A stretch of 64,000 nt of DNA from Anaerohalosphaera lusitana (GTDB lineage: Bacteria; Planctomycetota; Phycisphaerae; Sedimentisphaerales; Anaerohalosphaeraceae): positions 434,001 to 498,000 of the forward strand of contig NZ_CP019791.1 of the NCBI RefSeq assembly GCF_002007645.1, written 5' to 3'. The notes under the pieces were generated by a model. It was not told the DNA's origin. It did not search any database and worked only from the letters and a program-made list of their open reading frames with translations. Numbering within the stretch: the stretch's first letter is position 1; the number at the start of each line of letters is the position of its first letter. Both the position numbers and the translations under genes were made by a program. This document shows, one piece after another, positions 1 to 64,000 of this stretch.

Positions 1-1174
1 CGCGTTCTTTGGCGATGACCATTGGGATCTGCAGCGAGCGGGCGAGTACGGCGAGGTGGGAGGTTACGCCGCCGGAGACGAGGACGACGCCCTGGACGTT
101 CTGGGATGACATCTGCAGGAGGTCGGAGGGGAAGAGTTCGCGGGCGATGACGATCTCGTTGCCGTAGTCGGCGAGGCATTCGAATTCGCCGTCGAGGTTT
201 CCCATGAGGCGGACGATGAGGTCCTCGATGTCCTGGACCTTTTCGCGGACGTAGGTGTGGCCGGAGACGGCGAAGATGTCCATGTACTGGTTGGCGACGT
301 CGAGGATCGCGCGGGGCGGGTTGGTGCCCTGCTCGATACGTTTTCGCATGGTGCCGACGAATTCATTGTCCTTGAGGATGAGCAGGTGCGAGGCGAAGAT
401 CAGCGAGGCTGCGTCGGAGAGTTTTTCTTCTACGCGGCGCTGCAGTTCGTGGAGCTGCCTGGTTGTTTCTTCTATTGCTTCGTCGAACTGGGCGATGGTG
501 TAATGATTCGGGAATCTTTTTTTGTTCAGCGAGCTGAAGGTTTTTTCGCGGTCGAGGATGTGAGCCTGTGAGAAGGCGAAACCCTGGGAGGCGGGTTTGC
601 CGCGTACGAAGCTGAGGTTCTCGGCAGCGGATCGGGACCTGGCTTCTTCGGCCTGGGCAGCGGGCGAGTGGATGGCCATGATGAATTTTGCGTTTTCGAT
701 GATGTTGGCCAACTGGGATGCGACGGCTTTGAGTGCGAGGACATCGCCTTCGTTGAATCGGCGGCGTTTTTTTCGCTGAACGACGAGGACGCCGATGCGG
801 GAGATGCCGCGGGTGATGGGTACGGCGAGGAAGTTTTCGAATGGTTCTTCGCCGCAGCCTACGAATAGTTTGTAGTCGGGTTCTTTACTGGCCTTGGTGA
901 CGCAGATGGTGCGGAGTTCCTGGAGGGATTTTCCGGTGAGGCCTTCGCCGAGTTTCATGCCGATGTGGTCTATGGAATCCTGGCTGAGCCCCTCGGTCGC
1001 CTTGAGGGTGAGTTGGTCGGTATCGTCGTCGTAGAGGTAAATCGAGCAGACGTCGGATTTCATGTGCTGGGTGACCATGACGACGATGCGCTGGAGGAAG
1101 TTTTCCACGCTTACGCTGTCGCGGAAGAGGTGGTTCAGTTCGCTAATGTCACAAAGTAATTTAATCCTGTCCAT
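1..1174 (-). CDS. ptsP: GAF-domain PEP-protein phosphotransferase (PtsP / enzyme I-Ntr type), 3' end cut by window edge
   Basis: This gene runs off the left edge, so only the first 391 or so residues are visible. Residues about 5-165 read as a GAF sensor domain. They are followed by an enzyme I N-terminal region and its swivelling phosphohistidine segment SGGVTSHLAVLARS, whose active-site His is near residue 373. Enzyme I of this type takes phosphate from PEP and passes it to an HPr-like protein; with an N-terminal GAF domain it belongs to the regulatory nitrogen-PTS class. The C-terminal PEP-binding barrel lies outside the window. I chose the ATG at 1174 because AAGGA sits six bases upstream; an in-frame ATG at 1180 directly abuts that Shine-Dalgarno. 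The gene upstream on the same strand is the PQ-loop-like protein, 67 bases away. Family call is firm; the regulatory partner is unknown. Confidence 0.88.
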   Translation of the reverse strand, partial: MDRIKLLCDISELNHLFRDSVSVENFLQRIVVMVTQHMKSDVCSIYLYDDDTDQLTLKATEGLSQDSIDHIGMKLGEGLTGKSLQELRTICVTKASKEPDYKLFVGCGEEPFENFLAVPITRGISRIGVLVVQRKKRRRFNEGDVLALKAVASQLANIIENAKFIMAIHSPAAQAEEARSRSAAENLSFVRGKPASQGFAFSQAHILDREKTFSSLNKKRFPNHYTIAQFDEAIEETTRQLHELQRRVEEKLSDAASLIFASHLLILKDNEFVGTMRKRIEQGTNPPRAILDVANQYMDIFAVSGHTYVREKVQDIEDLIVRLMGNLDGEFECLADYGNEIVIARELFPSDLLQMSSQNVQGVVLVSGGVTSHLAVLARSLQIPMVIAKER

Positions 1175-1241
1175 CTGCATTCCTTAAGGCGGATACAACG
1201 GTCTATCATCAGTTGTACGCCGCGGGTTGTGCGACAGTTCG

Positions 1242-1511
1242 TCATGAAGCCCGGAGCTGGTCGAGACGTTTGTTTCGCAAATATAGCATTATATCGGCAA
1301 AAACAAGTAGAGCATTTAGTGCATATAGGTATATGACCCCATCGAAATTGAAATAAACTTTGTGAAAAAAGCCCGCGATGTAGCCTGTGCAGATTATGAT
1401 CATGAATGCGAGGCTCTTGCCGGCGGCGGTGCGGGATACCCAGGAGCGGTATACGGATACCGGCCATGCGGAGCCGAAACATACGAGCATTGCAATTTCG
1501 AGTGGACTCAT
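1242..1511 (-). CDS. Small three-helix membrane protein, PQ-loop/SWEET-like
   Basis: The 89-residue product is almost entirely hydrophobic and shows about three transmembrane segments (roughly residues 3-18, 33-50 and 58-77) separated by short basic loops. The phrase WPVSVYRSW followed by SRTAAGKS resembles the half-repeat of PQ-loop and SemiSWEET proteins, which form small-solute transporters as dimers. That family link is from memory and moderate. No substrate can be inferred. It lies between pyrE (121 bases upstream) and the ptsP-type gene (67 bases downstream), all on the minus strand. No strong Shine-Dalgarno precedes the ATG at 1511. Confidence 0.65.
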   Translation of the reverse strand: MSPLEIAMLVCFGSAWPVSVYRSWVSRTAAGKSLAFMIIICTGYIAGFFHKVYFNFDGVIYLYALNALLVFADIMLYLRNKRLDQLRAS

Positions 1512-1632
1512 GGATTTACTTTTTAGAGATTAAGGGCAAAGCAGTTGATCCGCGCGTGTCTGGAGCCTTGCTGATGCGCCTGCGAACGGACCAACTATTT
1601 TTCTGTCTATTATGTGTCGGGCAGAGGTTCGG

Positions 1633-2157
1633 TCACTCTGTGATGCCGAGGTCCTCTTTTGTCATGATCGAGTCAAAGTCGAAGCCGGCGTCGGTGATGT
1701 TTTCGCGAGCGCCCTGCTTGCGGTCGATGACGGAGACGATCTTTTTGACTTTTGCACCTGCGTCGGTGATTATTTTGGCGGCTTCGCAGACCTGGCCACC
1801 GGTAGTGGCGATGTCTTCGACGAGCAGTACGACGTCGGTTTCTTTGAGGACGCCTTCGACCATTTTGCTGGTGCCGTAGTCTTTTTTGCTGTTTCGAACG
1901 ATGATCCAGGGTTTTTCGGCCTGCATCGCGGTGGCTGCTGCGAGTGCGACGCCTCCGAGTTCGGCACCGGCAATGAGGGTTACGTCGTCGGTGACGTATT
2001 TTGCGAACTCTTCTCCGAGAGCCTTGAGTATGTCGGGCTGGGTTTCGAAGAGATATTTGTCGAGGTAGTACTTGCTGCGTTTGCCGCTTCTGAGTACGAA
2101 GTCGCCTTCGAGGTATGCGACATCCTTGACGCGTTTTACTAGCTGGTCCCTGGTCAT
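1633..2157 (-). CDS. pyrE: Orotate phosphoribosyltransferase
   Basis: PyrE joins orotate to PRPP to make orotidine 5'-monophosphate, the fifth step of UMP synthesis, in the cytoplasm. The 174-residue length fits the shorter bacterial form. The PRPP-binding signature VVLLVEDIATTGGQ is at residues about 109-122, with the acidic pair and the TTGG phosphate loop intact. The N-terminal stretch FVLRSGKRSKYYLDKY is the family's orotate-site region. AGGAG lies seven bases before the ATG. It sits 62 bases downstream of purB on the same strand, so purine and pyrimidine genes are probably co-transcribed here. No attenuator or PyrR-type leader was seen in the gap. Confidence 0.93.
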   Translation of the reverse strand: MTRDQLVKRVKDVAYLEGDFVLRSGKRSKYYLDKYLFETQPDILKALGEEFAKYVTDDVTLIAGAELGGVALAAATAMQAEKPWIIVRNSKKDYGTSKMVEGVLKETDVVLLVEDIATTGGQVCEAAKIITDAGAKVKKIVSVIDRKQGARENITDAGFDFDSIMTKEDLGITE

Positions 2158-2219
2158 CCTGTTCTCCTACAGATACTGATAAAAGAATGTAAAAAGCGGA
2201 TTCTGTTCAATTTTCCGCA

Positions 2220-3653
2220 CTAAACTTTTAGTTCGACCTGGCGGTCGAGGCTTTGCTGATATTTTGTTCTGATCGGGGTTATTATGTCGGCGATGAACTC
2301 GTCGACCTGCTGGGGTGCCCTGCCGATGTAGGCTGAGGGGTCCATGACAGCGTTGAAATCGACTTTTTCGAAGGCGGGGTTTGCCTTGAGGCGGTCGATG
2401 AGGTCGTTTGGTTTGCCGTGCTGTTTGACCTGAGCGGCGGCTTCGTGGGAGTGTACACGGATGTGTTCGTGGATGTCCTGGCGGTTGCCCCCTGCTTTTA
2501 CGGCAGCCATCATGATGTTTTCGGTGGCCATGAAGGGCAGCTCGGAATTTACCCGTGCCTCGATGACCTTGGGGTAGACGACTAGACCCGAGGCGACGTT
2601 GATGAGGATTTCGAGTATGCCGTCGGTTGCAAGGAATGCTTCGGCGATGGAGACGCGGCGGTTTGCGGAGTCGTCGAGTGTGCGTTCGAACCACTGTTCG
2701 GAGGCGGTCATCGCGGGTGAGGATGCGAGCGAGAGCACGAGGCGGGAGAGGCCCGTAGCGCGTTCGGATCGCATAGGGTTGCGTTTGTATGCCATGGCGG
2801 AGGAGCCGATCTGCGATTTTGCGAAGGGCTCTTCCATTTCCTTGAGGTTTGCGAGTAAACGTATGTCGTTGCACATCTTATGTGCGGATTGTGCGACTGA
2901 GGCGAGGGCGTTAACGGCGAGGGTGTCGATCTTTCGCTGGTATGTCTGGCCCGTGACGGCGCAGCGTTTTTTAAAGCCGAAGGCGGCGGCGACTTTTTCG
3001 TCGAGGGCCTTTACCTTGTCGTGGACGCCGTTGAAGAGGGCGAGGAAGGAGGCCTGGGTGCCAGTGGTGCCTTTTACGCCGCGGAAGGGCATGTTTTCGT
3101 CGCGGTATTCGAGTTCTTCGAGGTCCATTGCGAATTCGTATGCCCAGAGGGTGGCGCGTTTGCCGACGGTTGTCAGCTGGGCCGGCTGGTAGTGCGTGAA
3201 GCCGAGGGCGGGCATTTCGCGGTATTCGGCGGCGAAATTGCCGAGACGGTCAATGAGGCAGGCGAGTTTTTCGGAGAGAATCCGCAGGCCCTCGCGCATT
3301 ATGATGAGGTCCGCGTTGTCGCCTACGTAGCAGGATGTGGCGCCGAGGTGGATTATGGGTGCTGCTGTGGGGGCTACATCGCCGAAGGTGTGGACGTGAG
3401 CCATTACGTCGTGGCGGAACTTCTTTTCGTATTCGGCAGCCTTGTCGTAGTCGATGTCGTCGAGGTGGGACTGCATTTCCTGGATCTGCTGGTCGGTTAT
3501 TTCGAGGCCGAGCTCTTTTTCTGCGCGGGCGAGTTCGAGCCAGAGGCGTCGCCAGGTGCCGAACTTTTTGTCGGGGCTGAACAGGGCCGACATTTCCGGT
3601 GAAGCGTTTCGCTGAACGAGGGGGCTTACGTAGACGCTGGTATCTTTCGCCAT
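2220..3653 (-). CDS. purB: Adenylosuccinate lyase
   Basis: PurB splits fumarate from SAICAR and from adenylosuccinate, acting twice in AMP synthesis. The 477-residue protein carries the fumarase/aspartase superfamily signature as [15 protein letters not shown] at about residues 283-297. It also has [10 protein letters not shown] (about 104-113) and [10 protein letters not shown] (about 234-243), which hold catalytic and substrate-binding residues in this family. The length matches the longer eukaryote-like PurB subgroup. AAGGA precedes the ATG by six bases. purC, another enzyme of the pathway, is in this window but 59 kb away, so the pathway is not clustered. The divergent upstream region (3654-3822) probably holds the promoter. 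Confidence 0.95.
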
Positions 3654-3965
3654 TTTAGTCCTTTTTCGGTTGCGGTCATGTACCGCTAGAATTACCAGAA
3701 ATCTTGAATTAACAGTAGAGGGAGAACGAGCCCCCTGCTGTTTGTTGACGGTAGGTATGGAATAACCGAAAAAACGCTGATTTTCAAGGATTATCCGGAC
3801 GTTTCGAGGGGCGGGAGATAGAAAAACGGTCCCGCCTGGTGAGCGAGACCGTTGTATCAGTATTGTTAACCACGGTTTTGCCGCCCTTTCGCATTGGGTG
3901 TGCGAGGCCGGGGTTCTATCGCCCTGCCGTTGTCTGGCCAGTCGCAGAATCCTTATTATATGCAG
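3654..3965. other. Intergenic region upstream of purB
   Basis: These 312 bases hold the likely purB promoter region (not resolvable by eye) and a strong minus-strand terminator at 3823-3853 belonging to the aldo/keto reductase gene. No credible ORF is present. Confidence 0.6.
3823..3853 (-). terminator. Intrinsic terminator of the aldo/keto reductase gene
   Basis: Read on the minus strand, a seven-base perfect stem (AACGGTC with GACCGTT) closes a 15-base loop and is followed directly by a T run. It lies about 110 bases past the stop codon of the reductase gene. Confidence 0.75.
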
Positions 3966-4940
3966 CTATACTGCTGCGTGGAGTTTTTCGTCGTGTTTTT
4001 CGAGTATCCGGCTTATCTCCTGCATGTCCTGTTCGCTTATTTCCCAGCTTCCGGCCTTGACGTTGTCGTCAACCTGGTGCGGTTTTCGTGCGCCGACGAT
4101 GGCGGAAGTGACGTGAGGCTGATTGAAGACCCATGCGATTGCGAGCTGTGCAAGTGTGGCGTGGTTTCGCTGGGCGATTGGTTTGAGCTTTTCGACGAGT
4201 TCAAGGTGTATGTCGAGTTTGGGCTGGGCGAAGTCAGAATCGCGGTGCCTGTGGTCGTCGGGCGGGAGCTTGCCTATCTTTTCGGGGGTGTATTTTCCGG
4301 TGAGAAGGCCTTTTTGCATTGGGCTGTAGCAAACGACGCCGATGTCGTTTTCGCCGCAGAAAGGCAGGATCTCCTGCTCGATGCTTCGGTCGATCATGCT
4401 GTATGGGGGCTGCAGCGATGCGGGTTTTTCGATCTGCATGATGCGTTTTAGTTGGGGGACGGAGAAGTTGGAGACTCCGATGTGGCGGACATCGCCCTTC
4501 TTTTTGAGTTTGGCCATGGCTTCCCATGCCTCTTCGATCTTACGGTCGGGCTGTGGCCAGTGCATCTGGTAGAGGTCTATGGTGGAGATTCCGAGGCGTT
4601 TGAGTGAGTCGTGACACTCCTTCATAATGCTGTCGGCGTCTAAGTTGTTGTGTTTTCTGCGTTTATCGTCCCAGAGGAGGCCACATTTGGTGGCGATTAT
4701 GGGGTTCTGGCGGGTTTCTTTTAGTGCCTTGCCGACGATTTCTTCTGAGTGGCCGCAACCGTAGATGGGTGCGGTGTCTATCCAGTTAATTCCTTTTTCT
4801 ACCGCGTCGACTATAGCGCCGATGGAGTCCTGATCGTCCTGATGCCCCCAGCCGAACTGCCAGGAGCCGCCGATGGCCCAGGTTCCGAGTCCTATTGTGG
4901 TCAGTTTGAGATCCGTATCACCTAGCTGTCTGGTTTTCAT
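3966..4940 (-). CDS. Aldo/keto reductase
   Basis: The 324-residue product is an NAD(P)H-dependent oxidoreductase with the (beta/alpha)8 fold, predicted to reduce a carbonyl substrate in the cytoplasm. The catalytic tetrad can be placed at Asp55 and Tyr60 (DTAPIYG), Lys85 (ATKCG) and His127 (YQMHWPQ). The C-terminal SAIVGARKPHQV segment is the cofactor-binding part typical of the AKR11-13 subgroups. The open frame extends nine codons further upstream, but AGGAGG lies eight bases before the ATG at 4940, which decides the start. The gene is monocistronic: it has its own terminator, and a MITE-like element lies upstream. Substrate unknown. Confidence 0.9.
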   Translation of the reverse strand: MKTRQLGDTDLKLTTIGLGTWAIGGSWQFGWGHQDDQDSIGAIVDAVEKGINWIDTAPIYGCGHSEEIVGKALKETRQNPIIATKCGLLWDDKRRKHNNLDADSIMKECHDSLKRLGISTIDLYQMHWPQPDRKIEEAWEAMAKLKKKGDVRHIGVSNFSVPQLKRIMQIEKPASLQPPYSMIDRSIEQEILPFCGENDIGVVCYSPMQKGLLTGKYTPEKIGKLPPDDHRHRDSDFAQPKLDIHLELVEKLKPIAQRNHATLAQLAIAWVFNQPHVTSAIVGARKPHQVDDNVKAGSWEISEQDMQEISRILEKHDEKLHAAV

Positions 4941-5323
4941 TGTGAAACCTCCTGAAATTATCAACAATCTGTAGATCTATTCGTATATCATGCTAAGCAG
5001 CTAAAGTACTGCTGATCAATGTCCGTACTTCAAGATATTGGTGCGGGTATTTTTTCGCAATAGTAAATAGCTGAGAGAGGGCTTATTTAGTGGTTTTGCT
5101 TAGTGCAATTCAGTGATATGATTAAAGGGCACCTCTAACAATTCATTTTGGCGGTCAAGCAAATCTTTTTGATTCCGAGCGGCGTCAGACAAAAACCGCT
5201 TTAGCGGCAACTAAAGCTGATTTGTCTTCCTTGTCGGAACGTAAAAATCTTCTACTTGCCGCTCAAAAGCAATTATTAGAGCTACCCTATATTTGACAGT
5301 GAGTTGAAACTGAGAGGTTAGTT
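4941..5323. other. Divergent intergenic region containing a palindromic element
   Basis: About 380 bases separate the reductase gene (minus) from the metallopeptidase gene (plus). The left part is AT-rich and presumably promoter-bearing for the reductase. The right part is almost wholly occupied by the inverted-repeat element at 5126-5288. No ORF of note. Confidence 0.6.
5126..5288. repeat. MITE-like long imperfect palindrome
   Basis: The 163-base stretch is a near-complete inverted repeat. The left end AGGGCACCTCTAACAATT pairs with the reverse complement of the right end, AGGGTAGCTCTAATAATT. The similarity continues inward for roughly 70 bases per arm to a centre near 5206, where CCGCTTTAGCGG forms its own hairpin. 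There is no coding capacity. Long terminal inverted repeats without a gene are what a miniature inverted-repeat transposable element looks like. A target-site duplication is not clear. It ends 36 bases before the metallopeptidase start, so it could form part of that gene's leader. Confidence 0.7.
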
Positions 5324-6295
5324 TTGAAGAAGACAATTTTCACTCTAATTGTATTAAGCGTACTGGTGGTGCAAGCCGGGAGTGCATTTGGAGCTCGCGG
5401 GGGCGGCAGGCGGATCAGGGTGGAGCCGGGCGAATTCGTCAGTTACAAAAACAGCATTTGCAGGTTCAGGTTGTGGGGGGTAAGGCTGAGCGAGGAGGTT
5501 GAGCGGTCGATCGTGTTCGGCGTGGAACGGATACGGGACACGTATGAGGACACGTTCGAGTTTGAATTCGACGATGATTTCGAGGTGACGATCACTATAA
5601 TAAGGACGCCGGAGGATTTCAAGGCGTATCAGTTGGCGCAGATCGGGGAGGCGATATCGGAGACGGGGTATTTCAGTGCGTATCACAATGAGACGGTGGT
5701 GTGGGCGAACAAGAGTGTTAAAAAGATGATCGGGGTGCTGTTTCATGAGGCGAACCATCTGATGGTGCAGCAGCACATTCCGTATTGTCCGTACTGGATC
5801 AACGAGGGGCTGAGTGAGTATTTCGAGGGTTTCAACGTGATCGGTCGGAACAAGCGGGTTTATCTGCAGAATTTACGACATCAGTGGGTCAAGAAGTGGC
5901 TTCGCGACGGGTTTCCGATATCGGTCGAGGATTACCTGGGACTCAGTTACAGAGAATGGCAGGAGTTTATGGATGAGAACGTAAACGCTGCTTATACAAT
6001 GGGTTACTCGCTGGTTTACTTTATGATGTCGCACCCGAAGACGGAGGAACTTCTCAAGGAGATTTTGTGGGAGCTTAAGGAGAAAAAGGGGTTGGCGAAC
6101 TCGGTGCGGGTGGTGAACGAGACGTATCCGGGGGGGATGAGGAGGTTCGAACTGCACTGGAAGAGGTGGATACCGCGGGCGAGGCCTTATCGACCGTTGC
6201 GGGTTCTGAGGGAGAGGCGGAACGAGAAGATCCTTGAGGAGGCTAAGGAAGACGAAGAAAAGCAGGAGGAGCGGGCGCAGGCTGACGAGGAGTGA
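5324..6295 (+). CDS. Secreted zinc metallopeptidase (peptidase MA-like / DUF1570 type)
   Basis: The N-terminus is a classic signal peptide (MKKTIFTLIVLSVLVVQAG), so the protein is exported. The zinc site is LFHEANHLMV, with ligands His141 and His145 and catalytic Glu142. A likely third ligand is Glu161 in WINEGLSEYFEG, the pattern of peptidase-MA-like proteins. The C-terminal 60 residues are strongly charged and low in complexity, rich in Arg then Glu/Lys. The start is a TTG at 5324 with GAGAGG six bases upstream. Neighbours are convergent with the site-2 protease gene; no operon partner. The substrate is unknown; in planctomycetes this family is usually annotated only as hypothetical. Confidence 0.78.
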   Translation: MKKTIFTLIVLSVLVVQAGSAFGARGGGRRIRVEPGEFVSYKNSICRFRLWGVRLSEEVERSIVFGVERIRDTYEDTFEFEFDDDFEVTITIIRTPEDFKAYQLAQIGEAISETGYFSAYHNETVVWANKSVKKMIGVLFHEANHLMVQQHIPYCPYWINEGLSEYFEGFNVIGRNKRVYLQNLRHQWVKKWLRDGFPISVEDYLGLSYREWQEFMDENVNAAYTMGYSLVYFMMSHPKTEELLKEILWELKEKKGLANSVRVVNETYPGGMRRFELHWKRWIPRARPYRPLRVLRERRNEKILEEAKEDEEKQEERAQADEE

Positions 6296-6374
6296 GGCGG
6301 GTTATGCGCGGTAAGCTGCTTCGGCTTTTGCCGGGTGGGAGTATGTTTCGAGCCACGAAACCGGGTTTTTAGTA

Positions 6375-7067
6375 TCATAAGCCGGGGTATAGGAAGCTGA
6401 CGGCGAGTGCATAGACAGGCGGGAAGATGAAATCCATCGACATCCATGCCATGATCAGGCCGAACAGCGCGATGCCGGGCTGGTGGATAAAGGACTGGTA
6501 TTTTTCTGCGGTGGCGCGGTCGAGGAAGAGTCCGACAATCGCGGTGCCGTCGAGGGGCGGGACGGGAAGGAGGTTGAAAGTCGTGAGGACGATATTGAGC
6601 GAAAAGCATATGCTGAGCATGTTTGCGGCGCCGTTTGCGAGGGTGCCGGCATCGGCGGTGACGATGGTGCTGAAGCCGAGTTCGGATATGCTGGGCTGGT
6701 TGAAGAAGCCTGCGGCGATGCCGATGTGGATCAGGGCGGCGCTGACGAGGATGAGCAGGAGGTTGCTGGCTGGGCCGGAAAGGGACATGAGGGCGGCTTT
6801 TTTGTGGTTGCGACCTGCCCAGTATGGGTCGATGGGAGTGGACGCCCAGCCGATCATCCAGCCGTTGAAGAGGAAGGAGACGATCGGGACGACGATCATG
6901 CCGAAGGGTTCGCGGGCGATGTGGGGGATGGGGTGCAGGGTGACCTGGCCGCCCTGGTAGGCGGTTCGGTCGCCGAATTTCATTGCTGTGAAGGCATGGG
7001 CGGCTTCGTGGAAGCTTGCCGAGAGGACGAAGACCACGTACCACGCCAGACCGAGGGAAATATCCAA
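6375..7067 (-). CDS. Site-2 protease family membrane metallopeptidase (M50)
   Basis: This 230-residue integral membrane protein has the HExxH zinc motif inside its first transmembrane segment (SFHEAAH, His20 and His24). The second conserved motif NLLPVPPLDG, whose Asp is a zinc ligand, is at about 165-174. It is the compact form without PDZ or CBS domains, close to the YwhC/FtsH-associated rhomboid-like S2P group. The start is a TTG, supported by AAAGG seven bases upstream. Its gene follows trxB by 15 bases, so the two are very likely co-transcribed. The substrate is unknown; an anti-sigma factor or membrane-protein clearance role would be guesswork. Confidence 0.85.
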   Translation of the reverse strand: MDISLGLAWYVVFVLSASFHEAAHAFTAMKFGDRTAYQGGQVTLHPIPHIAREPFGMIVVPIVSFLFNGWMIGWASTPIDPYWAGRNHKKAALMSLSGPASNLLLILVSAALIHIGIAAGFFNQPSISELGFSTIVTADAGTLANGAANMLSICFSLNIVLTTFNLLPVPPLDGTAIVGLFLDRATAEKYQSFIHQPGIALFGLIMAWMSMDFIFPPVYALAVSFLYPGL

Positions 7068-7082
7068 AATTGAGCCTTTCTA

Positions 7083-8081
7083 CTACCAGGTACCGGGTGT
7101 GAGTGAGTCGAAGGCGGGCATGTCCCACCATTTCGGGTCGCGGCAGAAGCTTTTCATTGCCATGGCGGCTGCTACACCGTCGCCGACCGCGGTCGCGAGC
7201 TGCATGGGTGCGTCTACACGGCAGTCTCCGGCGACGAAAACGCCCGGCATTGCGGTGCGGAGGAAGACGGGGTCGCAGCGCAGGAAGCCGGACTCGGTAA
7301 CTTCGAAGGTGTCCTTGAGGAAGTCGGTGTTTGGGACTGTGCCGATGAAGATGAAGACGCCGTCGCAGTCGAGTTCGGAGGTTTCTTCGGTTTTGACGTT
7401 CTGTATGGTGGCGGATTCGACCTTGTCTGTGCCGTTGATGGAGGTGCAGACAGAGTCGAGGACGAGTTTTATGTTGCCGTCGGAGGAGTTTACGTTGTCC
7501 ATGAGCTCTTCGACGAGGACGGGGGTGGCGCGGAATTCCTGTCGGCGGTGGACGAGTGTGACCTCGGCGGCGAATTTTGCGAGGTGGATGGTTTCTTCGA
7601 CCGCGGTGTTGCCGCCGCCGACGGCGATGACCTTTTTGTCGCGGAAGAAGGGGGCGTCGCAAGTGCCGCAGTAGCTGACGCCTGCGCCTGCCTGGCGGAA
7701 CTTTTCTTCCCCGGGGACGCCGAGTTTGCGGAATGAGCTGCCGGGCGAGAGAATTACGCAATGGGCGAGGAACGGGCCCTCGGTGGTGTCGAGGCGGGTG
7801 TTGCCGTCGTCAAGTTTGGTTATTTCGGTGACTTCTACGCCGGATTTGAGTTCGGCGCCGAAGTTTTGAGCCTGTTCGAGCATTTTCATGACGAGATCGG
7901 GGCCGGAGATTCGGTCGTAGCCGGGGTAGTTCTCGATGCGGTCGGTGACTGTGATCTGGCCGCCGGGGTATTGTTTTTCGAGCATGAGGGTGCTTTTTCG
8001 GTCGCGGGCGGTGTAGATGGCGGCTGCGAGGCCAGCGGGGCCAGCGCCTACTATTATGCAATCGTATACTTTGTCGCTCAT
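7083..8081 (-). CDS. trxB: Thioredoxin-disulfide reductase
   Basis: TrxB uses NADPH and FAD to reduce thioredoxin in the cytoplasm. The 332-residue protein has the FAD-binding GAGPAG at residues 12-17, the redox pair CGTC (Cys138 and Cys141) and the NADPH-binding GGGNTAVE at about 155-162. The C-terminal GVFVAGDCR segment is the second FAD contact. AGGAAGG precedes the ATG. The length is slightly above the usual 310-320. It leads a two-gene unit with the site-2 protease. Functionally it would feed electrons, through thioredoxin, to the DsbD-like protein encoded at 16-18 kb. Confidence 0.94.
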   Translation of the reverse strand: MSDKVYDCIIVGAGPAGLAAAIYTARDRKSTLMLEKQYPGGQITVTDRIENYPGYDRISGPDLVMKMLEQAQNFGAELKSGVEVTEITKLDDGNTRLDTTEGPFLAHCVILSPGSSFRKLGVPGEEKFRQAGAGVSYCGTCDAPFFRDKKVIAVGGGNTAVEETIHLAKFAAEVTLVHRRQEFRATPVLVEELMDNVNSSDGNIKLVLDSVCTSINGTDKVESATIQNVKTEETSELDCDGVFIFIGTVPNTDFLKDTFEVTESGFLRCDPVFLRTAMPGVFVAGDCRVDAPMQLATAVGDGVAAAMAMKSFCRDPKWWDMPAFDSLTPGTW

Positions 8082-8109
8082 GATAGTCCTTCCTGTGTCG
8101 TAATCTTTA

Positions 8110-9486
8110 TTATATCTTTGTTACCGGTTTGAGTATCTGCCGGATGGTTTCGGCCTGGTTTGGTGTTACGTTTTCGAGTAGCTCTTTGCGGTCGGCCTTG
8201 ATCCATGTAACCGTGTCCGGCATAAGCTGCTGCTGCAGTATCAAGTCCTTATCGTTATTATAGTAGAAGCGAAGCGGGGTGCCATTGCCATGTGTGAAAT
8301 CGACGGCGATGCCGTAAGAAATGTCGGGGTGGTCGTCGGTGGGCAGCTCGACGGGAGGGATCTGGGAAAGCTGGGCCGGGGCGATCCAGCCCTGGGTTGT
8401 GAGAATTTCGAGCATGATCCGGTCGTATTGGCTGTCGAGGAGAAAGCGGGCTGCGGAGGTCAGGAACAGCTCGGGCAGGGTTGCCGGTGAGAGTGTCAAT
8501 TCAGTTTGTTTGCCCTGCAGGCGGCGGGGTCCGGAGAGGTAGGTGAGCGTAAGCTGGTTGAAGTCCTTGAGTTCGAGGGCGGTCTGGCCGGGCCTGCGGT
8601 CGGCGCCGTTCTGATATTGGGATCTCCAGGAGAACGATTCGAGCGAGTCGGCGAATCTGAACTCGTGATGTTCGGAGAGTGATCCTTTTTCCATGGAAAT
8701 CGACATCATGCCCTGGCCGGTGACGGTGGCGGTTGGTTGTTGTGACTCATAGTCGAATGACATTACAGAAAAGCCGCGGATGTTTTTGAGCTTGGCGTCT
8801 TCGGGTTGAGAAATGCGGTAGATGCTGTCGAGGCTGGGGCCCAGGTCGGTGAGAAGGAGCCTGTGCAGGCCGGATTCGCGGATCTGCGAGATGAATTGCT
8901 CGCCCTGCCGAACATTTTCGGGAGCAGTGTACTTTGCGGACTGGATAAGTTTATTGAAAAGGTCCGTAGCGACCTTGGGCTGAGCGATGGCCTCGATGGT
9001 GAGGGTCAGGCTGCGATTGGAGGGCAGGGATGCGGCGGCGATGATGGTATCGGGAGAGCGGCCAGAAGTGGAAAGCTGCGCCCAGGCGAAATCGAGTGAG
9101 CCGACGGTGATGGTGCCCTTTTCTGTAATGTTGCCGGGATCAGGACCAAGTTTGTTTTGTAATCTTTGGGAAGCCGACAGGTCACCGGCTGCGAGGGCAT
9201 AGGTCCAGTGTGCCATTGTGTCAATTTTGTTGCCCATGCGGATGCCTGCGAGCGTTTCGAATCTGTTGGTTTCGGGGTCGAACTGCCATTTATATGGGCT
9301 CTGCCATGCGCGGCCCTTTGGTAGAGATACCGAGAGGCCGGACTGGAAAAGCGGAATTGGGTCAGTCAGGCGTATTTTGTTTGTCGAGACAGTCACGACG
9401 GAAGCGAGGATCAGCCCGATGATGAACAGGGCAAGCATTGCGATCTGTGAAACTGCCGTCTTTTTTTGTCCGTGATCTGTAAACAT
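8110..9486 (-). CDS. Membrane-anchored protein of unknown function
   Basis: About 458 residues with a single hydrophobic segment near the N-terminus (IAMLALFIIGLILASVVTVS), so probably a signal-anchored extracytoplasmic protein. I do not recognise the remainder: mixed alpha/beta composition, no cysteine motif, no repeats, and no catalytic signature visible. The frame stays open upstream to 9732, but that extension would overlap the start of the divergent PilZ gene and adds a basic, non-signal-like sequence. I therefore prefer the ATG at 9486 (9498 also possible); neither has a clear Shine-Dalgarno. It ends 28 bases before trxB starts on the same strand. Confidence 0.6.
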   Translation of the reverse strand: MFTDHGQKKTAVSQIAMLALFIIGLILASVVTVSTNKIRLTDPIPLFQSGLSVSLPKGRAWQSPYKWQFDPETNRFETLAGIRMGNKIDTMAHWTYALAAGDLSASQRLQNKLGPDPGNITEKGTITVGSLDFAWAQLSTSGRSPDTIIAAASLPSNRSLTLTIEAIAQPKVATDLFNKLIQSAKYTAPENVRQGEQFISQIRESGLHRLLLTDLGPSLDSIYRISQPEDAKLKNIRGFSVMSFDYESQQPTATVTGQGMMSISMEKGSLSEHHEFRFADSLESFSWRSQYQNGADRRPGQTALELKDFNQLTLTYLSGPRRLQGKQTELTLSPATLPELFLTSAARFLLDSQYDRIMLEILTTQGWIAPAQLSQIPPVELPTDDHPDISYGIAVDFTHGNGTPLRFYYNNDKDLILQQQLMPDTVTWIKADRKELLENVTPNQAETIRQILKPVTKI

Positions 9487-9730
9487 TTGACAAATCATAC
9501 GTTGAAAACTGCGTTTTTGCAATAGGGACTTGTGAAATCGGAACGGAGGGGAAGTTTTGGTGAGGAGAATCACAGTTTGAGTTAAGAATCGGCTAACTTT
9601 TGGTCGATTCTGAAAGAGGTGCACTGGGTATTTTCCCGGCTGAATTAAAAACCGCAACTTGACTTGCCCCTGCATCAACTGTTTTGTAAATTTTTCAATG
9701 CAAACTAAACAGAATTGGAACGGGGGAACC

Positions 9731-10516
9731 ATGAATAGCAGTGAAATCCTGACCAGCGATGAGCTTATGGACGTGCTCGCACAGGCGGCAGAGGACCAGC
9801 GCGAGGCGACGATGAGCTATTTAAGCGGCGGTAAATGGCATGTGCTCGAGGTTCGGCTGTGCTTTTGCAGCAGCGAGGTTCTGCATGTCGAGGCGGCTGA
9901 GCGCAGTAATTCGGTAGCTTATATCCAGATTGATCAGCCCGTTGGGATCTCTTTTGAGAAGGATTTTTGCAAATACGTTTTTGAGACGTCTGTGGCGGGA
10001 TATCAGACGGGAATAAACAGCGGTCTGGCGGGTCGTGCGATACTTTTGAGGCCCGACCGGGTGGAAAAACTGCAGCGGAGAGCTTATTATCGGGCCCAGG
10101 TTCCTGCTGATATGCGTGTGAAGGCGTTATTCTGGCATCGTGGATATACGAACAATGATGTTGAGATACCTGCGGAGAATTACTGGGAGGGGCATATGCT
10201 TGATCTGTCGGCGGGAGGTACGCTGATCGAAGTGGATGAGCGACTGAGGGACAATTTCAAAGAGGGGCAGCTTGTGGGGGTTCAGTTTACGCCCAAACCT
10301 TACGCTAAACCTTTCTTGCTGGAGGGGCTTTTGCGACATATTGGCGAAGAATGGAATGGACAGGTGCGCCTTGGTGTGGAGTTTCTGGGCCTGGAGGCCA
10401 GTGCAGAGGGTCGCGAGACGCTTAGACGGCTGGTTGAGGTTGTAGAGGAGTATCGCGAGGCCGAGAATGCACAGGAGTGCGGGCCGGTCGTTGCGGGGGA
10501 TGAAACGGCTGTCTAG
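9731..10516 (+). CDS. PilZ domain protein with YcgR-like N-terminal domain
   Basis: The 261-residue protein has a C-terminal PilZ domain of the c-di-GMP receptor type. RRAYYR supplies the RxxxR loop at the domain entrance, and DLSAGGTLIEV supplies the D-x-S-x-x-G strand; together these bind cyclic di-GMP in the family. The N-terminal 110 residues resemble the YcgR/PilZN partner domain. A cytoplasmic second-messenger effector is the natural reading; the target (motility, adhesion or exopolysaccharide) is unknown. The start at 9731 has GGGGG six bases upstream; an in-frame start at 9659 would extend into the promoter region. A TTGACT at 9659-9664 could be a -35 element, but the -10 is weak. Confidence 0.85.
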   Translation: MNSSEILTSDELMDVLAQAAEDQREATMSYLSGGKWHVLEVRLCFCSSEVLHVEAAERSNSVAYIQIDQPVGISFEKDFCKYVFETSVAGYQTGINSGLAGRAILLRPDRVEKLQRRAYYRAQVPADMRVKALFWHRGYTNNDVEIPAENYWEGHMLDLSAGGTLIEVDERLRDNFKEGQLVGVQFTPKPYAKPFLLEGLLRHIGEEWNGQVRLGVEFLGLEASAEGRETLRRLVEVVEEYREAENAQECGPVVAGDETAV

Positions 10517-10694
10517 CAGACGCTTCAGGAAGCATAACCTGATATGATCCTAAGAATACCGGCGAGGAAGGACTTTGCCCCCCCCTGCCGGTGGATATTT
10601 CCTGATTGCGATGGCGTGTTCGGTGCGCAAAAACGCCACTGATTATCGGACCATGCAAGCACCATGCCCTATGCTGCGGCCTGGTACGGAGACG

Positions 10695-11633
10695 CTAGTT
10701 CTGTTCGTCTCGGGAGAGGCCGAGGATCTCGGTCAGGCGGTCGAATTCATCCAGGGAATAGAAATCGATCGTTATCTTGCCGCGTTCGCCCTTCTTGCGG
10801 GCCTTGATGCTGACTTTGGTGCCGAGGACGCTGCGCAGTTGCTTTTCGAGGTCTGTTATATGGGCGGGCTTTTCGGATTTTTCGGGCTTGGGCTTATCGC
10901 CTTCCAGGTGCTTGCGGACGAGGCGTTCGACTTCGCGGACGCTGAGCCGCCCTGCCAGGGCTCGGTTTGCGAGCTTGCGGCGGAGTTCGTCGGTCGGGAG
11001 CGAAAGGATAGCTCGGGCATGGCCCATGGATAGCTGGCCGTTGACGAGCATTTCATGTATCTCTTTCGGTAAGTCCAGCAGGCGCAAGTGGTTAGCGATC
11101 ACAGAGCGGTTTTCACCGAGGCGTTCGGCTGCCTGGGACTGGGTGAGGTTGAATGAGGCGATGTATCGCTGGTACGCATGGGCGCGTTCAATGGGGTTGA
11201 GGTCGCTGCGGTGGATGTTTTCTACGAGGGCGATCTCGAGCATTTCTTCGTCGGTGACGTCACGGACGATGGCGGGTATTTCTTCGAGTTCAGCCATCTG
11301 GGAGGCGCGAAGGCGGCGTTCTCCTGCGATGAGCTCGAAATGGCCGTTGTTTTTGCGAAGAAGAATGGGCTGTATAACGCCGTTGGCCTTGATGGAGGAA
11401 GCAAGCTCGGCAAGTTGCTCTTCGTCCCAGACGGTGCGAGGCTGGTAGGGATTGGCCTTTATGCGGCCAAGTGATACCTTCTGAACTGATTCGCCAGCAG
11501 GTTTATCGGGCTCAGCGGGCGTTATAGGACCAACGGCAGGGTTGCTCTTTTGCTGTTTTGTGGTGCTTACGGGACCGCCGAGGAGCGAGTCAAGTCCCCT
11601 GCCGAGACGTTTTTGCGGTGCTTTTTTTGCCAT
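10695..11633 (-). CDS. parB: Chromosome partitioning protein ParB/Spo0J
   Basis: ParB binds parS DNA, spreads as a CTP-dependent clamp and organises the origin region for segregation. The 312-residue protein has the N-terminal basic leader (KRLGRGLDSLLGG) that contacts ParA in the family, the CTP-binding GERRLRA at 104-110, the ENIHRSDLNPIE segment, a helix-turn-helix at about 164-186 and a C-terminal dimerisation region. Its upstream non-coding region carries two parS sites. Unusually, no parA gene is adjacent: the 1.25 kb upstream is non-coding and the next gene is unrelated. It is convergent with the PilZ gene. Confidence 0.94.
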   Translation of the reverse strand: MAKKAPQKRLGRGLDSLLGGPVSTTKQQKSNPAVGPITPAEPDKPAGESVQKVSLGRIKANPYQPRTVWDEEQLAELASSIKANGVIQPILLRKNNGHFELIAGERRLRASQMAELEEIPAIVRDVTDEEMLEIALVENIHRSDLNPIERAHAYQRYIASFNLTQSQAAERLGENRSVIANHLRLLDLPKEIHEMLVNGQLSMGHARAILSLPTDELRRKLANRALAGRLSVREVERLVRKHLEGDKPKPEKSEKPAHITDLEKQLRSVLGTKVSIKARKKGERGKITIDFYSLDEFDRLTEILGLSRDEQN

Positions 11634-11738
11634 TTGCTCTTCCCCTTAATATGTATTGCCTTATGTATAGGTTATTTGCTGAAAGCTTTTTTACCACATA
11701 AACGCCCTACCAGCCAGTGAAAACAGCGGATAATGTTC

Positions 11739-11754
11739 TGTTTCACGTGAAACA
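11739..11754. promoter_or_regulatory. parS site 1
   Basis: TGTTTCACGTGAAACA, an exact 16-base palindromic match to the bacterial parS consensus, 105 bases upstream of the parB start codon. Confidence 0.93.
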
Positions 11755-11806
11755 TTCTTTGGCAGCTTTTCGGACTCCGGACGGTAGGTCGGTGAAACTT
11801 TAAAAG

Positions 11807-11825
11807 CGTGATTATTCTAATCACG
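11807..11825. repeat. Perfect inverted repeat between the parS sites
   Basis: CGTGATTA and TAATCACG flank a three-base centre (TTC). The repeat is nearly midway between the two parS sites and could be an operator for parB or an accessory protein site. Function unproven. Confidence 0.5.
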
Positions 11826-11848
11826 ATATTGTCATTTTGAAGCCAGTG

Positions 11849-11864
11849 TGTTCCACGTGAAACA
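11849..11864. promoter_or_regulatory. parS site 2
   Basis: TGTTCCACGTGAAACA, matching the TGTTNCACGTGAAACA consensus, 110 bases from the first site and in the same register. Confidence 0.9.
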
Positions 11865-12428
11865 TCAGGAATGCCAATTGCTAAAATTTACCACTGAATG
11901 AACGTACATCTCAACCTGGCCCTCATGAATATGATGAGTTCTTATACCGCGCAACGATGGCGATCGACTCGTCATATCTGTCGGCGGCCCGCGTATTAAC
12001 ATCACCTTCTGGATGGCGAGCAGCAGACGAAGAATCAAAGCTTATTAGATGGTAAGACCTCGCCAGGATAAGCTTGCAAGAATGTCGGCTGAAAATTTTG
12101 CATTGAATGATAGAGGCTGATCTCGATAGTTGAAGGTCGATCTAGTAGTGGAGATTTGCAAATCTGATCGAGGAGCTTCAGAAAAACGTGGAGATATTGA
12201 AAGCAACGCAAAACGAATAGCAGGGGGTTAGATTCAGGGCTAATACATGCGGATACGGAACTGCTGTCGAAGCAGAATTTAAAACTCAGCACAAAAGTTG
12301 TTAATATGGCAAGTTTGGTAGTTATATATCATACATGTGTTTGTGCGGATGTAAATTGCGACTCTATTTTTATTGAGAGGCCGGGTTATTTGTGTTAATT
12401 AGCGTGCCCTTATCGGACAGTGCTGCCA

Positions 12429-12458
12429 AGAGGCCACATAAGTGCCTCTGTCACAGAG
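12429..12458. repeat. Overlapping, mutually exclusive hairpins
   Basis: AGAGGC (12429-12434) pairs with GCCTCT (12444-12449), while CTCTG (12446-12450) pairs with CAGAG (12454-12458). The two stems share bases and cannot form together. There is no nearby gene start to attach them to. Confidence 0.3.
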
Positions 12459-12803
12459 ACTTACAGAGGGAGGCGACATTTACTAACAGGTAAAAACTGC
12501 GGTTAAATTTGCCTGATTTGGCTGTAAGTTGGAGGCTTGGCCGCTAAATGACCATTGCAGGCCTTGATCTAATATATTATACCCAGATACAACCAGGTAG
12601 CTGGTGGGGAAAGTTTAATTAGGCAGGTGCAAATTTAATGGTGCCTGTCCCGAATTAATAGATGGTGATATACATGGTGCGGGATCAATTGGTCTTTTAT
12701 GCGGGTGATTCTGCTGCTGCGTCAGGTCGGTTAGTCAGTGTAACATAGCGATGTCATTCGTACGTTGGTTTGCTGCTGGTCATTATTACATCGCGCAGAA
12801 AAA

Positions 12804-12841
12804 AGGGACAGGTGGTTGGTGTTTAACCGGTGCCTGTCCCT
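12804..12841 (-). terminator. Intrinsic terminator downstream of the HtrA-like paralogue
   Basis: AGGGACAGG and CCTGTCCCT form a nine-base stem. On the minus strand the stem is followed by six T residues, 46 bases after the stop codon of the 12887-14380 gene. Confidence 0.8.
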
Positions 12842-12886
12842 ATTTTGTGTTGGGCTGGTTTTCTGCTGCTTGCAGCTTATGTTATG

Positions 12887-14363
12887 TCAGTTGACATTCT
12901 GTTGCTGGGTGACGCCGAATCTCTGGGCGATCATCATGTCGGCTGTTTTTGCCTGATCGCGCGGGATGACGACTGTGGGGTTGTCCTGTTCAAATTCGAT
13001 AACGTCGTGCTGGGCGTCGGGGTTGAGTTGGAACGCTGAGACGAAGTCCTGCATCGACTCGATCGTCCTGCCGTTGACGGATTTGACGATCTTGCCGCGT
13101 AGGTCGTGATAGCCGAGGTTGACCTGGTGGGGCAGGACGAAGCTGAGCATGATGACATCCTGGCGATCTTCGGTAGGTGAGAAAGCCGTGTCGCGGTAGT
13201 AGTTGTAAATGTGCGGTGTGATCTTGCCCGCAAAGTCGTCGCCCCACATCTGCATGTACGGGCGGGTGAGTTTCTGGAAGACGAATCCTGCGGTTACGAA
13301 GTACTCTGGCTGCATGCCGTACTCATAGTAGGGAACGAGCATGTCCTGGGCGGTGAATTTTTCGGCAGGAGCGCTGAGCGTGATCTTCTTGCCATCACGC
13401 CAGAGGGTGAATTCGATGTTGTCGCCAACCGGGGTTTCGGCAAAAATCTGTGCCATCTGGATGCGTCCGTAGGTAGGGTGTTCGTATCGGCCGTAGGCGT
13501 TCATCGCGAGGCCGTTGATGGCGAGAATCACATCACCCTGTTCGAGGGTGTCGCTGCCTGTGCCGAGGGTGTAGACGTCGTTGACGTAGACGCCGTTGTC
13601 TTCACCGTCGGGCATGTCGAGATAGTTTCGCATGGCGGGATCGATAAGTTTTGTAATGGAGAAACCGACCGAGCCGAAGCCTTTGTATTCGCCGTCTCGT
13701 GCGTCCGCAAGGAAGCGGTCGATGATCTGTGTTGGGATGACGCCGGTTTCTTTGGAGTCGCCGTCGGACCAGCACGCCAGGCCGACAGGTTTTTCGTCGA
13801 GACAATAGAGTCTGCCGCGGGAGTCCGTGTTGGACGTGTTGCCGATGATGTAGTTGAGCATCGATGTGTAGGATGCGGGGGCCTTGTAGACGTCTGCGCG
13901 GTCGATGTAGCCGCGGCCTGTTTTGTGTCGTCCGCCGGCGGTTAGCCAGTGGGAGCTTACGGATGCGCCTTTTGCGTAATCGTTGGAGAAGGTCACTGGC
14001 GTTAACGGTGCGTCCATCTCTTCCCTGTCGAGTTCGAGCAGGGCGAGGTCGATCTCGTAATCTACAACCTTGACGGTTGCTGGTACAAATTCGTTACGGC
14101 CGTGCAGACGTGCCTTGATGTGTGCAGTGTCGGTGACGTTCCATGCGGTCGTGAGGACCTCGTATGGACCGACAGCGCATGCGTAGCCGTAGCTGCTGGA
14201 CATCGTCGCTTTTTTCCAGGGCTGCATGTTTTCGTATGCGCTGGATGTTATCTCAAGAAACAGAAGCGACTTCTCGATGCCTTCTGCTGCATCCTCAGAG
14301 GTATTCGGCTGTGCGAGCAGTGTTGACTGGATGAGCAGCAGGGCGGCTATGATTGTAAGTACT

Positions 14364-14380
<17 letters not shown>
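12887..14380 (-). CDS. Secreted HtrA-like protein lacking the catalytic residues (pseudoprotease)
   Basis: The 497-residue product has a signal peptide (MKLNHKVLTIIAALLLIQST, ending LLAQ) and the same trypsin-like plus PDZ layout as its neighbour at 14364-15872. The active site has decayed. The His position of the NAHNV motif reads TTAWNV (Asn81). Asp111 remains in YEIDLALL. The serine motif GNSGGPV is replaced around 181-190 by NTSNTDSRGR. A protease function is therefore unlikely; a scaffold, inhibitor or peptide-binding partner is more plausible (inference). GGAGG lies five bases before the ATG at 14380, which itself lies inside the end of the upstream gene, suggesting translational coupling. 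A terminator follows at 12804-12841. Confidence 0.82.
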
Positions 14381-15872
<1,492 letters not shown>

Positions 15873-15926
15873 GAAATGCTCTCCAAAAACAATAAAGCGA
15901 ATCTTTTAGCCAGTATGTACGAGCAG

Positions 15927-15953
15927 GCAGAGATCCCGTTACGGAATCTCTGC
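15927..15953. other. Intercistronic hairpin between dsbD and the HtrA-like gene
   Basis: GCAGAGAT and ATCTCTGC enclose a short inner CCG/CGG stem, a strong hairpin without a T run on either strand. It may be an RNA-processing or partial attenuation site within the operon rather than a full terminator. Confidence 0.5.
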
Positions 15954-15976
15954 AAATTATCGTGGGATTTTTCGGG

Positions 15977-17923
15977 TTAGAGGCCTTCGAGGATTTCGGT
16001 CAGTTCGGACTTGTCGAATATGCCGAACAGGTCGATCTTTTCGCCATCGGGCAGGAGTACGAGAGTCATCGGGACGAAGCCGCGGCTGTAACCGTAAGTA
16101 CTTTTAAGACCGATAGTTGCGGGCATGTCGCTGGTCGTCGTATCGCCGAGGATCGGTAGTACGCCCTTTTTATTGATCAGTTTTGCTACCTCTGGGTCCT
16201 TGTAGACCTGCTTGTTGACGACCTTGCAGTTGGAACACCAGTCGGCGGTGAATTTGATGAGGACGGGTTGGCCGTCTTCGAGTGCGGAATCGATCTTTGC
16301 CTGGTCGTATTCCTGCCATTCAACGATGGATTTGGTCTGGGGGAGGAATATGAAGGCGAAAATGACCGCGAGGGCGACGGCGGCAATCCTTATTATGTAC
16401 TTTTTGGTTTTAGGGGTGCTATAAGAGACCCATGAGCCCCACATCCAGACGGCGAAGCTGAGAACGACCGCGTATTTCAGTACTGATATCAGCATTTCCT
16501 TGGGCAGGGCGGGGAGCATGAGTTTTACTGCGATGAAGATGAGCAGGAAGCCGACTGCCTTTTTGAAGTAGTCCATCCAGTTGCCGGGCTTTGGTATGCG
16601 GTCCAGCAGGGCGGGGAACAGGATCAGCAGGGCGTATGGGACGGCCATGCCGATACCCATCAGGAGGAACGTAAGTATATTAATAGCAATGGTTTGCGTC
16701 TGAGTCCAGACGAGGACGAAGGCGAGTATCGCACCTGTACAGGGGATTGAGAGGACGGCTGCCAGGAAGCCCATGCCGATCGAGCCTGCGAAGCCTGAAC
16801 CCGAGGAGGATTTCTGACTTACCGATGCTGGGAGGCCTATCTGGAAGAGGTCAAACATGAACAGGCCGAAGACGATCATGGCAAGGAACACGGTCGCGGT
16901 GACTGCGGGGTAGCGAAGGTAGTCGCTCATGGAGATGACCGTGCCGGTTGCGAGCTGGATAATGGCAGAAAATGCGGCAAAAGCAACGAAAAACAGGACA
17001 ATTCCGCCGCAAAACGCCGCTCCAAGGGCTAGTCTGCGGGAAGGATGTTCCTTTGCCTGCTGTATTAGTCTCATGATGATGATGGGGATTATGGGCAGGA
17101 CGCAGGGCATGATGTTGAAGCTCATGCCGCCGAGCAGGGCGAGCAGGAGCATGATGGGCAGGGAATAATTTGTTTCGAGCGCGCCTTTTTTGTCCGGCTT
17201 GGCGGTTTGATCCTTTTCGAGGGCGGCTTTTTCGGTTTCTTCGCCGGAGGGGGCAGCTTCGTCGGTGTCGGGTTCGGCAGCGGCGGCGTCTTCGTCGTCG
17301 TCCTCGTCTTCAGCTTCATCGGCGGGCTGAGCGGCTTTTTCGCCGGATCCTTTTGGGGATGCGACGGGCTTTTCGAGGGTTGCCGGGTCGGTGCCCTTGA
17401 CCTCTATCTCCTTGAAGGTGCTGAGGTTAGCGAAATCTATCTCGATCTTTTCCTGGTATTCGAAGGGTCGGAAGCATATGTCGGAGGTGCATGCCTGGCC
17501 GGCGATCTTTACGGTGATCTCCTTTTTGCCCTCGGGGAGCGCAGCGGCCGGGATGAATGTCTTAAAATTGCCTACGTAAACGGGGACGTTTTTCTGCAGG
17601 CCCGCATCGTAGAAGGACTTGGCAGGGGGCATTACTGCTGGGGCGAACTCCGCGCCGGGTGCGGAGGCGGAAACTTCCAGGATGATCCCGGCGGGGGAGT
17701 TTTCTTTTTCGGCGTAATAGTGCAGGTCCTCGCTGCCCTTGAATTCGACGGCGATGCCTGGTACTTCGCCGAAGACGGCTGGGTATATGGTGGCGTTGGA
17801 GAATTCGCCTTCACCTTGAGCTACTGTAAGGGTCTTTTGTACCGGAAACGCGTTCTGTGCGAGCAGCAGCAGACACAGCATCAATGCGTAAACGGAGAGC
17901 AGTGGAGAGTGTTTTCTGGACAT
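15977..17923 (-). CDS. dsbD: DsbD-type thiol:disulfide interchange protein
   Basis: DsbD moves electrons from cytoplasmic thioredoxin across the membrane to reduce periplasmic disulfides. The 648-residue protein has all three parts. After a signal peptide comes an N-terminal immunoglobulin-like domain with the cysteine pair Cys145 and Cys150 (ACTSDIC). Next are eight or so hydrophobic segments from about 253 to 525, including PCVLPIIP and SIPCTGAIL, which carry the membrane cysteines. A C-terminal thioredoxin domain has WCSNCK (Cys563 and Cys566). Between the first two parts lies an unusual highly acidic linker (about 201-235). GAGGA precedes the ATG. It leads the operon containing the two HtrA-like proteins. 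Confidence 0.93.
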   Translation of the reverse strand: MSRKHSPLLSVYALMLCLLLLAQNAFPVQKTLTVAQGEGEFSNATIYPAVFGEVPGIAVEFKGSEDLHYYAEKENSPAGIILEVSASAPGAEFAPAVMPPAKSFYDAGLQKNVPVYVGNFKTFIPAAALPEGKKEITVKIAGQACTSDICFRPFEYQEKIEIDFANLSTFKEIEVKGTDPATLEKPVASPKGSGEKAAQPADEAEDEDDDEDAAAAEPDTDEAAPSGEETEKAALEKDQTAKPDKKGALETNYSLPIMLLLALLGGMSFNIMPCVLPIIPIIIMRLIQQAKEHPSRRLALGAAFCGGIVLFFVAFAAFSAIIQLATGTVISMSDYLRYPAVTATVFLAMIVFGLFMFDLFQIGLPASVSQKSSSGSGFAGSIGMGFLAAVLSIPCTGAILAFVLVWTQTQTIAINILTFLLMGIGMAVPYALLILFPALLDRIPKPGNWMDYFKKAVGFLLIFIAVKLMLPALPKEMLISVLKYAVVLSFAVWMWGSWVSYSTPKTKKYIIRIAAVALAVIFAFIFLPQTKSIVEWQEYDQAKIDSALEDGQPVLIKFTADWCSNCKVVNKQVYKDPEVAKLINKKGVLPILGDTTTSDMPATIGLKSTYGYSRGFVPMTLVLLPDGEKIDLFGIFDKSELTEILEGL

Positions 17924-18384
17924 TTTTTTGATCCTCTTAGATTCGGTTTTGCACGTTGATTTGGCTGATATACGGTATGACGATTATCAGCGTTCGACTT
18001 TTTCATAAAGAGGGCTGGTTTTGTTCGCGATCTAGACAAAACTTTTCGGCGATTATTTTCGAGCGATTTCAAAGGCGTTTTTGATAACAGCCGTAAGAGG
18101 CCGGCCGGTCAGTATAAACAGGTATGGATAGTTTAAGCTGTCGTGGATGAATCGCAATGAGATTCTGATATTTTGGAAGGGTGAAATGACTGAGTTTTTG
18201 AGCTTGACGCGCGGGTGGGGAATGGTATTATTGAGGATATAGCGGAAAGGCAATTTTGTGTTGCGGCAGTTACGGTGGGAGTTATGACCGAAAAGCTGCT
18301 TTCCGTTTTTAAGGTCGCACCAGGGTACGGGTCCCGACGGCTTGTATCTAACGATGTTGGTCAGATTGCTCAGGAGGCGTTGCG
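17924..18384. other. Divergent intergenic region between dsbD and the GH130 gene
   Basis: About 460 bases. It holds a promoter candidate for the GH130 gene (18204-18231) and presumably the dsbD promoter. A GGCCGGCC palindrome near 18103 has no further context. Two short ORFs crossing it on opposite strands show no family features. Confidence 0.5.
18204..18231 (+). promoter_or_regulatory. Candidate sigma-70-type promoter for the GH130 gene
   Basis: TTGACG and TATTAT are separated by 16 bases, about 155 bases upstream of the start codon. The motif match is good but unproven. Confidence 0.45.
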
Positions 18385-19344
18385 ATGGCATCATTCGGCA
18401 GGGAGAAACTGGCGCAGACACTTTTCAGGCGTTACGACGGCAACCCCATTTTGACGGTTGAGAACTGGCCCTACCCCATCAATTCCGTGTTCAACCCGGC
18501 GGCTACAAGATTCAAGGGCGGTATTATGCTTTTGAACCGGGTGGAAGATCTGCGGGGGTTTTCGCATTTGACGACGGCGTTCAGCCGGGACGGGCTTTCG
18601 AACTGGGAGATCGACGATTTTCCCACGATGATGCCGGAAAGTACGACGGAGGAGCAGACGTTCGGGCTGGAGGACCCTCGGATCGTCTGGCTGGAAGAGC
18701 AGCAGCAGTATGCCATCGTGTATACTTCGTTCAGCGAAGGCGGGGCGGTGGTTTCGCTGGCGATCACGAAAAATTTCAAGACTTTTGCGCGGCTGGGCGG
18801 GATGGTTCCGCCGGAGGATAAGGATGCGTGTCTTTTCCCGAGACGGTTTAACGGGCGATTCGCGCTGATTCACAGGCCGATCGTGCGGGGCGAGGCGCAT
18901 ATATGGATGAGTCTGTCGCCGGACCTGAAGCACTGGGGTGATCACCGGGTTCTGCTGCATACGAGGCACGGATACTGGGACGGTGCAAGGATCGGGCTGG
19001 GCTGTCAGCCGATCGAGATACCGGAGGGGTGGCTGATATTTTATCATGGCGTGAGGCGGACGACGGCGAATCAGATATACCGGATGGGAATCGCACTGCT
19101 GGACAAGGAGATGCCCTGGAAGGTATTGAGGCGGAGTGAGGAGTGGGTGCTCGGGCCGCGGGAAATGTATGAGCGGATCGGTGATGTGGGGGACGTGACG
19201 TTCGTCAGCGGTGCGGTCGTGCATGAGGAGACGAATGAGCTGTTCCTTTATTATGGTGCGGCGGACGACAAGGTAGCGGTGGCGATTGCGGATATGGATC
19301 GGCTGCGGGAATATGTCATGAAGTGCCCGGAGGTTTATGAGTGA
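18385..19344 (+). CDS. Glycoside hydrolase family 130 enzyme (beta-mannoside phosphorylase/hydrolase type)
   Basis: The 319-residue protein reads as a five-bladed propeller enzyme of GH130. The general-acid Asp lies in GLEDPRI (Asp97), and the phosphate-binding basic patch is in KDACLFPRRFNGRFALIHRP. GH130 members cleave beta-mannosides, usually by phosphorolysis, releasing mannose 1-phosphate. Whether this one is a phosphorylase or a hydrolase cannot be settled by eye, although the Arg/His pair expected of phosphorylases seems present. No signal peptide, so cytoplasmic. AGGAGG seven bases before the ATG supports the start. The gene stands alone, with no glycan transporter nearby. Confidence 0.88.
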   Translation: MASFGREKLAQTLFRRYDGNPILTVENWPYPINSVFNPAATRFKGGIMLLNRVEDLRGFSHLTTAFSRDGLSNWEIDDFPTMMPESTTEEQTFGLEDPRIVWLEEQQQYAIVYTSFSEGGAVVSLAITKNFKTFARLGGMVPPEDKDACLFPRRFNGRFALIHRPIVRGEAHIWMSLSPDLKHWGDHRVLLHTRHGYWDGARIGLGCQPIEIPEGWLIFYHGVRRTTANQIYRMGIALLDKEMPWKVLRRSEEWVLGPREMYERIGDVGDVTFVSGAVVHEETNELFLYYGAADDKVAVAIADMDRLREYVMKCPEVYE

Positions 19345-19857
19345 GTGCGGCATGGTGGTCGCGAATATTTAGGGGAATTCGCTTTTTGATGCTGTGGGGG
19401 CGGTTTTTGTGTGACGTTTCCGCGCCATGATCATTCTTACTAACTTGATGCCTTGGGCATGTTCTGGACGTGCATGCGCACCCGTTATGTTCTCTGGATC
19501 CCGGCTCGGAGGCCGGGATGACAGCTAGTGGCGAGGTTGTCATGAGTTGGTTGTGACTGAGTAGATTTGCGCCATGGGTATATTATATGGATTGATCGTA
19601 GGGCATGTTCTGGACGTGCATGCGCACTCGTTATGTTCTCTGGTCCGCCTGAGGCGGATGACAGCTAGTGGCGATGTTGTCATGAGTCGGTTGTCACTGA
19701 GTAGATTTGCGCCATGGGTATACTATATGGATTGATCGTAGGGCATGCGCACTCGTTTTGTTCTCTGGTCCGCCTGAGGCGGATGACAGCGGGGCGGGAA
19801 GGCTGTTATGAGCGATGATTTGGGGTGTGGAATTATTTGTCTGGTTGGGCTAAGACG
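19345..19857. other. Intergenic region dominated by a tandem repeat
   Basis: About 510 bases between the GH130 gene and marC. Most of it is the three-copy repeat at 19455-19790. I see no ORF or clear terminator for either neighbour. Confidence 0.6.
19455..19790. repeat. Three-copy tandem repeat with hairpin cores
   Basis: Copies begin at 19455, 19601 and 19741 with GGGCATG; the period is 146 then 140 bases. Shared blocks are a GGGCATGTTCTGGACGTGCA segment, CGTTATGTTCTCTGG, a hairpin, GATGACAGCTAGTGGCGA and ATTTGCGCCATGGGTATA. Copy 3 lacks a 14-base block between two GCATG words and is cut short after GATGACAGC. In copy 1 the hairpin is CCCGGC/GCCGGG; in copies 2 and 3 it is TCCGCC/GGCGGA, so the stem is kept though the sequence differs. 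Not a CRISPR: the units are too long and there are no unique spacers. Confidence 0.88.
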
Positions 19858-20463
19858 TTAGCTGGGGGTGGTGAAGTAGGCTTTTAGGCCGGTGATCATC
19901 ATGTGCACGCCGATGGCGGAGATAAACACGAGCATGATCTTGGAGAAGGCGGTGCTGACGAGGTCGCCGAGAAAGCGGTGAACCGGTTCGAGGAAGCGCA
20001 GGAGGAGCCAGAGGCCGAGGAAGATGGTTACTATGGCGGGGATTACGGCGAGGGGGCCGTGCTTTTCGAGCATTGTGAGGGAGGTGACCATCGCGCCGGG
20101 GCCTGCGAGGAGGGGACATGCGAGGGGTACACAGCCCAGTTCGGTGGCAGAGACAGCGGATTTGTTGATGGCGACGCCTTTTTTGAGGATGCCGAAGATG
20201 AGATGGTCGACTGCGGTGATGATAAGGAGCAGGCCGCCTGCGACCTGGAGGGCGGCGAGTTCGATGTGGAAGACGTGGTTGAGGATGGCCTTGCCCGCGA
20301 ATGCGAAAACGAGCAGGACGGTCAGGCCGACCAGAACGGCGGTGTTGAAGGCTTTGGCTTCCTGGCCTTCGGGGACGTTGTCGGCGACGTGGAGGAACAT
20401 GGGTATGTTGCCGATGGGGTCGACGATGGCGAAAAGGGCTACTAGGGCTTCGAGATAGGGCAT
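19858..20463 (-). CDS. MarC family integral membrane protein
   Basis: The 201-residue protein shows six hydrophobic segments and the family motifs: AIVDPIGNIPMF near the N-terminus, the AGGLLLIITAVDHLIFG segment, and CPLLAGPGAMVT. MarC/YhcE-type proteins sit in the inner membrane; despite the name, an antibiotic-resistance role has not held up and the function is not known. No clear Shine-Dalgarno precedes the ATG. The small coiled-coil gene 48 bases upstream on the same strand may be co-transcribed. Confidence 0.88.
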   Translation of the reverse strand: MPYLEALVALFAIVDPIGNIPMFLHVADNVPEGQEAKAFNTAVLVGLTVLLVFAFAGKAILNHVFHIELAALQVAGGLLLIITAVDHLIFGILKKGVAINKSAVSATELGCVPLACPLLAGPGAMVTSLTMLEKHGPLAVIPAIVTIFLGLWLLLRFLEPVHRFLGDLVSTAFSKIMLVFISAIGVHMMITGLKAYFTTPS

Positions 20464-20511
20464 ATTTGTGCTCGTTCGGTTACCTTGTAATTGCGTATAT
20501 GCGGATACTTT

Positions 20512-20898
20512 CTACTGGCGCGTGCGGCCCTGCTGGAGGGGGATTTCTCGGATCGCGCCTTCTTCTTCTGGCTGTTCGATGTCCAGGGCCTGTTCGATGC
20601 GTTCGAGGCGGGCGTTTATGGTGTCGACCTGAGCGGCGATGGTGTTGAGGGTCTGGACGTTTGATGCGACATCGGTGCCGATGACGGACATGTTCTGCTC
20701 GACCATACCCATATAGCGGTCCATTAGGCGTTCGTAGGCCTGGACGACCTCGACGACGTCGCTTCGGCGGGGCTCGATGGTGATGTCGGGTGTGACTTCG
20801 TAGTCGATGCCGTTGTTCGGCTGGGCGATTATGATGCCGATGAGTACGACGGCGGTCAGCGGCAGGGCGAGTATGGCGGTTTTTTTGCGGATGTCCAT
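20512..20898 (-). CDS. Small membrane-anchored coiled-coil protein, unknown function
   Basis: The 128-residue product has one N-terminal membrane segment (AILALPLTAVVLIGIIIA). A short linker follows, then a long helix with heptad character (about 45-108, for example VVQAYERLMDRYMGMVEQN and INARLERIEQALD). The tail is Gln/Arg-rich. I know no family for it. GAGGAG sits six bases before the ATG, so the gene looks genuine. It is divergent from addB and upstream of marC. Confidence 0.65.
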   Translation of the reverse strand: MDIRKKTAILALPLTAVVLIGIIIAQPNNGIDYEVTPDITIEPRRSDVVEVVQAYERLMDRYMGMVEQNMSVIGTDVASNVQTLNTIAAQVDTINARLERIEQALDIEQPEEEGAIREIPLQQGRTRQ

Positions 20899-21109
20899 GA
20901 TTTTCTCCTCGGTAAAAAAGCGTGTTCAAAACTTCGCAGAACGGATTTTTCGTGTATGCGGGTGATTATAACGCGCAGGGCGTTGTTGGCAAGAATATAT
21001 GAACGCAGCGGCGCTTGAATCAGGCGTGCGGGTGTGGTAGAAATGTTTTTTATTGGCCGGCCGATAGATGGCGGGTCGGCGGGATCAACCATTTCGAGGG
21101 TCTTATCGT

Positions 21110-24100
21110 ATGTCGGTACAATTCATACTTGGCAGGAGCGGGACGGGCAAGACGCGGTTTTGCCTGGACAATATTATAGGCGAGCTGGTCGGCGGGGACG
21201 GGTCGCGGCCGATGATACTGCTGGTTCCCGAGCAGGCGACGTACCAGGCGGAGCGGGCGATACTTAACGACGGCAGGGTCGGGGGGTATTCGAATCTGCG
21301 TGTGCTTTCGTTCGAGCGGCTTGAGTTTCATCTGATCGGCGGAGCGGCGGGCAATGCGGAGATATCGCGGATCGGGCAGGAGCTTGCGGTCGGACGGATA
21401 TTGAATCAGTGCAGGGATGAGCTTGAGGTGTTCGGCGGCAGTGCGGGGACGGCGGGGCTGGCGAGCAAGCTGGCTAAGACGATAGTGGAGCTTCATCAGT
21501 GCGCACTGAGTGCGGAAGAGGTGGAGCGGATCGGCAGAGAGATGCGGGATGAGCCGGGCAATGAGACAGCGGGGCGGAAGTTCGCGGATATCGCGAAGGT
21601 ATTTCGAAAGTACGTGGAATTTATGGAGGGCCGGTTCGTCAATCCTGATGTGCGGCTGAGCGAGGCGGTTGAGCATGTGGCGGATGCGGAATTCGTAAGG
21701 GGTGCGCGGCTGTGGGTTGACGGGTTCGCGAGTTTTACTGTGCAGCAGCGGGAGATGCTGGTGGAGCTTTTGCGGCATGCGGAGGGGGCGAGTATTGCGA
21801 TGTGTCTTGATCCGGGGGCGATCGATCTGGAGCTGCGCGAGGAGCAGGTGGACGAGACGAGCATTTTTCACGTGACCGAGCGGACGTATGCGGAGCTGCG
21901 GGAGGTGCTGAGGCGGAACAAGATCGCGGTGGATGAGCCTTTGGTGCTGAGTGATGTTCGGCGGTTTTCACATGCTCAGGAGCTGGGGCAGTTAGAGGCG
22001 AATCTGTTCGAGGCGGGGCGTGCGGAAACGGTTACGGCGAATGGACGGGTGCGGGTTCTTGCGGCGGGCAATGCGCGGGCGGAAGTGGAGTGGATCGCGC
22101 GGGAGATCGTTCGGCTGGTGCGGGAGGAAGGGTATCGGTATCGCGATATTGCGGTGGTGGCGTCGGACCTGGGACGATACAGGCATTACGTGCAGGCGGT
22201 GTTCGAGGATCACGGGATCGCGTTTTTCATGGACACGCCGAGGAGCGTGCAGCAGCATCCGCTGGCGGAGTTTTTGACGGCGGGGTTGAGTTGTGTGACG
22301 CGGGGGTTTGCGAGCAGTGATGTGTTCGCGTATCTCAAGAGCGACCTGGCGGGGCTGAGCAGGCGGGAGGTTGACGAGCTGGAAAATTATTGTGTCGCGT
22401 TCGGGGTTGAGGGCGATGACTGGCTGCGGGGCGGCTGGTCATATGCGGGGGCGAAAGACAAGCGGTTCGATGAGGAGCGAGTGGAGAGTTTGCGGCGCAG
22501 GGCGGTTGGGCCTTTGGCGCGGCTGGCGAAAAAGCTCAACGGTGAAGATGGGATAACGGCGGGGGAGTTTACACAGGCGGTATTCGATTGGATCGGTGAG
22601 GTGGATGCTGCGGGGCGGATACAGGAATGGATCGGCGACGGCGGGGAGGACGAGACGGGAAGTGAGCATGGACAGATATTCGACAAGCTGGTTGATCTGT
22701 TCGATGAGCTTTGCGAGATATACGGCGGGGATGAGCTGGCGGGGGAGGAATGGGCGCAGGTGCTTTGCGAGGCGATGGGGAAGTTGACGCTGAAGCTGAT
22801 ACCGCAGCGGCTGGACGAGGTGCTGGTGGGTTCGATAGATCGCAGCAGGCATCCTGAGCTGAGGGCGGTGTTCCTGGCGGGAGTGACGCAGAAGCAGTTT
22901 CCGGTGGTGGTTTCGTATGATTCGATATTGACGGACGATGACCGGGCGGCTGCGGAGGAGCGGGACGTTGTGCTGGGCGGACAGGTGAGCGAGCAGTTGA
23001 CGGCGAGGCAGTACCTTGCGTATATCGCGTTCACGCGTGCGTCGGAGCGGCTGTATGTGACGTATCCGCTGACGCAGGACGAGGGTAAGGAGTGTGTGCC
23101 GTCGAGTTTTGTTCGGAACATCGAGAGGCTCTACAGTGATGTGGAGGTTGAGCGGATCGGCGGGGCTGCGGACGGTCTGCAAGGCGTGGTGAGTTATGCG
23201 GGGCTGGCGGATTTCTTGTGTCAGCGACTGAGCAGGGACGTTCGCGAGGAAAGCGAGGAAAGGCGGACGCTGCGTGGGCTGGTGGATGCGATGTGCGTTT
23301 CGGATGATGAGCGGATGCGGGAGGTGGGGGAGCTGGTGAAGGATGCTCTGGAGTATGCGAACGAGGCGGAGCTTGCCGATGGGATCGCGGGTGAGATATT
23401 CGGTGATGAGCTGCGGAGTTCGGCGAGTCGGCTGCGGACGTTCGCATCGTGTCCGTACAAGTATTTCGCGCAGTATACGCTGGGACTTGCGGAGCGCGCG
23501 GAGGCGGGGTTTGAGCCGGTGGACCTGGGGAGCTTTTATCACGAGGTGCTGGAAGGTGTTTCGAAGGAGCTGATCGGGAAGGGCAGGAGTTTCTGCGATG
23601 CGGAGGACGAACTTGCGGTGATGGTGGAGAAACAGGCGGAAGAGATAATCGAGGCGAACGGGTCGCTGTGCAATTTTGCGGGGAGGTCGGCGTACAATAA
23701 ATTCATGATCGGCTCGGCGGTGGAGGTACTGAAGGATTGCGTGGCGGATCTGCGGCGGATGGATAAGGCCGGGGCGTTTCGGCTGACGGCGGTTGAGAAG
23801 GAATTTGGTAAGGACGATGTGCCGTGCGAGGTGGGGCTTGCGGACGGGCGGCGGTGCAGGCTGCGGGGAAAGATCGACCGGGTGGATGTGGCGGAGATCG
23901 AGGGCAGGAAGTATGCACTGCTGTTCGATTACAAGCGAAAGGAGCAGAAGGTCGAATGGGACAAGCTGTACTATGGGCTGGACGTTCAGTTGGCGGCGTA
24001 TATGATCGCGGCGAAGCAGTTCATGGCGGGCGAGGTGGACGATGTGGCGGGTGCGTTTTATGTGCCGATCGAGGCGGGGGCGGTGAAGGGGTCGCTGGAG

Positions 24101-24505
24101 AAGCGGGAGGAGGCGGGAGAGAAGTTTGCGCGTAAGAGCAAGGGTATTGTGAACGGTGAGTTCTGCGAGGGGCTTGACGCGGGGGCGGAGAAGTGGGATC
24201 CGTACTACAATTTTTACGCGGGGAAGAAGGGGCCTTACGGACATTACAAGAACAGTTGTGCGGTGCGGCCGAGTGAGATGGAGCGGGTGCTGGGGCATAC
24301 GGAGGGGAAGATCGCGGAAATCGCTGAGAGGATATTTGGCGGTGAGATCGCGATCCGGCCGATACGGCTGAGCAGTTTTGTGCCATGCGAGTGGTGCAGT
24401 TTTAAGCCGGTGTGCAGGTTCGACGGACAGGTGAACGAGTACGAGGTGCTGGGCAAGATGAACAAGGAAGATTTCATGAACGAGACGGGGGCGGACGATG
24501 AGTGA
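21110..24505 (+). CDS. addB: ATP-dependent helicase/deoxyribonuclease subunit B
   Basis: AddB partners AddA to resect double-strand breaks for RecA, recognising Chi-like sites. The 1131-residue protein begins with an ATP-binding GRSGTGKT (8-15), as in Gram-positive-type AddB. It ends in a PD-(D/E)XK nuclease with LLFDYKRKE (Asp940, Lys942) flanked by an iron-sulfur cluster: first Cys in FASCPYKYF (about 781) and the last three in PCEWCSFKPVC (about 1093-1102). The frame starts at 21068, but the ATG at 21110 gives the correct family N-terminus. It overlaps addA by eight bases. Third-position G is extremely frequent, producing long open antisense frames that are not genes. Confidence 0.93.
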   Translation: MSVQFILGRSGTGKTRFCLDNIIGELVGGDGSRPMILLVPEQATYQAERAILNDGRVGGYSNLRVLSFERLEFHLIGGAAGNAEISRIGQELAVGRILNQCRDELEVFGGSAGTAGLASKLAKTIVELHQCALSAEEVERIGREMRDEPGNETAGRKFADIAKVFRKYVEFMEGRFVNPDVRLSEAVEHVADAEFVRGARLWVDGFASFTVQQREMLVELLRHAEGASIAMCLDPGAIDLELREEQVDETSIFHVTERTYAELREVLRRNKIAVDEPLVLSDVRRFSHAQELGQLEANLFEAGRAETVTANGRVRVLAAGNARAEVEWIAREIVRLVREEGYRYRDIAVVASDLGRYRHYVQAVFEDHGIAFFMDTPRSVQQHPLAEFLTAGLSCVTRGFASSDVFAYLKSDLAGLSRREVDELENYCVAFGVEGDDWLRGGWSYAGAKDKRFDEERVESLRRRAVGPLARLAKKLNGEDGITAGEFTQAVFDWIGEVDAAGRIQEWIGDGGEDETGSEHGQIFDKLVDLFDELCEIYGGDELAGEEWAQVLCEAMGKLTLKLIPQRLDEVLVGSIDRSRHPELRAVFLAGVTQKQFPVVVSYDSILTDDDRAAAEERDVVLGGQVSEQLTARQYLAYIAFTRASERLYVTYPLTQDEGKECVPSSFVRNIERLYSDVEVERIGGAADGLQGVVSYAGLADFLCQRLSRDVREESEERRTLRGLVDAMCVSDDERMREVGELVKDALEYANEAELADGIAGEIFGDELRSSASRLRTFASCPYKYFAQYTLGLAERAEAGFEPVDLGSFYHEVLEGVSKELIGKGRSFCDAEDELAVMVEKQAEEIIEANGSLCNFAGRSAYNKFMIGSAVEVLKDCVADLRRMDKAGAFRLTAVEKEFGKDDVPCEVGLADGRRCRLRGKIDRVDVAEIEGRKYALLFDYKRKEQKVEWDKLYYGLDVQLAAYMIAAKQFMAGEVDDVAGAFYVPIEAGAVKGSLEKREEAGEKFARKSKGIVNGEFCEGLDAGAEKWDPYYNFYAGKKGPYGHYKNSCAVRPSEMERVLGHTEGKIAEIAERIFGGEIAIRPIRLSSFVPCEWCSFKPVCRFDGQVNEYEVLGKMNKEDFMNETGADDE

Positions 24506-27500
24506 CGGGCCGAGATGGACGAAGCAGCAGAGGATGGCGATAGAGACGCTGGACCGGGATGTGCTGGTGACGGCGTCGGCGGGGACTGGTAAGACAGCGG
24601 TGCTGTCGCAGCGTTGCGTGGATATACTGGCGGACGAAAAGGACGTGACGGAAGTGGAGCGGATGCTGGTGCTGACGTTTACGGAGGCGGCGGCGGAAGA
24701 GATGCTGGCGCGGATCGGGACGGAGCTGCGCAAGCGGTATCAGCAGGGGCGGAGTGTACACTTGAAGAGACAGATGCTGATGCTGGACGCGGCGTATATC
24801 AGCACGATCGACTCATTCTGTAATCGGCTGGTGAGCGAGCATTTTCATAAGCTGGGCATCGATCCGACGTTTCGGATAATCGACAGGGACGAGCAGAAGC
24901 TGCTAAAGAGCGAGCTGCTGGATGCGACGATCGAGCAGGCGTGGAACGATGAGACGATTGTGCCGGCGATACATCAGTTGCTGAGCGGGAGGAACGTGCA
25001 GAGCAGCGGGCGGGGATTTCTGCGGAACATTATTTCGGCGAGCGAGTTTCTGGACAGCGTTGCGGATCGGCAGGGCTGGTTCGAAAGGGCGCGGCTGCTG
25101 GCGGGGACGGAGTGCCTGGCGGAGACGGAGCTCGCGGATGAGCAGCGGGAGCTACTGGCGGAGAAGCTCAAGGAGCAGCGGGATAAGCTCGAACACGCGA
25201 TCATGATAGACAGCGTTATGTGCGGGGGGTTCTGGGGTGACTGGATACGGCAGGAGTACGTGGAGTTCGTAGATGAGTGCATGGCGAGCTGTTTGCGGGG
25301 GGATGATAGATTTACTGAGCTGCTTGGGGAGTTTTCGGGGCCGAGGTTCAAGTCCGCGCCGAAGGGGGAGGTTACGCGGGAGGCGAAGGATCTGGTCAAG
25401 GAAGTGATCGATGATGTGAAGGGCTGTCTTAAGGAGATGGCGGAACTTGCGATAGTGAACGGGCGGTACGAGGAGATCGTTGCGCGCGAGGCGGCGGGGC
25501 AGACGCAGTTGATGCTTCGGTTGGTGGAGATGTTCGATGCGAATTATGCGCGGGCGAAGCGCGAGATGAACTGTTTGGATTTTGCGGATTTGGAGCATTT
25601 GGCGCTTCAGTTGCTGCGGAGCTCGGAGCGGATCCGTGGGCATTACCGCGAGAAGTTTCGCTATATTTTCGTGGACGAGTACCAGGATACGAACACGCTG
25701 CAGAACGCGATACTGGCGGAGTTGGCGAAGGGGGACAATACTTTTGTGGTGGGGGATATAAAGCAGAGTATTTATGCGTTCAGGCAGGCTCGGCCCGAGA
25801 TATTCATGGAGCGGCTGGGCAGTGCGGGTGACAGTCTTGCGGACGGCGGTTCGCTGCGCGTGGATCTGAGTGACAACTTCAGGTCGCGGGAGGGTGTGCT
25901 GGATTTTGCGAATACGGTGTTCGGTCGGGTGATGAGCGAGGGCATGGCGGGGCTCGGGTATGACGAGCGGGCGATGCTGCGGGCGGGGTTTGAGTATGAG
26001 GATGTGGCGAGTATCAGCGGGGACGGAGCGGACGGGGCTGTTGTGGAGCTGAAGCTGATCGACGAGACGGAGAGTGATGGCGCTGATCCGGCGGACGGGG
26101 CGGTGACGAAGATCGAGAGGCAGGGGGCACTGATCGCTGAACGGATCCGACGGATGGTCGGGGGTGACGGGGGAGGCGCGGAGTTCAAGATCTATGACCG
26201 GCACGCGGAATGTTACCGGGATGTCGAGTACGGGGACATTGTGATATTGATGCGGTCGCCGGGCGCGCGGGGCGGGGAGCTTGCGGATGTATTACAACTT
26301 GCAGATGTGCCAGTGAGCAGCGACAGTTCGGTTGGGTATTTCGATACGACGGAGATAACGGACGCGGTGTCGCTGTTGAAGGTGCTGGACAATCCGCAGC
26401 GGGACATCGAGCTGGCGGCGGTGCTGCGGAGCCCGGTGTTCGGTGTGACGGACAGTGAGTTTGCGCGGGTGCGGATGGAGGCGCGTAAGGAACGGGGCGA
26501 CGAGAAGGTGAGTTTTTATGAGGCTGTGGTTGGTTATGCAGAAGCGGGGGAAGAGGCAGCGCTTGCGGGGAAGCTGCGGGCGGTGCTGGAGAAGCTGCGC
26601 GAGTGGCGGTCGCAGGCGAGGCGGGGGAGCCTGGCGGATATGCTGTGGCGGTTCTATCGTGAGACGGGATATCTTTCGTATGTGTCGGCGCTGGCGAACG
26701 GCAGGCAGAGGCGGAGCAATCTTTTAAAACTGCATGACCGGGCGATAGAGTTCGAGGGGTTCGCGAGCAATGCGGGCGGGACCTCGCTGACGCGGTTCGT
26801 GGAATTTATCGAGCGGCTGTTGGCGGAGGAGGGCGACTGGGCGCCGGCGCAGAACGAGCAGGCGGGCGAGAACGCGGTGCGGATAATGTCAGTGCACCGG
26901 AGCAAGGGGCTGGAGTATCCGGTGGTCATTCTGGCTGAGCTGGACAAGCAGTTCAACACGCAGGATCTGATCGGGGACTGTGTGCTGGATGAGAAGAGCA
27001 CGATGGGGCTGAAGGTGGTCGATGCGGAATCGGGAGGTAAGTTTGACAGTATCGCGAGGCAGGTGATATGCGAGAAGGCGAAGCGGACGCTGCTGGCGGA
27101 GGAGCTGCGGATTTTGTATGTTGCGATGACGCGTGCCCGGGAGCGGCTGGTGCTGGTGGGGTCGAAGAAGGCGGACAAGGTACGGCAGATCGTACAGACA
27201 TGCGCGATGTTCGACGGCGGGGGTGTGGCGGACTGGCTGCTGCGGAAGGCGAAGAGTCATCTGGACTGGATACTGTACGGGGTGGGCAATCATGCGAAGC
27301 TGGTAAAGATGTTCGCTGTCGAGAGCGAGGGTGCGATGATGAACGGGGAATTGTTCGCGGCGGAGATGGTTGAGCGGGATGATCTGAGCGCGGAGGTTGC
27401 ACGGCTGAGGGAGCTGGGCAGGGGGAGTGAAACGGTCGAGGCTGAGGAGGTCGGCGGGGAGATGGTCGAGCGGGTGAAGGAGGTGGTCGGGTGGCGGTAT

Positions 27501-28187
27501 CCGTGGGAGGGGGCGGCGGAGCTGCCTGCGAAAAGTTCGGTGAGTGAGTTGACGCATCGGGATGATGAGTTCGCTAAGATGGACGTTAGCGGTGCGCTGG
27601 GTCGGCAGCCGAGGGCGGTTGCTGGGGGGGATGGCAAGGCGAAGGCGAGCAGGGCGGATCGAAAGCTGCTGGGGACGGCGACGCACCTGGTGTTCGAGAT
27701 GCTGGATGTGGACGGGGGTGTGGATGAGGATGCGGTGCGGGAGACGGTCGCGCAGCTTGTGGAGGAGGGGTATATACCGGCGGATATCGCGGAGGGGATA
27801 GACGTGGAGTCGGTGCTGGCATTCTTCGAGAGCGGGATCGGGAGTACGGTCTTCGAGGCGGACAGTGTGGTGCGGCGGGAGTGGCCTTTCACTTACGGCG
27901 TGGACGGAGGGAGGCTCACGGCCGGCAGTGAGGGCGAGAAGATCGTGGTGCAGGGTATTGTGGACATGGTGATCGAGAGGCCGAGCGGGCTTATGATCGT
28001 GGACTTCAAGACGGACAACGTGCGCGGGGATGCAGTCGCAGAACGTGCGGCGGGGTATGCGGAACAGGTGAGACATTACGCTGCGGCGGCTGGCGCGGTA
28101 CTGGGCAGGCCGGTGGAGGGGGCGTATCTTTATTTCGCGACACCAAGGGAGATGGTGGAAGTGGAGCTGGGGAGTCGGACGGACTAA
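24498..28187 (+). CDS. addA: ATP-dependent helicase/nuclease subunit A
   Basis: AddA is the UvrD-family 3'-5' helicase with its own nuclease domain. The 1229-residue protein has Walker A ASAGTGKT (26-33), Walker B FVDEYQDT (about 390-397), helicase motif III-V segments such as VGDIKQSIYAFRQARPEIF, motif VI-like LYVAMTRARERLVL, and a C-terminal nuclease core LMIVDFKTDNV (Asp1169, Lys1171). All are intact, so the complex should be active. The start overlaps the addB stop, the usual addB-addA order. It is followed after 139 bases by the phosphofructokinase gene. Confidence 0.95.
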   Translation: MSDGPRWTKQQRMAIETLDRDVLVTASAGTGKTAVLSQRCVDILADEKDVTEVERMLVLTFTEAAAEEMLARIGTELRKRYQQGRSVHLKRQMLMLDAAYISTIDSFCNRLVSEHFHKLGIDPTFRIIDRDEQKLLKSELLDATIEQAWNDETIVPAIHQLLSGRNVQSSGRGFLRNIISASEFLDSVADRQGWFERARLLAGTECLAETELADEQRELLAEKLKEQRDKLEHAIMIDSVMCGGFWGDWIRQEYVEFVDECMASCLRGDDRFTELLGEFSGPRFKSAPKGEVTREAKDLVKEVIDDVKGCLKEMAELAIVNGRYEEIVAREAAGQTQLMLRLVEMFDANYARAKREMNCLDFADLEHLALQLLRSSERIRGHYREKFRYIFVDEYQDTNTLQNAILAELAKGDNTFVVGDIKQSIYAFRQARPEIFMERLGSAGDSLADGGSLRVDLSDNFRSREGVLDFANTVFGRVMSEGMAGLGYDERAMLRAGFEYEDVASISGDGADGAVVELKLIDETESDGADPADGAVTKIERQGALIAERIRRMVGGDGGGAEFKIYDRHAECYRDVEYGDIVILMRSPGARGGELADVLQLADVPVSSDSSVGYFDTTEITDAVSLLKVLDNPQRDIELAAVLRSPVFGVTDSEFARVRMEARKERGDEKVSFYEAVVGYAEAGEEAALAGKLRAVLEKLREWRSQARRGSLADMLWRFYRETGYLSYVSALANGRQRRSNLLKLHDRAIEFEGFASNAGGTSLTRFVEFIERLLAEEGDWAPAQNEQAGENAVRIMSVHRSKGLEYPVVILAELDKQFNTQDLIGDCVLDEKSTMGLKVVDAESGGKFDSIARQVICEKAKRTLLAEELRILYVAMTRARERLVLVGSKKADKVRQIVQTCAMFDGGGVADWLLRKAKSHLDWILYGVGNHAKLVKMFAVESEGAMMNGELFAAEMVERDDLSAEVARLRELGRGSETVEAEEVGGEMVERVKEVVGWRYPWEGAAELPAKSSVSELTHRDDEFAKMDVSGALGRQPRAVAGGDGKAKASRADRKLLGTATHLVFEMLDVDGGVDEDAVRETVAQLVEEGYIPADIAEGIDVESVLAFFESGIGSTVFEADSVVRREWPFTYGVDGGRLTAGSEGEKIVVQGIVDMVIERPSGLMIVDFKTDNVRGDAVAERAAGYAEQVRHYAAAAGAVLGRPVEGAYLYFATPREMVEVELGSRTD

Positions 28188-28326
28188 ATGCGGGCAAGTG
28201 GTCGGGTTTGGCCTTGCCAACAGCACTGAAATCGGTATAATCGCGCTTCGATTGTATGTGTACGCCGGCGGTTGCGGTGTGCGCACGGGAGAAAATATCA
28301 ACGTTTACTGAACGGAAAGGTTTGAC

Positions 28327-29523
28327 ATGGCTAACGCAGTTGTGAGTCAATCAGGCGGTCCTACCGGCGTTATCAATGCGTCACTGGTGGGCGTTATTGA
28401 AGAGGCACGGAATCACCCGGACATCGATACGCTTTACGGCGCGGTTCACGCTGTTGCCGGTATCGTGAAGGACGAATTCATCGATCTGACCGACGTTTCG
28501 GACGAGACGCTGGAGATTCTTGCGGCGAGCCCGTCTTCGGGTCTTGGCAGCAGCCGGGACAAGCCGGACAAGGCATATGTCGAGAAGATGATCAATGTTT
28601 TCAAGAAACGCAATATCGAGTACTTCTTCTACATCGGCGGTAACGATTCGGCGAATACATGCTACATCGTCAACCAGGTAGCTGACGAGATGGGTCTGGA
28701 TCTCAAAGCGTTCCATATCCCGAAGACGATCGATAACGACCTTCGCGTTACGGATCACTGCCCGGGTTACGGCACCGCGGCTAAGTTCGTTGCATGTGCA
28801 CTGATGGGCGATGACCTGGATAACAGGGCTCTTCCCGGCGTTAAGATCGACGTAATTATGGGACGTGAGGCTGGCTGGCTGACTGCTGCTACGGCGCTCG
28901 GCAAGCAGCGCGACGACGACGGCCCGCATCTGCAGTACTTCCCGGAAAAGCCCGTATCGATGGAAAAGATGGCGGCGGATATCAAGGCTGTTTACGACAA
29001 GCTGGGTCGCTGTGTTGTGGCTGTTTCGGAAGGCATTCGTGCTGAGGACGGCAATCTTTGGGGCAAGAAGCTGCAGGAAAATGCGGAAGTCGACGCACAC
29101 GGTAATGTTCAGTTGAGCGGAAGCGGCGCACTGGCAGACTTCCTGGCGACAGAGATCAAGAGTCGCCTGGGTATCGCTCGGGTTCGGGCGGATACTTTCG
29201 GCTATCTGCAGAGGAGCTTTGCGGGTCTGCAGAGCAAGACGGATGCGGAAGAGGCTCGCAGGTGCGGTCGTCAGGCTGTGATCTACTCTAAGGACAATGA
29301 CAACGGTTCTGTCGCGATGAAGCGTGTCGGCACGGGCAAGGACTACAAGATCGAGCTGTTCATGACTGAGCTGAAGAACGTTGCTGAGCACACGAAGGAT
29401 CTTGACGAGAAGTACATCAACAGCGAAGGCAACGGCATTACCGAGGCGTTCGTGGATTATGCGATGCCGCTGGTAGGCGATCTGCCGAGAACCGAGTACC
29501 TGGGAAACAGGCCCAAAGTTTAA
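28327..29523 (+). CDS. 6-phosphofructokinase, pyrophosphate-dependent type
   Basis: The 398-residue enzyme phosphorylates fructose 6-phosphate. Two positions indicate pyrophosphate rather than ATP as donor: GGNDS at 104-108 has Asp where ATP enzymes have Gly (GGDGS), and PKTIDND at 132-138 has Lys where they have Gly (PGTIDND). This rule is established for the family. A PPi enzyme is reversible, so it could serve glycolysis or gluconeogenesis. The N-terminal SQSGGPTGVINASL loop binds the phosphate donor. A strong terminator at 29661-29694 follows. Codon usage is more balanced than in addAB upstream, as expected for a highly expressed gene. Confidence 0.92.
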   Translation: MANAVVSQSGGPTGVINASLVGVIEEARNHPDIDTLYGAVHAVAGIVKDEFIDLTDVSDETLEILAASPSSGLGSSRDKPDKAYVEKMINVFKKRNIEYFFYIGGNDSANTCYIVNQVADEMGLDLKAFHIPKTIDNDLRVTDHCPGYGTAAKFVACALMGDDLDNRALPGVKIDVIMGREAGWLTAATALGKQRDDDGPHLQYFPEKPVSMEKMAADIKAVYDKLGRCVVAVSEGIRAEDGNLWGKKLQENAEVDAHGNVQLSGSGALADFLATEIKSRLGIARVRADTFGYLQRSFAGLQSKTDAEEARRCGRQAVIYSKDNDNGSVAMKRVGTGKDYKIELFMTELKNVAEHTKDLDEKYINSEGNGITEAFVDYAMPLVGDLPRTEYLGNRPKV

Positions 29524-29660
29524 TCAGAGGTCCGAATGCTGGATGACAATATAGCCGTGACGAGTGTTTGTCCGTTGCGGAGGCTGATTTCATGGCGCCC
29601 GATGCGTTTTGACGTAAAGCTTTGTTGATAAGCGAGTTGTGAAATCAGATGATAAATGTG

Positions 29661-29694
29661 AGCCCGCGTCATTTTATGTGACGCGGGCTTTTTT
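29661..29694 (+). terminator. Intrinsic terminator after phosphofructokinase
   Basis: AGCCCGCGTCA pairs with TGACGCGGGCT around a short loop and is followed by six T residues. Confidence 0.92.
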
Positions 29695-29757
29695 ACGTTC
29701 AATAACTAATTCAAACGGTATACAACTTGTCGTATTTGGACATGTTGACGATAGTTG

Positions 29758-29786
29758 TTGACTTTTCGACCCGGAAAGCCTATACT
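29758..29786 (+). promoter_or_regulatory. Sigma-70-type promoter of the GLUG/dockerin protein gene
   Basis: TTGACT and TATACT with exactly 17 bases between them, about 60 bases upstream of the start codon. One of the best promoter matches in the window. Confidence 0.7.
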
Positions 29787-29848
29787 ATATAGCGTATTGT
29801 TGATAAGGCACAGGTCGATAATGACAGGTCATTCTTTAGGAGGAAATC

Positions 29849-31762
29849 ATGAAAGCTTCATATCTTGCTCTACTGGTTGTGGTTCTGGCGGTTTCTGGGA
29901 GCTGCTGGGCTGTAAATGTTTCACTTTCGGATCTGACCGCTGAGGGTTCGGGCTATTCGTACAGCTATTCGCTGGATTTTGGTGATATGGTGAACGGCTC
30001 GACAAAGTTCACTGACGATTCGACCACCCGCTTGAACGTCAACGAGGTCCAGAGTTTTATGGCACTTCCGCCGGCGACTCCTGACGATCGCTGGATACAG
30101 GCGCAGCAGGGGGACGGTTTTGCGCGGATAGTTTTTGTCTTCGATTTTTCCGGTATCGATGTGTTTCGCAATCAAAGGGTCTGCAACATAAACATCAAGT
30201 CTTTCAATGTTCGCGACAAGCTGCAGATGGCCAACAACAACAGTCTGAGCGAAAAATCCCGGGTTTCTACTGGCTGGAGCTATGAAAATTTTGCCTATAA
30301 CCCGCTAAATGAACTGAGCACGCCTACCCGGTCGACGATACCGGCTGTACGCGTTTTCGAAGACAGAATATCGACGCCGGGCTACAGACAGCGGATATAT
30401 TATGAGGTCCGTTTCTACTGCGATGACAGCAACGGGTTCGATGAAGCGCTTTCGAGATGGAACAGTCTCAACTATACAGACACCGATCACTTCAAGATCG
30501 ATTTTGAGCTGACGGTGGTTAATAGTCCCGCGGGCACATATGAAGGCGGCAGCGGCACAGCGGAGGATCCGTTTCTTATAGCAGACGCGGATCAACTCGA
30601 TTCTGTGGGGAATTATCCGGAGGATTATGACAAGCATTTTGAGGTTATCGATGACATCGACTTGTCAAAGAGGAGTTATTCGGAGGCTTTGATTGCGCCG
30701 GACGGCAGCGGCAGCAGCGGATTTCAGGGTACCGCTTTCACCGGCAGTTTCGATGGTAAGGGGCACGTCATAGAGGGCCTGACGATACGAACACCGTTCG
30801 ATAGCTCTGACTACCTGGGTTTTTTCGGCAGATGTGAAACCGCGCAGCTCAAGAATATATTTCTTGAGGACTGCGTGATAGCCGCCAGAAGTACAAATAC
30901 GAAGATCGGCTGTTTGTCGGCATCTAATTATGTTACCACGGTTTCCAACTGTCATGTGAAAGGCCGAATTTTTGGCGACGACAGCGTGAGTTACGTGGGG
31001 GGACTTATAGGAATATCCCAGACGGGCGGGAGTATGTACAACTGCTCCTTTGAGGGTCTTATAAAGGTCCGCAACGACTCGAATACAATCGGCGGGCTGG
31101 TAGGCGGGTGCGTGAATTATACATTGAACAAGTGCCGAGCTGACGTGAACCTGCAAACGAGTTCCTCATGCAATTATGTAGGCGGACTGATCGGTCAGTG
31201 TGTCTATGGTTACAATATCCGACGGTGCTATGCTGAAGGTGAACTCAAGAGCAGATATTCTGATAGAGTAGGCGGACTTATGGGTTCAATGAACAGCTAC
31301 TCGCTGACCAACTGCTATTCGGCAATGGATATTAGCACGTATAACACCAGTTCGACTTCCTTGGGCGGACTGATAGGTCAGGGCACTAATCTGGATCCTT
31401 TTGACGCGTGTTTCTGGGACGTCGACAAGGCGGGAACCAGTGACGGCGTCGGCGACACCGACAATGATGAAACAACTTACCCCGATCCTGATCCGTCGGG
31501 CATGTATGGACTGGCGACGGGGATTATGGTCCAGCAGTCCACTTATACGTCGATGGGCTGGGACTTTGCGGGTGAGACCGCGAACGGGCCTTATGATTTC
31601 TGGGTCATGTTTGAACAAGAGACGTATCCGATGTTTACGGGTGAATGTTTTGCAAGACCCGCGGGTGATATAAACGGGGACTGCAGATGCAATATGAGTG
31701 ATCTTAGCGTACTTGCGAGCAGTTGGCTGGAAACGGGTCTGCTCGAAGAGATTCTTTATTAG
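29849..31762 (+). CDS. Secreted GLUG-motif protein with terminal dockerin-like repeat
   Basis: The 637-residue protein starts with a signal peptide (MKASYLALLVVVLAVSGSCWA). The first 200 residues are an unrecognised beta-rich domain. Residues about 230-545 contain repeated GLUG-type units (VGGLIGISQTGG, IGGLVGGCVN, VGGLIGQCVYG, VGGLMGSMN, LGGLIGQG), which fold as a beta-solenoid in surface adhesins. The last 25 residues read GDINGDCRCNMSDLSVLASSW, a single calcium-loop dockerin-type-like segment common at planctomycete protein ends. TAGGAGG precedes the ATG by seven bases. It opens a three-gene set of surface proteins and has its own promoter and terminator. An adhesive or matrix role is inferred. 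Confidence 0.8.
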   Translation: MKASYLALLVVVLAVSGSCWAVNVSLSDLTAEGSGYSYSYSLDFGDMVNGSTKFTDDSTTRLNVNEVQSFMALPPATPDDRWIQAQQGDGFARIVFVFDFSGIDVFRNQRVCNINIKSFNVRDKLQMANNNSLSEKSRVSTGWSYENFAYNPLNELSTPTRSTIPAVRVFEDRISTPGYRQRIYYEVRFYCDDSNGFDEALSRWNSLNYTDTDHFKIDFELTVVNSPAGTYEGGSGTAEDPFLIADADQLDSVGNYPEDYDKHFEVIDDIDLSKRSYSEALIAPDGSGSSGFQGTAFTGSFDGKGHVIEGLTIRTPFDSSDYLGFFGRCETAQLKNIFLEDCVIAARSTNTKIGCLSASNYVTTVSNCHVKGRIFGDDSVSYVGGLIGISQTGGSMYNCSFEGLIKVRNDSNTIGGLVGGCVNYTLNKCRADVNLQTSSSCNYVGGLIGQCVYGYNIRRCYAEGELKSRYSDRVGGLMGSMNSYSLTNCYSAMDISTYNTSSTSLGGLIGQGTNLDPFDACFWDVDKAGTSDGVGDTDNDETTYPDPDPSGMYGLATGIMVQQSTYTSMGWDFAGETANGPYDFWVMFEQETYPMFTGECFARPAGDINGDCRCNMSDLSVLASSWLETGLLEEILY

Positions 31763-31848
31763 AAGGCAAAAGGAGTTTTTAAACAGCCCCCAGAAAGTAT
31801 TTCAAAACTGCGGTCCAATGGTGACCTGCGGATATGTTGCAAATAGCA

Positions 31849-31887
31849 AAGGCGTGTCGGCTCTTGATTGACCGGCACGCCTTTTTT
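31849..31887 (+). terminator. Intrinsic terminator after the GLUG protein gene
   Basis: AAGGCGTGTCGG and CCGGCACGCCTT form a long stem closed by one G-T pair and followed by a T run. It is almost identical to the terminator at 33223-33261. Confidence 0.92.
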
Positions 31888-31971
31888 GATAATCAATTTC
31901 TGACCGCTTAGGTATTTCACCCTAAAAACCAAAGGAAAAAGCTCTAGTGCAGTTGAAAGGTCAGAAATAAG

Positions 31972-32000
31972 TTGTATCGAAACACATAAAGACCTATAAT
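31972..32000 (+). promoter_or_regulatory. Candidate promoter of the PKD surface protein gene
   Basis: TTGTAT and a perfect TATAAT with 17 bases between, about 48 bases before the start codon. Confidence 0.6.
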
Positions 32001-32047
32001 ACCGCCCACAAATTTATTTCTTATTATTGGTGTCTTTGGAGGTAATC

Positions 32048-33172
32048 ATGAAAGCAGTAAATGGTGGTGTGAAATGGCAACTGGTGTGTTTTGGTGTTCT
32101 TGCAGCAATCTGTTTGGCGGGAGGTAATGCTCAGGCCTATGTAGATGCGACTTTTGATCAGCCCGGTACGTATACTTTGAGCGGCGATTATGAAAATGTC
32201 TATGTTGGTGCTGATGGAAATACGTACACGACCACCGTCGTGATGGAAGCGGGCGTACACGTTAACAATATGGTCTCAGTTGCCAGCACCGGAGCGCTGG
32301 AAGTTTACGGCGGCTCGTGCGGCTTGGGAGTCTCTGTTGCCGCCGGCGGAAGTATGGTCGTCTATGGTGAGAATTATGCAGTAGACGGCACGCCAGTCGC
32401 CGAAGGTATAACCGAGGTCAGCTTGGGCTTTAACACCCTGAGCTGGACGGATGCGGCTGGTACGAGCCACAGTCTCTTTATCGGGAGTGACGAAATGGTT
32501 CAGCTGCCTGGTCTGGCAGTTGAGGAAAATCAGGCCCCTGCGGCTGATGCGGGTGGACCTTATGTTGTTGACGCTACCAGTTGGGACGGCGCAGAGGTGA
32601 CATTGAACGGATCTGCGTCTAGTGACCCGGATGGCGATGATATCGTATCTTACGAATGGGACATTGACGGTGACGGGGCGGCTGATTCGACACAGGCTTC
32701 GTTTGTCGGCCTTTTCCCTATCGGAGCAAGCGATATTACGCTTGTGGTTGTCGATTCAAAGGGCCTTGCCAGTGAACCAGTGACTACGACTGTAACTGTG
32801 AGCACCTGGGAAGTAGGAGTCGACATCAAGCCTGAGAGCACAGATAATACTATCAATATGGGTTCGAATGGTGTAGTCCCGGTCGCTTTCCTGTCGAGCA
32901 GCGATTTCGACGCGACTACGATCGATCCGCTTACAGTGACTCTGCGTGGTGAAGATTTCAACACCGGGCTGGTAAAGGTACGCGGCAAAAAGCAAAACCC
33001 GATGGCAACGGAAACTGATGTAAACGGTGACGGCCTGATCGATCTCTATGTCAAACTCGAGACCGAAAAGCTGGCAGAGTATGAGCTCGATGCCGTATGT
33101 GACTTTGGTGCGTTGACTTACGACGGTTTGGTAGTAAGCGGCAGCGACAGCATCACAGTAGTGCCTCAGTAA
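32048..33172 (+). CDS. Secreted protein with PKD domain and C-terminal VDIKP domain
   Basis: 374 residues with a signal peptide ending NAQA (about residue 30). Residues 31-155 form a low-complexity beta-rich domain (VYVGADG, ALEVYGG, SMVVYGENYAVDG). Residues about 161-252 are a PKD domain (NQAPAADAGGPY, SSDPDGDDIVSYEWDIDGDG). Residues 257-374 are a domain starting VDIKPES and ending GSDSITVV, with a calcium-loop-like DVNGDGLIDL. This last domain type is widespread in secreted bacterial and archaeal proteins. GGAGG precedes the ATG at 32048, which I prefer over the upstream in-frame ATG at 32027. It is a paralogue of the protein at 34029, which lacks the PKD domain. Confidence 0.82.
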   Translation: MKAVNGGVKWQLVCFGVLAAICLAGGNAQAYVDATFDQPGTYTLSGDYENVYVGADGNTYTTTVVMEAGVHVNNMVSVASTGALEVYGGSCGLGVSVAAGGSMVVYGENYAVDGTPVAEGITEVSLGFNTLSWTDAAGTSHSLFIGSDEMVQLPGLAVEENQAPAADAGGPYVVDATSWDGAEVTLNGSASSDPDGDDIVSYEWDIDGDGAADSTQASFVGLFPIGASDITLVVVDSKGLASEPVTTTVTVSTWEVGVDIKPESTDNTINMGSNGVVPVAFLSSSDFDATTIDPLTVTLRGEDFNTGLVKVRGKKQNPMATETDVNGDGLIDLYVKLETEKLAEYELDAVCDFGALTYDGLVVSGSDSITVVPQ

Positions 33173-33222
33173 GTCACTTGCTAAATGCGAGCTGAAGACT
33201 GTTCGCACAAACTTATAAAACA

Positions 33223-33261
33223 AAGGCGTGTCGGCTCATGATTGACCGGCACGCCTTTTTT
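33223..33261. terminator. Shared terminator between the PKD protein and pilin-like genes
   Basis: The same stem as at 31849-31887 with one loop change, followed by a T run on the plus strand; on the minus strand the stem is followed by TTTGTTTTA. It separates convergent genes and can serve both. Confidence 0.9.
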
Positions 33262-33301
33262 GATAATCACATTGCTGGCCGCTATTCACTCGGGCGGCTT
33301 G

Positions 33302-33799
33302 CTAGTAGCTTACGTAACTCTTGCCGTCGCTGTCGCTGCCGGTGGTGTTGATGTGGAACTCGCCGGTTTCTTTTTTGTAGAGCCAGCCGCTGGAATCATC
33401 TACCGCTGCTGAGAATGCGGTGGCTTCGGCAACATAGATGATGTCTGAGCGGTTATTAAACGGGTTTTCGGGCAGTTCGAGCACGTATGGGCCGTATTGG
33501 TAATCGCCGGTGGGAGTTTGATAGTTGCCGGGTGTGCCGTCAGCTTTGGTGCAATTGGTGAACTGCATCTGCATGAAAGCGGCGCTGAGAGAGGAACCGC
33601 CGGCATATCCGGGCAGGACGCCATCGTGCTGAGTCTTGAACAGTGATATCTGCTGCCGCATCGTCCTCAACGAATCCTTTGCAGTCGCTTCTTTTGCCTG
33701 GGTAGTGTGCGCCTGCAGTTGGGGCAGGGCGATGGCTGCCAGGATGCCAAGGATGGCCACTACGATCATAAGTTCAACAAGGGTGAAGGCTTTTTTCAC
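33302..33799 (-). CDS. Type IV pilin-like / GspG-like prepilin
   Basis: The 165-residue protein has the prepilin leader MKKAFTLVELMIVVAILGIL. Cleavage is expected before Phe5 and Glu is at mature position 5, followed by a hydrophobic helix and an alanine-rich amphipathic stretch. The rest (ENPFNNRSDIIYV, DDSSGWLYKKETGEFHIN) matches the major pseudopilin GspG pattern of type II secretion. The start is a GTG with GGAGG five bases upstream. No assembly ATPase, prepilin peptidase or secretin lies in this window. It sits alone between two paralogous surface-protein genes, on the opposite strand. Confidence 0.87.
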   Translation of the reverse strand: MKKAFTLVELMIVVAILGILAAIALPQLQAHTTQAKEATAKDSLRTMRQQISLFKTQHDGVLPGYAGGSSLSAAFMQMQFTNCTKADGTPGNYQTPTGDYQYGPYVLELPENPFNNRSDIIYVAEATAFSAAVDDSSGWLYKKETGEFHINTTGSDSDGKSYVSY

Positions 33800-34028
33800 T
33801 TTTACCTCCAGGTATTTTGCTTGATGTAAGATTATTTCTTATCCTTTTAAGTATCGGTACAGGACCTGATGATTATGGGAAAAATCGCCTAAAGAAATGG
33901 CGATTACTCGCTTTAGGCTCGGTTTATGCTAATTCGAAGCTGTGACCGGGGGCCGAATAGTCCCATAAAAACCCATAGATTTACAGAGAATCTGGTTTTA
34001 GACACTAATTTATTTTGGGGGATGCACA

Positions 34029-34901
34029 ATGATACGTGAGAAGTCTGGCAATAAGTTTAATTCTGTTTTTTTGTCTCTGCTTGTCGGACTGGCATGTTTG
34101 GGTCCTAATATAATGGCCGATGACGTTCAGGGAGACCTGGAACTTGCAGGCGGTGGAGAGTACGACCTGGATTACAGTGTCATGGGCAACGTCTATGTGG
34201 GTAATATCGAAGACAGTGCGGATACGACCGTGAATATGCTGCCCGGGGGTTATGTGCGTGATGCGCTGGTGGTATCGGATACGGGGATTTTGAACGTATT
34301 CGGCGGGACGTGCGACTGGCTGGTCAGTATCGCCTCGGATGCGGTTATCAATGTCTACGGAACCAATTATCAGGTGGACGGCGAACCCGTTGGTGAGGGA
34401 GTGACCGAGGTTTATATGCCCTTAAATGAGCTGGCGTGGGTTGATGGTGACGGCAACGACTACAGTCTTTTTATTTGTAGCGACGTGATGGTTCAGCTTC
34501 CCGGGCTGGTTTCGGATGGAATGAATCAGGAGCCCGAAGTGATCAACGTCGAGGTCGATATAAAGCCCGACAGCAGCGATAATGCCGTCAATTTGCGTTC
34601 CAAGGGTGTTGTGCCCGTGGCGTTTGTGTCGAACGAAACTTTTGATGCTACCAGGATCGATTTCGAAACAGTAACCGTTAACGGAAATGTCGGGCTGATA
34701 AAATGCCGGGGCAAAAAGCAAAGGCCCATGGTAAGCGAGACCGACGTCAACGGTGACGGGCTGGTGGATCTGCTGGTCAAGCTCGATACGCAGATGCTTG
34801 CAGATGCCGGGGTCGAGTCAGTATGCGAGTTTACAGCAACGACCTATGATGGCATGGCAGTGAGAGGCAGCGACAGCATAACCGTCGTCGGTCGAAAATA
34901 A
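34029..34901 (+). CDS. Secreted VDIKP-domain protein, paralogue lacking the PKD domain
   Basis: 290 residues with a signal peptide ending IMA (about residue 30). The N-terminal part (33-160) matches that of the 32048 protein: VYVGN, ILNVFGG, VINVYGTNYQVDG, DYSLFICSDVMVQLPGL. The C-terminal part (from about 175) matches VDIKPDS through GSDSITVV, including KCRGKKQRPM and DVNGDGLVDLLVKL. The PKD domain present between these parts in the paralogue is absent, so the two genes differ by clean gain or loss of one domain. The ATG follows TTGGGGGATGCACA, a usable GGGG Shine-Dalgarno. Its function is unknown; a cell-surface or matrix role is inferred. Confidence 0.8.
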   Translation: MIREKSGNKFNSVFLSLLVGLACLGPNIMADDVQGDLELAGGGEYDLDYSVMGNVYVGNIEDSADTTVNMLPGGYVRDALVVSDTGILNVFGGTCDWLVSIASDAVINVYGTNYQVDGEPVGEGVTEVYMPLNELAWVDGDGNDYSLFICSDVMVQLPGLVSDGMNQEPEVINVEVDIKPDSSDNAVNLRSKGVVPVAFVSNETFDATRIDFETVTVNGNVGLIKCRGKKQRPMVSETDVNGDGLVDLLVKLDTQMLADAGVESVCEFTATTYDGMAVRGSDSITVVGRK

Positions 34902-34938
34902 TATCGGGCGGGGCAAGCAAGCCCGCTGTATAAGAAAA

Positions 34939-34969
34939 AAGGCGTGTCGGTTACAAGCTGACACGCCTT
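34939..34969 (-). terminator. Terminator of ftsY, shared with the upstream surface-protein gene
   Basis: AAGGCGTGTC and GACACGCCTT form a ten-base perfect stem. The minus-strand side ends in six T residues, so it serves ftsY best; the plus-strand tail is weak. Confidence 0.85.
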
Positions 34970-35000
34970 AATTATCTGATTGATTCTTTTAGAGCCCCGG

Positions 35001-35924
35001 TCAACTGAAGAGGGCCTCTACGAATTCGTCGGGGTCAAATTCTGCAATGTCTTCGGGGGTTTCGCCCAGGCCGACGAATTTTACGGGGATGTCGAGCTGG
35101 TCCTTTATGGCTATGACGATGCCGCCTTTGGCGGTGCCGTCAAGTTTCGCGAGGAAGATGCCGGTGACGTTTATGGTTTCGGTAAATGTCTTGGCCTGCA
35201 TGATGGCGTTCTGGCCGGTGGTTGCGTCTACGACGAGCAGGACCTCGTGCGGGGCGTCGGGCAGGCGTTTCCGGACGACCTTGCGAATCTTGCCGAGTTC
35301 GGCCATGAGGTGTTTCTGCGTATGCAGTCGGCCTGCGGTGTCCATGATGAGGTAGTCGACGTCTCGGGCGACGGCTGCTTCGACTGCGTCATAGGCGACG
35401 GCGGCGGGGTCGGCGCCCATTTTGTGTTTGATGATCTGCACACCGATGCGTTCTGACCAGATGGTGAGCTGTTCGACGGCTGCTGCGCGGAAGGTGTCGC
35501 ATGCGGCGACGACGACTTTTTTATTGTTGCGGCTGAGGGTATAGGCGAGCTTGGCGATGGAGGTGGTTTTACCGCTGCCGTTGGTACCAGCGACGAGAAT
35601 GACGGTCGGGCCGGACTGGGAGGCATTTAGCTGGCGGTGCTGTTCGGGCCAGTAATCCTTCATTTTTTCCTTGAGGAACGGGATGATGTCGTCGGTCTGC
35701 ACTATCTGTTTTTTGCGGTATGCGTCCCGCAGGTCCTCTATAAGGCGGTCGGTCGTTTCCACGCCAATATCGTCCGAGATCAGGACCTCTTCGAGCTCAT
35801 CGAGCAGGTCCTCGTCAATTTTGCGGCCGAGGCCTATGACGGACATAAGTGATGAAGAAATTTTTTCGCGGGTCTTCGTGAGTCTGTCTTTAATGAACCC
35901 GACGGTTTTGCCGAACATTCCCAT
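35001..35924 (-). CDS. ftsY: Signal recognition particle receptor FtsY
   Basis: FtsY docks SRP-ribosome complexes at the membrane through a GTPase twin with Ffh. The 307-residue protein is the short form: a modest charged N domain without the long acidic A domain of E. coli. The GTPase motifs are GTNGSGKTT (113-121), DTFRAAAVEQL, DTAGRLHTQ and TKLDGTAKGG, all intact. AGGAG precedes the ATG by seven bases. It is divergent from dnaA across a 440-base gap, an uncommon pairing. It has its own terminator at 34939-34969. Confidence 0.95.
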   Translation of the reverse strand: MGMFGKTVGFIKDRLTKTREKISSSLMSVIGLGRKIDEDLLDELEEVLISDDIGVETTDRLIEDLRDAYRKKQIVQTDDIIPFLKEKMKDYWPEQHRQLNASQSGPTVILVAGTNGSGKTTSIAKLAYTLSRNNKKVVVAACDTFRAAAVEQLTIWSERIGVQIIKHKMGADPAAVAYDAVEAAVARDVDYLIMDTAGRLHTQKHLMAELGKIRKVVRKRLPDAPHEVLLVVDATTGQNAIMQAKTFTETINVTGIFLAKLDGTAKGGIVIAIKDQLDIPVKFVGLGETPEDIAEFDPDEFVEALFS

Positions 35925-36362
35925 TATTTGCTCCTAATCGTTTTTATCTGGAGTGCCGTATTTGAGGGCACCGGTGTTTTTGCTGTGATTATATCGACCC
36001 GTAAGGGGAAGAACTTGACAGGCGGTTAGAGCAGAGCTTTAGATCAAAAACTGCAATAAAATCGCCAGTCTGGAATTTTCGCAGATAAGGTCGCAAATTT
36101 CAAGTGACTATATTTTTTGGACTTACGAAGCGTTGGCGGCGGTGCGGTTATAAATTGGTGGAGGGCGCTCGTTTTGATTTGACAAAGGGCGGTTGGGTCA
36201 TTAGATTTGGCCTATCTGGGCCAGGGAGGATTCCAGTCACCTGCACTTTGCAACGCGGATGCTATTCCATGTGTCAGTGGTAATTTGCGGCTACCGTTGT
36301 CTTTATTGCGGGCTGGGAGGGCGTGAATATAAGCGGAAAATGTGGTTTTAAGGATATAGATC
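35925..36362. other. Divergent ftsY-dnaA intergenic region
   Basis: 438 bases that must hold promoters for both genes. I searched for TTATCCACA-type DnaA boxes on both strands and found no good cluster, so I do not call an origin here. Confidence 0.55.
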
Positions 36363-37682
36363 TTGGCTGGTCAGGACTCTGCAGCGATATTTGATAAGAT
36401 ATGTGAGAAGGTTCGCAAACTGGATCCGGTGAACACGCGCAAGTGGTTCGACGATCTGGTGTTAGCTCAGTTTGACGGCGGCCTTCTGCAGATCGGATGT
36501 CCTGACGAGACCAAGGCTCAATATCTTGAAGATACTTGTCAGTCGGTTTTCAGCCAGGCGGCACAGAGCATCACGGGGCACCTGGTAGGGGTGGAATTTA
36601 CGGTTGCCGACCGCAAACCGCAGCCGCAGCAGAAAAGCAGAAAAGTCGAGGCGGGCGAGAATGTAAAACTGCACCCGGATTATACTTTCGAGAATTTTGT
36701 AGTCGGGCCGTGCAATCGTCTGGCGCATGCCAGTTGTATCGCGGTGAGTAATTCGCCGGGCAATACGTACAATCCGCTTTTTCTTTATGGCACAGTGGGG
36801 CTGGGCAAGACGCATCTGCAGCATGCGCTTTGTCATGAGGCCAGGAACCGTGAGCCGAACACGCGGATACGGTTTTTGAGCTGTGAGCAGTTCGTCAACA
36901 AGTTCATCAGCGCGATCGAGGCGGGGAACCTGCTGGACTTTCAAACAGAGCTGCGGTCGGTGGATATTCTGGTTATCGACGACATTCAGTTTCTGCGGGA
37001 ACGTGAGCAGAGTCAGGAAGAGTTTTTCCACACGTTCAATGCACTTTACAACAATCGCAAGCAGATCGTTCTGACTGCGGATTGTGCGCCGGGTGAGCTG
37101 CCCGCGATCGAGGATCGGCTGATCAGCAGGTTCAAGTGGGGGCTGGTGTGCAGGATGGACCCGCCAAGCTATGAGACGCGGGTTGCGATCGTGCAGAAGA
37201 AGGCGCATCTGCGCGGGCTCGATATCGGTGACGATATTGCGGAATTTATCGCGGATAAGGTGAAGGCTAACATTCGCGAGCTAGAGGGGGCGCTTACGAT
37301 CATCTATGCGACGGCTCAGACTACAGATGAGCCGATCACGCTGGATCTTGCCAGGCAGGCACTGGGGGATACGGTAAGCACGGTCGAGAAGAATATTACT
37401 ATAAGCGATATAATCGGCGTCGTGACAGATCATTTCAGCGTTCGGCTGAGCGATCTGCAGAGCAAGAAGCGGTCGCAGAGCATTGCGCTGCCAAGGCAGA
37501 TATGTATGTATCTTGCGAGGAACATGACGAGGCACAGCCTTGAAGAGATCGGCGGGCATCTGGGCGGCAGGGACCATACGACTGTTCTGCATGCGTGCAA
37601 CAAGATCACAGAGCTGGAGAAGAATGATCAAAACATGCGCAATCAGCTCGCGGAACTTTCGAAAGTCATTAAAAAAGGCTGA
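36363..37682 (+). CDS. dnaA: Chromosomal replication initiator DnaA
   Basis: DnaA binds origin boxes and melts the DNA. The 439-residue protein shows domain I (1-80), a short linker, the AAA+ domain with Walker A GTVGLGKTHL (143-152) and Walker B ILVIDDIQFL, and the DNA-binding domain IV with the signature GGRDHTTVLHACNKI. The start is a TTG at 36363, with AAGGA eight bases upstream. Its neighbours are ftsY and degP, not dnaN/recF, and no DnaA boxes stand out. The 3' end overlaps the stem of the degP terminator. The plus strand changes from G-rich to C-rich around this gene. Confidence 0.95.
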   Translation: MAGQDSAAIFDKICEKVRKLDPVNTRKWFDDLVLAQFDGGLLQIGCPDETKAQYLEDTCQSVFSQAAQSITGHLVGVEFTVADRKPQPQQKSRKVEAGENVKLHPDYTFENFVVGPCNRLAHASCIAVSNSPGNTYNPLFLYGTVGLGKTHLQHALCHEARNREPNTRIRFLSCEQFVNKFISAIEAGNLLDFQTELRSVDILVIDDIQFLREREQSQEEFFHTFNALYNNRKQIVLTADCAPGELPAIEDRLISRFKWGLVCRMDPPSYETRVAIVQKKAHLRGLDIGDDIAEFIADKVKANIRELEGALTIIYATAQTTDEPITLDLARQALGDTVSTVEKNITISDIIGVVTDHFSVRLSDLQSKKRSQSIALPRQICMYLARNMTRHSLEEIGGHLGGRDHTTVLHACNKITELEKNDQNMRNQLAELSKVIKKG

Positions 37683-37704
37683 CACCGTTTTCGATGCCAG
37701 CCTT
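37675..37704 (-). terminator. Terminator of degP overlapping the dnaA stop codon
   Basis: AAGGCTG and CAGCCTT form the stem. On the minus strand the stem is followed by six T residues. The plus-strand arm includes the dnaA TGA, so the convergent genes share this element. The loop contains CCGTTTTCGATGCC. Confidence 0.82.
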
Positions 37705-37728
37705 TGGATCAAGCATTAGTCTTCGTGA

Positions 37729-39168
<1,440 letters not shown>

Positions 39169-39237
39169 GTTGGCACCTTTCGTGAATGATGTGATAAAAG
39201 ACAGGGGCAAGGTATCGGACCTTGCCCCCCAAGCAAT

Positions 39238-39738
39238 TTACTTTTTGATACTTATTTTCTTGGATTTTGTTCGGGCCTCTTCGGTTTTCGGCAGAACGAC
39301 ATTGAGTACACCCTTCTTGAACTCTGCCTCGATCTTGTCTTCGTCGACGTCGACCGGTAGGCCGATCGCCCGCTGGAACTGACCGAAGGACCGCTCGGAT
39401 CGGAACCAGTTTTCGCCTTCTTCCTGATCTTCAGCCTTCTTCTCACCCTTGATCAACAGGCTGTCACCTTCTATGGATACGTCGATGTCGTTTTCGTCCA
39501 TTCCGGGCAGTTCTGCTGAAATCTTGTATGCCTTGTCGGTCTCGGATACATTGATCGAGGGGGTAAACTCTTTTGCCCAGCGACCGGCTTCGGTCATCGG
39601 TTCGAACCCGAAATCACTGAAGAAATCCCTGAAAAGATCATTGGTCCTCTTCTGCAGTGCATAGAACGGGTCTGCCTGACCGGACGCCACCTGAGAACCA
39701 CCTCTTTTTCTTCTTGGCATCAATTCATACAGAGTCAT
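39238..39738 (-). CDS. Hsp20/alpha-crystallin family small heat-shock protein
   Basis: The 166-residue ATP-independent chaperone holds unfolded proteins. The alpha-crystallin domain spans roughly 55-160 (INVSETDKAYKISAELPGM, VLNVVLPKTEE) and includes the GVLNVVLPK motif near the end. An IxI-like tail (KKISIKK) follows. The frame starts upstream at 39837, but AAAGGAGG seven bases before the ATG at 39738 fixes the start. It lies upstream of degP on the same strand. A sigma-54-like -24/-12 element at 39804-39818 is positioned to drive the pair. No CIRCE operator was seen. Confidence 0.92.
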   Translation of the reverse strand: MTLYELMPRRKRGGSQVASGQADPFYALQKRTNDLFRDFFSDFGFEPMTEAGRWAKEFTPSINVSETDKAYKISAELPGMDENDIDVSIEGDSLLIKGEKKAEDQEEGENWFRSERSFGQFQRAIGLPVDVDEDKIEAEFKKGVLNVVLPKTEEARTKSKKISIKK

Positions 39739-39803
39739 GATGACGCCTCCTTTCTTTGTAAGTGTTGATGATTTTACTTTTTGTTTGTCCAACATACAAT
39801 TGA

Positions 39804-39818
39804 ACAAAAACCGTGCCA
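39804..39818 (-). promoter_or_regulatory. Sigma-54-like -24/-12 element upstream of hsp20
   Basis: On the minus strand TGGCAC, five bases, then TTGT: one mismatch from TGGCAC-N5-TTGC. It would start transcription about 55 bases before the hsp20 ATG. Position and spacing fit, but the mismatch falls in the invariant -12 GC. Confidence 0.4.
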
Positions 39819-40012
39819 GCCCGCAACGTTTTTTCATAAGTACATCATTTGCATGGTATTACATTTAGGGCCTCTGAAGGTCTATTTTTCTGTTCTGACA
39901 TTTTGACAACACAAGGATTGTCATTTTGACATAATTGCGCAGGACCTGCTTCAGGCCAAAAAGGGTGTAGGCAGAAACAACCAATAAATATCATAATCCG
40001 GAAATATGACAC

Positions 40013-40041
40013 TTGATATTTGTAGACCCATCTGATATGCT
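40013..40041 (+). promoter_or_regulatory. Candidate promoter of the PEP-CTERM gene
   Basis: TTGATA and TATGCT separated by 17 bases, about 70 bases upstream of the start codon. Confidence 0.55.
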
Positions 40042-40110
40042 ACTACCTTGGAGTTTCTGGCAGCGTAGCCGAACCCAAATAATATTTCCGTTTCGAAGGA
40101 GGGAACGAGT

Positions 40111-40668
40111 ATGAAGAAGCAAGTATCATTTTTGTTTATGGTGGCTGGCGTATGCTTGATGACGTCCTTGGCTGCCGCGGATCTTGCTGAGATCGGCACA
40201 GAAGCTGATCCGATCAATGTGGGAACCGATCAGGTACTTTCGGCAATTCATCAGGATGTGGATCCATTCAAGGGTGCCGCTGAGATCTATGTGATGAACA
40301 CCGGGCTGGAAGATTGGGTAGGATTCAAGCTTGAAGTGTTTGCCGATGCAGGCGTGAACATCGAGAACGTTCATTTCATGGATTCGGCGCTTTCAGGCGG
40401 CATGATGTCTGACCCCGTTGTAGAGGTAGTGGGGACAGGCCCGCTTGGACACAGCTATGTGATCGACAACAACGCAGTTGGCGCTACGATCACGTTTGAT
40501 TTTGACAGCAATGTCGTGAACGGCGAACTGGTGCATTTCACAGTCTATACCGACAACACGACCGATCAGGTGAATTTCGGCATTGCAATGCTTCCTGTAG
40601 TTCCCGAGCCGGCAACGATGGCACTGCTTGGTATCGGAGCACTGGGTCTGCTGAGACGCAGAAAATAG
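40111..40668 (+). CDS. PEP-CTERM sorting domain protein
   Basis: The 185-residue secreted protein has a signal peptide (MKKQVSFLFMVAGVCLMTSLAAA). Its C-terminus is VPEPATMALLGIGALGLLRRRK: the PEP motif, a hydrophobic helix and a basic tail. Such tails are recognised by an exosortase and the proteins end up at the cell surface or in extracellular matrix. The body is beta-rich with no known catalytic motif. GAAGGAGGG precedes the ATG. A terminator follows at 40698-40728. No exosortase gene is in the window. Confidence 0.92.
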   Translation: MKKQVSFLFMVAGVCLMTSLAAADLAEIGTEADPINVGTDQVLSAIHQDVDPFKGAAEIYVMNTGLEDWVGFKLEVFADAGVNIENVHFMDSALSGGMMSDPVVEVVGTGPLGHSYVIDNNAVGATITFDFDSNVVNGELVHFTVYTDNTTDQVNFGIAMLPVVPEPATMALLGIGALGLLRRRK

Positions 40669-40697
40669 TCTCGAAAGAAGAAATAACACATTCGGAT

Positions 40698-40728
40698 AAG
40701 GCTTGTGAGTGATCGCAAGCCTTTTCTA
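40698..40728 (+). terminator. Intrinsic terminator of the PEP-CTERM gene
   Basis: AAGGCTTG and CAAGCCTT form an eight-base stem followed by TTTTC, about 30 bases after the stop codon. Confidence 0.8.
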
Positions 40729-40738
40729 TTGCGCGGCG

Positions 40739-42916
40739 CTATCGGCGCGAAGACTGGCCGAGATGCTGTCTTATGGTATCGATCAGCTTTTTGTGTTCGA
40801 CGGGTTTTGAGAGGTAACCGTCACAGCCGGCCTCGATGCATTTTTGCTCGTCGCCTGCCATCGCATGAGCGGTCAAAGCGATAATGGGCGTTTCGAGTCC
40901 CGCATCGCGAAGCTGTTTAGTGGCCAGATAGCCGTTGATCCTGGGCATCTGGATATCCATCAGTATCAGGTCGAAGGATTGCGAGTTTGCCATATCTACA
41001 GCCTGCTGTCCGTCATCCGCGGTGACCACCTCGATCTCGTTTTTCTCGAGAATCAGTTTTACGAGCATCTGGTTGACAGGGCTGTCCTCGGCAAGCAGGA
41101 CCTTAAGGTGTTCATGTGAATTGCGGGCAAGTTGATTTTTTACCAATTGTGGTTCGTCGACCTGAGCAGTTTCAGACTTCGGCCCAGAAACTTTATCATT
41201 ATCGAATTGGGGTGCTGCTTGAGTTTGGTATTCCGGTTCACTTTCATCATGATCGGCCTCATCATAGCCTTCACTGGTTCCTGCCGCGGGCTCGAGCGGT
41301 ACAGTCATTGTGAATGTCGAACCGACGTTCTCTTCGCTCTCGAGTTCGAGATCTCCGCCAAGCAGTACAGCGAGTCTCTTGGTGATGGCCAGGCCCAGAC
41401 CGGTACCGCCGTATTTGCGTGTTGTGCTGCCGTCGACCTGAGTAAACGATTCGAAAATATCTTTCTGTTTTGTCTTTGAGATACCTATGCCGGTATCTTT
41501 GACCGAGAAGACGAGCTGAGCATCGTTGCCGGCTCTTTGCAGCTCTACGTCCAGATGCACATGGCCTTGTTCCGTGAATTTGATGGAGTTGTTGAGCAGG
41601 TTAACGAGACATTGCCGGAGTCTGACAGGATCAGTTCGCATGTTACGGGGAACCTTGGCATCCATGTTGATCCTGAACTCGAGCGATTTGTTTTGTGCCA
41701 TGCCCTTGAGAAGTGACTCGATCTGCGAAAGCATCTTGGGCAGGTAAATATCAACTTTTTCCATTTCGAGTTTTCCCGCTTCGATCTTTGAAAAGTCAAG
41801 AATATCATTGATTATCGCAAGCAGATGATTTGCACTGCTGTGGATAGTCTCCACGAATTCCCTCTGCTCTGGCGGCATGTCTTCTTCAAGCAGCAGGTCG
41901 CTGAATCCTATAACCGCGTTCATGGGTGTTCTGATCTCGTGGGACATATTCGCGAGGAATTCGCTTTTTGCTTCATTGGCATTTTGTGCATCTCTAGCGA
42001 GCAGGTTGGCCTTTTCCACGGAGATGGCGAGCTGGCTGTTGGCCTGTTCGGAATGCTTCCAGGCGGCCTCTATTTCGGTTTTGGCATTTCGAAGTGCCTC
42101 TTCGGTTTCTTCTTTACGGGCAATTTGTTCTGAGAGCTGTTCATTTGCCTGGGTCAGTTCAGCGGTTCTTGCTATGACCCTGTTTTCGAGTTCGTCATTT
42201 GCTTGTACCAATTTCGCATCTCGTCTCTGGATCCGGTTGAGCATCTCATTGAAGGCATCTATCAGCATGCCAACTTCATCATTCGCATGCTTTAACGCAC
42301 GGATGGTGTAATCTTTGCCCTTTGTGACTTTCTGAGCTGTTTTGGTGAGTGCGACAATGGGTTGAGAGATTATACGTTGAAGCATCATTGAAAGGGGATA
42401 GGAGATTACCAGCACCAGAACAATTATGAATGTGCTGACAAGAGCTGTGGACCTGAGATTTTGATGCAGCGGGCTGAGATCGGAAAAGATGATCACCCTG
42501 CCGATCTTTTCGTTATCAAGAAAGATATCCGTTCCGACCGCAATGAAACCTTCACCAAAAATTTTTTGCGAATTTGAGTAATCGGCGGGATTCATTTCCG
42601 CATCATCACCAGGCCGAACGTATGATGTAAATTTGCTTCCGTCATTTTTCAGAACAACTGCATGATATACATATGGCAGAAAATGAAGAGTTGAAAGCTG
42701 TTCGGCCGCACTGGTTTTGTCGTCGAACGCAACGGATGCCTTGCAACTGTCGGCCATAATTTTTGCCTGTACTTCGAGCTGCTGGATGAGATGCTTCTTG
42801 GCTATCAGATGGCTGCATATAGTCGAACCTATACCCGTCAGCAACAGGGCCGTAAGGCATGTCGCCATTATGATCAGCTTGAGCTTATCCTTTATCTGCA
42901 TATCTCTTAGGCCCAT
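40739..42916 (-). CDS. Hybrid sensor histidine kinase with HAMP and receiver domains
   Basis: The 725-residue membrane kinase has a first transmembrane segment (about 13-33), a roughly 120-residue periplasmic sensor (CHASE8-like), a second segment (158-178), a HAMP domain, a coiled coil (230-310), HisKA with phospho-acceptor His326 ([10 protein letters not shown]) and HATPase ([25 protein letters not shown]). It ends in a receiver domain with Asp654 (LILMDIQMP). No separate DNA-binding output domain is attached. Its ATG overlaps the stop of the YfiR-type gene (TGATG), so it is translationally coupled to it and forms an operon with the TonB receptor. Confidence 0.92.
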
Positions 42917-43638
42917 CAGTAGTCCCTCCCCGGCTTGTCTGCGGGACTTGCGGCTTTTTCATCCGGCTCATCCTGGATCACTCTAACTGCAAGGCTGAGA
43001 AGCTTTGAGCTTATCTTGAGTTTATGTTTCTTTGCAACAGCAAGGTTGACCTCGAACCTGACCTTGCGTCCACTCTTAACAAAATTGATCATGCCGCCCT
43101 TATCTGCAAAGCCCGGGAAATCTGATATAGTCAGCAGATGCATTTCGGCGGTATTTTTGAGAATTCTTCCGACATATTTATGTTCGGAAGGCGCGATGAA
43201 AAGCACTTCGCACTTTTTTATTTTTTCTATCTCAGACTTAATGCAATTATTTATTTGTTCATGATTTGGATTTGATCGGTTCCTAAGCAGTTGGCTGGGA
43301 CCCTTTATCTGCAGGATCTTGACTTCACGGCCCCGCACCTTTTTTTCCGTGATAGGTTTGAAAGCATCGCCAAACGGGGACTTCCCGATGATGCCTATGA
43401 CTATTGGAGCGTCTTTTTGTCTGCCGGTGCTGCTTGTCCCGTCCTGGAAAGCCTTATCCGGCCAGGTAATGAATTTAGTAAAATTGTAAATGAATGCGGC
43501 TTTTAGTTTGTATTCACGAGAAACCTCGCTGTTTGCTTCTGTTTGGAATGCATTCGGCAGCGGCGCAGCGGACACTGCCAGGCCACATCCGATGCCCAAA
43601 AAAATCAGGGCGGTCAAAAAACTGCGCAAAAGACCCAT
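42916..43638 (-). CDS. YfiR family (DUF4154) periplasmic protein
   Basis: The product is about 240 residues with a signal peptide ([20 protein letters not shown]). It carries the family signature [20 protein letters not shown], which opens YfiR-type domains, and later repeats such as [19 protein letters not shown] and [25 protein letters not shown]. YfiR proteins are periplasmic and in Pseudomonas restrain a membrane cyclase; here the partner is presumably the hybrid kinase encoded directly downstream. The frame opens at 43719, inside the end of the TonB receptor gene. I prefer the ATG at 43638 because it gives a normal signal peptide, but translational coupling from 43719 is possible. Confidence 0.85.
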
Positions 43639-43706
43639 GACATGGCATCGCCATTTGGTTATGAAGCGAATAGGATTTTTTACAAATTCGATCATAGTAC
43701 TAAAAA

Positions 43707-45716
43707 TCAAAATCTCCATTGCATCCGTGCAAAGAATGTACGTCCGGGGGTTTCATGTGAGATCAGATCACCTATGTCAAAGAATGGTCCTCGGGTCTTG
43801 TTGAACAGGTCCGTAACACCAAACATAAGTTCACCGTTACCATCAGCAAAAGTATGCCTGAGGTTGATGTCAAACCGGTTGAATGTCCTGGCATTTTTAA
43901 TAGGGCTTGCAAAGGCCTCAATTGCATCGTTGTATGTGTAGAACGCATTAAGATCCCAGTTTTCGGCAAGGCCAACGGTTCCTCGCAAACCCACTTTGTG
44001 TCTGGAAGGGAAAGATGCTCTGATAATCTGATCTTTTCGGTCGGTAGCAAAACCGTTATACGCATACCAGCCAGAAACATGTCCCCAATCCTGCTTCCAG
44101 GTAAGTTCGCATTCGCTGCCCCAACTGTCGGCTCCTTCGACATTATCAAATGTGTTTACGGTCGCGAGCCCGAATACCTGCTGATCGACACCTATGAGAT
44201 CGTCGAATCTCTGGTACCATGTGTTGACGTTAAAACTCAGGTCCTCACTCATCTTTCCGTTGTAGCCTGCTTCGAGGGACCAAGTCTGCTCGTTTCGCAG
44301 ATCATCATCGGCTCCCACGATCGATATCAATCCTGAGGCGGTTGTACGGCTTGCTTTTCTGAAAGCGGTGGCCGGACTTCTGAATGCTTTGGCATAGCTT
44401 GCCCACAATATATGGTCCTTGGCATCATCAAGAGCGTATATCGCGCTCAACCTTGTGGACCAGTCGGTTTTAGTTTCGCTGAACCAATCGGTGCGAAACT
44501 GCCCCTGAAAGGTTAATCGGTCTGTAGCTTCAAAGCGGTCCATGATATATGCGCCGGCCCAGTACTCGTTGTATGGGTCACCGTCAAATACATATTGTTC
44601 CGCATCACTGCGAGAACCGATATCGATGTGTGTCCATCGGAAATTGCCGCCTATACTAATCTGATGCTGCGGATGGGGCAGGAAATTATACTGGGCCTCC
44701 AACTCATTTTCGTAATATGCATATCTATCGATACGATCAGGCTCGTGGCTGTGAAAAAAGTTGCCGGTCCATTGTAACCTGGCTGAAGTCTCATCATCAT
44801 AATTATGTTCCATACGAGCATAAAGACGTGTAGAACTGGTCAGGTAATCCTTACCAGCATAAAAGCCAGCCGATTCCAGATCACCCTGTTCGGCATATGA
44901 CTGGCCCACTCCTAAAGCCAGCTCGGTATCTTCTGAACCTGCGTAAACGAAGTCGGCATTGAATCTGTAGTTCCTTAGGAAATCATTAACCTTATACTTA
45001 TCAAAATCGATTGCTGGATTATAAACCGGATTTGCCGACTCAAACTTACCCGCGGTTGCGTCGAGTGAACTTGTCAAATCCTCATAGCCGGCTGATATTC
45101 TATAGGTCAGATCCTTCGATGTTCCCCCGTATCGCAGGTAGTTGTATGTGTCGCCGAATTCGTTGACGGTGAAAGAAAGAAGTGTGCCCTGTGTATCTTC
45201 TGGATTCTTGCTGATAATATTTATTACGCCGCTGGCGGCATTTGCGCCCCAGGCGGCACTTATCGGACCTCGGACGATCTCTATCCGCTCGATGTCTTCG
45301 ATAAGGACGGGTAGATTTTGCCAGTTTGTGCCCGCCCATACGGGATTGATAGCAGTTCGTCCGTCGATCAGTACGAGCGTCCTGTCGGAATTGAGGCTCA
45401 TGTTACCCCGGATGCCTACGGCATATCTACCGCGGGTGAGCCTGCGTACATCCACAGCGGGTGAGAGCTGCAGGATCTCCGGTATGGTTGTAAGTCCGCT
45501 GTTGTGTATCTGTTCGGCTGTTATCACCGATACTGCTGCACCTGACTGGCTCACCACGTTGGATTGCCGCGACGCAGAGACTACCGGCACATCCATGAGC
45601 TCTTCGAGCGACATATCGAAGAGGTTTTCAGCAGGCTCTGAAGCGGCTTGCGTTGTAACTATACAACAGAGCAAGAAAAAGTATAATAGTGCTGTTTTTT
45701 TCACAAACCTGATCAT
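43707..45716 (-). CDS. TonB-dependent outer-membrane receptor
   Basis: The 669-residue protein has a signal peptide, then a DMSLEELMDVPVVSASR segment typical of TonB-box-bearing receptors. A plug domain follows (VSVITAEQIHNSGLTTIPEILQ, GIRGNMS, RIEIVRGPISAAWGANAASGVINIISK), then a beta-barrel ending in aromatic Phe (MQWRF), as required for outer-membrane assembly. AAGGTGG precedes the ATG. It is the first gene of an operon with a YfiR-type protein and a hybrid kinase, a layout suggesting ligand sensing coupled to the receptor. The ligand is unknown. It confirms a diderm envelope. Confidence 0.92.
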   Translation of the reverse strand: MIRFVKKTALLYFFLLCCIVTTQAASEPAENLFDMSLEELMDVPVVSASRQSNVVSQSGAAVSVITAEQIHNSGLTTIPEILQLSPAVDVRRLTRGRYAVGIRGNMSLNSDRTLVLIDGRTAINPVWAGTNWQNLPVLIEDIERIEIVRGPISAAWGANAASGVINIISKNPEDTQGTLLSFTVNEFGDTYNYLRYGGTSKDLTYRISAGYEDLTSSLDATAGKFESANPVYNPAIDFDKYKVNDFLRNYRFNADFVYAGSEDTELALGVGQSYAEQGDLESAGFYAGKDYLTSSTRLYARMEHNYDDETSARLQWTGNFFHSHEPDRIDRYAYYENELEAQYNFLPHPQHQISIGGNFRWTHIDIGSRSDAEQYVFDGDPYNEYWAGAYIMDRFEATDRLTFQGQFRTDWFSETKTDWSTRLSAIYALDDAKDHILWASYAKAFRSPATAFRKASRTTASGLISIVGADDDLRNEQTWSLEAGYNGKMSEDLSFNVNTWYQRFDDLIGVDQQVFGLATVNTFDNVEGADSWGSECELTWKQDWGHVSGWYAYNGFATDRKDQIIRASFPSRHKVGLRGTVGLAENWDLNAFYTYNDAIEAFASPIKNARTFNRFDINLRHTFADGNGELMFGVTDLFNKTRGPFFDIGDLISHETPGRTFFARMQWRF

Positions 45717-46144
45717 TAGTCAGCCACCTTTACATAGATACTAGTTATTTTTCGGATATATAGTATCTCGCCTTAACACTTCTAAGTCACAACGATGAGA
45801 AAGCTATCGCGGAAATACAAACATCAGAATGCCTCGCACCAGGGAAATAACTCTCAACAAGACTCTTTGAAAATCGGCAATGAACGATTCAGCCTTAAGC
45901 TGTTATCCGGTGGTTTCGAGGTTGTTATTATACTTAGGCCAATACGATACTATTCGTATCCGTGATAAATTCGGCCTCAAATTTATGCATTGAGAGACAT
46001 GGGCTGCAGGGCTATAATGGGCCTGTACATGAACAAATAGGATTGCTTGTGATGGGCAGAACAAAAGCAGGTATTCTCCTTTAGAAAGCGAGCATAGTTC
46101 GTCGGATAAGAAACGTCGGTAATATATTTTGAAGGAACCGAAGC
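45717..46144. other. Divergent intergenic region, TonB operon / PH-domain gene
   Basis: About 430 bases. A perfect inverted repeat ATACGA-TACTAT-TCGTAT at 45942-45959 is the only structured element seen and could be an operator. No credible ORF. Confidence 0.5.
45942..45959. repeat. Short perfect inverted repeat, possible operator
   Basis: ATACGA and TCGTAT around TACTAT, in the divergent promoter region about 190 bases upstream of the PH-domain gene. Confidence 0.35.
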
Positions 46145-46870
46145 ATGAAAAGGCCCAACTCCGTGGACAGTAAGCAGTGTCCATTCTGCGGTGAGACTAT
46201 CCGGATGGAGGCGATCAAGTGCAGGTTCTGCGCGGAATTCCTGAATGACGATCATGCAGGCATAGAGCCGACTTCTCGATTTGGCGGCGATGCTGATAAA
46301 CGCAGCGATGCTGATGAAACGGATTCGCAGGACGAGGGCATTCTTTATTTTGGTTCGCCGTCGGTGCTTTCGATGATGAGGACTTTTGTTAAATTTATTC
46401 TGTTCATCGCTGTGGCAGTGGTATTGCTGGTGCTTCCTTTGGAAGATTATCTGCAGAAAGCTGTTGGAGAGCGGGGCGGGATGACGGACAACCATCATGT
46501 TTTGATTGAGGCGATTCGTCATGGAGCTGGCATTGTGCTGATCGTGCTTGCGGTGCTCTGGCTGTTCTGGAAGATCGCTGTTCTCAAAAGCACTTACTAC
46601 GAAGTGACCGCGGACAGGATCGAATGGGCACGCGGGGTTTTCAATCGCAAGGTGGACAACATTGACATGTTCAGAATCGTCGACCTGAGTCTGCAGCGTA
46701 CGTTCTTCGACTGCATCTTCGGAATAGGCACGGTGCACGTTATCACGAGCGACAAGACCGATCCGAACTTCGCTTTCTACAAGGTGCCGGACGCTCGGTA
46801 TCTTTATGACACGCTCAAGCATCTGAGCACTGGTGCGGATCAGAAGCGCGGTGTGGTGCACCTGGAGTAG
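46145..46870 (+). CDS. Zinc-ribbon and PH-domain membrane protein
   Basis: The 241-residue protein starts with a zinc ribbon of two CxxC knuckles (CPFCGETIRMEAIKCRFC). An acidic linker follows, then two transmembrane segments (about 82-100 and 126-146). Last is a bacterial pleckstrin-homology domain (YYEVTADRIEWARGVFNRKVDNIDMFRIVDLSL, IGTVHVITSDKTDP) of the YdbS/YdbT type. The function of such proteins is not settled. GAAGGA precedes the ATG. The gene is alone, convergent with the nitroreductase gene, with a terminator between them. Confidence 0.82.
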   Translation: MKRPNSVDSKQCPFCGETIRMEAIKCRFCAEFLNDDHAGIEPTSRFGGDADKRSDADETDSQDEGILYFGSPSVLSMMRTFVKFILFIAVAVVLLVLPLEDYLQKAVGERGGMTDNHHVLIEAIRHGAGIVLIVLAVLWLFWKIAVLKSTYYEVTADRIEWARGVFNRKVDNIDMFRIVDLSLQRTFFDCIFGIGTVHVITSDKTDPNFAFYKVPDARYLYDTLKHLSTGADQKRGVVHLE

Positions 46871-46902
46871 ACTTCGCGACGGCTCACAAATGTGCATGAA
46901 AA

Positions 46903-46933
46903 AAGCGGCACACTGGTTTTCAATGCGCCGCTT
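46903..46933 (-). terminator. Intrinsic terminator of the nitroreductase gene
   Basis: AAGCGGC and GCCGCTT form the stem around a loop containing CTGGTTTTCAATGC; on the minus strand the stem is followed by six T residues. It may also act weakly for the PH-domain gene. Confidence 0.85.
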
Positions 46934-46956
46934 GTGAATTTCATTCGACTCAACTC

Positions 46957-47496
46957 TTATGCGGTTCCGCCATACTGGTTGAACCATGCCCGCTGTTCGA
47001 ATGGTTTCTTGTCGGGCTGAGATTTTTCCTCGACCGGTACGCCAATGGGCAAGACGATACGGACAACCTTATCTTCGGGTATACCGAGCAGTTCGCCTAT
47101 CTTTTCCGCGCGCTGTTCACGGCGGAGCCAGCCGTCGATCCATACAGACGCATAACCCAGGTCCGTGATCGCCAGCAGCATGTTCTGAACCGCTGCGGCA
47201 CAGTCCTCGACCTCGAAGCTGAGGTCCTCAAAAACCGGCTTGGGGTCGCGGTCGACCACGCAGACGATCATTGCCTTTGCCTGCTGGATCGCGAGATTCT
47301 TCTCATGCATCTGGCCGATCTTGCCGAGTGTTTCCGGATCGTCAACGATAACGAATTGCACCGTTTGGGCGTTACATCCCGAGGGCGCCTTTAATCCCGC
47401 ATCGACTATCTTCTGCAGATCTTCACGCGGTACGGTCTGATCGGTGAACGCGCCGCGATAGCTGTGTCTTTTTTTGATGACTTCGAACAAGTTCAT
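46957..47496 (-). CDS. Nitroreductase family protein
   Basis: The 179-residue flavoenzyme probably binds FMN as a dimer and uses NAD(P)H. Family features are the RHSYRGAFTDQTVPREDLQKIVDAG opening, the APSGCNAQTVQFVIV segment, the DCAAAVQNMLLAITDLGYASVWIDG helix and the PIGVPVEEKSQPDKKPFEQRAWFNQYG end. The substrate cannot be told. AGGAG nine bases before the ATG supports the start. It is monocistronic, with its own terminator at 46903-46933. Confidence 0.9.
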   Translation of the reverse strand: MNLFEVIKKRHSYRGAFTDQTVPREDLQKIVDAGLKAPSGCNAQTVQFVIVDDPETLGKIGQMHEKNLAIQQAKAMIVCVVDRDPKPVFEDLSFEVEDCAAAVQNMLLAITDLGYASVWIDGWLRREQRAEKIGELLGIPEDKVVRIVLPIGVPVEEKSQPDKKPFEQRAWFNQYGGTA

Positions 47497-47617
47497 GTGC
47501 TGTGCTCCTGAAATAAGATCGTTCGTTTGTTTTTATTACAGCGATATCTATTATGGGCACAGCGGTCGTGCAGTCAAGTAAGGTAAGCAAAAAGTTGCGT
47601 GCAGTGGGCGGTCGGCT

Positions 47618-48505
47618 TTATGCGCAACTGAGAAACTGGTTTTCTAACGGCCTGATGCCGCTCGTTGTCCAGTCGGCGATGTCCACCAGGCCGTCAGGCA
47701 GTATGCGCAGAAAGTTCTGCTTGATGCCCGTCCAGGAGCCGCTGTTGAAATACCAGTCAGAGAATCGGCCCGCCCGGTGGGTGTGCGCCGAGACAAGCAT
47801 CGTGTCTTCCTGATCGGCCTTGCGGTGTTCGTGCATTCGCACGAATTTGTGATCCCTGCGTTTACGAAGTGAGGCGAATACTTCGTCGCGGCTGAGATGC
47901 TTTAGGCTGTCGTGCGGGTTGATGAAGGAGTTCATCTGCCGGCCCATATTGAGGATCGCTGTGAGAAACCAGCTTTGCAGTTCGAGAATTTTGTCGGCAA
48001 TGACTTCCGACGTGAAGACCTGTCCGCCTGTCCAGCGTTCGATGGGGTAAGCGGAGATGCCGAGCATTTTGCCGAAGCCCGGTCTGATGAATTTGTTCAT
48101 CGCGTCGACTTCGTGTCCGTGCATGAGTACGAGATCTCGCTTGCCGTGAATAATCTTTACCGGGCCTGTTACGTTGCCCAGCAGTGGATGCACGGTTTGG
48201 GCCTTTAGTGATCGCAGGCCGCGGTCATGGTTGCCGACGACGTATATAGCGTTCATTTCGTAGAGCCGGTCGAACAGCTCGCGGTGTGTGCGGACAACGG
48301 ATCGCAGATTGAATCGCCAAAGGTCGACGAGATCGCCGAGGATCACTACCTGGCCCGCTTCGGATTCTACCATGTCGAGAAACTCCGCGAGGAGTTTGCG
48401 TTTGTTGGACGAGGCGAACTCGTCACGTGCACCGCCCGAACCGAGATGCAGGTCACTGATGATAAACAGCGGCCCATTCTGTTTGATCTGTTTTTGAGTG
48501 ATCAT
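47618..48505 (-). CDS. Metallophosphoesterase, LpxH-like
   Basis: The 295-residue protein has the calcineurin-like metal-binding set: ISDLHLGSGG (DxH), VILGDLVDLW (GDxxD) and VVGNHDRGL (GNHD). HGKRDLVLMHGHEVD and SAHTHRAG supply the later His ligands. This layout matches UDP-2,3-diacylglucosamine hydrolase (LpxH) and related phosphoesterases, but the 295-residue length is longer than LpxH, so the lipid A role is not assured. Its start overlaps the stop of the glycosyltransferase gene by four bases (ATGA), so the two are coupled and probably act on the same envelope substrate. Confidence 0.85.
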   Translation of the reverse strand: MITQKQIKQNGPLFIISDLHLGSGGARDEFASSNKRKLLAEFLDMVESEAGQVVILGDLVDLWRFNLRSVVRTHRELFDRLYEMNAIYVVGNHDRGLRSLKAQTVHPLLGNVTGPVKIIHGKRDLVLMHGHEVDAMNKFIRPGFGKMLGISAYPIERWTGGQVFTSEVIADKILELQSWFLTAILNMGRQMNSFINPHDSLKHLSRDEVFASLRKRRDHKFVRMHEHRKADQEDTMLVSAHTHRAGRFSDWYFNSGSWTGIKQNFLRILPDGLVDIADWTTSGIRPLENQFLSCA

Positions 48506-49629
48506 GCGACTGCCACAGGCTCCAATTTTGCGTTATCGGTTTTCGCCGCGGGTCGAACGCTGACCCGGCCGGCGGTAAGTACGTTAAGCACTCTGTCGAG
48601 CTTTTTGAAGAAGAGCTCGTTGTCCGGCAGAAGAATATTCTCGTTTTCGGGCAGTGGGGTTTTGAGAAAATCAAGATAATCCGCCAGAACTTTTTCGTTG
48701 AGGCTGTCGGTGGTCATCGCCGCGCCCAGTCTTGCAGCGTGGTGAGCGTTGACCATCTGTTCGTATTGCTGCTGGACGGGGTTGAGCAGCATCTTCTTGC
48801 CGAAATGCAGGCACTCGCTGATCAACGAAAAGCCTGCGGTCGCGACGATGCCCCTGCAGGACGCCAGATCAGTGAGGAAATTTTCGGTCGATCGTTCGCG
48901 GAAATGAAGGTTATCGATGCTACCGGCCGAATCCATACCATAGATGACGAACTTTTGCTCGGGGAATCGGCGACAGACGCGAAGGAAATGTTCCTTCATC
49001 TGGGCCGAGGTGACGTAACAGAGTATGTGATCGCCCCGGCTGGGGGACTGCTCAAGGACCTGGGGACGGAGCACAGGCGGGGTGACTACGGTTTGACGGT
49101 CCGTTCGTTTGGCTTTGAAGAAATTCAGCACGACGTATTTGTCCACGTTGCTGCCGAGGTATTGCGAGGTGACCTTTTCGGATATGTAGCTGGTCAACAT
49201 GCTCGCAGCCGGTTTTTCGTATCGGCAGTTGCACAGCAGGTGTTCGTGATCGACGCTGATGCATGGGATGGATTTGACACGCGCCCACAGCGCGGAGAAG
49301 GGTTCGAAGTCGGTTATCACCAGGTCCGGATCAAATCTTGCACAATCGCCCCAGAATACGCGAATGTTCCGACCGACCATTGTTGGGAACTTGTGCACGT
49401 TTCTTAAAAGCGTGCGAGAGAGGGAGACCTTATCGTGCTGATATACGAACTGAAAGCCGGATATTTCCCGCACCTGGGCGGGGTAATACTGTCTGAAATA
49501 GCGGAGCGACTTGTCGAAGACCGCGAACATCACATCGTGACCCGCCTCGATCAATGCCTTGCTGATCAGATGCGCCCGGCTGCTGTGACCGAAACCCTCG
49601 CCTGCGATACCATATACTATCCGTGCCAT
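48502..49629 (-). CDS. MJ1255-type glycosyltransferase
   Basis: The 375-residue protein opens with ARIVYGIAGEGFGHSSRAH, the glycine-rich acceptor loop of the MurG-like, MJ1255/VC2487 family of GT-B enzymes. The C-terminal half has the donor-site pattern VATAGFSLISECLHFGKKML. A nucleotide-sugar-using enzyme of envelope glycolipid or polysaccharide synthesis is expected. AAAGGA sits seven bases before the ATG. It is followed with four-base overlap by the phosphoesterase gene. No acyltransferases or other lipid A genes are adjacent, so the pathway cannot be named. Confidence 0.88.
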   Translation of the reverse strand: MARIVYGIAGEGFGHSSRAHLISKALIEAGHDVMFAVFDKSLRYFRQYYPAQVREISGFQFVYQHDKVSLSRTLLRNVHKFPTMVGRNIRVFWGDCARFDPDLVITDFEPFSALWARVKSIPCISVDHEHLLCNCRYEKPAASMLTSYISEKVTSQYLGSNVDKYVVLNFFKAKRTDRQTVVTPPVLRPQVLEQSPSRGDHILCYVTSAQMKEHFLRVCRRFPEQKFVIYGMDSAGSIDNLHFRERSTENFLTDLASCRGIVATAGFSLISECLHFGKKMLLNPVQQQYEQMVNAHHAARLGAAMTTDSLNEKVLADYLDFLKTPLPENENILLPDNELFFKKLDRVLNVLTAGRVSVRPAAKTDNAKLEPVAVA

Positions 49630-49970
49630 AGTTTTATCCTTTCAGGAAAAATGATTTACTATAACTCCAAATAGCAATGGCCGTGCCAGACGGAACTTGA
49701 CATTCTAAGTACTGCTTTATAAATCACTTACAAGGAAACCAACCAGATTTTACTCTATTCCTTCTGCCGCACCTCGACATTTAAAGCATACATATGATGC
49801 ATTCAGTGCACATGAAGGCGGTAACGAAACTCCCTACTGCAGGGGCTGGTTCTGACCCTTCAAGCTTCTGCTATTACTTCGGGTTTTGCTGTTAGGGATG
49901 TGTGAGAGGGGTAAGAGGAATTGGTTAAAATTACCGATTGAAAGAAATACCTGAAATCGGCGGGCATGAA
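49630..49970. other. Intergenic region with no recognised elements
   Basis: About 340 AT-rich bases between two minus-strand genes. I see no ORF, clear terminator or repeat; it should contain the promoter of the glycosyltransferase gene. Confidence 0.5.
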
Positions 49971-50591
49971 TTACCGTTTTTCAAGCTGCAGCATGCGGCA
50001 CTTGAGGTCCTGTGCTCCGGGCTGGTTGTGCATGAAGCCGCCTGGTGAACCATTTGAGCGGATTACGCGGTGACAGGGGACCACTATGGGAAAAGGATTG
50101 TCCGCAAGTGCGTTTCCCACGGCACGGGCGGCTTTGGGTCGGCCTGCCAAGCGAGCCAGTTCGCCGTAAGATACTGTCCGGCCATAATTTACACGATTGC
50201 AGGCGAGCAAAATGTCTTTGCGGAAGGGTGTCATGTGCACCATATCCGGGAGCCGGCTGCTGATATCCTCCCGGCCAGCTATTTCACTGTAACCTGCCAG
50301 AGCAGATGCTGCGTCTTCGCGGAAAACCACGTATTCGCCCTCGAAATAGCGAACTATTTTCTCCTGCAGATCGGGAAATATAGACTGCTCTTCGCGGGCG
50401 GACGGGCAGAATATGCCAACCTTTGATACGGCTGAGACCCTACTCGCGACCGGCAGGAATACACGGACCAGCCTGTCCTCTGCGCATACCAGCGCGACAA
50501 ACCCTGCCTGAGTACTGAAAATGGCATATTTGACTTCAAACATGCTGTCAGTAAAGCAGATTTCCACCTTAGGGTCAATTGAAACAAACAT
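49971..50591 (-). CDS. ogt: Methylated-DNA-[protein]-cysteine S-methyltransferase
   Basis: The 206-residue suicide repair enzyme moves alkyl groups from O6-alkylguanine to its own cysteine. The active site is IVVPCHRVI with Cys173. [19 protein letters not shown] is the recognition-helix region, and SNGSPGGF follows the active site. The N-terminal half is divergent, as is usual. Two starts are possible: the ATG at 50591 and another at 50543; neither has a good Shine-Dalgarno, and the shorter begins closer to the family's usual length. A CTGTTTAAACAG palindrome lies just upstream of 50591. Confidence 0.9.
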
Positions 50592-50732
50592 CTGTTTAAA
50601 CAGCGAAAAAACAATGCTCGCAATGATTATGGTTCACCAATTTTTTTGCACATATTTCGAATTTTTCCGTAGAAAAACCCAATTTCGCAATCATTAAGCG
50701 TGAAAGAACACTGAGTTTTCTGGAGAATTAGA

Positions 50733-51542
50733 ATGAGGCACAAAGGAAGCGGTTTTACGTTAATCGAGCTGCTAGTGGTTATCTCGATCATTGCGCTGTT
50801 GCTGGCGATAATGATGCCGGCTCTGGGCATGGTTAAGGAGAAGGCAAAGTCTCTGGTTTGCAGGACGAATCTGAAGACACTCGGACTTGCTTCACGATTA
50901 TATGCTGAGGAACATAATGGCAAGATGCCTGAGCAGTATTATTACAACGATGCTGGAAACTTTGCCGGTTACCGCGTATGGGTGAGACAACTGGCACCTT
51001 ATGCAGCAGAGGTTGACGAGGCAAGGTACTGTCCCAGCGCGAAGGTTAAACCCAAACCTTCGGATGTCGATTTGCAAGGGGCTGTAACGGGAAATTCGCG
51101 AAAAAGCTGGATGTTTAAGTACGGCGACACACTTGATGATTGTGAATACGGCTGTTACGGCCTGAACGGCTGGTTTTACAGCGACAAGGAAGGACCAAAC
51201 TACTATAAAAAGCTAGGATCTGTAAAGCAGGCCTCCAGTGTTCCCCTCTATGCTGATGCAAAGTTTGTAGATGCCTGGCCAGACGATGATCACTATGTAC
51301 CGGAAGATTATGACCTGGGAGGAGACTTCTGGGATCCTTACGGCGACACAACAGGAAACATGATCCGGTTTATCATGGACCGGCATGGAAAAAGGACAAA
51401 TCTTGTTTTTGCTGATGGTCACGCCGAGTCTGTAGCCCTTAGCGAAATGTGGTCACTAAGATGGCACAAGAACTTTGATACTCAGCATGATGTCAAACGT
51501 GGGGAGAACCACGACGGCAGTCCGATATATCAAAAACGCTAA
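50733..51542 (+). CDS. Pseudopilin with H-X9-DG C-terminal motif (1)
   Basis: The 269-residue protein has a prepilin leader GFTLIELLVVISIIALLLAIMM, cleaved before Phe in the family. Its C-terminus has the planctomycete motif H-X9-DG, here HGKRTNLVFADG. The middle region has paired cysteines (CRTN, CPSAK, CEYGCYG). Hundreds of such proteins occur per planctomycete genome; the biological role is not known, though assembly by a type II or type IV system is expected. GGAG precedes the ATG. A terminator follows at 51581-51611. It is adjacent to a second copy of the type. Confidence 0.92.
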   Translation: MRHKGSGFTLIELLVVISIIALLLAIMMPALGMVKEKAKSLVCRTNLKTLGLASRLYAEEHNGKMPEQYYYNDAGNFAGYRVWVRQLAPYAAEVDEARYCPSAKVKPKPSDVDLQGAVTGNSRKSWMFKYGDTLDDCEYGCYGLNGWFYSDKEGPNYYKKLGSVKQASSVPLYADAKFVDAWPDDDHYVPEDYDLGGDFWDPYGDTTGNMIRFIMDRHGKRTNLVFADGHAESVALSEMWSLRWHKNFDTQHDVKRGENHDGSPIYQKR

Positions 51543-51580
51543 TCCAATATTACTGAAATACATCGGGAAAAATTACTCAA

Positions 51581-51611
51581 AAGGCAGGTCCTTAGGTGGC
51601 CTGCTTTTTTT
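51581..51611 (+). terminator. Intrinsic terminator after pseudopilin 1
   Basis: GCAGG and CCTGC form the outer stem around CCTTAGG; seven T residues follow. Confidence 0.85.
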
Positions 51612-51718
51612 GTGCGCCGGTAAAATTTCGGGAATTTCCTCACATTGTGATTTTTTTATTCCAATCCATCTGTTTCTGGGGTATAATAATGTAAACACAT
51701 TTTTTCGGGAGAGTTAAC

Positions 51719-52561
51719 ATGGGTCGCAGTAAAGGTTTTACATTAATTGAGCTGCTGGTTGTTATCGCGATTATCGCGTTGCTGATGTCGATAATGGTTC
51801 CGGCACTGAGTGTGGTGAAGGAGAAGGCCACGGGAGCAGTTTGTCTTGGTAATCAGCGTGGGCTCATCCAGTCTTATATACTGTACTGCAACGACAACCA
51901 GGATCGGCTCGCCAATTCCAATACTTGGAATTGGGATACAGCAACGAAAACCACCGATGCTTGGGTAGCTGCTCCGCTAACTGAAACTTTGCAGTGGCGA
52001 GGTAACGCCGGAGTGGATGTCACACTGAAGGACAGATACCGGGGCATCAGAGCGGGAACGCTTTATGAGTACACCAAAAATGTCGACCTGTATCACTGTC
52101 CTAGTGATAAGAGAGTCAAACACGGCACAGAAGATGAGGGCGGTCTTGCCTATCAGATGTTCAGGTCCTACGGCATTCAGGGAGGCCTCAACGGTGAAGA
52201 GCTGCGGCCCCAACTATCCGGATACGCAGTCAAAAAGCATAGTGCGATCAAGCAGCCAAGTTCGACTTATGTATTCGTCGAGGAGAATTATGACGGGTCA
52301 GGCTCAAACTACAATGGCGGTTCCTGGCAGATTTGGAATCCAAATCAAAGCGAGCCTAGCTGGTGGAACGCTCCAGCCGTCTTCCACAATGAGGGAAGCA
52401 GTCTTTCCTATGCAGACGGCAGTGCGGAGGTATTTAAATGGAAAGATAAGCGAACAGTTGAATTTGCTATTGACCGCGATAGAGTATCTGCCGACCAGCC
52501 CGGCAATGAAGATCTTGAGATGATGATCGATGGTTATGCGGTTCCGCTGCCGCGCAACTAA
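51719..52561 (+). CDS. Pseudopilin with H-X9-DG C-terminal motif (2)
   Basis: The 280-residue protein is built like its neighbour: leader GFTLIELLVVIAIIALLMSIMV, a central region with CLGNQRGLIQSYILYCNDNQDRL and CPSDKRVKHG, and the H-X9-DG motif as HNEGSSLSYADG near the C-terminus. The two proteins share only the leader region and the motif strongly, so they are old paralogues. GGGAGAG precedes the ATG. It has its own terminator at 52591-52618 and no secretion machinery next to it. Confidence 0.92.
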   Translation: MGRSKGFTLIELLVVIAIIALLMSIMVPALSVVKEKATGAVCLGNQRGLIQSYILYCNDNQDRLANSNTWNWDTATKTTDAWVAAPLTETLQWRGNAGVDVTLKDRYRGIRAGTLYEYTKNVDLYHCPSDKRVKHGTEDEGGLAYQMFRSYGIQGGLNGEELRPQLSGYAVKKHSAIKQPSSTYVFVEENYDGSGSNYNGGSWQIWNPNQSEPSWWNAPAVFHNEGSSLSYADGSAEVFKWKDKRTVEFAIDRDRVSADQPGNEDLEMMIDGYAVPLPRN

Positions 52562-52910
52562 GAAAGTCTTTCTCGAAATTTACCGAACCAAAGCAGGCTT
52601 TCACTGGCCTGCTTTTTTCTGTGCGCAGCATGCTGGGCCGGCAGGGAAAGCGGCTTTTCCTGTGTGTAGCTGGTTTTTTGCTTGTCATTTTAGCGGGTAA
52701 ACGCTATTATTTGGGTTATGAGTACGGCTATTGAGAACATTTCGGTTCGCAGCAATCTTCTGGCCCTGCTCCTTCTGCGCCGTTAGGCGCATATTACTCC
52801 CTCCCACAAAAATCACTTTCCGTTTTTCGTTTTTATCTGTTTGAGGTGGATTTTCCGCGTTTTTTAGCGCATAATCCGCGTTGACAATCACAATATATGG
52901 AGAAAAGACC
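52562..52910. other. Intergenic region upstream of leuA
   Basis: About 350 bases with the pseudopilin terminator and a small TGCGCC-GTTA-GGCGCA hairpin at 52776-52791. TTGACA at 52881 lacks a usable -10. I looked for a leucine-rich leader peptide or T-box and saw neither. Confidence 0.5.
52591..52618 (+). terminator. Intrinsic terminator after pseudopilin 2
   Basis: AAGCAGGC and GCCTGCTT form an eight-base stem followed by T residues. Confidence 0.9.
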
Positions 52911-54455
<1,545 letters not shown>

Positions 54456-54539
54456 TGCATTACGGTCGGCCCGGTCACGGATCGGGTCGTCTTTATTTTC
54501 ATTATGAACGCTGGGAAGCCAGACAGGAGTTTTTGATCT

Positions 54540-55802
54540 ATGGGAATGACGATAACCGAAAAGATATTTGCCAAGGCAGCGGGTAAGGAAAGTGTCAAGG
54601 CAGGCGATATAGTTAACGCGAAGATCGACGTGATCATGTGTCACGACGTAACCACGCCGCCTGCAATTTCAATGCTCAAAGAGAAGGGCATCGACACGGT
54701 GTTCGATCCGGATAAGATCGTGGTCACGCCGGACCACTTCCAGCCGGCCAAGGATATTAAAAGTGCAGAGCTGCACAAACGGCTGGATACATGGTGCAAG
54801 GAAAAGGGCATCACAAATTATTACAAGCTGGGCAAGGCAGGCGTTTGTCACGCGTTGCTGCCCGAACAGGGCCACATCCGTCCGGGCGAAGTGATCGTTG
54901 GCGGCGACTCGCATACATGCACATATGGCGCGTTCGGAGCGTTCAGCAGCGGTATCGGCTCGACTGACCTGGCAGCAGCGATCGCGACCGGTGAGCTTTG
55001 GTTCAAGGTGCCCGCTTCGCTCAAGTTCATTTTAAACGGCAAGCTGAGCGAAGGCGTTTACAGCAAGGACGTCATTCTCGAAGTGATCCGGCAGATCGGT
55101 ACGGACGGCGCTTTGTACATGGCGATGGAATTTGTCGGCGACGCGCTCAAGGACATGACGATGGAAGCGCGGATGACGATCACGAACATGGCGATCGAGG
55201 CAGGCGGCAAGAGCGGCATCATCGGCGTTGACGAGGTCACTAAGAAGTACCTGACTGAAACTCTCAAGGATACGAGTGAATACGATGTCTTCGAATCCGA
55301 TGGCGATGCCGAATACGTAAAAACGATCAAGATCGACTGCGGGGCACTCGAACCGATGGTCGCAAAGCCTCACCTGCCAAGTAACGGCGCGCCGATCAGC
55401 GAATGCGCGGGGCTGGAGATGGATCAGGCGTACATCGGAAGCTGCACCAACGGCAGGATCGAGGACCTGCGTATCGCAGCGGAGATACTCAAGGGTAAGG
55501 AAGTTGCTATCCGAACGATCGTTGTTCCCGCAACGCCGGAGATATGGAAGCAGTGCATTGACGAAGGACTTGCTGAAATATTCTACGACGCCGGCTGTGT
55601 CGTTTCCGCTCCTACATGCGGGGCGTGTCTTGGCGGGTTCATGGGCATTCTCGCAGAAGGCGAACGCTGCGTGAGCACGACCAACAGGAACTTCGTCGGC
55701 AGGATGGGACATCCGAAGAGCGAAGTATACCTGGCGAGCCCGGCGACCGCGGCAGCAAGCGCGATCGAAGGCAAGCTCACCGATCCGCGTAAGTACATGT
55801 AA
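54540..55802 (+). CDS. leuC: 3-isopropylmalate dehydratase large subunit
   Basis: LeuC with LeuD isomerises 2- to 3-isopropylmalate through an aconitase-type iron-sulfur cluster. The 420-residue protein is the short form related to homoaconitase-like LeuC2 (usual LeuC is near 470). Cluster cysteines are visible in [11 protein letters not shown] and in [14 protein letters not shown]. The segment [15 protein letters not shown] is the family signature. AGGAG lies ten bases before the first ATG (MGMTI). The short LeuC form normally pairs with a short LeuD, which is exactly what follows. Confidence 0.94.
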
Positions 55803-55854
55803 GCCGGACGACAAATAAAAAGACCACACACGAAAATATACACGAGGAAATAAG

Positions 55855-56340
55855 ATGGCCAAAGCACACGTTTACAAAAGGGATCATATCAATACCGATG
55901 AGATCATCCCGGCCAGGTATCTGAATACCGACGACCATGCGGAGCTGGCAAAGCACTGCATGGAGGATCTCGACACGGAGTTCGTCAACAAGTCGCAGCC
56001 CGGCGATGTGATCGTTGCGGGCGAGGATTTCGGCTGCGGTTCGAGCCGGGAACATGCTGTCTGGGCGCTGCAGGGAGCGAAAGTCGGTGCGGTGATCGCT
56101 CAGTCGTTCGCGCGGATCTTTTACCGCAACTGCATTAACTGCGGCTTCTATCCTATCGAGCTGCCCGAAGCTCTGCACGCGATCAAGGACGGCGACAAGC
56201 TGGCGATAGATTACGACGCGGGCATCATCTACAACGAAACCCGCGGTGAGGAAATTTCGTTCAGCCCGCTGCCGGATTTCGCACTGGAGATCGTTCGCGA
56301 CGGCGGACTGCTCGACCACATCAAAAAGAAGAAGGTCTGA
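55855..56340 (+). CDS. leuD: 3-isopropylmalate dehydratase small subunit
   Basis: The 161-residue LeuD completes the isomerase active site. Signatures are [15 protein letters not shown] at the start and [17 protein letters not shown], which provides substrate contacts. The length matches the small LeuD2/archaeal-type subunit, consistent with the short LeuC beside it. GAGGAAATAAG precedes the ATG. A hairpin at 56356-56380 follows before leuB. Confidence 0.94.
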
Positions 56341-56355
56341 GTTAATAAAAGTTGA

Positions 56356-56380
56356 CCGGCCTTCATTTTCGGTTGGCCGG
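56356..56380 (+). other. Intercistronic hairpin between leuD and leuB
   Basis: CCGGCC and GGCCGG enclose a 13-base loop; there is no T run, so it may stabilise or process the leu transcript rather than end it. Confidence 0.5.
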
Positions 56381-56421
56381 ATTGCTGATCAGATTGTAAA
56401 TTCTGCAAGAGGAAAGTATCA

Positions 56422-57507
56422 ATGGCGAAGTATAATATTGCTGTAATCCCCGGCGACGGAACCGGGCCGGAAGTAACACGCGAAGCTGTTAAGGTCGCAA
56501 AAGCGGCGGCGGAAAAATTTGGTTTCGAGCTCGCGCTGACCGAGTACGATTTCGGCGCGACACGTTATCTCAAGACGGGCGAAACGCTCAGCGACGAAAG
56601 TCTCGAAGAGCTGGGCGGCTATGATTCGATCCTGCTGGGCGCTATCGGCGACCCGAAGGTCGCACCTGGTATCCTGGAAAAGGGCGTTCTGCTCAAGGCT
56701 CGGTTTGGGCTGGACCAATACATCAACCTGCGTCCGGTCAAGCTGTATCCGGGCGTTTCATGTCCGATCACCGGCAAGGGTCCCGACGAGATCGACTACA
56801 CGGTCGTTCGCGAAAACGTTGGCGGGCTTTACACCGGCACGGGCGGTTTTACAATGAAGGGTACGCAGCACGAAGTCGCGGTACAGAGCTGCGTTTACAG
56901 CCGATACCAGGTCGAACGATGCCTGCGTTACGCGTTCGAGTATGCACGCAAGTACGGCAAGAAGGCTCGCGGCAAGGGCGAGAACAACACGCTCGCACTG
57001 GTCGGTAAGACGAACGTGCTGACCTACGTTTTCGATCTGTGGGAACGCGCATTCAACGAGATCGGCGATGCGGACTATCCGGACGTCAAACGCGAATATT
57101 ACCACGTCGACGCGGTCTGCCTGTACATGATCCAGAGCCCGGAAATGTTCGACGTGATGGTGACCAGCAATATGTTCGGCGACATCGTGACCGACCTCGG
57201 CGCGATCACGCAGGGCGGGCTGGGCATCGCAGCGGGCGGCAACATCAACCCAGAGGGCGTGAGCATGTTCGAGCCGATCGGCGGAACCGCTCCATCGTTC
57301 ACCGGTCAGAACGTGATCAATCCGCTGGCTGCGATCTGCAGCGGCGCTATGATGCTGCGTTCGCTGGGAGAGGACGAAGCCGCGACCGCGATCGAAGACG
57401 CAGTCAAGTGGGGCACCGCGAACAAGTTCAAGAGCATGGCGGCCGGCGAGATGGGCTACGGCACGGACGAGGTCGGCGACATGATCGCGGCAAAAGTCAG
57501 CGAATAA
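56422..57507 (+). CDS. leuB: 3-isopropylmalate dehydrogenase
   Basis: LeuB oxidatively decarboxylates 3-isopropylmalate with NAD. The 361-residue protein starts [20 protein letters not shown], has [13 protein letters not shown] and the signature [30 protein letters not shown], whose acidic residues bind the metal. The opening and YTGTGG fit the isocitrate/isopropylmalate dehydrogenase family; assignment to leucine synthesis rests partly on the operon. GAGGAAAG precedes the ATG. A terminator at 57535-57559 closes the leu operon. Confidence 0.93.
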
Positions 57508-57534
57508 CTTTTTAAAATTTTCAGGAAGGCGCGG

Positions 57535-57559
57535 GCGCTGTGTCCGGCCTTCTTTTTTT
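57535..57559 (+). terminator. Terminator of the leu operon
   Basis: GAAGGC and GCCTTC pair around a short loop and are followed by seven T residues, 28 bases after leuB stops. It separates the operon from the GTPase gene. Confidence 0.85.
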
Positions 57560-57585
57560 GCAGTCAGTTATAGGGATAAGCGATT

Positions 57586-58578
57586 ATGCCCGCGAATCTG
57601 ACTCCTGATTATTTCAAGGCGGAGAAGTGGTTCAAGAGTGCCTCGACGGATGAAGAGCGGATCCTGGCACTGGAGGAGATGCTGCGTGTGATACCCAAGC
57701 ACAAGGGTACCGATCACATGCGGGCGGATCTGCGCAAAAAGCTCAGCAAGCTTCGAACAGCAGTCGAAGAGGGCGGCAAAAAGGGCGGCAAGCGCACGGA
57801 CATTTTTCACGTTCCGAAAAACGGCGCGGGTCAGCTCGTACTCGTGGGCACGCCCAACTGCGGCAAGAGCTCGGTCGTCGCGGCGGTTTCGAAAGCGTCG
57901 GTGAACGTGACGGATTTTCCGTTCGCGACGCAGACACCTGTGCCGGGCATGATGTATCACGAGGACGTTCAGATCGAGATCGTGGATATGCCGCCGATCA
58001 CGCCAGACTACGCGCCCGCGGGCATGGTCAACACCTACCGCAACTGTGACATCATCGGCATCGTGATCGACGTCGCTGCCGACCCGCTCGAACAGATGGA
58101 GGTCTGCACTGAGTATTTGCAGTCGCACCGGCTTCTGCCTGATGAGAATACCGATGAGCAGGACGAGCAGGGTAACCGGCTGGCTCGCAAGACGATCGTG
58201 ATATGCACCAAGATCGATGCCGCACCGGACGGGACGATCGAGACGCTGGCGGAACTGACCGAGCGTGATTTCGAGTACCTGCCGTTTTCCGCGCACACGG
58301 GCGAAGGACTGCACGAAATGGTAGCACGCGTTTTTGAGCTACTCAACGTCGTACGCGTCTACGCGAAAAAGCCAGGCAAGGAGCCGGACATGAAAGAGCC
58401 GTTCACGCTTGACAAGGGTTCGACAGTGGAGGACCTTGCGTTTACGATCCATCGTGAGCTTGCGGAAAAGCTGCAGAGCGCGCGTGCATGGAACGCGCCG
58501 GACATTCACGACGGCCAGAACGTGCAGAAGACACACGAGCTGACCGACAAGGAGATCATAGAGCTGCACTTCGCGTGA
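57586..58578 (+). CDS. Obg/DRG-like GTPase with TGS domain
   Basis: The 330-residue protein has a helical N-terminus (1-70) and a G domain with P-loop GTPNCGKSS (88-96) and the switch threonine region DFPFATQTPVPGMM. The G3 element is VDMPPI (Asp134), where typical GTPases have DxxG. G4 is CTKID instead of NKxD. A C-terminal TGS domain (about 260-330, FTLDKGSTVEDLAFTIHREL) completes it. The layout recalls archaeal/eukaryal DRG and bacterial Obg relatives that act on ribosomes. The degenerate G3 is a clear oddity. AGGGAT precedes the ATG. It follows the leu terminator and has its own unit. Confidence 0.85.
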   Translation: MPANLTPDYFKAEKWFKSASTDEERILALEEMLRVIPKHKGTDHMRADLRKKLSKLRTAVEEGGKKGGKRTDIFHVPKNGAGQLVLVGTPNCGKSSVVAAVSKASVNVTDFPFATQTPVPGMMYHEDVQIEIVDMPPITPDYAPAGMVNTYRNCDIIGIVIDVAADPLEQMEVCTEYLQSHRLLPDENTDEQDEQGNRLARKTIVICTKIDAAPDGTIETLAELTERDFEYLPFSAHTGEGLHEMVARVFELLNVVRVYAKKPGKEPDMKEPFTLDKGSTVEDLAFTIHRELAEKLQSARAWNAPDIHDGQNVQKTHELTDKEIIELHFA

Positions 58579-58665
58579 GCGGTTTGATTCTTTGTTGATG
58601 TTTGCGTATAATGAACCGACAAATTGATATTGTCATAAAAATGAGTTTTGACTGAGAGGCGAAAT

Positions 58666-58857
58666 ATGGAATGCAAAAAAGAGAAGAATCTGGACTTCTG
58701 TAACTGTTCATATCCCTGCGGCACCAAGGGTGTGTGTTGTGACTGTCTGCATAAACATCTTCGCTCGAAACAGCTTCCCGCCTGCTGTTTCCCGGACGAA
58801 GTCGAAAAGACATACGACCGCAGCTTCGACGCATTCGCAAGGGCATGGGGATTGTAA
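58666..58857 (+). CDS. Small cysteine-rich protein, DUF6485 type
   Basis: The 63-residue product contains nine cysteines at positions 3, 12, 14, 18, 24, 25, 27, 40 and 41 (pattern CNC, C, CCDC, CC), which suggests a metal-binding fold. It matches the small uncharacterised family I know as DUF6485, found mainly in anaerobes. GAGAGG six bases before the ATG at 58666 fixes the start; an in-frame ATG at 58648 is less favoured. It is followed by a strong terminator. No function is known. Confidence 0.8.
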   Translation: MECKKEKNLDFCNCSYPCGTKGVCCDCLHKHLRSKQLPACCFPDEVEKTYDRSFDAFARAWGL

Positions 58858-58883
58858 TTCAAACCAAACGTGCGCACAAATAA

Positions 58884-58920
58884 ACGGGACCGGTTTTCAA
58901 TGCCGCGTCCCGTTTTTTAT
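58884..58920 (+). terminator. Intrinsic terminator after the DUF6485 gene
   Basis: AACGGGAC and GTCCCGTT form the stem around CGGTTTTCAATGCCGC, followed by a T run. Confidence 0.9.
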
Positions 58921-58969
58921 TTGTTCGAAACGATGCTGTGCTGATAAATCACCGACAGTTTCACAAGGA

Positions 58970-59731
58970 TTACGACGGCACCTTCAGTAAATCGGTCGGA
59001 CGTGCCAGTGCGTCTTCGGGCAGCTTGGCCAGCAGCGCCTTGATCTCTTCGTAATAGCCGATGTCCTCAGGCGCATGTGCATCCGAGCCGTAGATCAGCT
59101 TCACGCCTGCCGCGTGTCCTATCTCAAATATGCGGTACCACTGCTGCCGATAGTAATCCGACAGACGATACGCGGTCAGCTCGTTAAGTTCCCAGGCGGT
59201 ATTATTCTTCGCGCTGACCGGGGCGACCTCTTCGAATATCGCGAGAATGTCCTCGTAGTGCGAATCCAGATCGAGCGACGAACCGATCATTCTACCCGGA
59301 TGGCCGATCGCGTGGACGTGCTTATCCGCCGCCAGGCCCAGCAATGTTGTTCGCCAACGCTCAAGCAATACTTCCGGCTCGAGTGGATTGTCGTCCGGAG
59401 TCTCCGCGAACTCACCAACACCCGGCACATAATGCAAACTCGCCAGAACATAGTCGAGCTGTGAAATGCGATCCGTTATCAGCGTACCGTCGAAGTGATC
59501 CGGATCGACGTCAACTTCCGCGCCGACCAGCACGGTGCAGTCCGAAGTGGTTCGCTCAACCTCATCGCGTATCTTGTCGATCAGTTCGAGATCCTCCTCG
59601 ACGAAGATATGGTCCGTGATGCAGATCGTCTCCAGCCCCAGCTCGTCCGCCCGCTCGAGTATCACCGGTACGGTCATGCCCGGCGCGTGGCCGCAGTACT
59701 CTGTATGTATGTGCATATCATAATTGATCAT
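58970..59731 (-). CDS. PHP-domain phosphoesterase, histidinol-phosphatase-like
   Basis: The 253-residue protein has the PHP metal motifs MHIHTEYCGHAPG (HxHxxxxGH-like) near the N-terminus, CITDHIF, GAEVDVDP, ASLHYVPG, and YGSDAHAPEDIG near the end. These are ligands of a trinuclear metal centre that hydrolyses phosphoesters. It could be a histidinol phosphatase, but no his genes are near; its gene overlaps an isomerase gene by 14 bases, so a sugar-phosphate substrate is as likely (inference). The open frame runs back to 59884; the ATG at 59731 gives the right N-terminus. Confidence 0.87.
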   Translation of the reverse strand: MINYDMHIHTEYCGHAPGMTVPVILERADELGLETICITDHIFVEEDLELIDKIRDEVERTTSDCTVLVGAEVDVDPDHFDGTLITDRISQLDYVLASLHYVPGVGEFAETPDDNPLEPEVLLERWRTTLLGLAADKHVHAIGHPGRMIGSSLDLDSHYEDILAIFEEVAPVSAKNNTAWELNELTAYRLSDYYRQQWYRIFEIGHAAGVKLIYGSDAHAPEDIGYYEEIKALLAKLPEDALARPTDLLKVPS

Positions 59732-60551
59732 AGGTCCGCGTCTCCTGCTTTTGGTATACAGATTGTTCTGCAACCATTTTAGCAAAGTTTCGCAATCCGT
59801 GAAAACAATTATCCAGAAAAACTCTCGGCGGCAGCTCCCTGTCACGCGTAAACACTTCGAGCATAAGCGGCCCGGCATACTCACAACGGCTTAGCGTCTC
59901 GGCCAGAAACGGCCAATCGTAATTCCCCTCGCCGATCGGACTGTGCCAGTCCATGATCCCGCGATTATCCGACAGGTGTGTTATCGACATTCTCTCCGCC
60001 CAGTCTACAGCGATCTGCCCGGCCGGCTCGCCCCAGACATTGTCATGCCCCGTATCGTAACAGAACGAAACCGCAGGCGAATCGATCTGATCGAGCACCG
60101 CGTCCAGCATTTCGATATGTCGTGTGTTTTCGAATGCAATGTCCACACCGACGTTTTCGGCAAACTCCGCCAGTTGGCGCAACGTATCCAGACCATGACC
60201 GTTCGGCTGTACATACTTATTACCCACCGAAAGATGCATCACCATTTTGCCGATGTCGTGTCGTGCGCAGTCCTCCAGGCATTCACGGCAGTAGTCGACA
60301 TACCTCTGGCGGCGCGATTTCTCCCTGCTCCACAACGCCTTCGCGCCGCGGTAAGGGATGTGTACGTTGTCCAGCTCCAGGCCATGATCGCGTACGATCC
60401 GCGGCCGATCCTTCAGCGGCTCTGCGCCCTTGGCAAATTCGTGCCACCACAGCCCGGTCATCTCAAAGCCCGCCTGCCGTATCAGCTTGACACGCGTGGT
60501 CAGGCTAAGCCTATAGCCGAAGAATGAGAATATACCCAGCTTATGCCGCAC
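59718..60551 (-). CDS. Sugar phosphate isomerase/epimerase family protein
   Basis: The 277-residue protein reads as a xylose-isomerase-like TIM barrel: LGIFSFFGYRLSLTTRVKLIRQAGF opens it, VGVDIAFENTRH and SFCYDTGHDNVW hold the metal-binding Glu and Asp/His, and ITHLSDN and LMLEVF follow. Members interconvert sugars or act as AP-endonuclease IV relatives. The start is a GTG with GAGG six bases upstream. It overlaps the MFS gene upstream by 11 bases and the PHP gene downstream by 14 bases, so all are one transcriptional unit. Confidence 0.88.
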   Translation of the reverse strand: MRHKLGIFSFFGYRLSLTTRVKLIRQAGFEMTGLWWHEFAKGAEPLKDRPRIVRDHGLELDNVHIPYRGAKALWSREKSRRQRYVDYCRECLEDCARHDIGKMVMHLSVGNKYVQPNGHGLDTLRQLAEFAENVGVDIAFENTRHIEMLDAVLDQIDSPAVSFCYDTGHDNVWGEPAGQIAVDWAERMSITHLSDNRGIMDWHSPIGEGNYDWPFLAETLSRCEYAGPLMLEVFTRDRELPPRVFLDNCFHGLRNFAKMVAEQSVYQKQETRTYDQL

Positions 60552-61773
60552 TGGTCGCCTCGTTTTTGATTTTCATTTTCGCCTTGCCCCGTGCCGCAAG
60601 CATCAGCGCTGCGACGCCCGCGATCACGTAGCCGATGGGCGTATACCAGAGCACGATCTGTATGCCGAACTCCTCGGCGACCGGCCCGAGCACCTGCAGC
60701 GGTACTGCTGCCAGGCCCCACGCGCCGCCGACAACCAGACCCATCCGCAGGCCAAGCGTCAGGCCCTTCGCGCTTCGCGCCATCGTCACAACCAGCGGAT
60801 ACGCCGACGAAGACAGAAAGCCCGCAGCAGCCAGCAGAATGACCGCATAGCCGTTGTCCATCATCCCAAGATACGCAAACAGAAAAGGCAGACCCGCGAG
60901 GTGCAAAACCGCGCACAGTTTCATCTCACCTTTGCGGTGCGCGATCGGCGCCCACAGGAACGAGCCTATCGCAGAACCGCCGCCGTAGATCAGTGTCGCG
61001 ATACCGCCGTAAGAAAGTGCATAGCCAAGCTCCTCCAGACGCGACGGCAGAAGCGAACAGAACACCGTCGTCGCCGTCGTCGCGGGTATTGCTATCATCA
61101 TCAACGGCCAGAAGGGAAGCTGCGTTACCTTCGCGACTTTCTGTTCAACGACCTCGGTCGGCGTTTTCTCTACGGCGAGACGAACCCGCAGCAGATATAT
61201 CGCAGCAATGCCTGCCGCTGATCCGAGGCAGAGAAAGTACAGCCCCTTGAAGCCAAACGCCTCGACCAACAGCGTCGCGATGTAGCCGCCCGAGGCAAAG
61301 CCCATGAAACCGCCCGCCATGAAAACAGCCGTACTCATCGCCGGCTGAATGCCATCGAGTCTATGCACCGCGCGCAGCCCCTCCGGATGCACCATCGCAA
61401 GACCGCTGGCCGCTATTATCACAAGCAGTATTAAAGTTAGCTTGATGTATATGCTCGCCTCGACGCCCGCTTCCTGCGCTGGAAATGCAGCGAACGAACA
61501 CAGTACCGCCCCCAGAGCAAGGCCTATGTACATCAGCAGCGGCTTGTCCTTTTGTGCCCGCACGTGTCCGGTGCCGATCTGCATGATGTTACAGCTTATG
61601 TAAAGCGTGCTGATAAGTGCAACGCCCATCGTAAGCGAGATATTGAACTTGTCGCGCACGGCAGGCAGGATCGCGGGCATCATCCCCGCGTAAACGTCCA
61701 CCAGGAAATGTGCGCCGCTGACAGCGAGGAGCTGACCCCACTGCAGACGAAGGCTCGGTTTGTTATCGATCAT
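60541..61773 (-). CDS. Major facilitator superfamily transporter
   Basis: The 410-residue protein has about 12 transmembrane segments. The start of helix 1 (GQLLAVSGAHFLVDVYAGMMPAI) is the FHxxxD-like opening of the fosmidomycin-resistance/YfnA-type MFS subgroup. Substrate unknown. The gene overlaps the ABC ATPase gene upstream and the isomerase gene downstream by 11 bases each, which suggests import or export of the metabolite processed by its operon partners (inference). GGGA precedes the ATG. Confidence 0.9.
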   Translation of the reverse strand: MIDNKPSLRLQWGQLLAVSGAHFLVDVYAGMMPAILPAVRDKFNISLTMGVALISTLYISCNIMQIGTGHVRAQKDKPLLMYIGLALGAVLCSFAAFPAQEAGVEASIYIKLTLILLVIIAASGLAMVHPEGLRAVHRLDGIQPAMSTAVFMAGGFMGFASGGYIATLLVEAFGFKGLYFLCLGSAAGIAAIYLLRVRLAVEKTPTEVVEQKVAKVTQLPFWPLMMIAIPATTATTVFCSLLPSRLEELGYALSYGGIATLIYGGGSAIGSFLWAPIAHRKGEMKLCAVLHLAGLPFLFAYLGMMDNGYAVILLAAAGFLSSSAYPLVVTMARSAKGLTLGLRMGLVVGGAWGLAAVPLQVLGPVAEEFGIQIVLWYTPIGYVIAGVAALMLAARGKAKMKIKNEATSAA

Positions 61774-62563
61774 TGGTTTTCCCGTTTATGTTCAGCGACC
61801 AGCCGTGGCCGGTGCGCGTTACTTCACAATCACAGTTAAAAAGTTCGCCGAGCGTATCACTGTTGATGTGCTTTTCACTCGACCCGCTCGCCAGGCAGCT
61901 TCCGTCCTTGAGCATGAAGACGCTGTCCAGCCAGGGATGTATTTCTTCGATATGGTGGGTAACGAAAATTATCGCCGGCGCATCATCACGGCCCGCCATC
62001 TCGCCGAGGTCGCAGAGAAAATCGTGCCTTGCCGCGGGATCCAGCCCAACGCAAGGCTCATCCAGCACCAGCAGTTTCGGCTCGTTCACAAGCGCCCGCG
62101 AGATAAGTACCCGCTGACGTTCGCCCTGGCTCAATGTCGCAAATTTCCTTTCGGCCAGATGCGCAACGTTTACAGCTTCCAACGTCCTGCGACCGCGAAC
62201 AGTCTCAGCTTCCGTGAACTGCCGATACAATCCGAAGGACGCATCGATCCCGGACATCGCGATTTCCAAAGGCGTGTCTAAAGTCGGCACACGGTCACCC
62301 ATCGACGAGCTTACATAGCCGACCGATTTTCGCAGTTCGCGGATCGCGCAGTCGCCGAACTTCTCGCCGAATACCGTCACGCTGCCAGTCGTCGGCCATG
62401 CGTAGCCCAGAACTATATTCAGCAGCGTCGTCTTGCCCGCACCGTTACCGCCGAGCAGCGCCCAGTTTCGGCCCGGCTCGATGCGCCACGAAACGTCGGA
62501 AAGTATAACGCTGTCTTTCCTGCGGAATGTCACACTGTCAATATCTATGATCGGCAAAGCCAT
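61763..62563 (-). CDS. ABC transporter ATP-binding protein without a neighbouring permease
   Basis: The 266-residue ATPase has Walker A GGNGAGKTT (38-46), the signature LSQGERQRV, Walker B LLVLDEPCVGLD and switch His in VTHHIEE. It resembles ModF/YfiL-like stand-alone or iron-siderophore-type ATPases. The TTG at 62569 extends it by two codons; I prefer the ATG at 62563. No membrane or solute-binding partner is in the operon, which continues with an MFS carrier, an isomerase and a PHP hydrolase. A role in translation or regulation, as for some soluble ABC proteins, cannot be excluded. Confidence 0.88.
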   Translation of the reverse strand: MALPIIDIDSVTFRRKDSVILSDVSWRIEPGRNWALLGGNGAGKTTLLNIVLGYAWPTTGSVTVFGEKFGDCAIRELRKSVGYVSSSMGDRVPTLDTPLEIAMSGIDASFGLYRQFTEAETVRGRRTLEAVNVAHLAERKFATLSQGERQRVLISRALVNEPKLLVLDEPCVGLDPAARHDFLCDLGEMAGRDDAPAIIFVTHHIEEIHPWLDSVFMLKDGSCLASGSSEKHINSDTLGELFNCDCEVTRTGHGWSLNINGKTNDR

Positions 62564-62631
62564 TTGCAACCTATCCGTTAGAGTTCACGCCCAAAGGTGT
62601 CACTATACCAGAAACACGAACGGGCGTTCCA

Positions 62632-62666
62632 CAAAAAAACGAAGGGCACCCAAAATGGATGCCCTC
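62632..62666 (-). terminator. Intrinsic terminator of purC
   Basis: GGGCACC and GGATGCCC pair around AAAA-rich bases; on the minus strand the stem leads through TTCG into seven T residues. Confidence 0.85.
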
Positions 62667-62707
62667 CGGATAATACCATACTAAATTTTGCAAACCAGAA
62701 CTACAGG

Positions 62708-63601
62708 CTACTTCTGAAATTCCTGGCCGGTCAGTTTTTCGTATGCTTCGATGTACTTGGCCGAGGTCTTTTCGATGATGTCCGTCGGCAGCTCGATGCC
62801 GGGCCCGTCCTTGTCGAAATCGGTCTCTTCGAGATAGTTACGAACGAACTGCTTGTCGAACGATTCCTGGTTCTTGCCCGGCTCGTACTTATCCGCAGGC
62901 CAGAATCGTGACGAATCAGGCGTGAATACTTCATCGATCAGGATGATCTTGCCGTCGATCAGGCCGAACTCGAATTTCGTGTCCGCAAGGATGATACCCT
63001 TGGACTCGGCATAATCTCTGGCCTTTTTGAAGATCGCCAGGCTTGTGTCTCGTACAAAGTTGGCCTTGTCTTCGCCGATGATATCGACAGCCTTATCGAA
63101 CGAGATGTTCTCGTCATGCAGACCCTGCTCAGCCTTGGTTGAAGGCGTGAAGATCGGTTCGGGCAGCTTGTCACACTGTTTGAGTCCCGCCGGCAGCTCG
63201 ATGCCGCATACCGTCCGGCTCTTCTGGTATTCCTTCCAGCCGGAACCAGCCAGATAACCACGAACGATGCACTCGACGGGCAGAACCTCGGTCTTTTTGA
63301 CCATCATCGACCTGCCGCGAAGCTGGTCGGGGTAGTTGCAGAACGGAGCGGGGAAATCTTCGACGTCCATCGACACAACGTGGTTGTCGATAGTATCCGA
63401 AAGAAAGTCGAACCAGAACTTCGATATCTGTGTAAGCACCTGTCCTTTATATGGTATGCCGGTTTTGAGCACAACGTCGAATGCGCTGAGCCTGTCCGAG
63501 GCGACAAAGATCAGATGATCGCCCGCATCATAGATGTCGCGGACCTTGCCGTGCTTTACCGGTACGCCAGGGATGTCGGTCTGTAAAATTACATTGGCCA
63601 T
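62708..63601 (-). CDS. purC: Phosphoribosylaminoimidazole-succinocarboxamide synthase
   Basis: PurC (SAICAR synthetase) joins CAIR and aspartate with ATP, the step before PurB acts. The 297-residue length fits the longer, yeast-like form. Recognised parts are GKVRDIYDAGDHLIFVASDRLSAFDV (ATP loop), VECIVRGYLAGSGWKEYQKS (the family signature) and LADTKFEFGLIDGKIILIDEVFTPDSSRFW (signature 2). GGGAG precedes the ATG. It stands alone, with a terminator at 62632-62666, far from purB. Confidence 0.96.
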   Translation of the reverse strand: MANVILQTDIPGVPVKHGKVRDIYDAGDHLIFVASDRLSAFDVVLKTGIPYKGQVLTQISKFWFDFLSDTIDNHVVSMDVEDFPAPFCNYPDQLRGRSMMVKKTEVLPVECIVRGYLAGSGWKEYQKSRTVCGIELPAGLKQCDKLPEPIFTPSTKAEQGLHDENISFDKAVDIIGEDKANFVRDTSLAIFKKARDYAESKGIILADTKFEFGLIDGKIILIDEVFTPDSSRFWPADKYEPGKNQESFDKQFVRNYLEETDFDKDGPGIELPTDIIEKTSAKYIEAYEKLTGQEFQK

Positions 63602-63810
63602 GATTTTCTCCCTATTACTAGTGTTTTGGTTAGGTATCGAATCGGCATACTAAGTAAAACCCGCATGCAGGTCAATGCTTTATTGGGCATTTTAGCGGAT
63701 ACGAACCCTGTGCCTTCCGGACAGCGAATCTTCAAAGGACCATTTGAATAATCGAACCCATTATGCTAAAATTCAGCTCGCATATCTGTTATTAATTGTG
63801 GGAATGTTCT

Positions 63811-64000
63811 ATGAACAGACGTGAATTCATCAGGCTCGCTGGCGGCAGTGTAGCAGCTCTAGGCTTTGCAGGCTGCGCAGCAACTTCAACCAGCCGTAAG
63901 TCCGGCAAAGGTTCCGGTTCCAAACAGCCAAATCTCGTATTCGTCTTTCCCGACCAGATGCGGGGCCAGGCACTTGGATTCCTGGATGAAGATCCGGTTA
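63811..64000 (+). CDS. Sulfatase, 5' part only
   Basis: Only about 63 residues are visible before the right edge. They begin MNRREFIRLAGGSVAALGFA with a twin-arginine-like RR motif and a hydrophobic core. A possible lipobox Cys (LGFAGCA) follows, then a basic linker and QPNLVFVFPDQMRGQALGF, the start of the sulfatase/alkaline phosphatase fold, in which the Asp of FPDQMRG is a calcium ligand. Export through Tat, possibly with lipid anchoring, fits planctomycete sulfatases acting on algal or animal sulfated glycans. The maturation Cys/Ser motif CxPxR is outside the window, so activity cannot be judged. Confidence 0.88.
   Translation, partial: MNRREFIRLAGGSVAALGFAGCAATSTSRKSGKGSGSKQPNLVFVFPDQMRGQALGFLDEDPV

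Follow-up and report, generated by a model that had tools for sequence, protein, structure and literature searches.

Overlapping genes for an ABC ATPase, an MFS carrier, a TIM-barrel protein and a PHP phosphoesterase in Anaerohalosphaera lusitana: a cluster of known protein families

Layout of the locus

Do four overlapping genes of Anaerohalosphaera lusitana encode one joint pathway, or are they members of known families that share a conserved chromosomal place? The window, i.e. the whole stretch of 64,000 nucleotides analyzed here, covers positions 434001-498000 of a genome that forms one contig of 4,250,973 bases. Positions 58970-62563 of the window harbor four genes, all on the minus strand and in the order ABC ATPase, MFS carrier, TIM-barrel protein and PHP phosphoesterase (Table 1). 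The overlaps of 11, 11 and 14 nt between ABC and MFS, MFS and TIM, and TIM and PHP, which a preliminary description had reported, were confirmed. All four proteins lie above the Pfam gathering score (ABC_tran 103 bits, MFS_1 54 bits, AP_endonuc_2 110 bits, PHP 60 bits). The earlier labels MFS and PHP were thus borne out; the TIM barrel belongs to AP_endonuc_2, for which the earlier label isomerase is only one option (hydrolase or epimerase). With slightly better than even confidence, we regard the locus as an operon of overlapping genes from known families that is specific to this lineage and occupies a conserved chromosomal place in the planctomycete order of the window. One shared pathway is not needed to explain the gene set.

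Table 1. Features of the locus and its surroundings (positions in the window)
Feature	Position	Strand	Remarks
ABC ATPase gene	61763..62563	-	ATG start; alternative TTG 6 nt further out
MFS carrier gene	60541..61773	-	ATG start; MFS_1
AP_endonuc_2 TIM-barrel gene	59718..60551	-	GTG start; membership in the cluster varies
PHP-family phosphoesterase gene	58970..59731	-	ATG start; HisJ/YcdX-like
purC (SAICAR synthetase), upstream neighbor	62708..63601	-	groups with a relative matching SAICAR_synt; position kept in many relatives
DUF6485 small protein, convergent	58666..58857	+	DUF6485 37 bits; same place in several relatives
TGS-domain GTPase, convergent	57586..58578	+	MMR_HSR1 and TGS; same place in several relatives
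Terminator-like site, purC/ABC interval	62640..62668	-	stem of 13 pairs and seven T; consensus match only

Since the genes overlap in the sequence, their translation is probably coupled. A single message for all four is insecure, because the purC/ABC interval holds a terminator-like site and yielded no promoter-like match in the scan, and promoter-like matches were located at 59776-59805, ahead of PHP. The scan for terminator-like sites returned two, compared with a shuffle mean of 5.7. Candidate ribosome-binding sites, purine-rich and identified by eye, precede all four starts. The GC3 values of TIM (0.651) and ABC (0.659) lie next to each other and those of the other genes range from 0.689 to 0.749; TIM is no compositional outlier. 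Gene overlaps of 1 to 50 nt occur elsewhere in the window too, some of them perhaps between frames that are not genes. Short overlaps by themselves are nothing special in the window; it is the recurrence of ABC-MFS-PHP across genomes that exceeds chance.

Gene order in relatives

MFS and PHP are adjacent and on the same strand in 21 of the 24 genomes that have both, the window's included, and lie on different contigs in the remaining three. The series ABC-MFS-PHP is consecutive in 12 further genomes from seven genera, all of the window's family; purC stands directly upstream in 11 of these, and in the twelfth the contig starts there. The recurrent layout is purC-(ABC)-(MFS)-PHP-(aroK), often facing DUF6485, GTPase and leu genes, with aroK directly after PHP in 11 of the 31 contexts read. 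The MFS-PHP junction was measured in 13 of the 20 relative pairs; 10 show an overlap of 4 to 34 nt, with start codons taken from longest-frame calls. The neighbor counts derive from a tblastn map that leaves out G027 and the PHP contig of G007. Both the MFS-PHP adjacency and the ABC-MFS-PHP rows are counted as evidence for the operon reading. An adjacency of MFS and PHP as lasting as this could also mean joint action.

ABC, MFS and PHP are not chance neighbors. Dispersal of the genes in relatives, which had been named as the outcome that would overturn the preliminary description, was not encountered for these three within the window's family. That adjacency is accidental throughout is extremely improbable: membership does differ between genomes, and TIM occurs in one such cluster only, but the repetition of the pair and of the three-gene row across genera contradicts chance for ABC, MFS and PHP. 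For TIM alone, chance adjacency is possible.

The cluster is nevertheless loose, its members being gained or lost singly, because 9 of 33 PHP genomes have no MFS match and, outside the window's family, only 2 of 34 MFS genomes have PHP. MFS matches occur in 56 of 118 genomes, the window's included. Beyond the family, 4 of 79 genomes gave a PHP match. Only in the window does TIM separate MFS from PHP; none of the 20 other MFS-PHP pairs read contains it. The preliminary description had proposed a search for the four-gene order in other genomes. The three-gene order recurs, but none of the other loci read showed the full order with TIM; for five weaker TIM matches in the class the reading covered about 1.5 kb per side. 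In a related family the order is purC-TPR-TIM-aroK, i.e. TIM holds the usual position of PHP, and PHP is absent. This sets a stable gene cluster apart from a supposed new pathway: MFS-PHP is the pair of note, and TIM a patchy member. The description of the genes as an unfamiliar set and a candidate for an undescribed module stands in part. The gene set is real and recurrent and, as far as our literature search goes, so far undescribed; its proteins belong to known families, and there is no proof of a shared pathway.

The carrier, the ATPase and the phosphoesterase

The MFS protein shares 35-50% identity with ten aligned relatives. It was compared by hhalign with three E. coli carriers as single-sequence templates, and the probability was 98.3 for Fsr (354 columns), 5.0 for UhpT (62 columns) and 3.6 for MdfA. 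The profile match to the fosmidomycin efflux pump Fsr (b0479) includes the HPE motif. However, identity to Fsr is 18%, and the window MFS stands beside PHP. A search of solved structures with the MFS profile gave weak matches only, and the literature search returned no report of a planctomycete fosmidomycin-resistance-type MFS transporter. Judged from its family, the carrier is most likely an exporter of some small compound, like Fsr. The hhalign result speaks against a sugar-phosphate carrier of the UhpT type.

The ABC protein is 48-52% identical to five relatives. Of three E. coli proteins compared by BLASTP, ModF matches it best (113 bits, 34% over 213 aa), followed by FecE (92) and BtuD (46). 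The alignment falls on the second ABC half of ModF (b0760), which has two ABC domains, whereas the window protein has one and no molybdate genes beside it. In NCBIfam the top rows were heme ABC ATPase (126) and ModF (125), all listed rows being below their cut-offs. No permease or binding protein is encoded between purC and the GTPase gene, in agreement with the earlier observation of a lone ABC ATPase. The protein probably acts as a soluble ATPase rather than as an importer engine. The literature search on ModF/PhrA gave none on point among the matches listed.

PHP shows 42-54% identity to seven relatives, and its metal-motif residues H7, H9, H41, E72, H100, H144, D217 and H219 are invariant in all eight aligned rows. 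Its best fold matches are HisJ (2yxo, first) and YcdX (1m65), which have the fold and the metal-motif residues in common with it. Identity to the two is only 21-24%, and PHP remains under the cut-off of the listed HisJ-type models, e.g. 63 bits versus 90.2 for TIGR01856 (hisJ_fam). Motif and fold suggest that PHP works as a metal-dependent phosphatase of the HisJ/YcdX type.

PHP is possibly the cell's histidinol-phosphatase, in which case the locus would be a loose biosynthetic neighborhood for purine, histidine, aromatic and leucine synthesis. This is supported by HisJ as the best fold match, by purC, aroK and leu genes among the neighbors and by the other candidates of the genome. A HAD protein with a histidinol-phosphatase domain is best matched by GmhB models (162 versus a cut-off of 178, 140 versus 149.6) and reaches only 62 against the cut-off of 140 for the HisB N-terminal part, and two inositol-phosphatase-like proteins score 178 and 119, below the HisN cut-off of 275. 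One of the latter could serve as histidinol-phosphatase instead, however, and the sub-cut-off HisJ score and the rarity of PHP outside the window's family (4/79) also argue against the assignment, which we consider rather unlikely. If it held, an annotation gap in these planctomycetes would be filled. The literature search found no report of a planctomycete PHP-domain histidinol phosphate phosphatase and, by title and abstract start, nothing relevant on any two of Phycisphaerae, PHP domain and shikimate kinase.

Alternatively, the Fsr-like MFS might expel a toxic phosphorylated or phosphonate-like metabolite while PHP, together with TIM in the window, hydrolyses its esters inside the cell. MFS-PHP as the tightest, often overlapping pair, the likeness of the carrier to Fsr, and residues of metal-hydrolase type in PHP and TIM are consistent with such detoxification. 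It leaves no evident place for aroK, purC and ABC, and MFS is not found in 9 of 33 PHP genomes; we regard it as doubtful.

The TIM-barrel protein and the link to sugars

At a threshold of 1e-25, TIM matches were found in 9 of 397 genomes of the class, including the window's. Relatives occur at 28 named loci, 22 of them in Bacillota. Ten neighbors scanned in other phyla revealed no common partner; they include a membrane dipeptidase, a pseudouridine synthase, an amidohydrolase and an FGGY kinase. In the tree, TIM's own clade has support of 100/100. Four rows were dropped from this tree, one of them a duplicate of the window protein, and it lacks L124 (the third CbiR above cut-off) and L150, both missed by the profile. 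Its deep branches are weak and do not fix where TIM falls among the copies from planctomycetes.

The AlphaFold model of TIM (mean pLDDT 83.2; five models from 83.2 down to 34.1) is informative at superfamily level only. The best 50 of 387 fold matches (E up to 0.001) comprise epimerases and barrels related to them, with no endonuclease IV among these 50, which weakens a hydrolase reading. Ketose 3-epimerases and MJ1311 (3wqo) are nearest to TIM among solved folds and in sequence. In endonuclease IV numbering, eight of nine ligand columns are filled in 29 of 29 TIM-family rows; the H69 column holds Y or F instead, with an invariant His (H64 in A3) near by. This pattern also occurs in many other AP_endonuc_2 rows. 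All residues of a one-metal E-D-H-E site are present, with further His. At two endonuclease IV ligand columns the window TIM carries a His that both FrlC and UlaE of E. coli lack. TIM may act as an additional metal enzyme, either a hydrolase or an epimerase, and it takes the PHP position in the related family.

CbiR is a cobamide remodelling phosphodiesterase of the AP_endonuc_2 superfamily, to which TIM also belongs, and cobamide genes adjoin 80% of its homologues (PMC7733943). Among NCBIfam models, CbiR (NF041277) scores best for TIM (61 bits, E 1e-16), but the cut-off is 105, and matches to this model below the cut-off occur widely (243 of 392 phylum genomes, 11 of 14 controls). Scores above cut-off were obtained in 3 of 392 phylum genomes, not in the window's. 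The two CbiR rows of the tree fall outside the TIM clade, a TIM relative of Clostridium peptidivorans is best matched by fructoselysine epimerase, and the neighbors of TIM are MFS and PHP, with no adjacent cobamide gene. One cobalamin riboswitch was found among the 150 of 188 first-look candidates scored, the surrounding genes being read by eye. Cobamide remodelling by a CbiR-like TIM, highly improbable on this evidence, was dropped after the own-genome, phylum and riboswitch searches and the tree.

PHP precedes aroK in one family and TIM does so in another, and the window has both, which gave rise to a replacement idea: the two unrelated enzymes might catalyze the same or successive reactions, alternate before aroK and, with the Fsr-like carrier, destroy and expel a harmful phosphorylated metabolite in an undescribed system. 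We consider this very unlikely. Were PHP and TIM interchangeable, they would be a neat case of an unrelated enzyme as replacement.

Both the AP_endonuc_2 and the PHP family contain sugar-phosphate enzymes. The preliminary description had suggested that the gene set could bring in a sugar phosphate or cyclitol and convert it. A module of this kind, for sugars in general, sugar phosphates or cyclitols, is unlikely: the carrier is Fsr-like with no UhpT match, an ABC permease is missing from the operon, none of the 20 other MFS-PHP pairs includes TIM, and the window's own cluster contains no glycosidase. Besides the known enzymes of both families, two observations favor the earlier claim, namely the ketose 3-epimerase folds nearest to TIM and glycosidase genes that lie within or next to the cluster in 9 of 31 PHP contexts. 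The latter suggest a sugar-related role in some lineages and count against the operon reading preferred here; the insertions are confined to about three lineages. An arabinofuranosidase-type gene lies directly before PHP in five genomes of one genus (G001, G016, G024, G030, G032). Three such genes separate ABC and MFS in G023, and G026 has the same gene clusters at this position, its first gene having been scanned. In G029 and G059, a GH18-type gene is located between PHP and aroK.

Architecture of the gene cluster

The positions given in the preliminary description for four overlapping genes, encoding an ABC ATPase, an MFS carrier, an AP_endonuc_2 TIM-barrel protein and a PHP phosphoesterase, were confirmed, with measured overlaps of 11, 11 and 14 nt. 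Each product exceeds its Pfam gathering score. The TIM gene starts with GTG; in the alignment, residue 4 is the first residue homologous to relatives, and a later start would therefore remove conserved sequence. Sequence scans detected one terminator-like site and no promoter-like match between purC and the ABC gene, and promoter-like matches ahead of PHP; the scan background was 2 terminator-like sites versus a shuffle mean of 5.7, and 7 promoter-like matches versus 3.3. DUF6485, a TGS-domain GTPase and leu genes are oriented toward the operon. The gene of the small DUF6485 protein also lies opposite this locus in several relatives.

Coordinates of features in the window, in compared loci (L, own numbering) and on the A. 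lusitana contig C1
Feature	Sequence	Position	Strand	C1 position
ABC	window	61763-62563	-	
MFS	window	60541-61773	-	
TIM	window	59718-60551	-	
PHP	window	58970-59731	-	
purC, upstream of ABC	window	62708-63601		
Promoter-like matches	window	59776-59805		
DUF6485	window	58666-58857		
Arabinofuranosidase-type genes, genome G023	L092	1566-8058		
Split PHP, genome G034	L205	3444-4170		
SKI-chorismate synthase	L207	409-2016		3436266
GmhB-like phosphatase	L159	898-1953		
Second AP_endonuc_2 protein	L027	1426-2343		2938800
Cobalamin riboswitch	L033	8230-8448		2023229-2023447

Conservation in relatives and a possible sugar link

The cluster is real, is built of known families and is conserved within one planctomycete family. 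Counting the window's own genome, MFS matches occur in 56 and PHP matches (E 1e-20 or better) in 33 of 118 genomes, and 24 harbor both. On a tblastn map the two genes are same-strand neighbors in 21 of these 24, directly adjacent in 20 and separated by TIM in the 21st, the window. They lie on separate contigs in G005 and G051, and on two contigs that each end at that point in G007. Of the 34 MFS-bearing genomes from beyond the window's family, only 2 contain PHP. MFS and PHP overlap by 4-34 nt at 10 of 13 junctions measured in relatives; one further junction overlaps by 56 nt, and at the remaining two the genes lie 53 and 124 nt apart. In G034, PHP is split into two overlapping pieces by a frameshift or assembly error.

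When the gene order was searched in relatives, ABC-MFS-PHP was consecutive in 12 of them, from seven genera and every one within the window's family (G006, G008, G009, G011, G012, G013, G015, G018, G020, G021, G033 and G059), but TIM and PHP occurred together in the window alone among the loci read. purC is located directly 5' of this trio in 11 of the 12, and G020 has a contig end there. G029 shows ABC followed by PHP, without MFS. A lineage-specific overlapping operon of known families, which need not serve a single shared pathway, is a somewhat probable reading.

The preliminary description had instead proposed a module for uptake and conversion of a sugar, sugar phosphate or cyclitol, which we consider improbable. 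Sugar-phosphate uptake and conversion was not demonstrated. The MFS profile scored 98.3 against Fsr over 354 columns versus 5.0 against UhpT, with MdfA at 3.6 (hhalign; these three carriers, single-sequence templates). The ABC ATPase gave BLASTP scores of 113 bits with ModF, 92 with FecE and 46 with BtuD; among NCBIfam models, those for heme ABC ATPase and for ModF ranked top about equally, both below cut-offs. Glycosidase-type genes, which raise the weight of the sugar module and lower that of the known-families operon, lie in or beside the cluster in 9 of 31 contexts from about three lineages. An arabinofuranosidase-type gene is found directly 5' of PHP in a single genus (G001, G016, G024, G030, G032), three such genes separate ABC from MFS in G023, the same three clusters do so in G026 (first gene scanned), and a GH18-type gene stands between PHP and aroK in G029 and G059. 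These neighbors suggest a connection to sugars in the lineages that carry them; no glycosidase gene was found in the window's own cluster.

Position and affinity of the TIM-barrel protein

TIM matches at E 0.001 were found in 18 of 59 genomes, the window's counted. Besides the window, only three of these 59 gave strong matches, all in the related family f2; the others were 4.8e-8 or weaker. Across the class, 9 of 397 genomes, again counting the window's, reached 1e-25 or better. The order purC-TPR-TIM-aroK, with DUF6485 and leu genes on the opposite side, is present in genomes G053 and G057 and at locus L096; G041 has TPR-TIM without aroK downstream. PHP was not found in these TIM-bearing f2 genomes (search at E 1e-20), and TIM therefore holds the usual place of PHP. 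Among 28 named loci of the wider TIM family (22 from Bacillota), no MFS or PHP company was found, and ABC matches of 23-33% lie at some distance from TIM in some. The window's protein and its 28 relatives form one clade (100/100), apart from the two CbiR rows included.

Eight of nine endonuclease IV ligand columns are retained in all 29 family rows. FrlC and UlaE, unlike TIM, lack ligands at the columns of H109 and H182 (endonuclease IV numbering). TIM may be a hydrolase or an epimerase; weighing against the former, many other AP_endonuc_2 rows share this pattern, the closest solved sequence is MJ1311, and the folds closest to the TIM model, among the best 50 of 387, are ketose 3-epimerases.

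Cobamide remodelling, with TIM as CbiR, was rejected on score, clade and neighbors. The sole cobalamin riboswitch found in the own genome, where 150 of 188 initial candidates were scored, precedes a gene whose product looks secreted and, by eye, carries a PEP-CTERM-like tail; no B12 gene is evident there. A second AP_endonuc_2 protein scored 52 bits with the CbiR model, below cut-off, and is unplaced in the tree.

PHP, aroK and histidinol-phosphatase

PHP resembles HisJ and YcdX in sequence and in fold (predicted model, pLDDT 90.7), and its 63 bits with the HisJ model lie below the cut-off of 90.2. In the own genome, a HAD match is fitted best by GmhB models, just below their cut-offs, and poorly by HisB, and two inositol-phosphatase-like proteins both fall below the HisN cut-off. 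As all are below cut-offs, these models assign no histidinol-phosphatase, and PHP is a candidate for this role in A. lusitana.

aroK lies directly 3' of PHP in 11 of the 31 contexts (G001, G005, G015, G016, G023, G024, G030, G031, G032, G039 and G117), and follows less directly in G029, G059 and G104, where genes intervene or are broken. A search for shikimate kinase in the own genome gave two matches. The lesser scored 22.2 bits, just above cut-off; the better is an SKI domain that passes the Pfam cut-off and shares a single 536-residue frame with chorismate synthase. This joint frame fits the absence of aroK at the window locus. Relatives often retain a separate aroK after PHP, in contrast to the joined frame of the own genome. 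The GmhB-like phosphatase at L159 carries a long extension at its C terminus and adjoins an rfaE-like gene (by eye).
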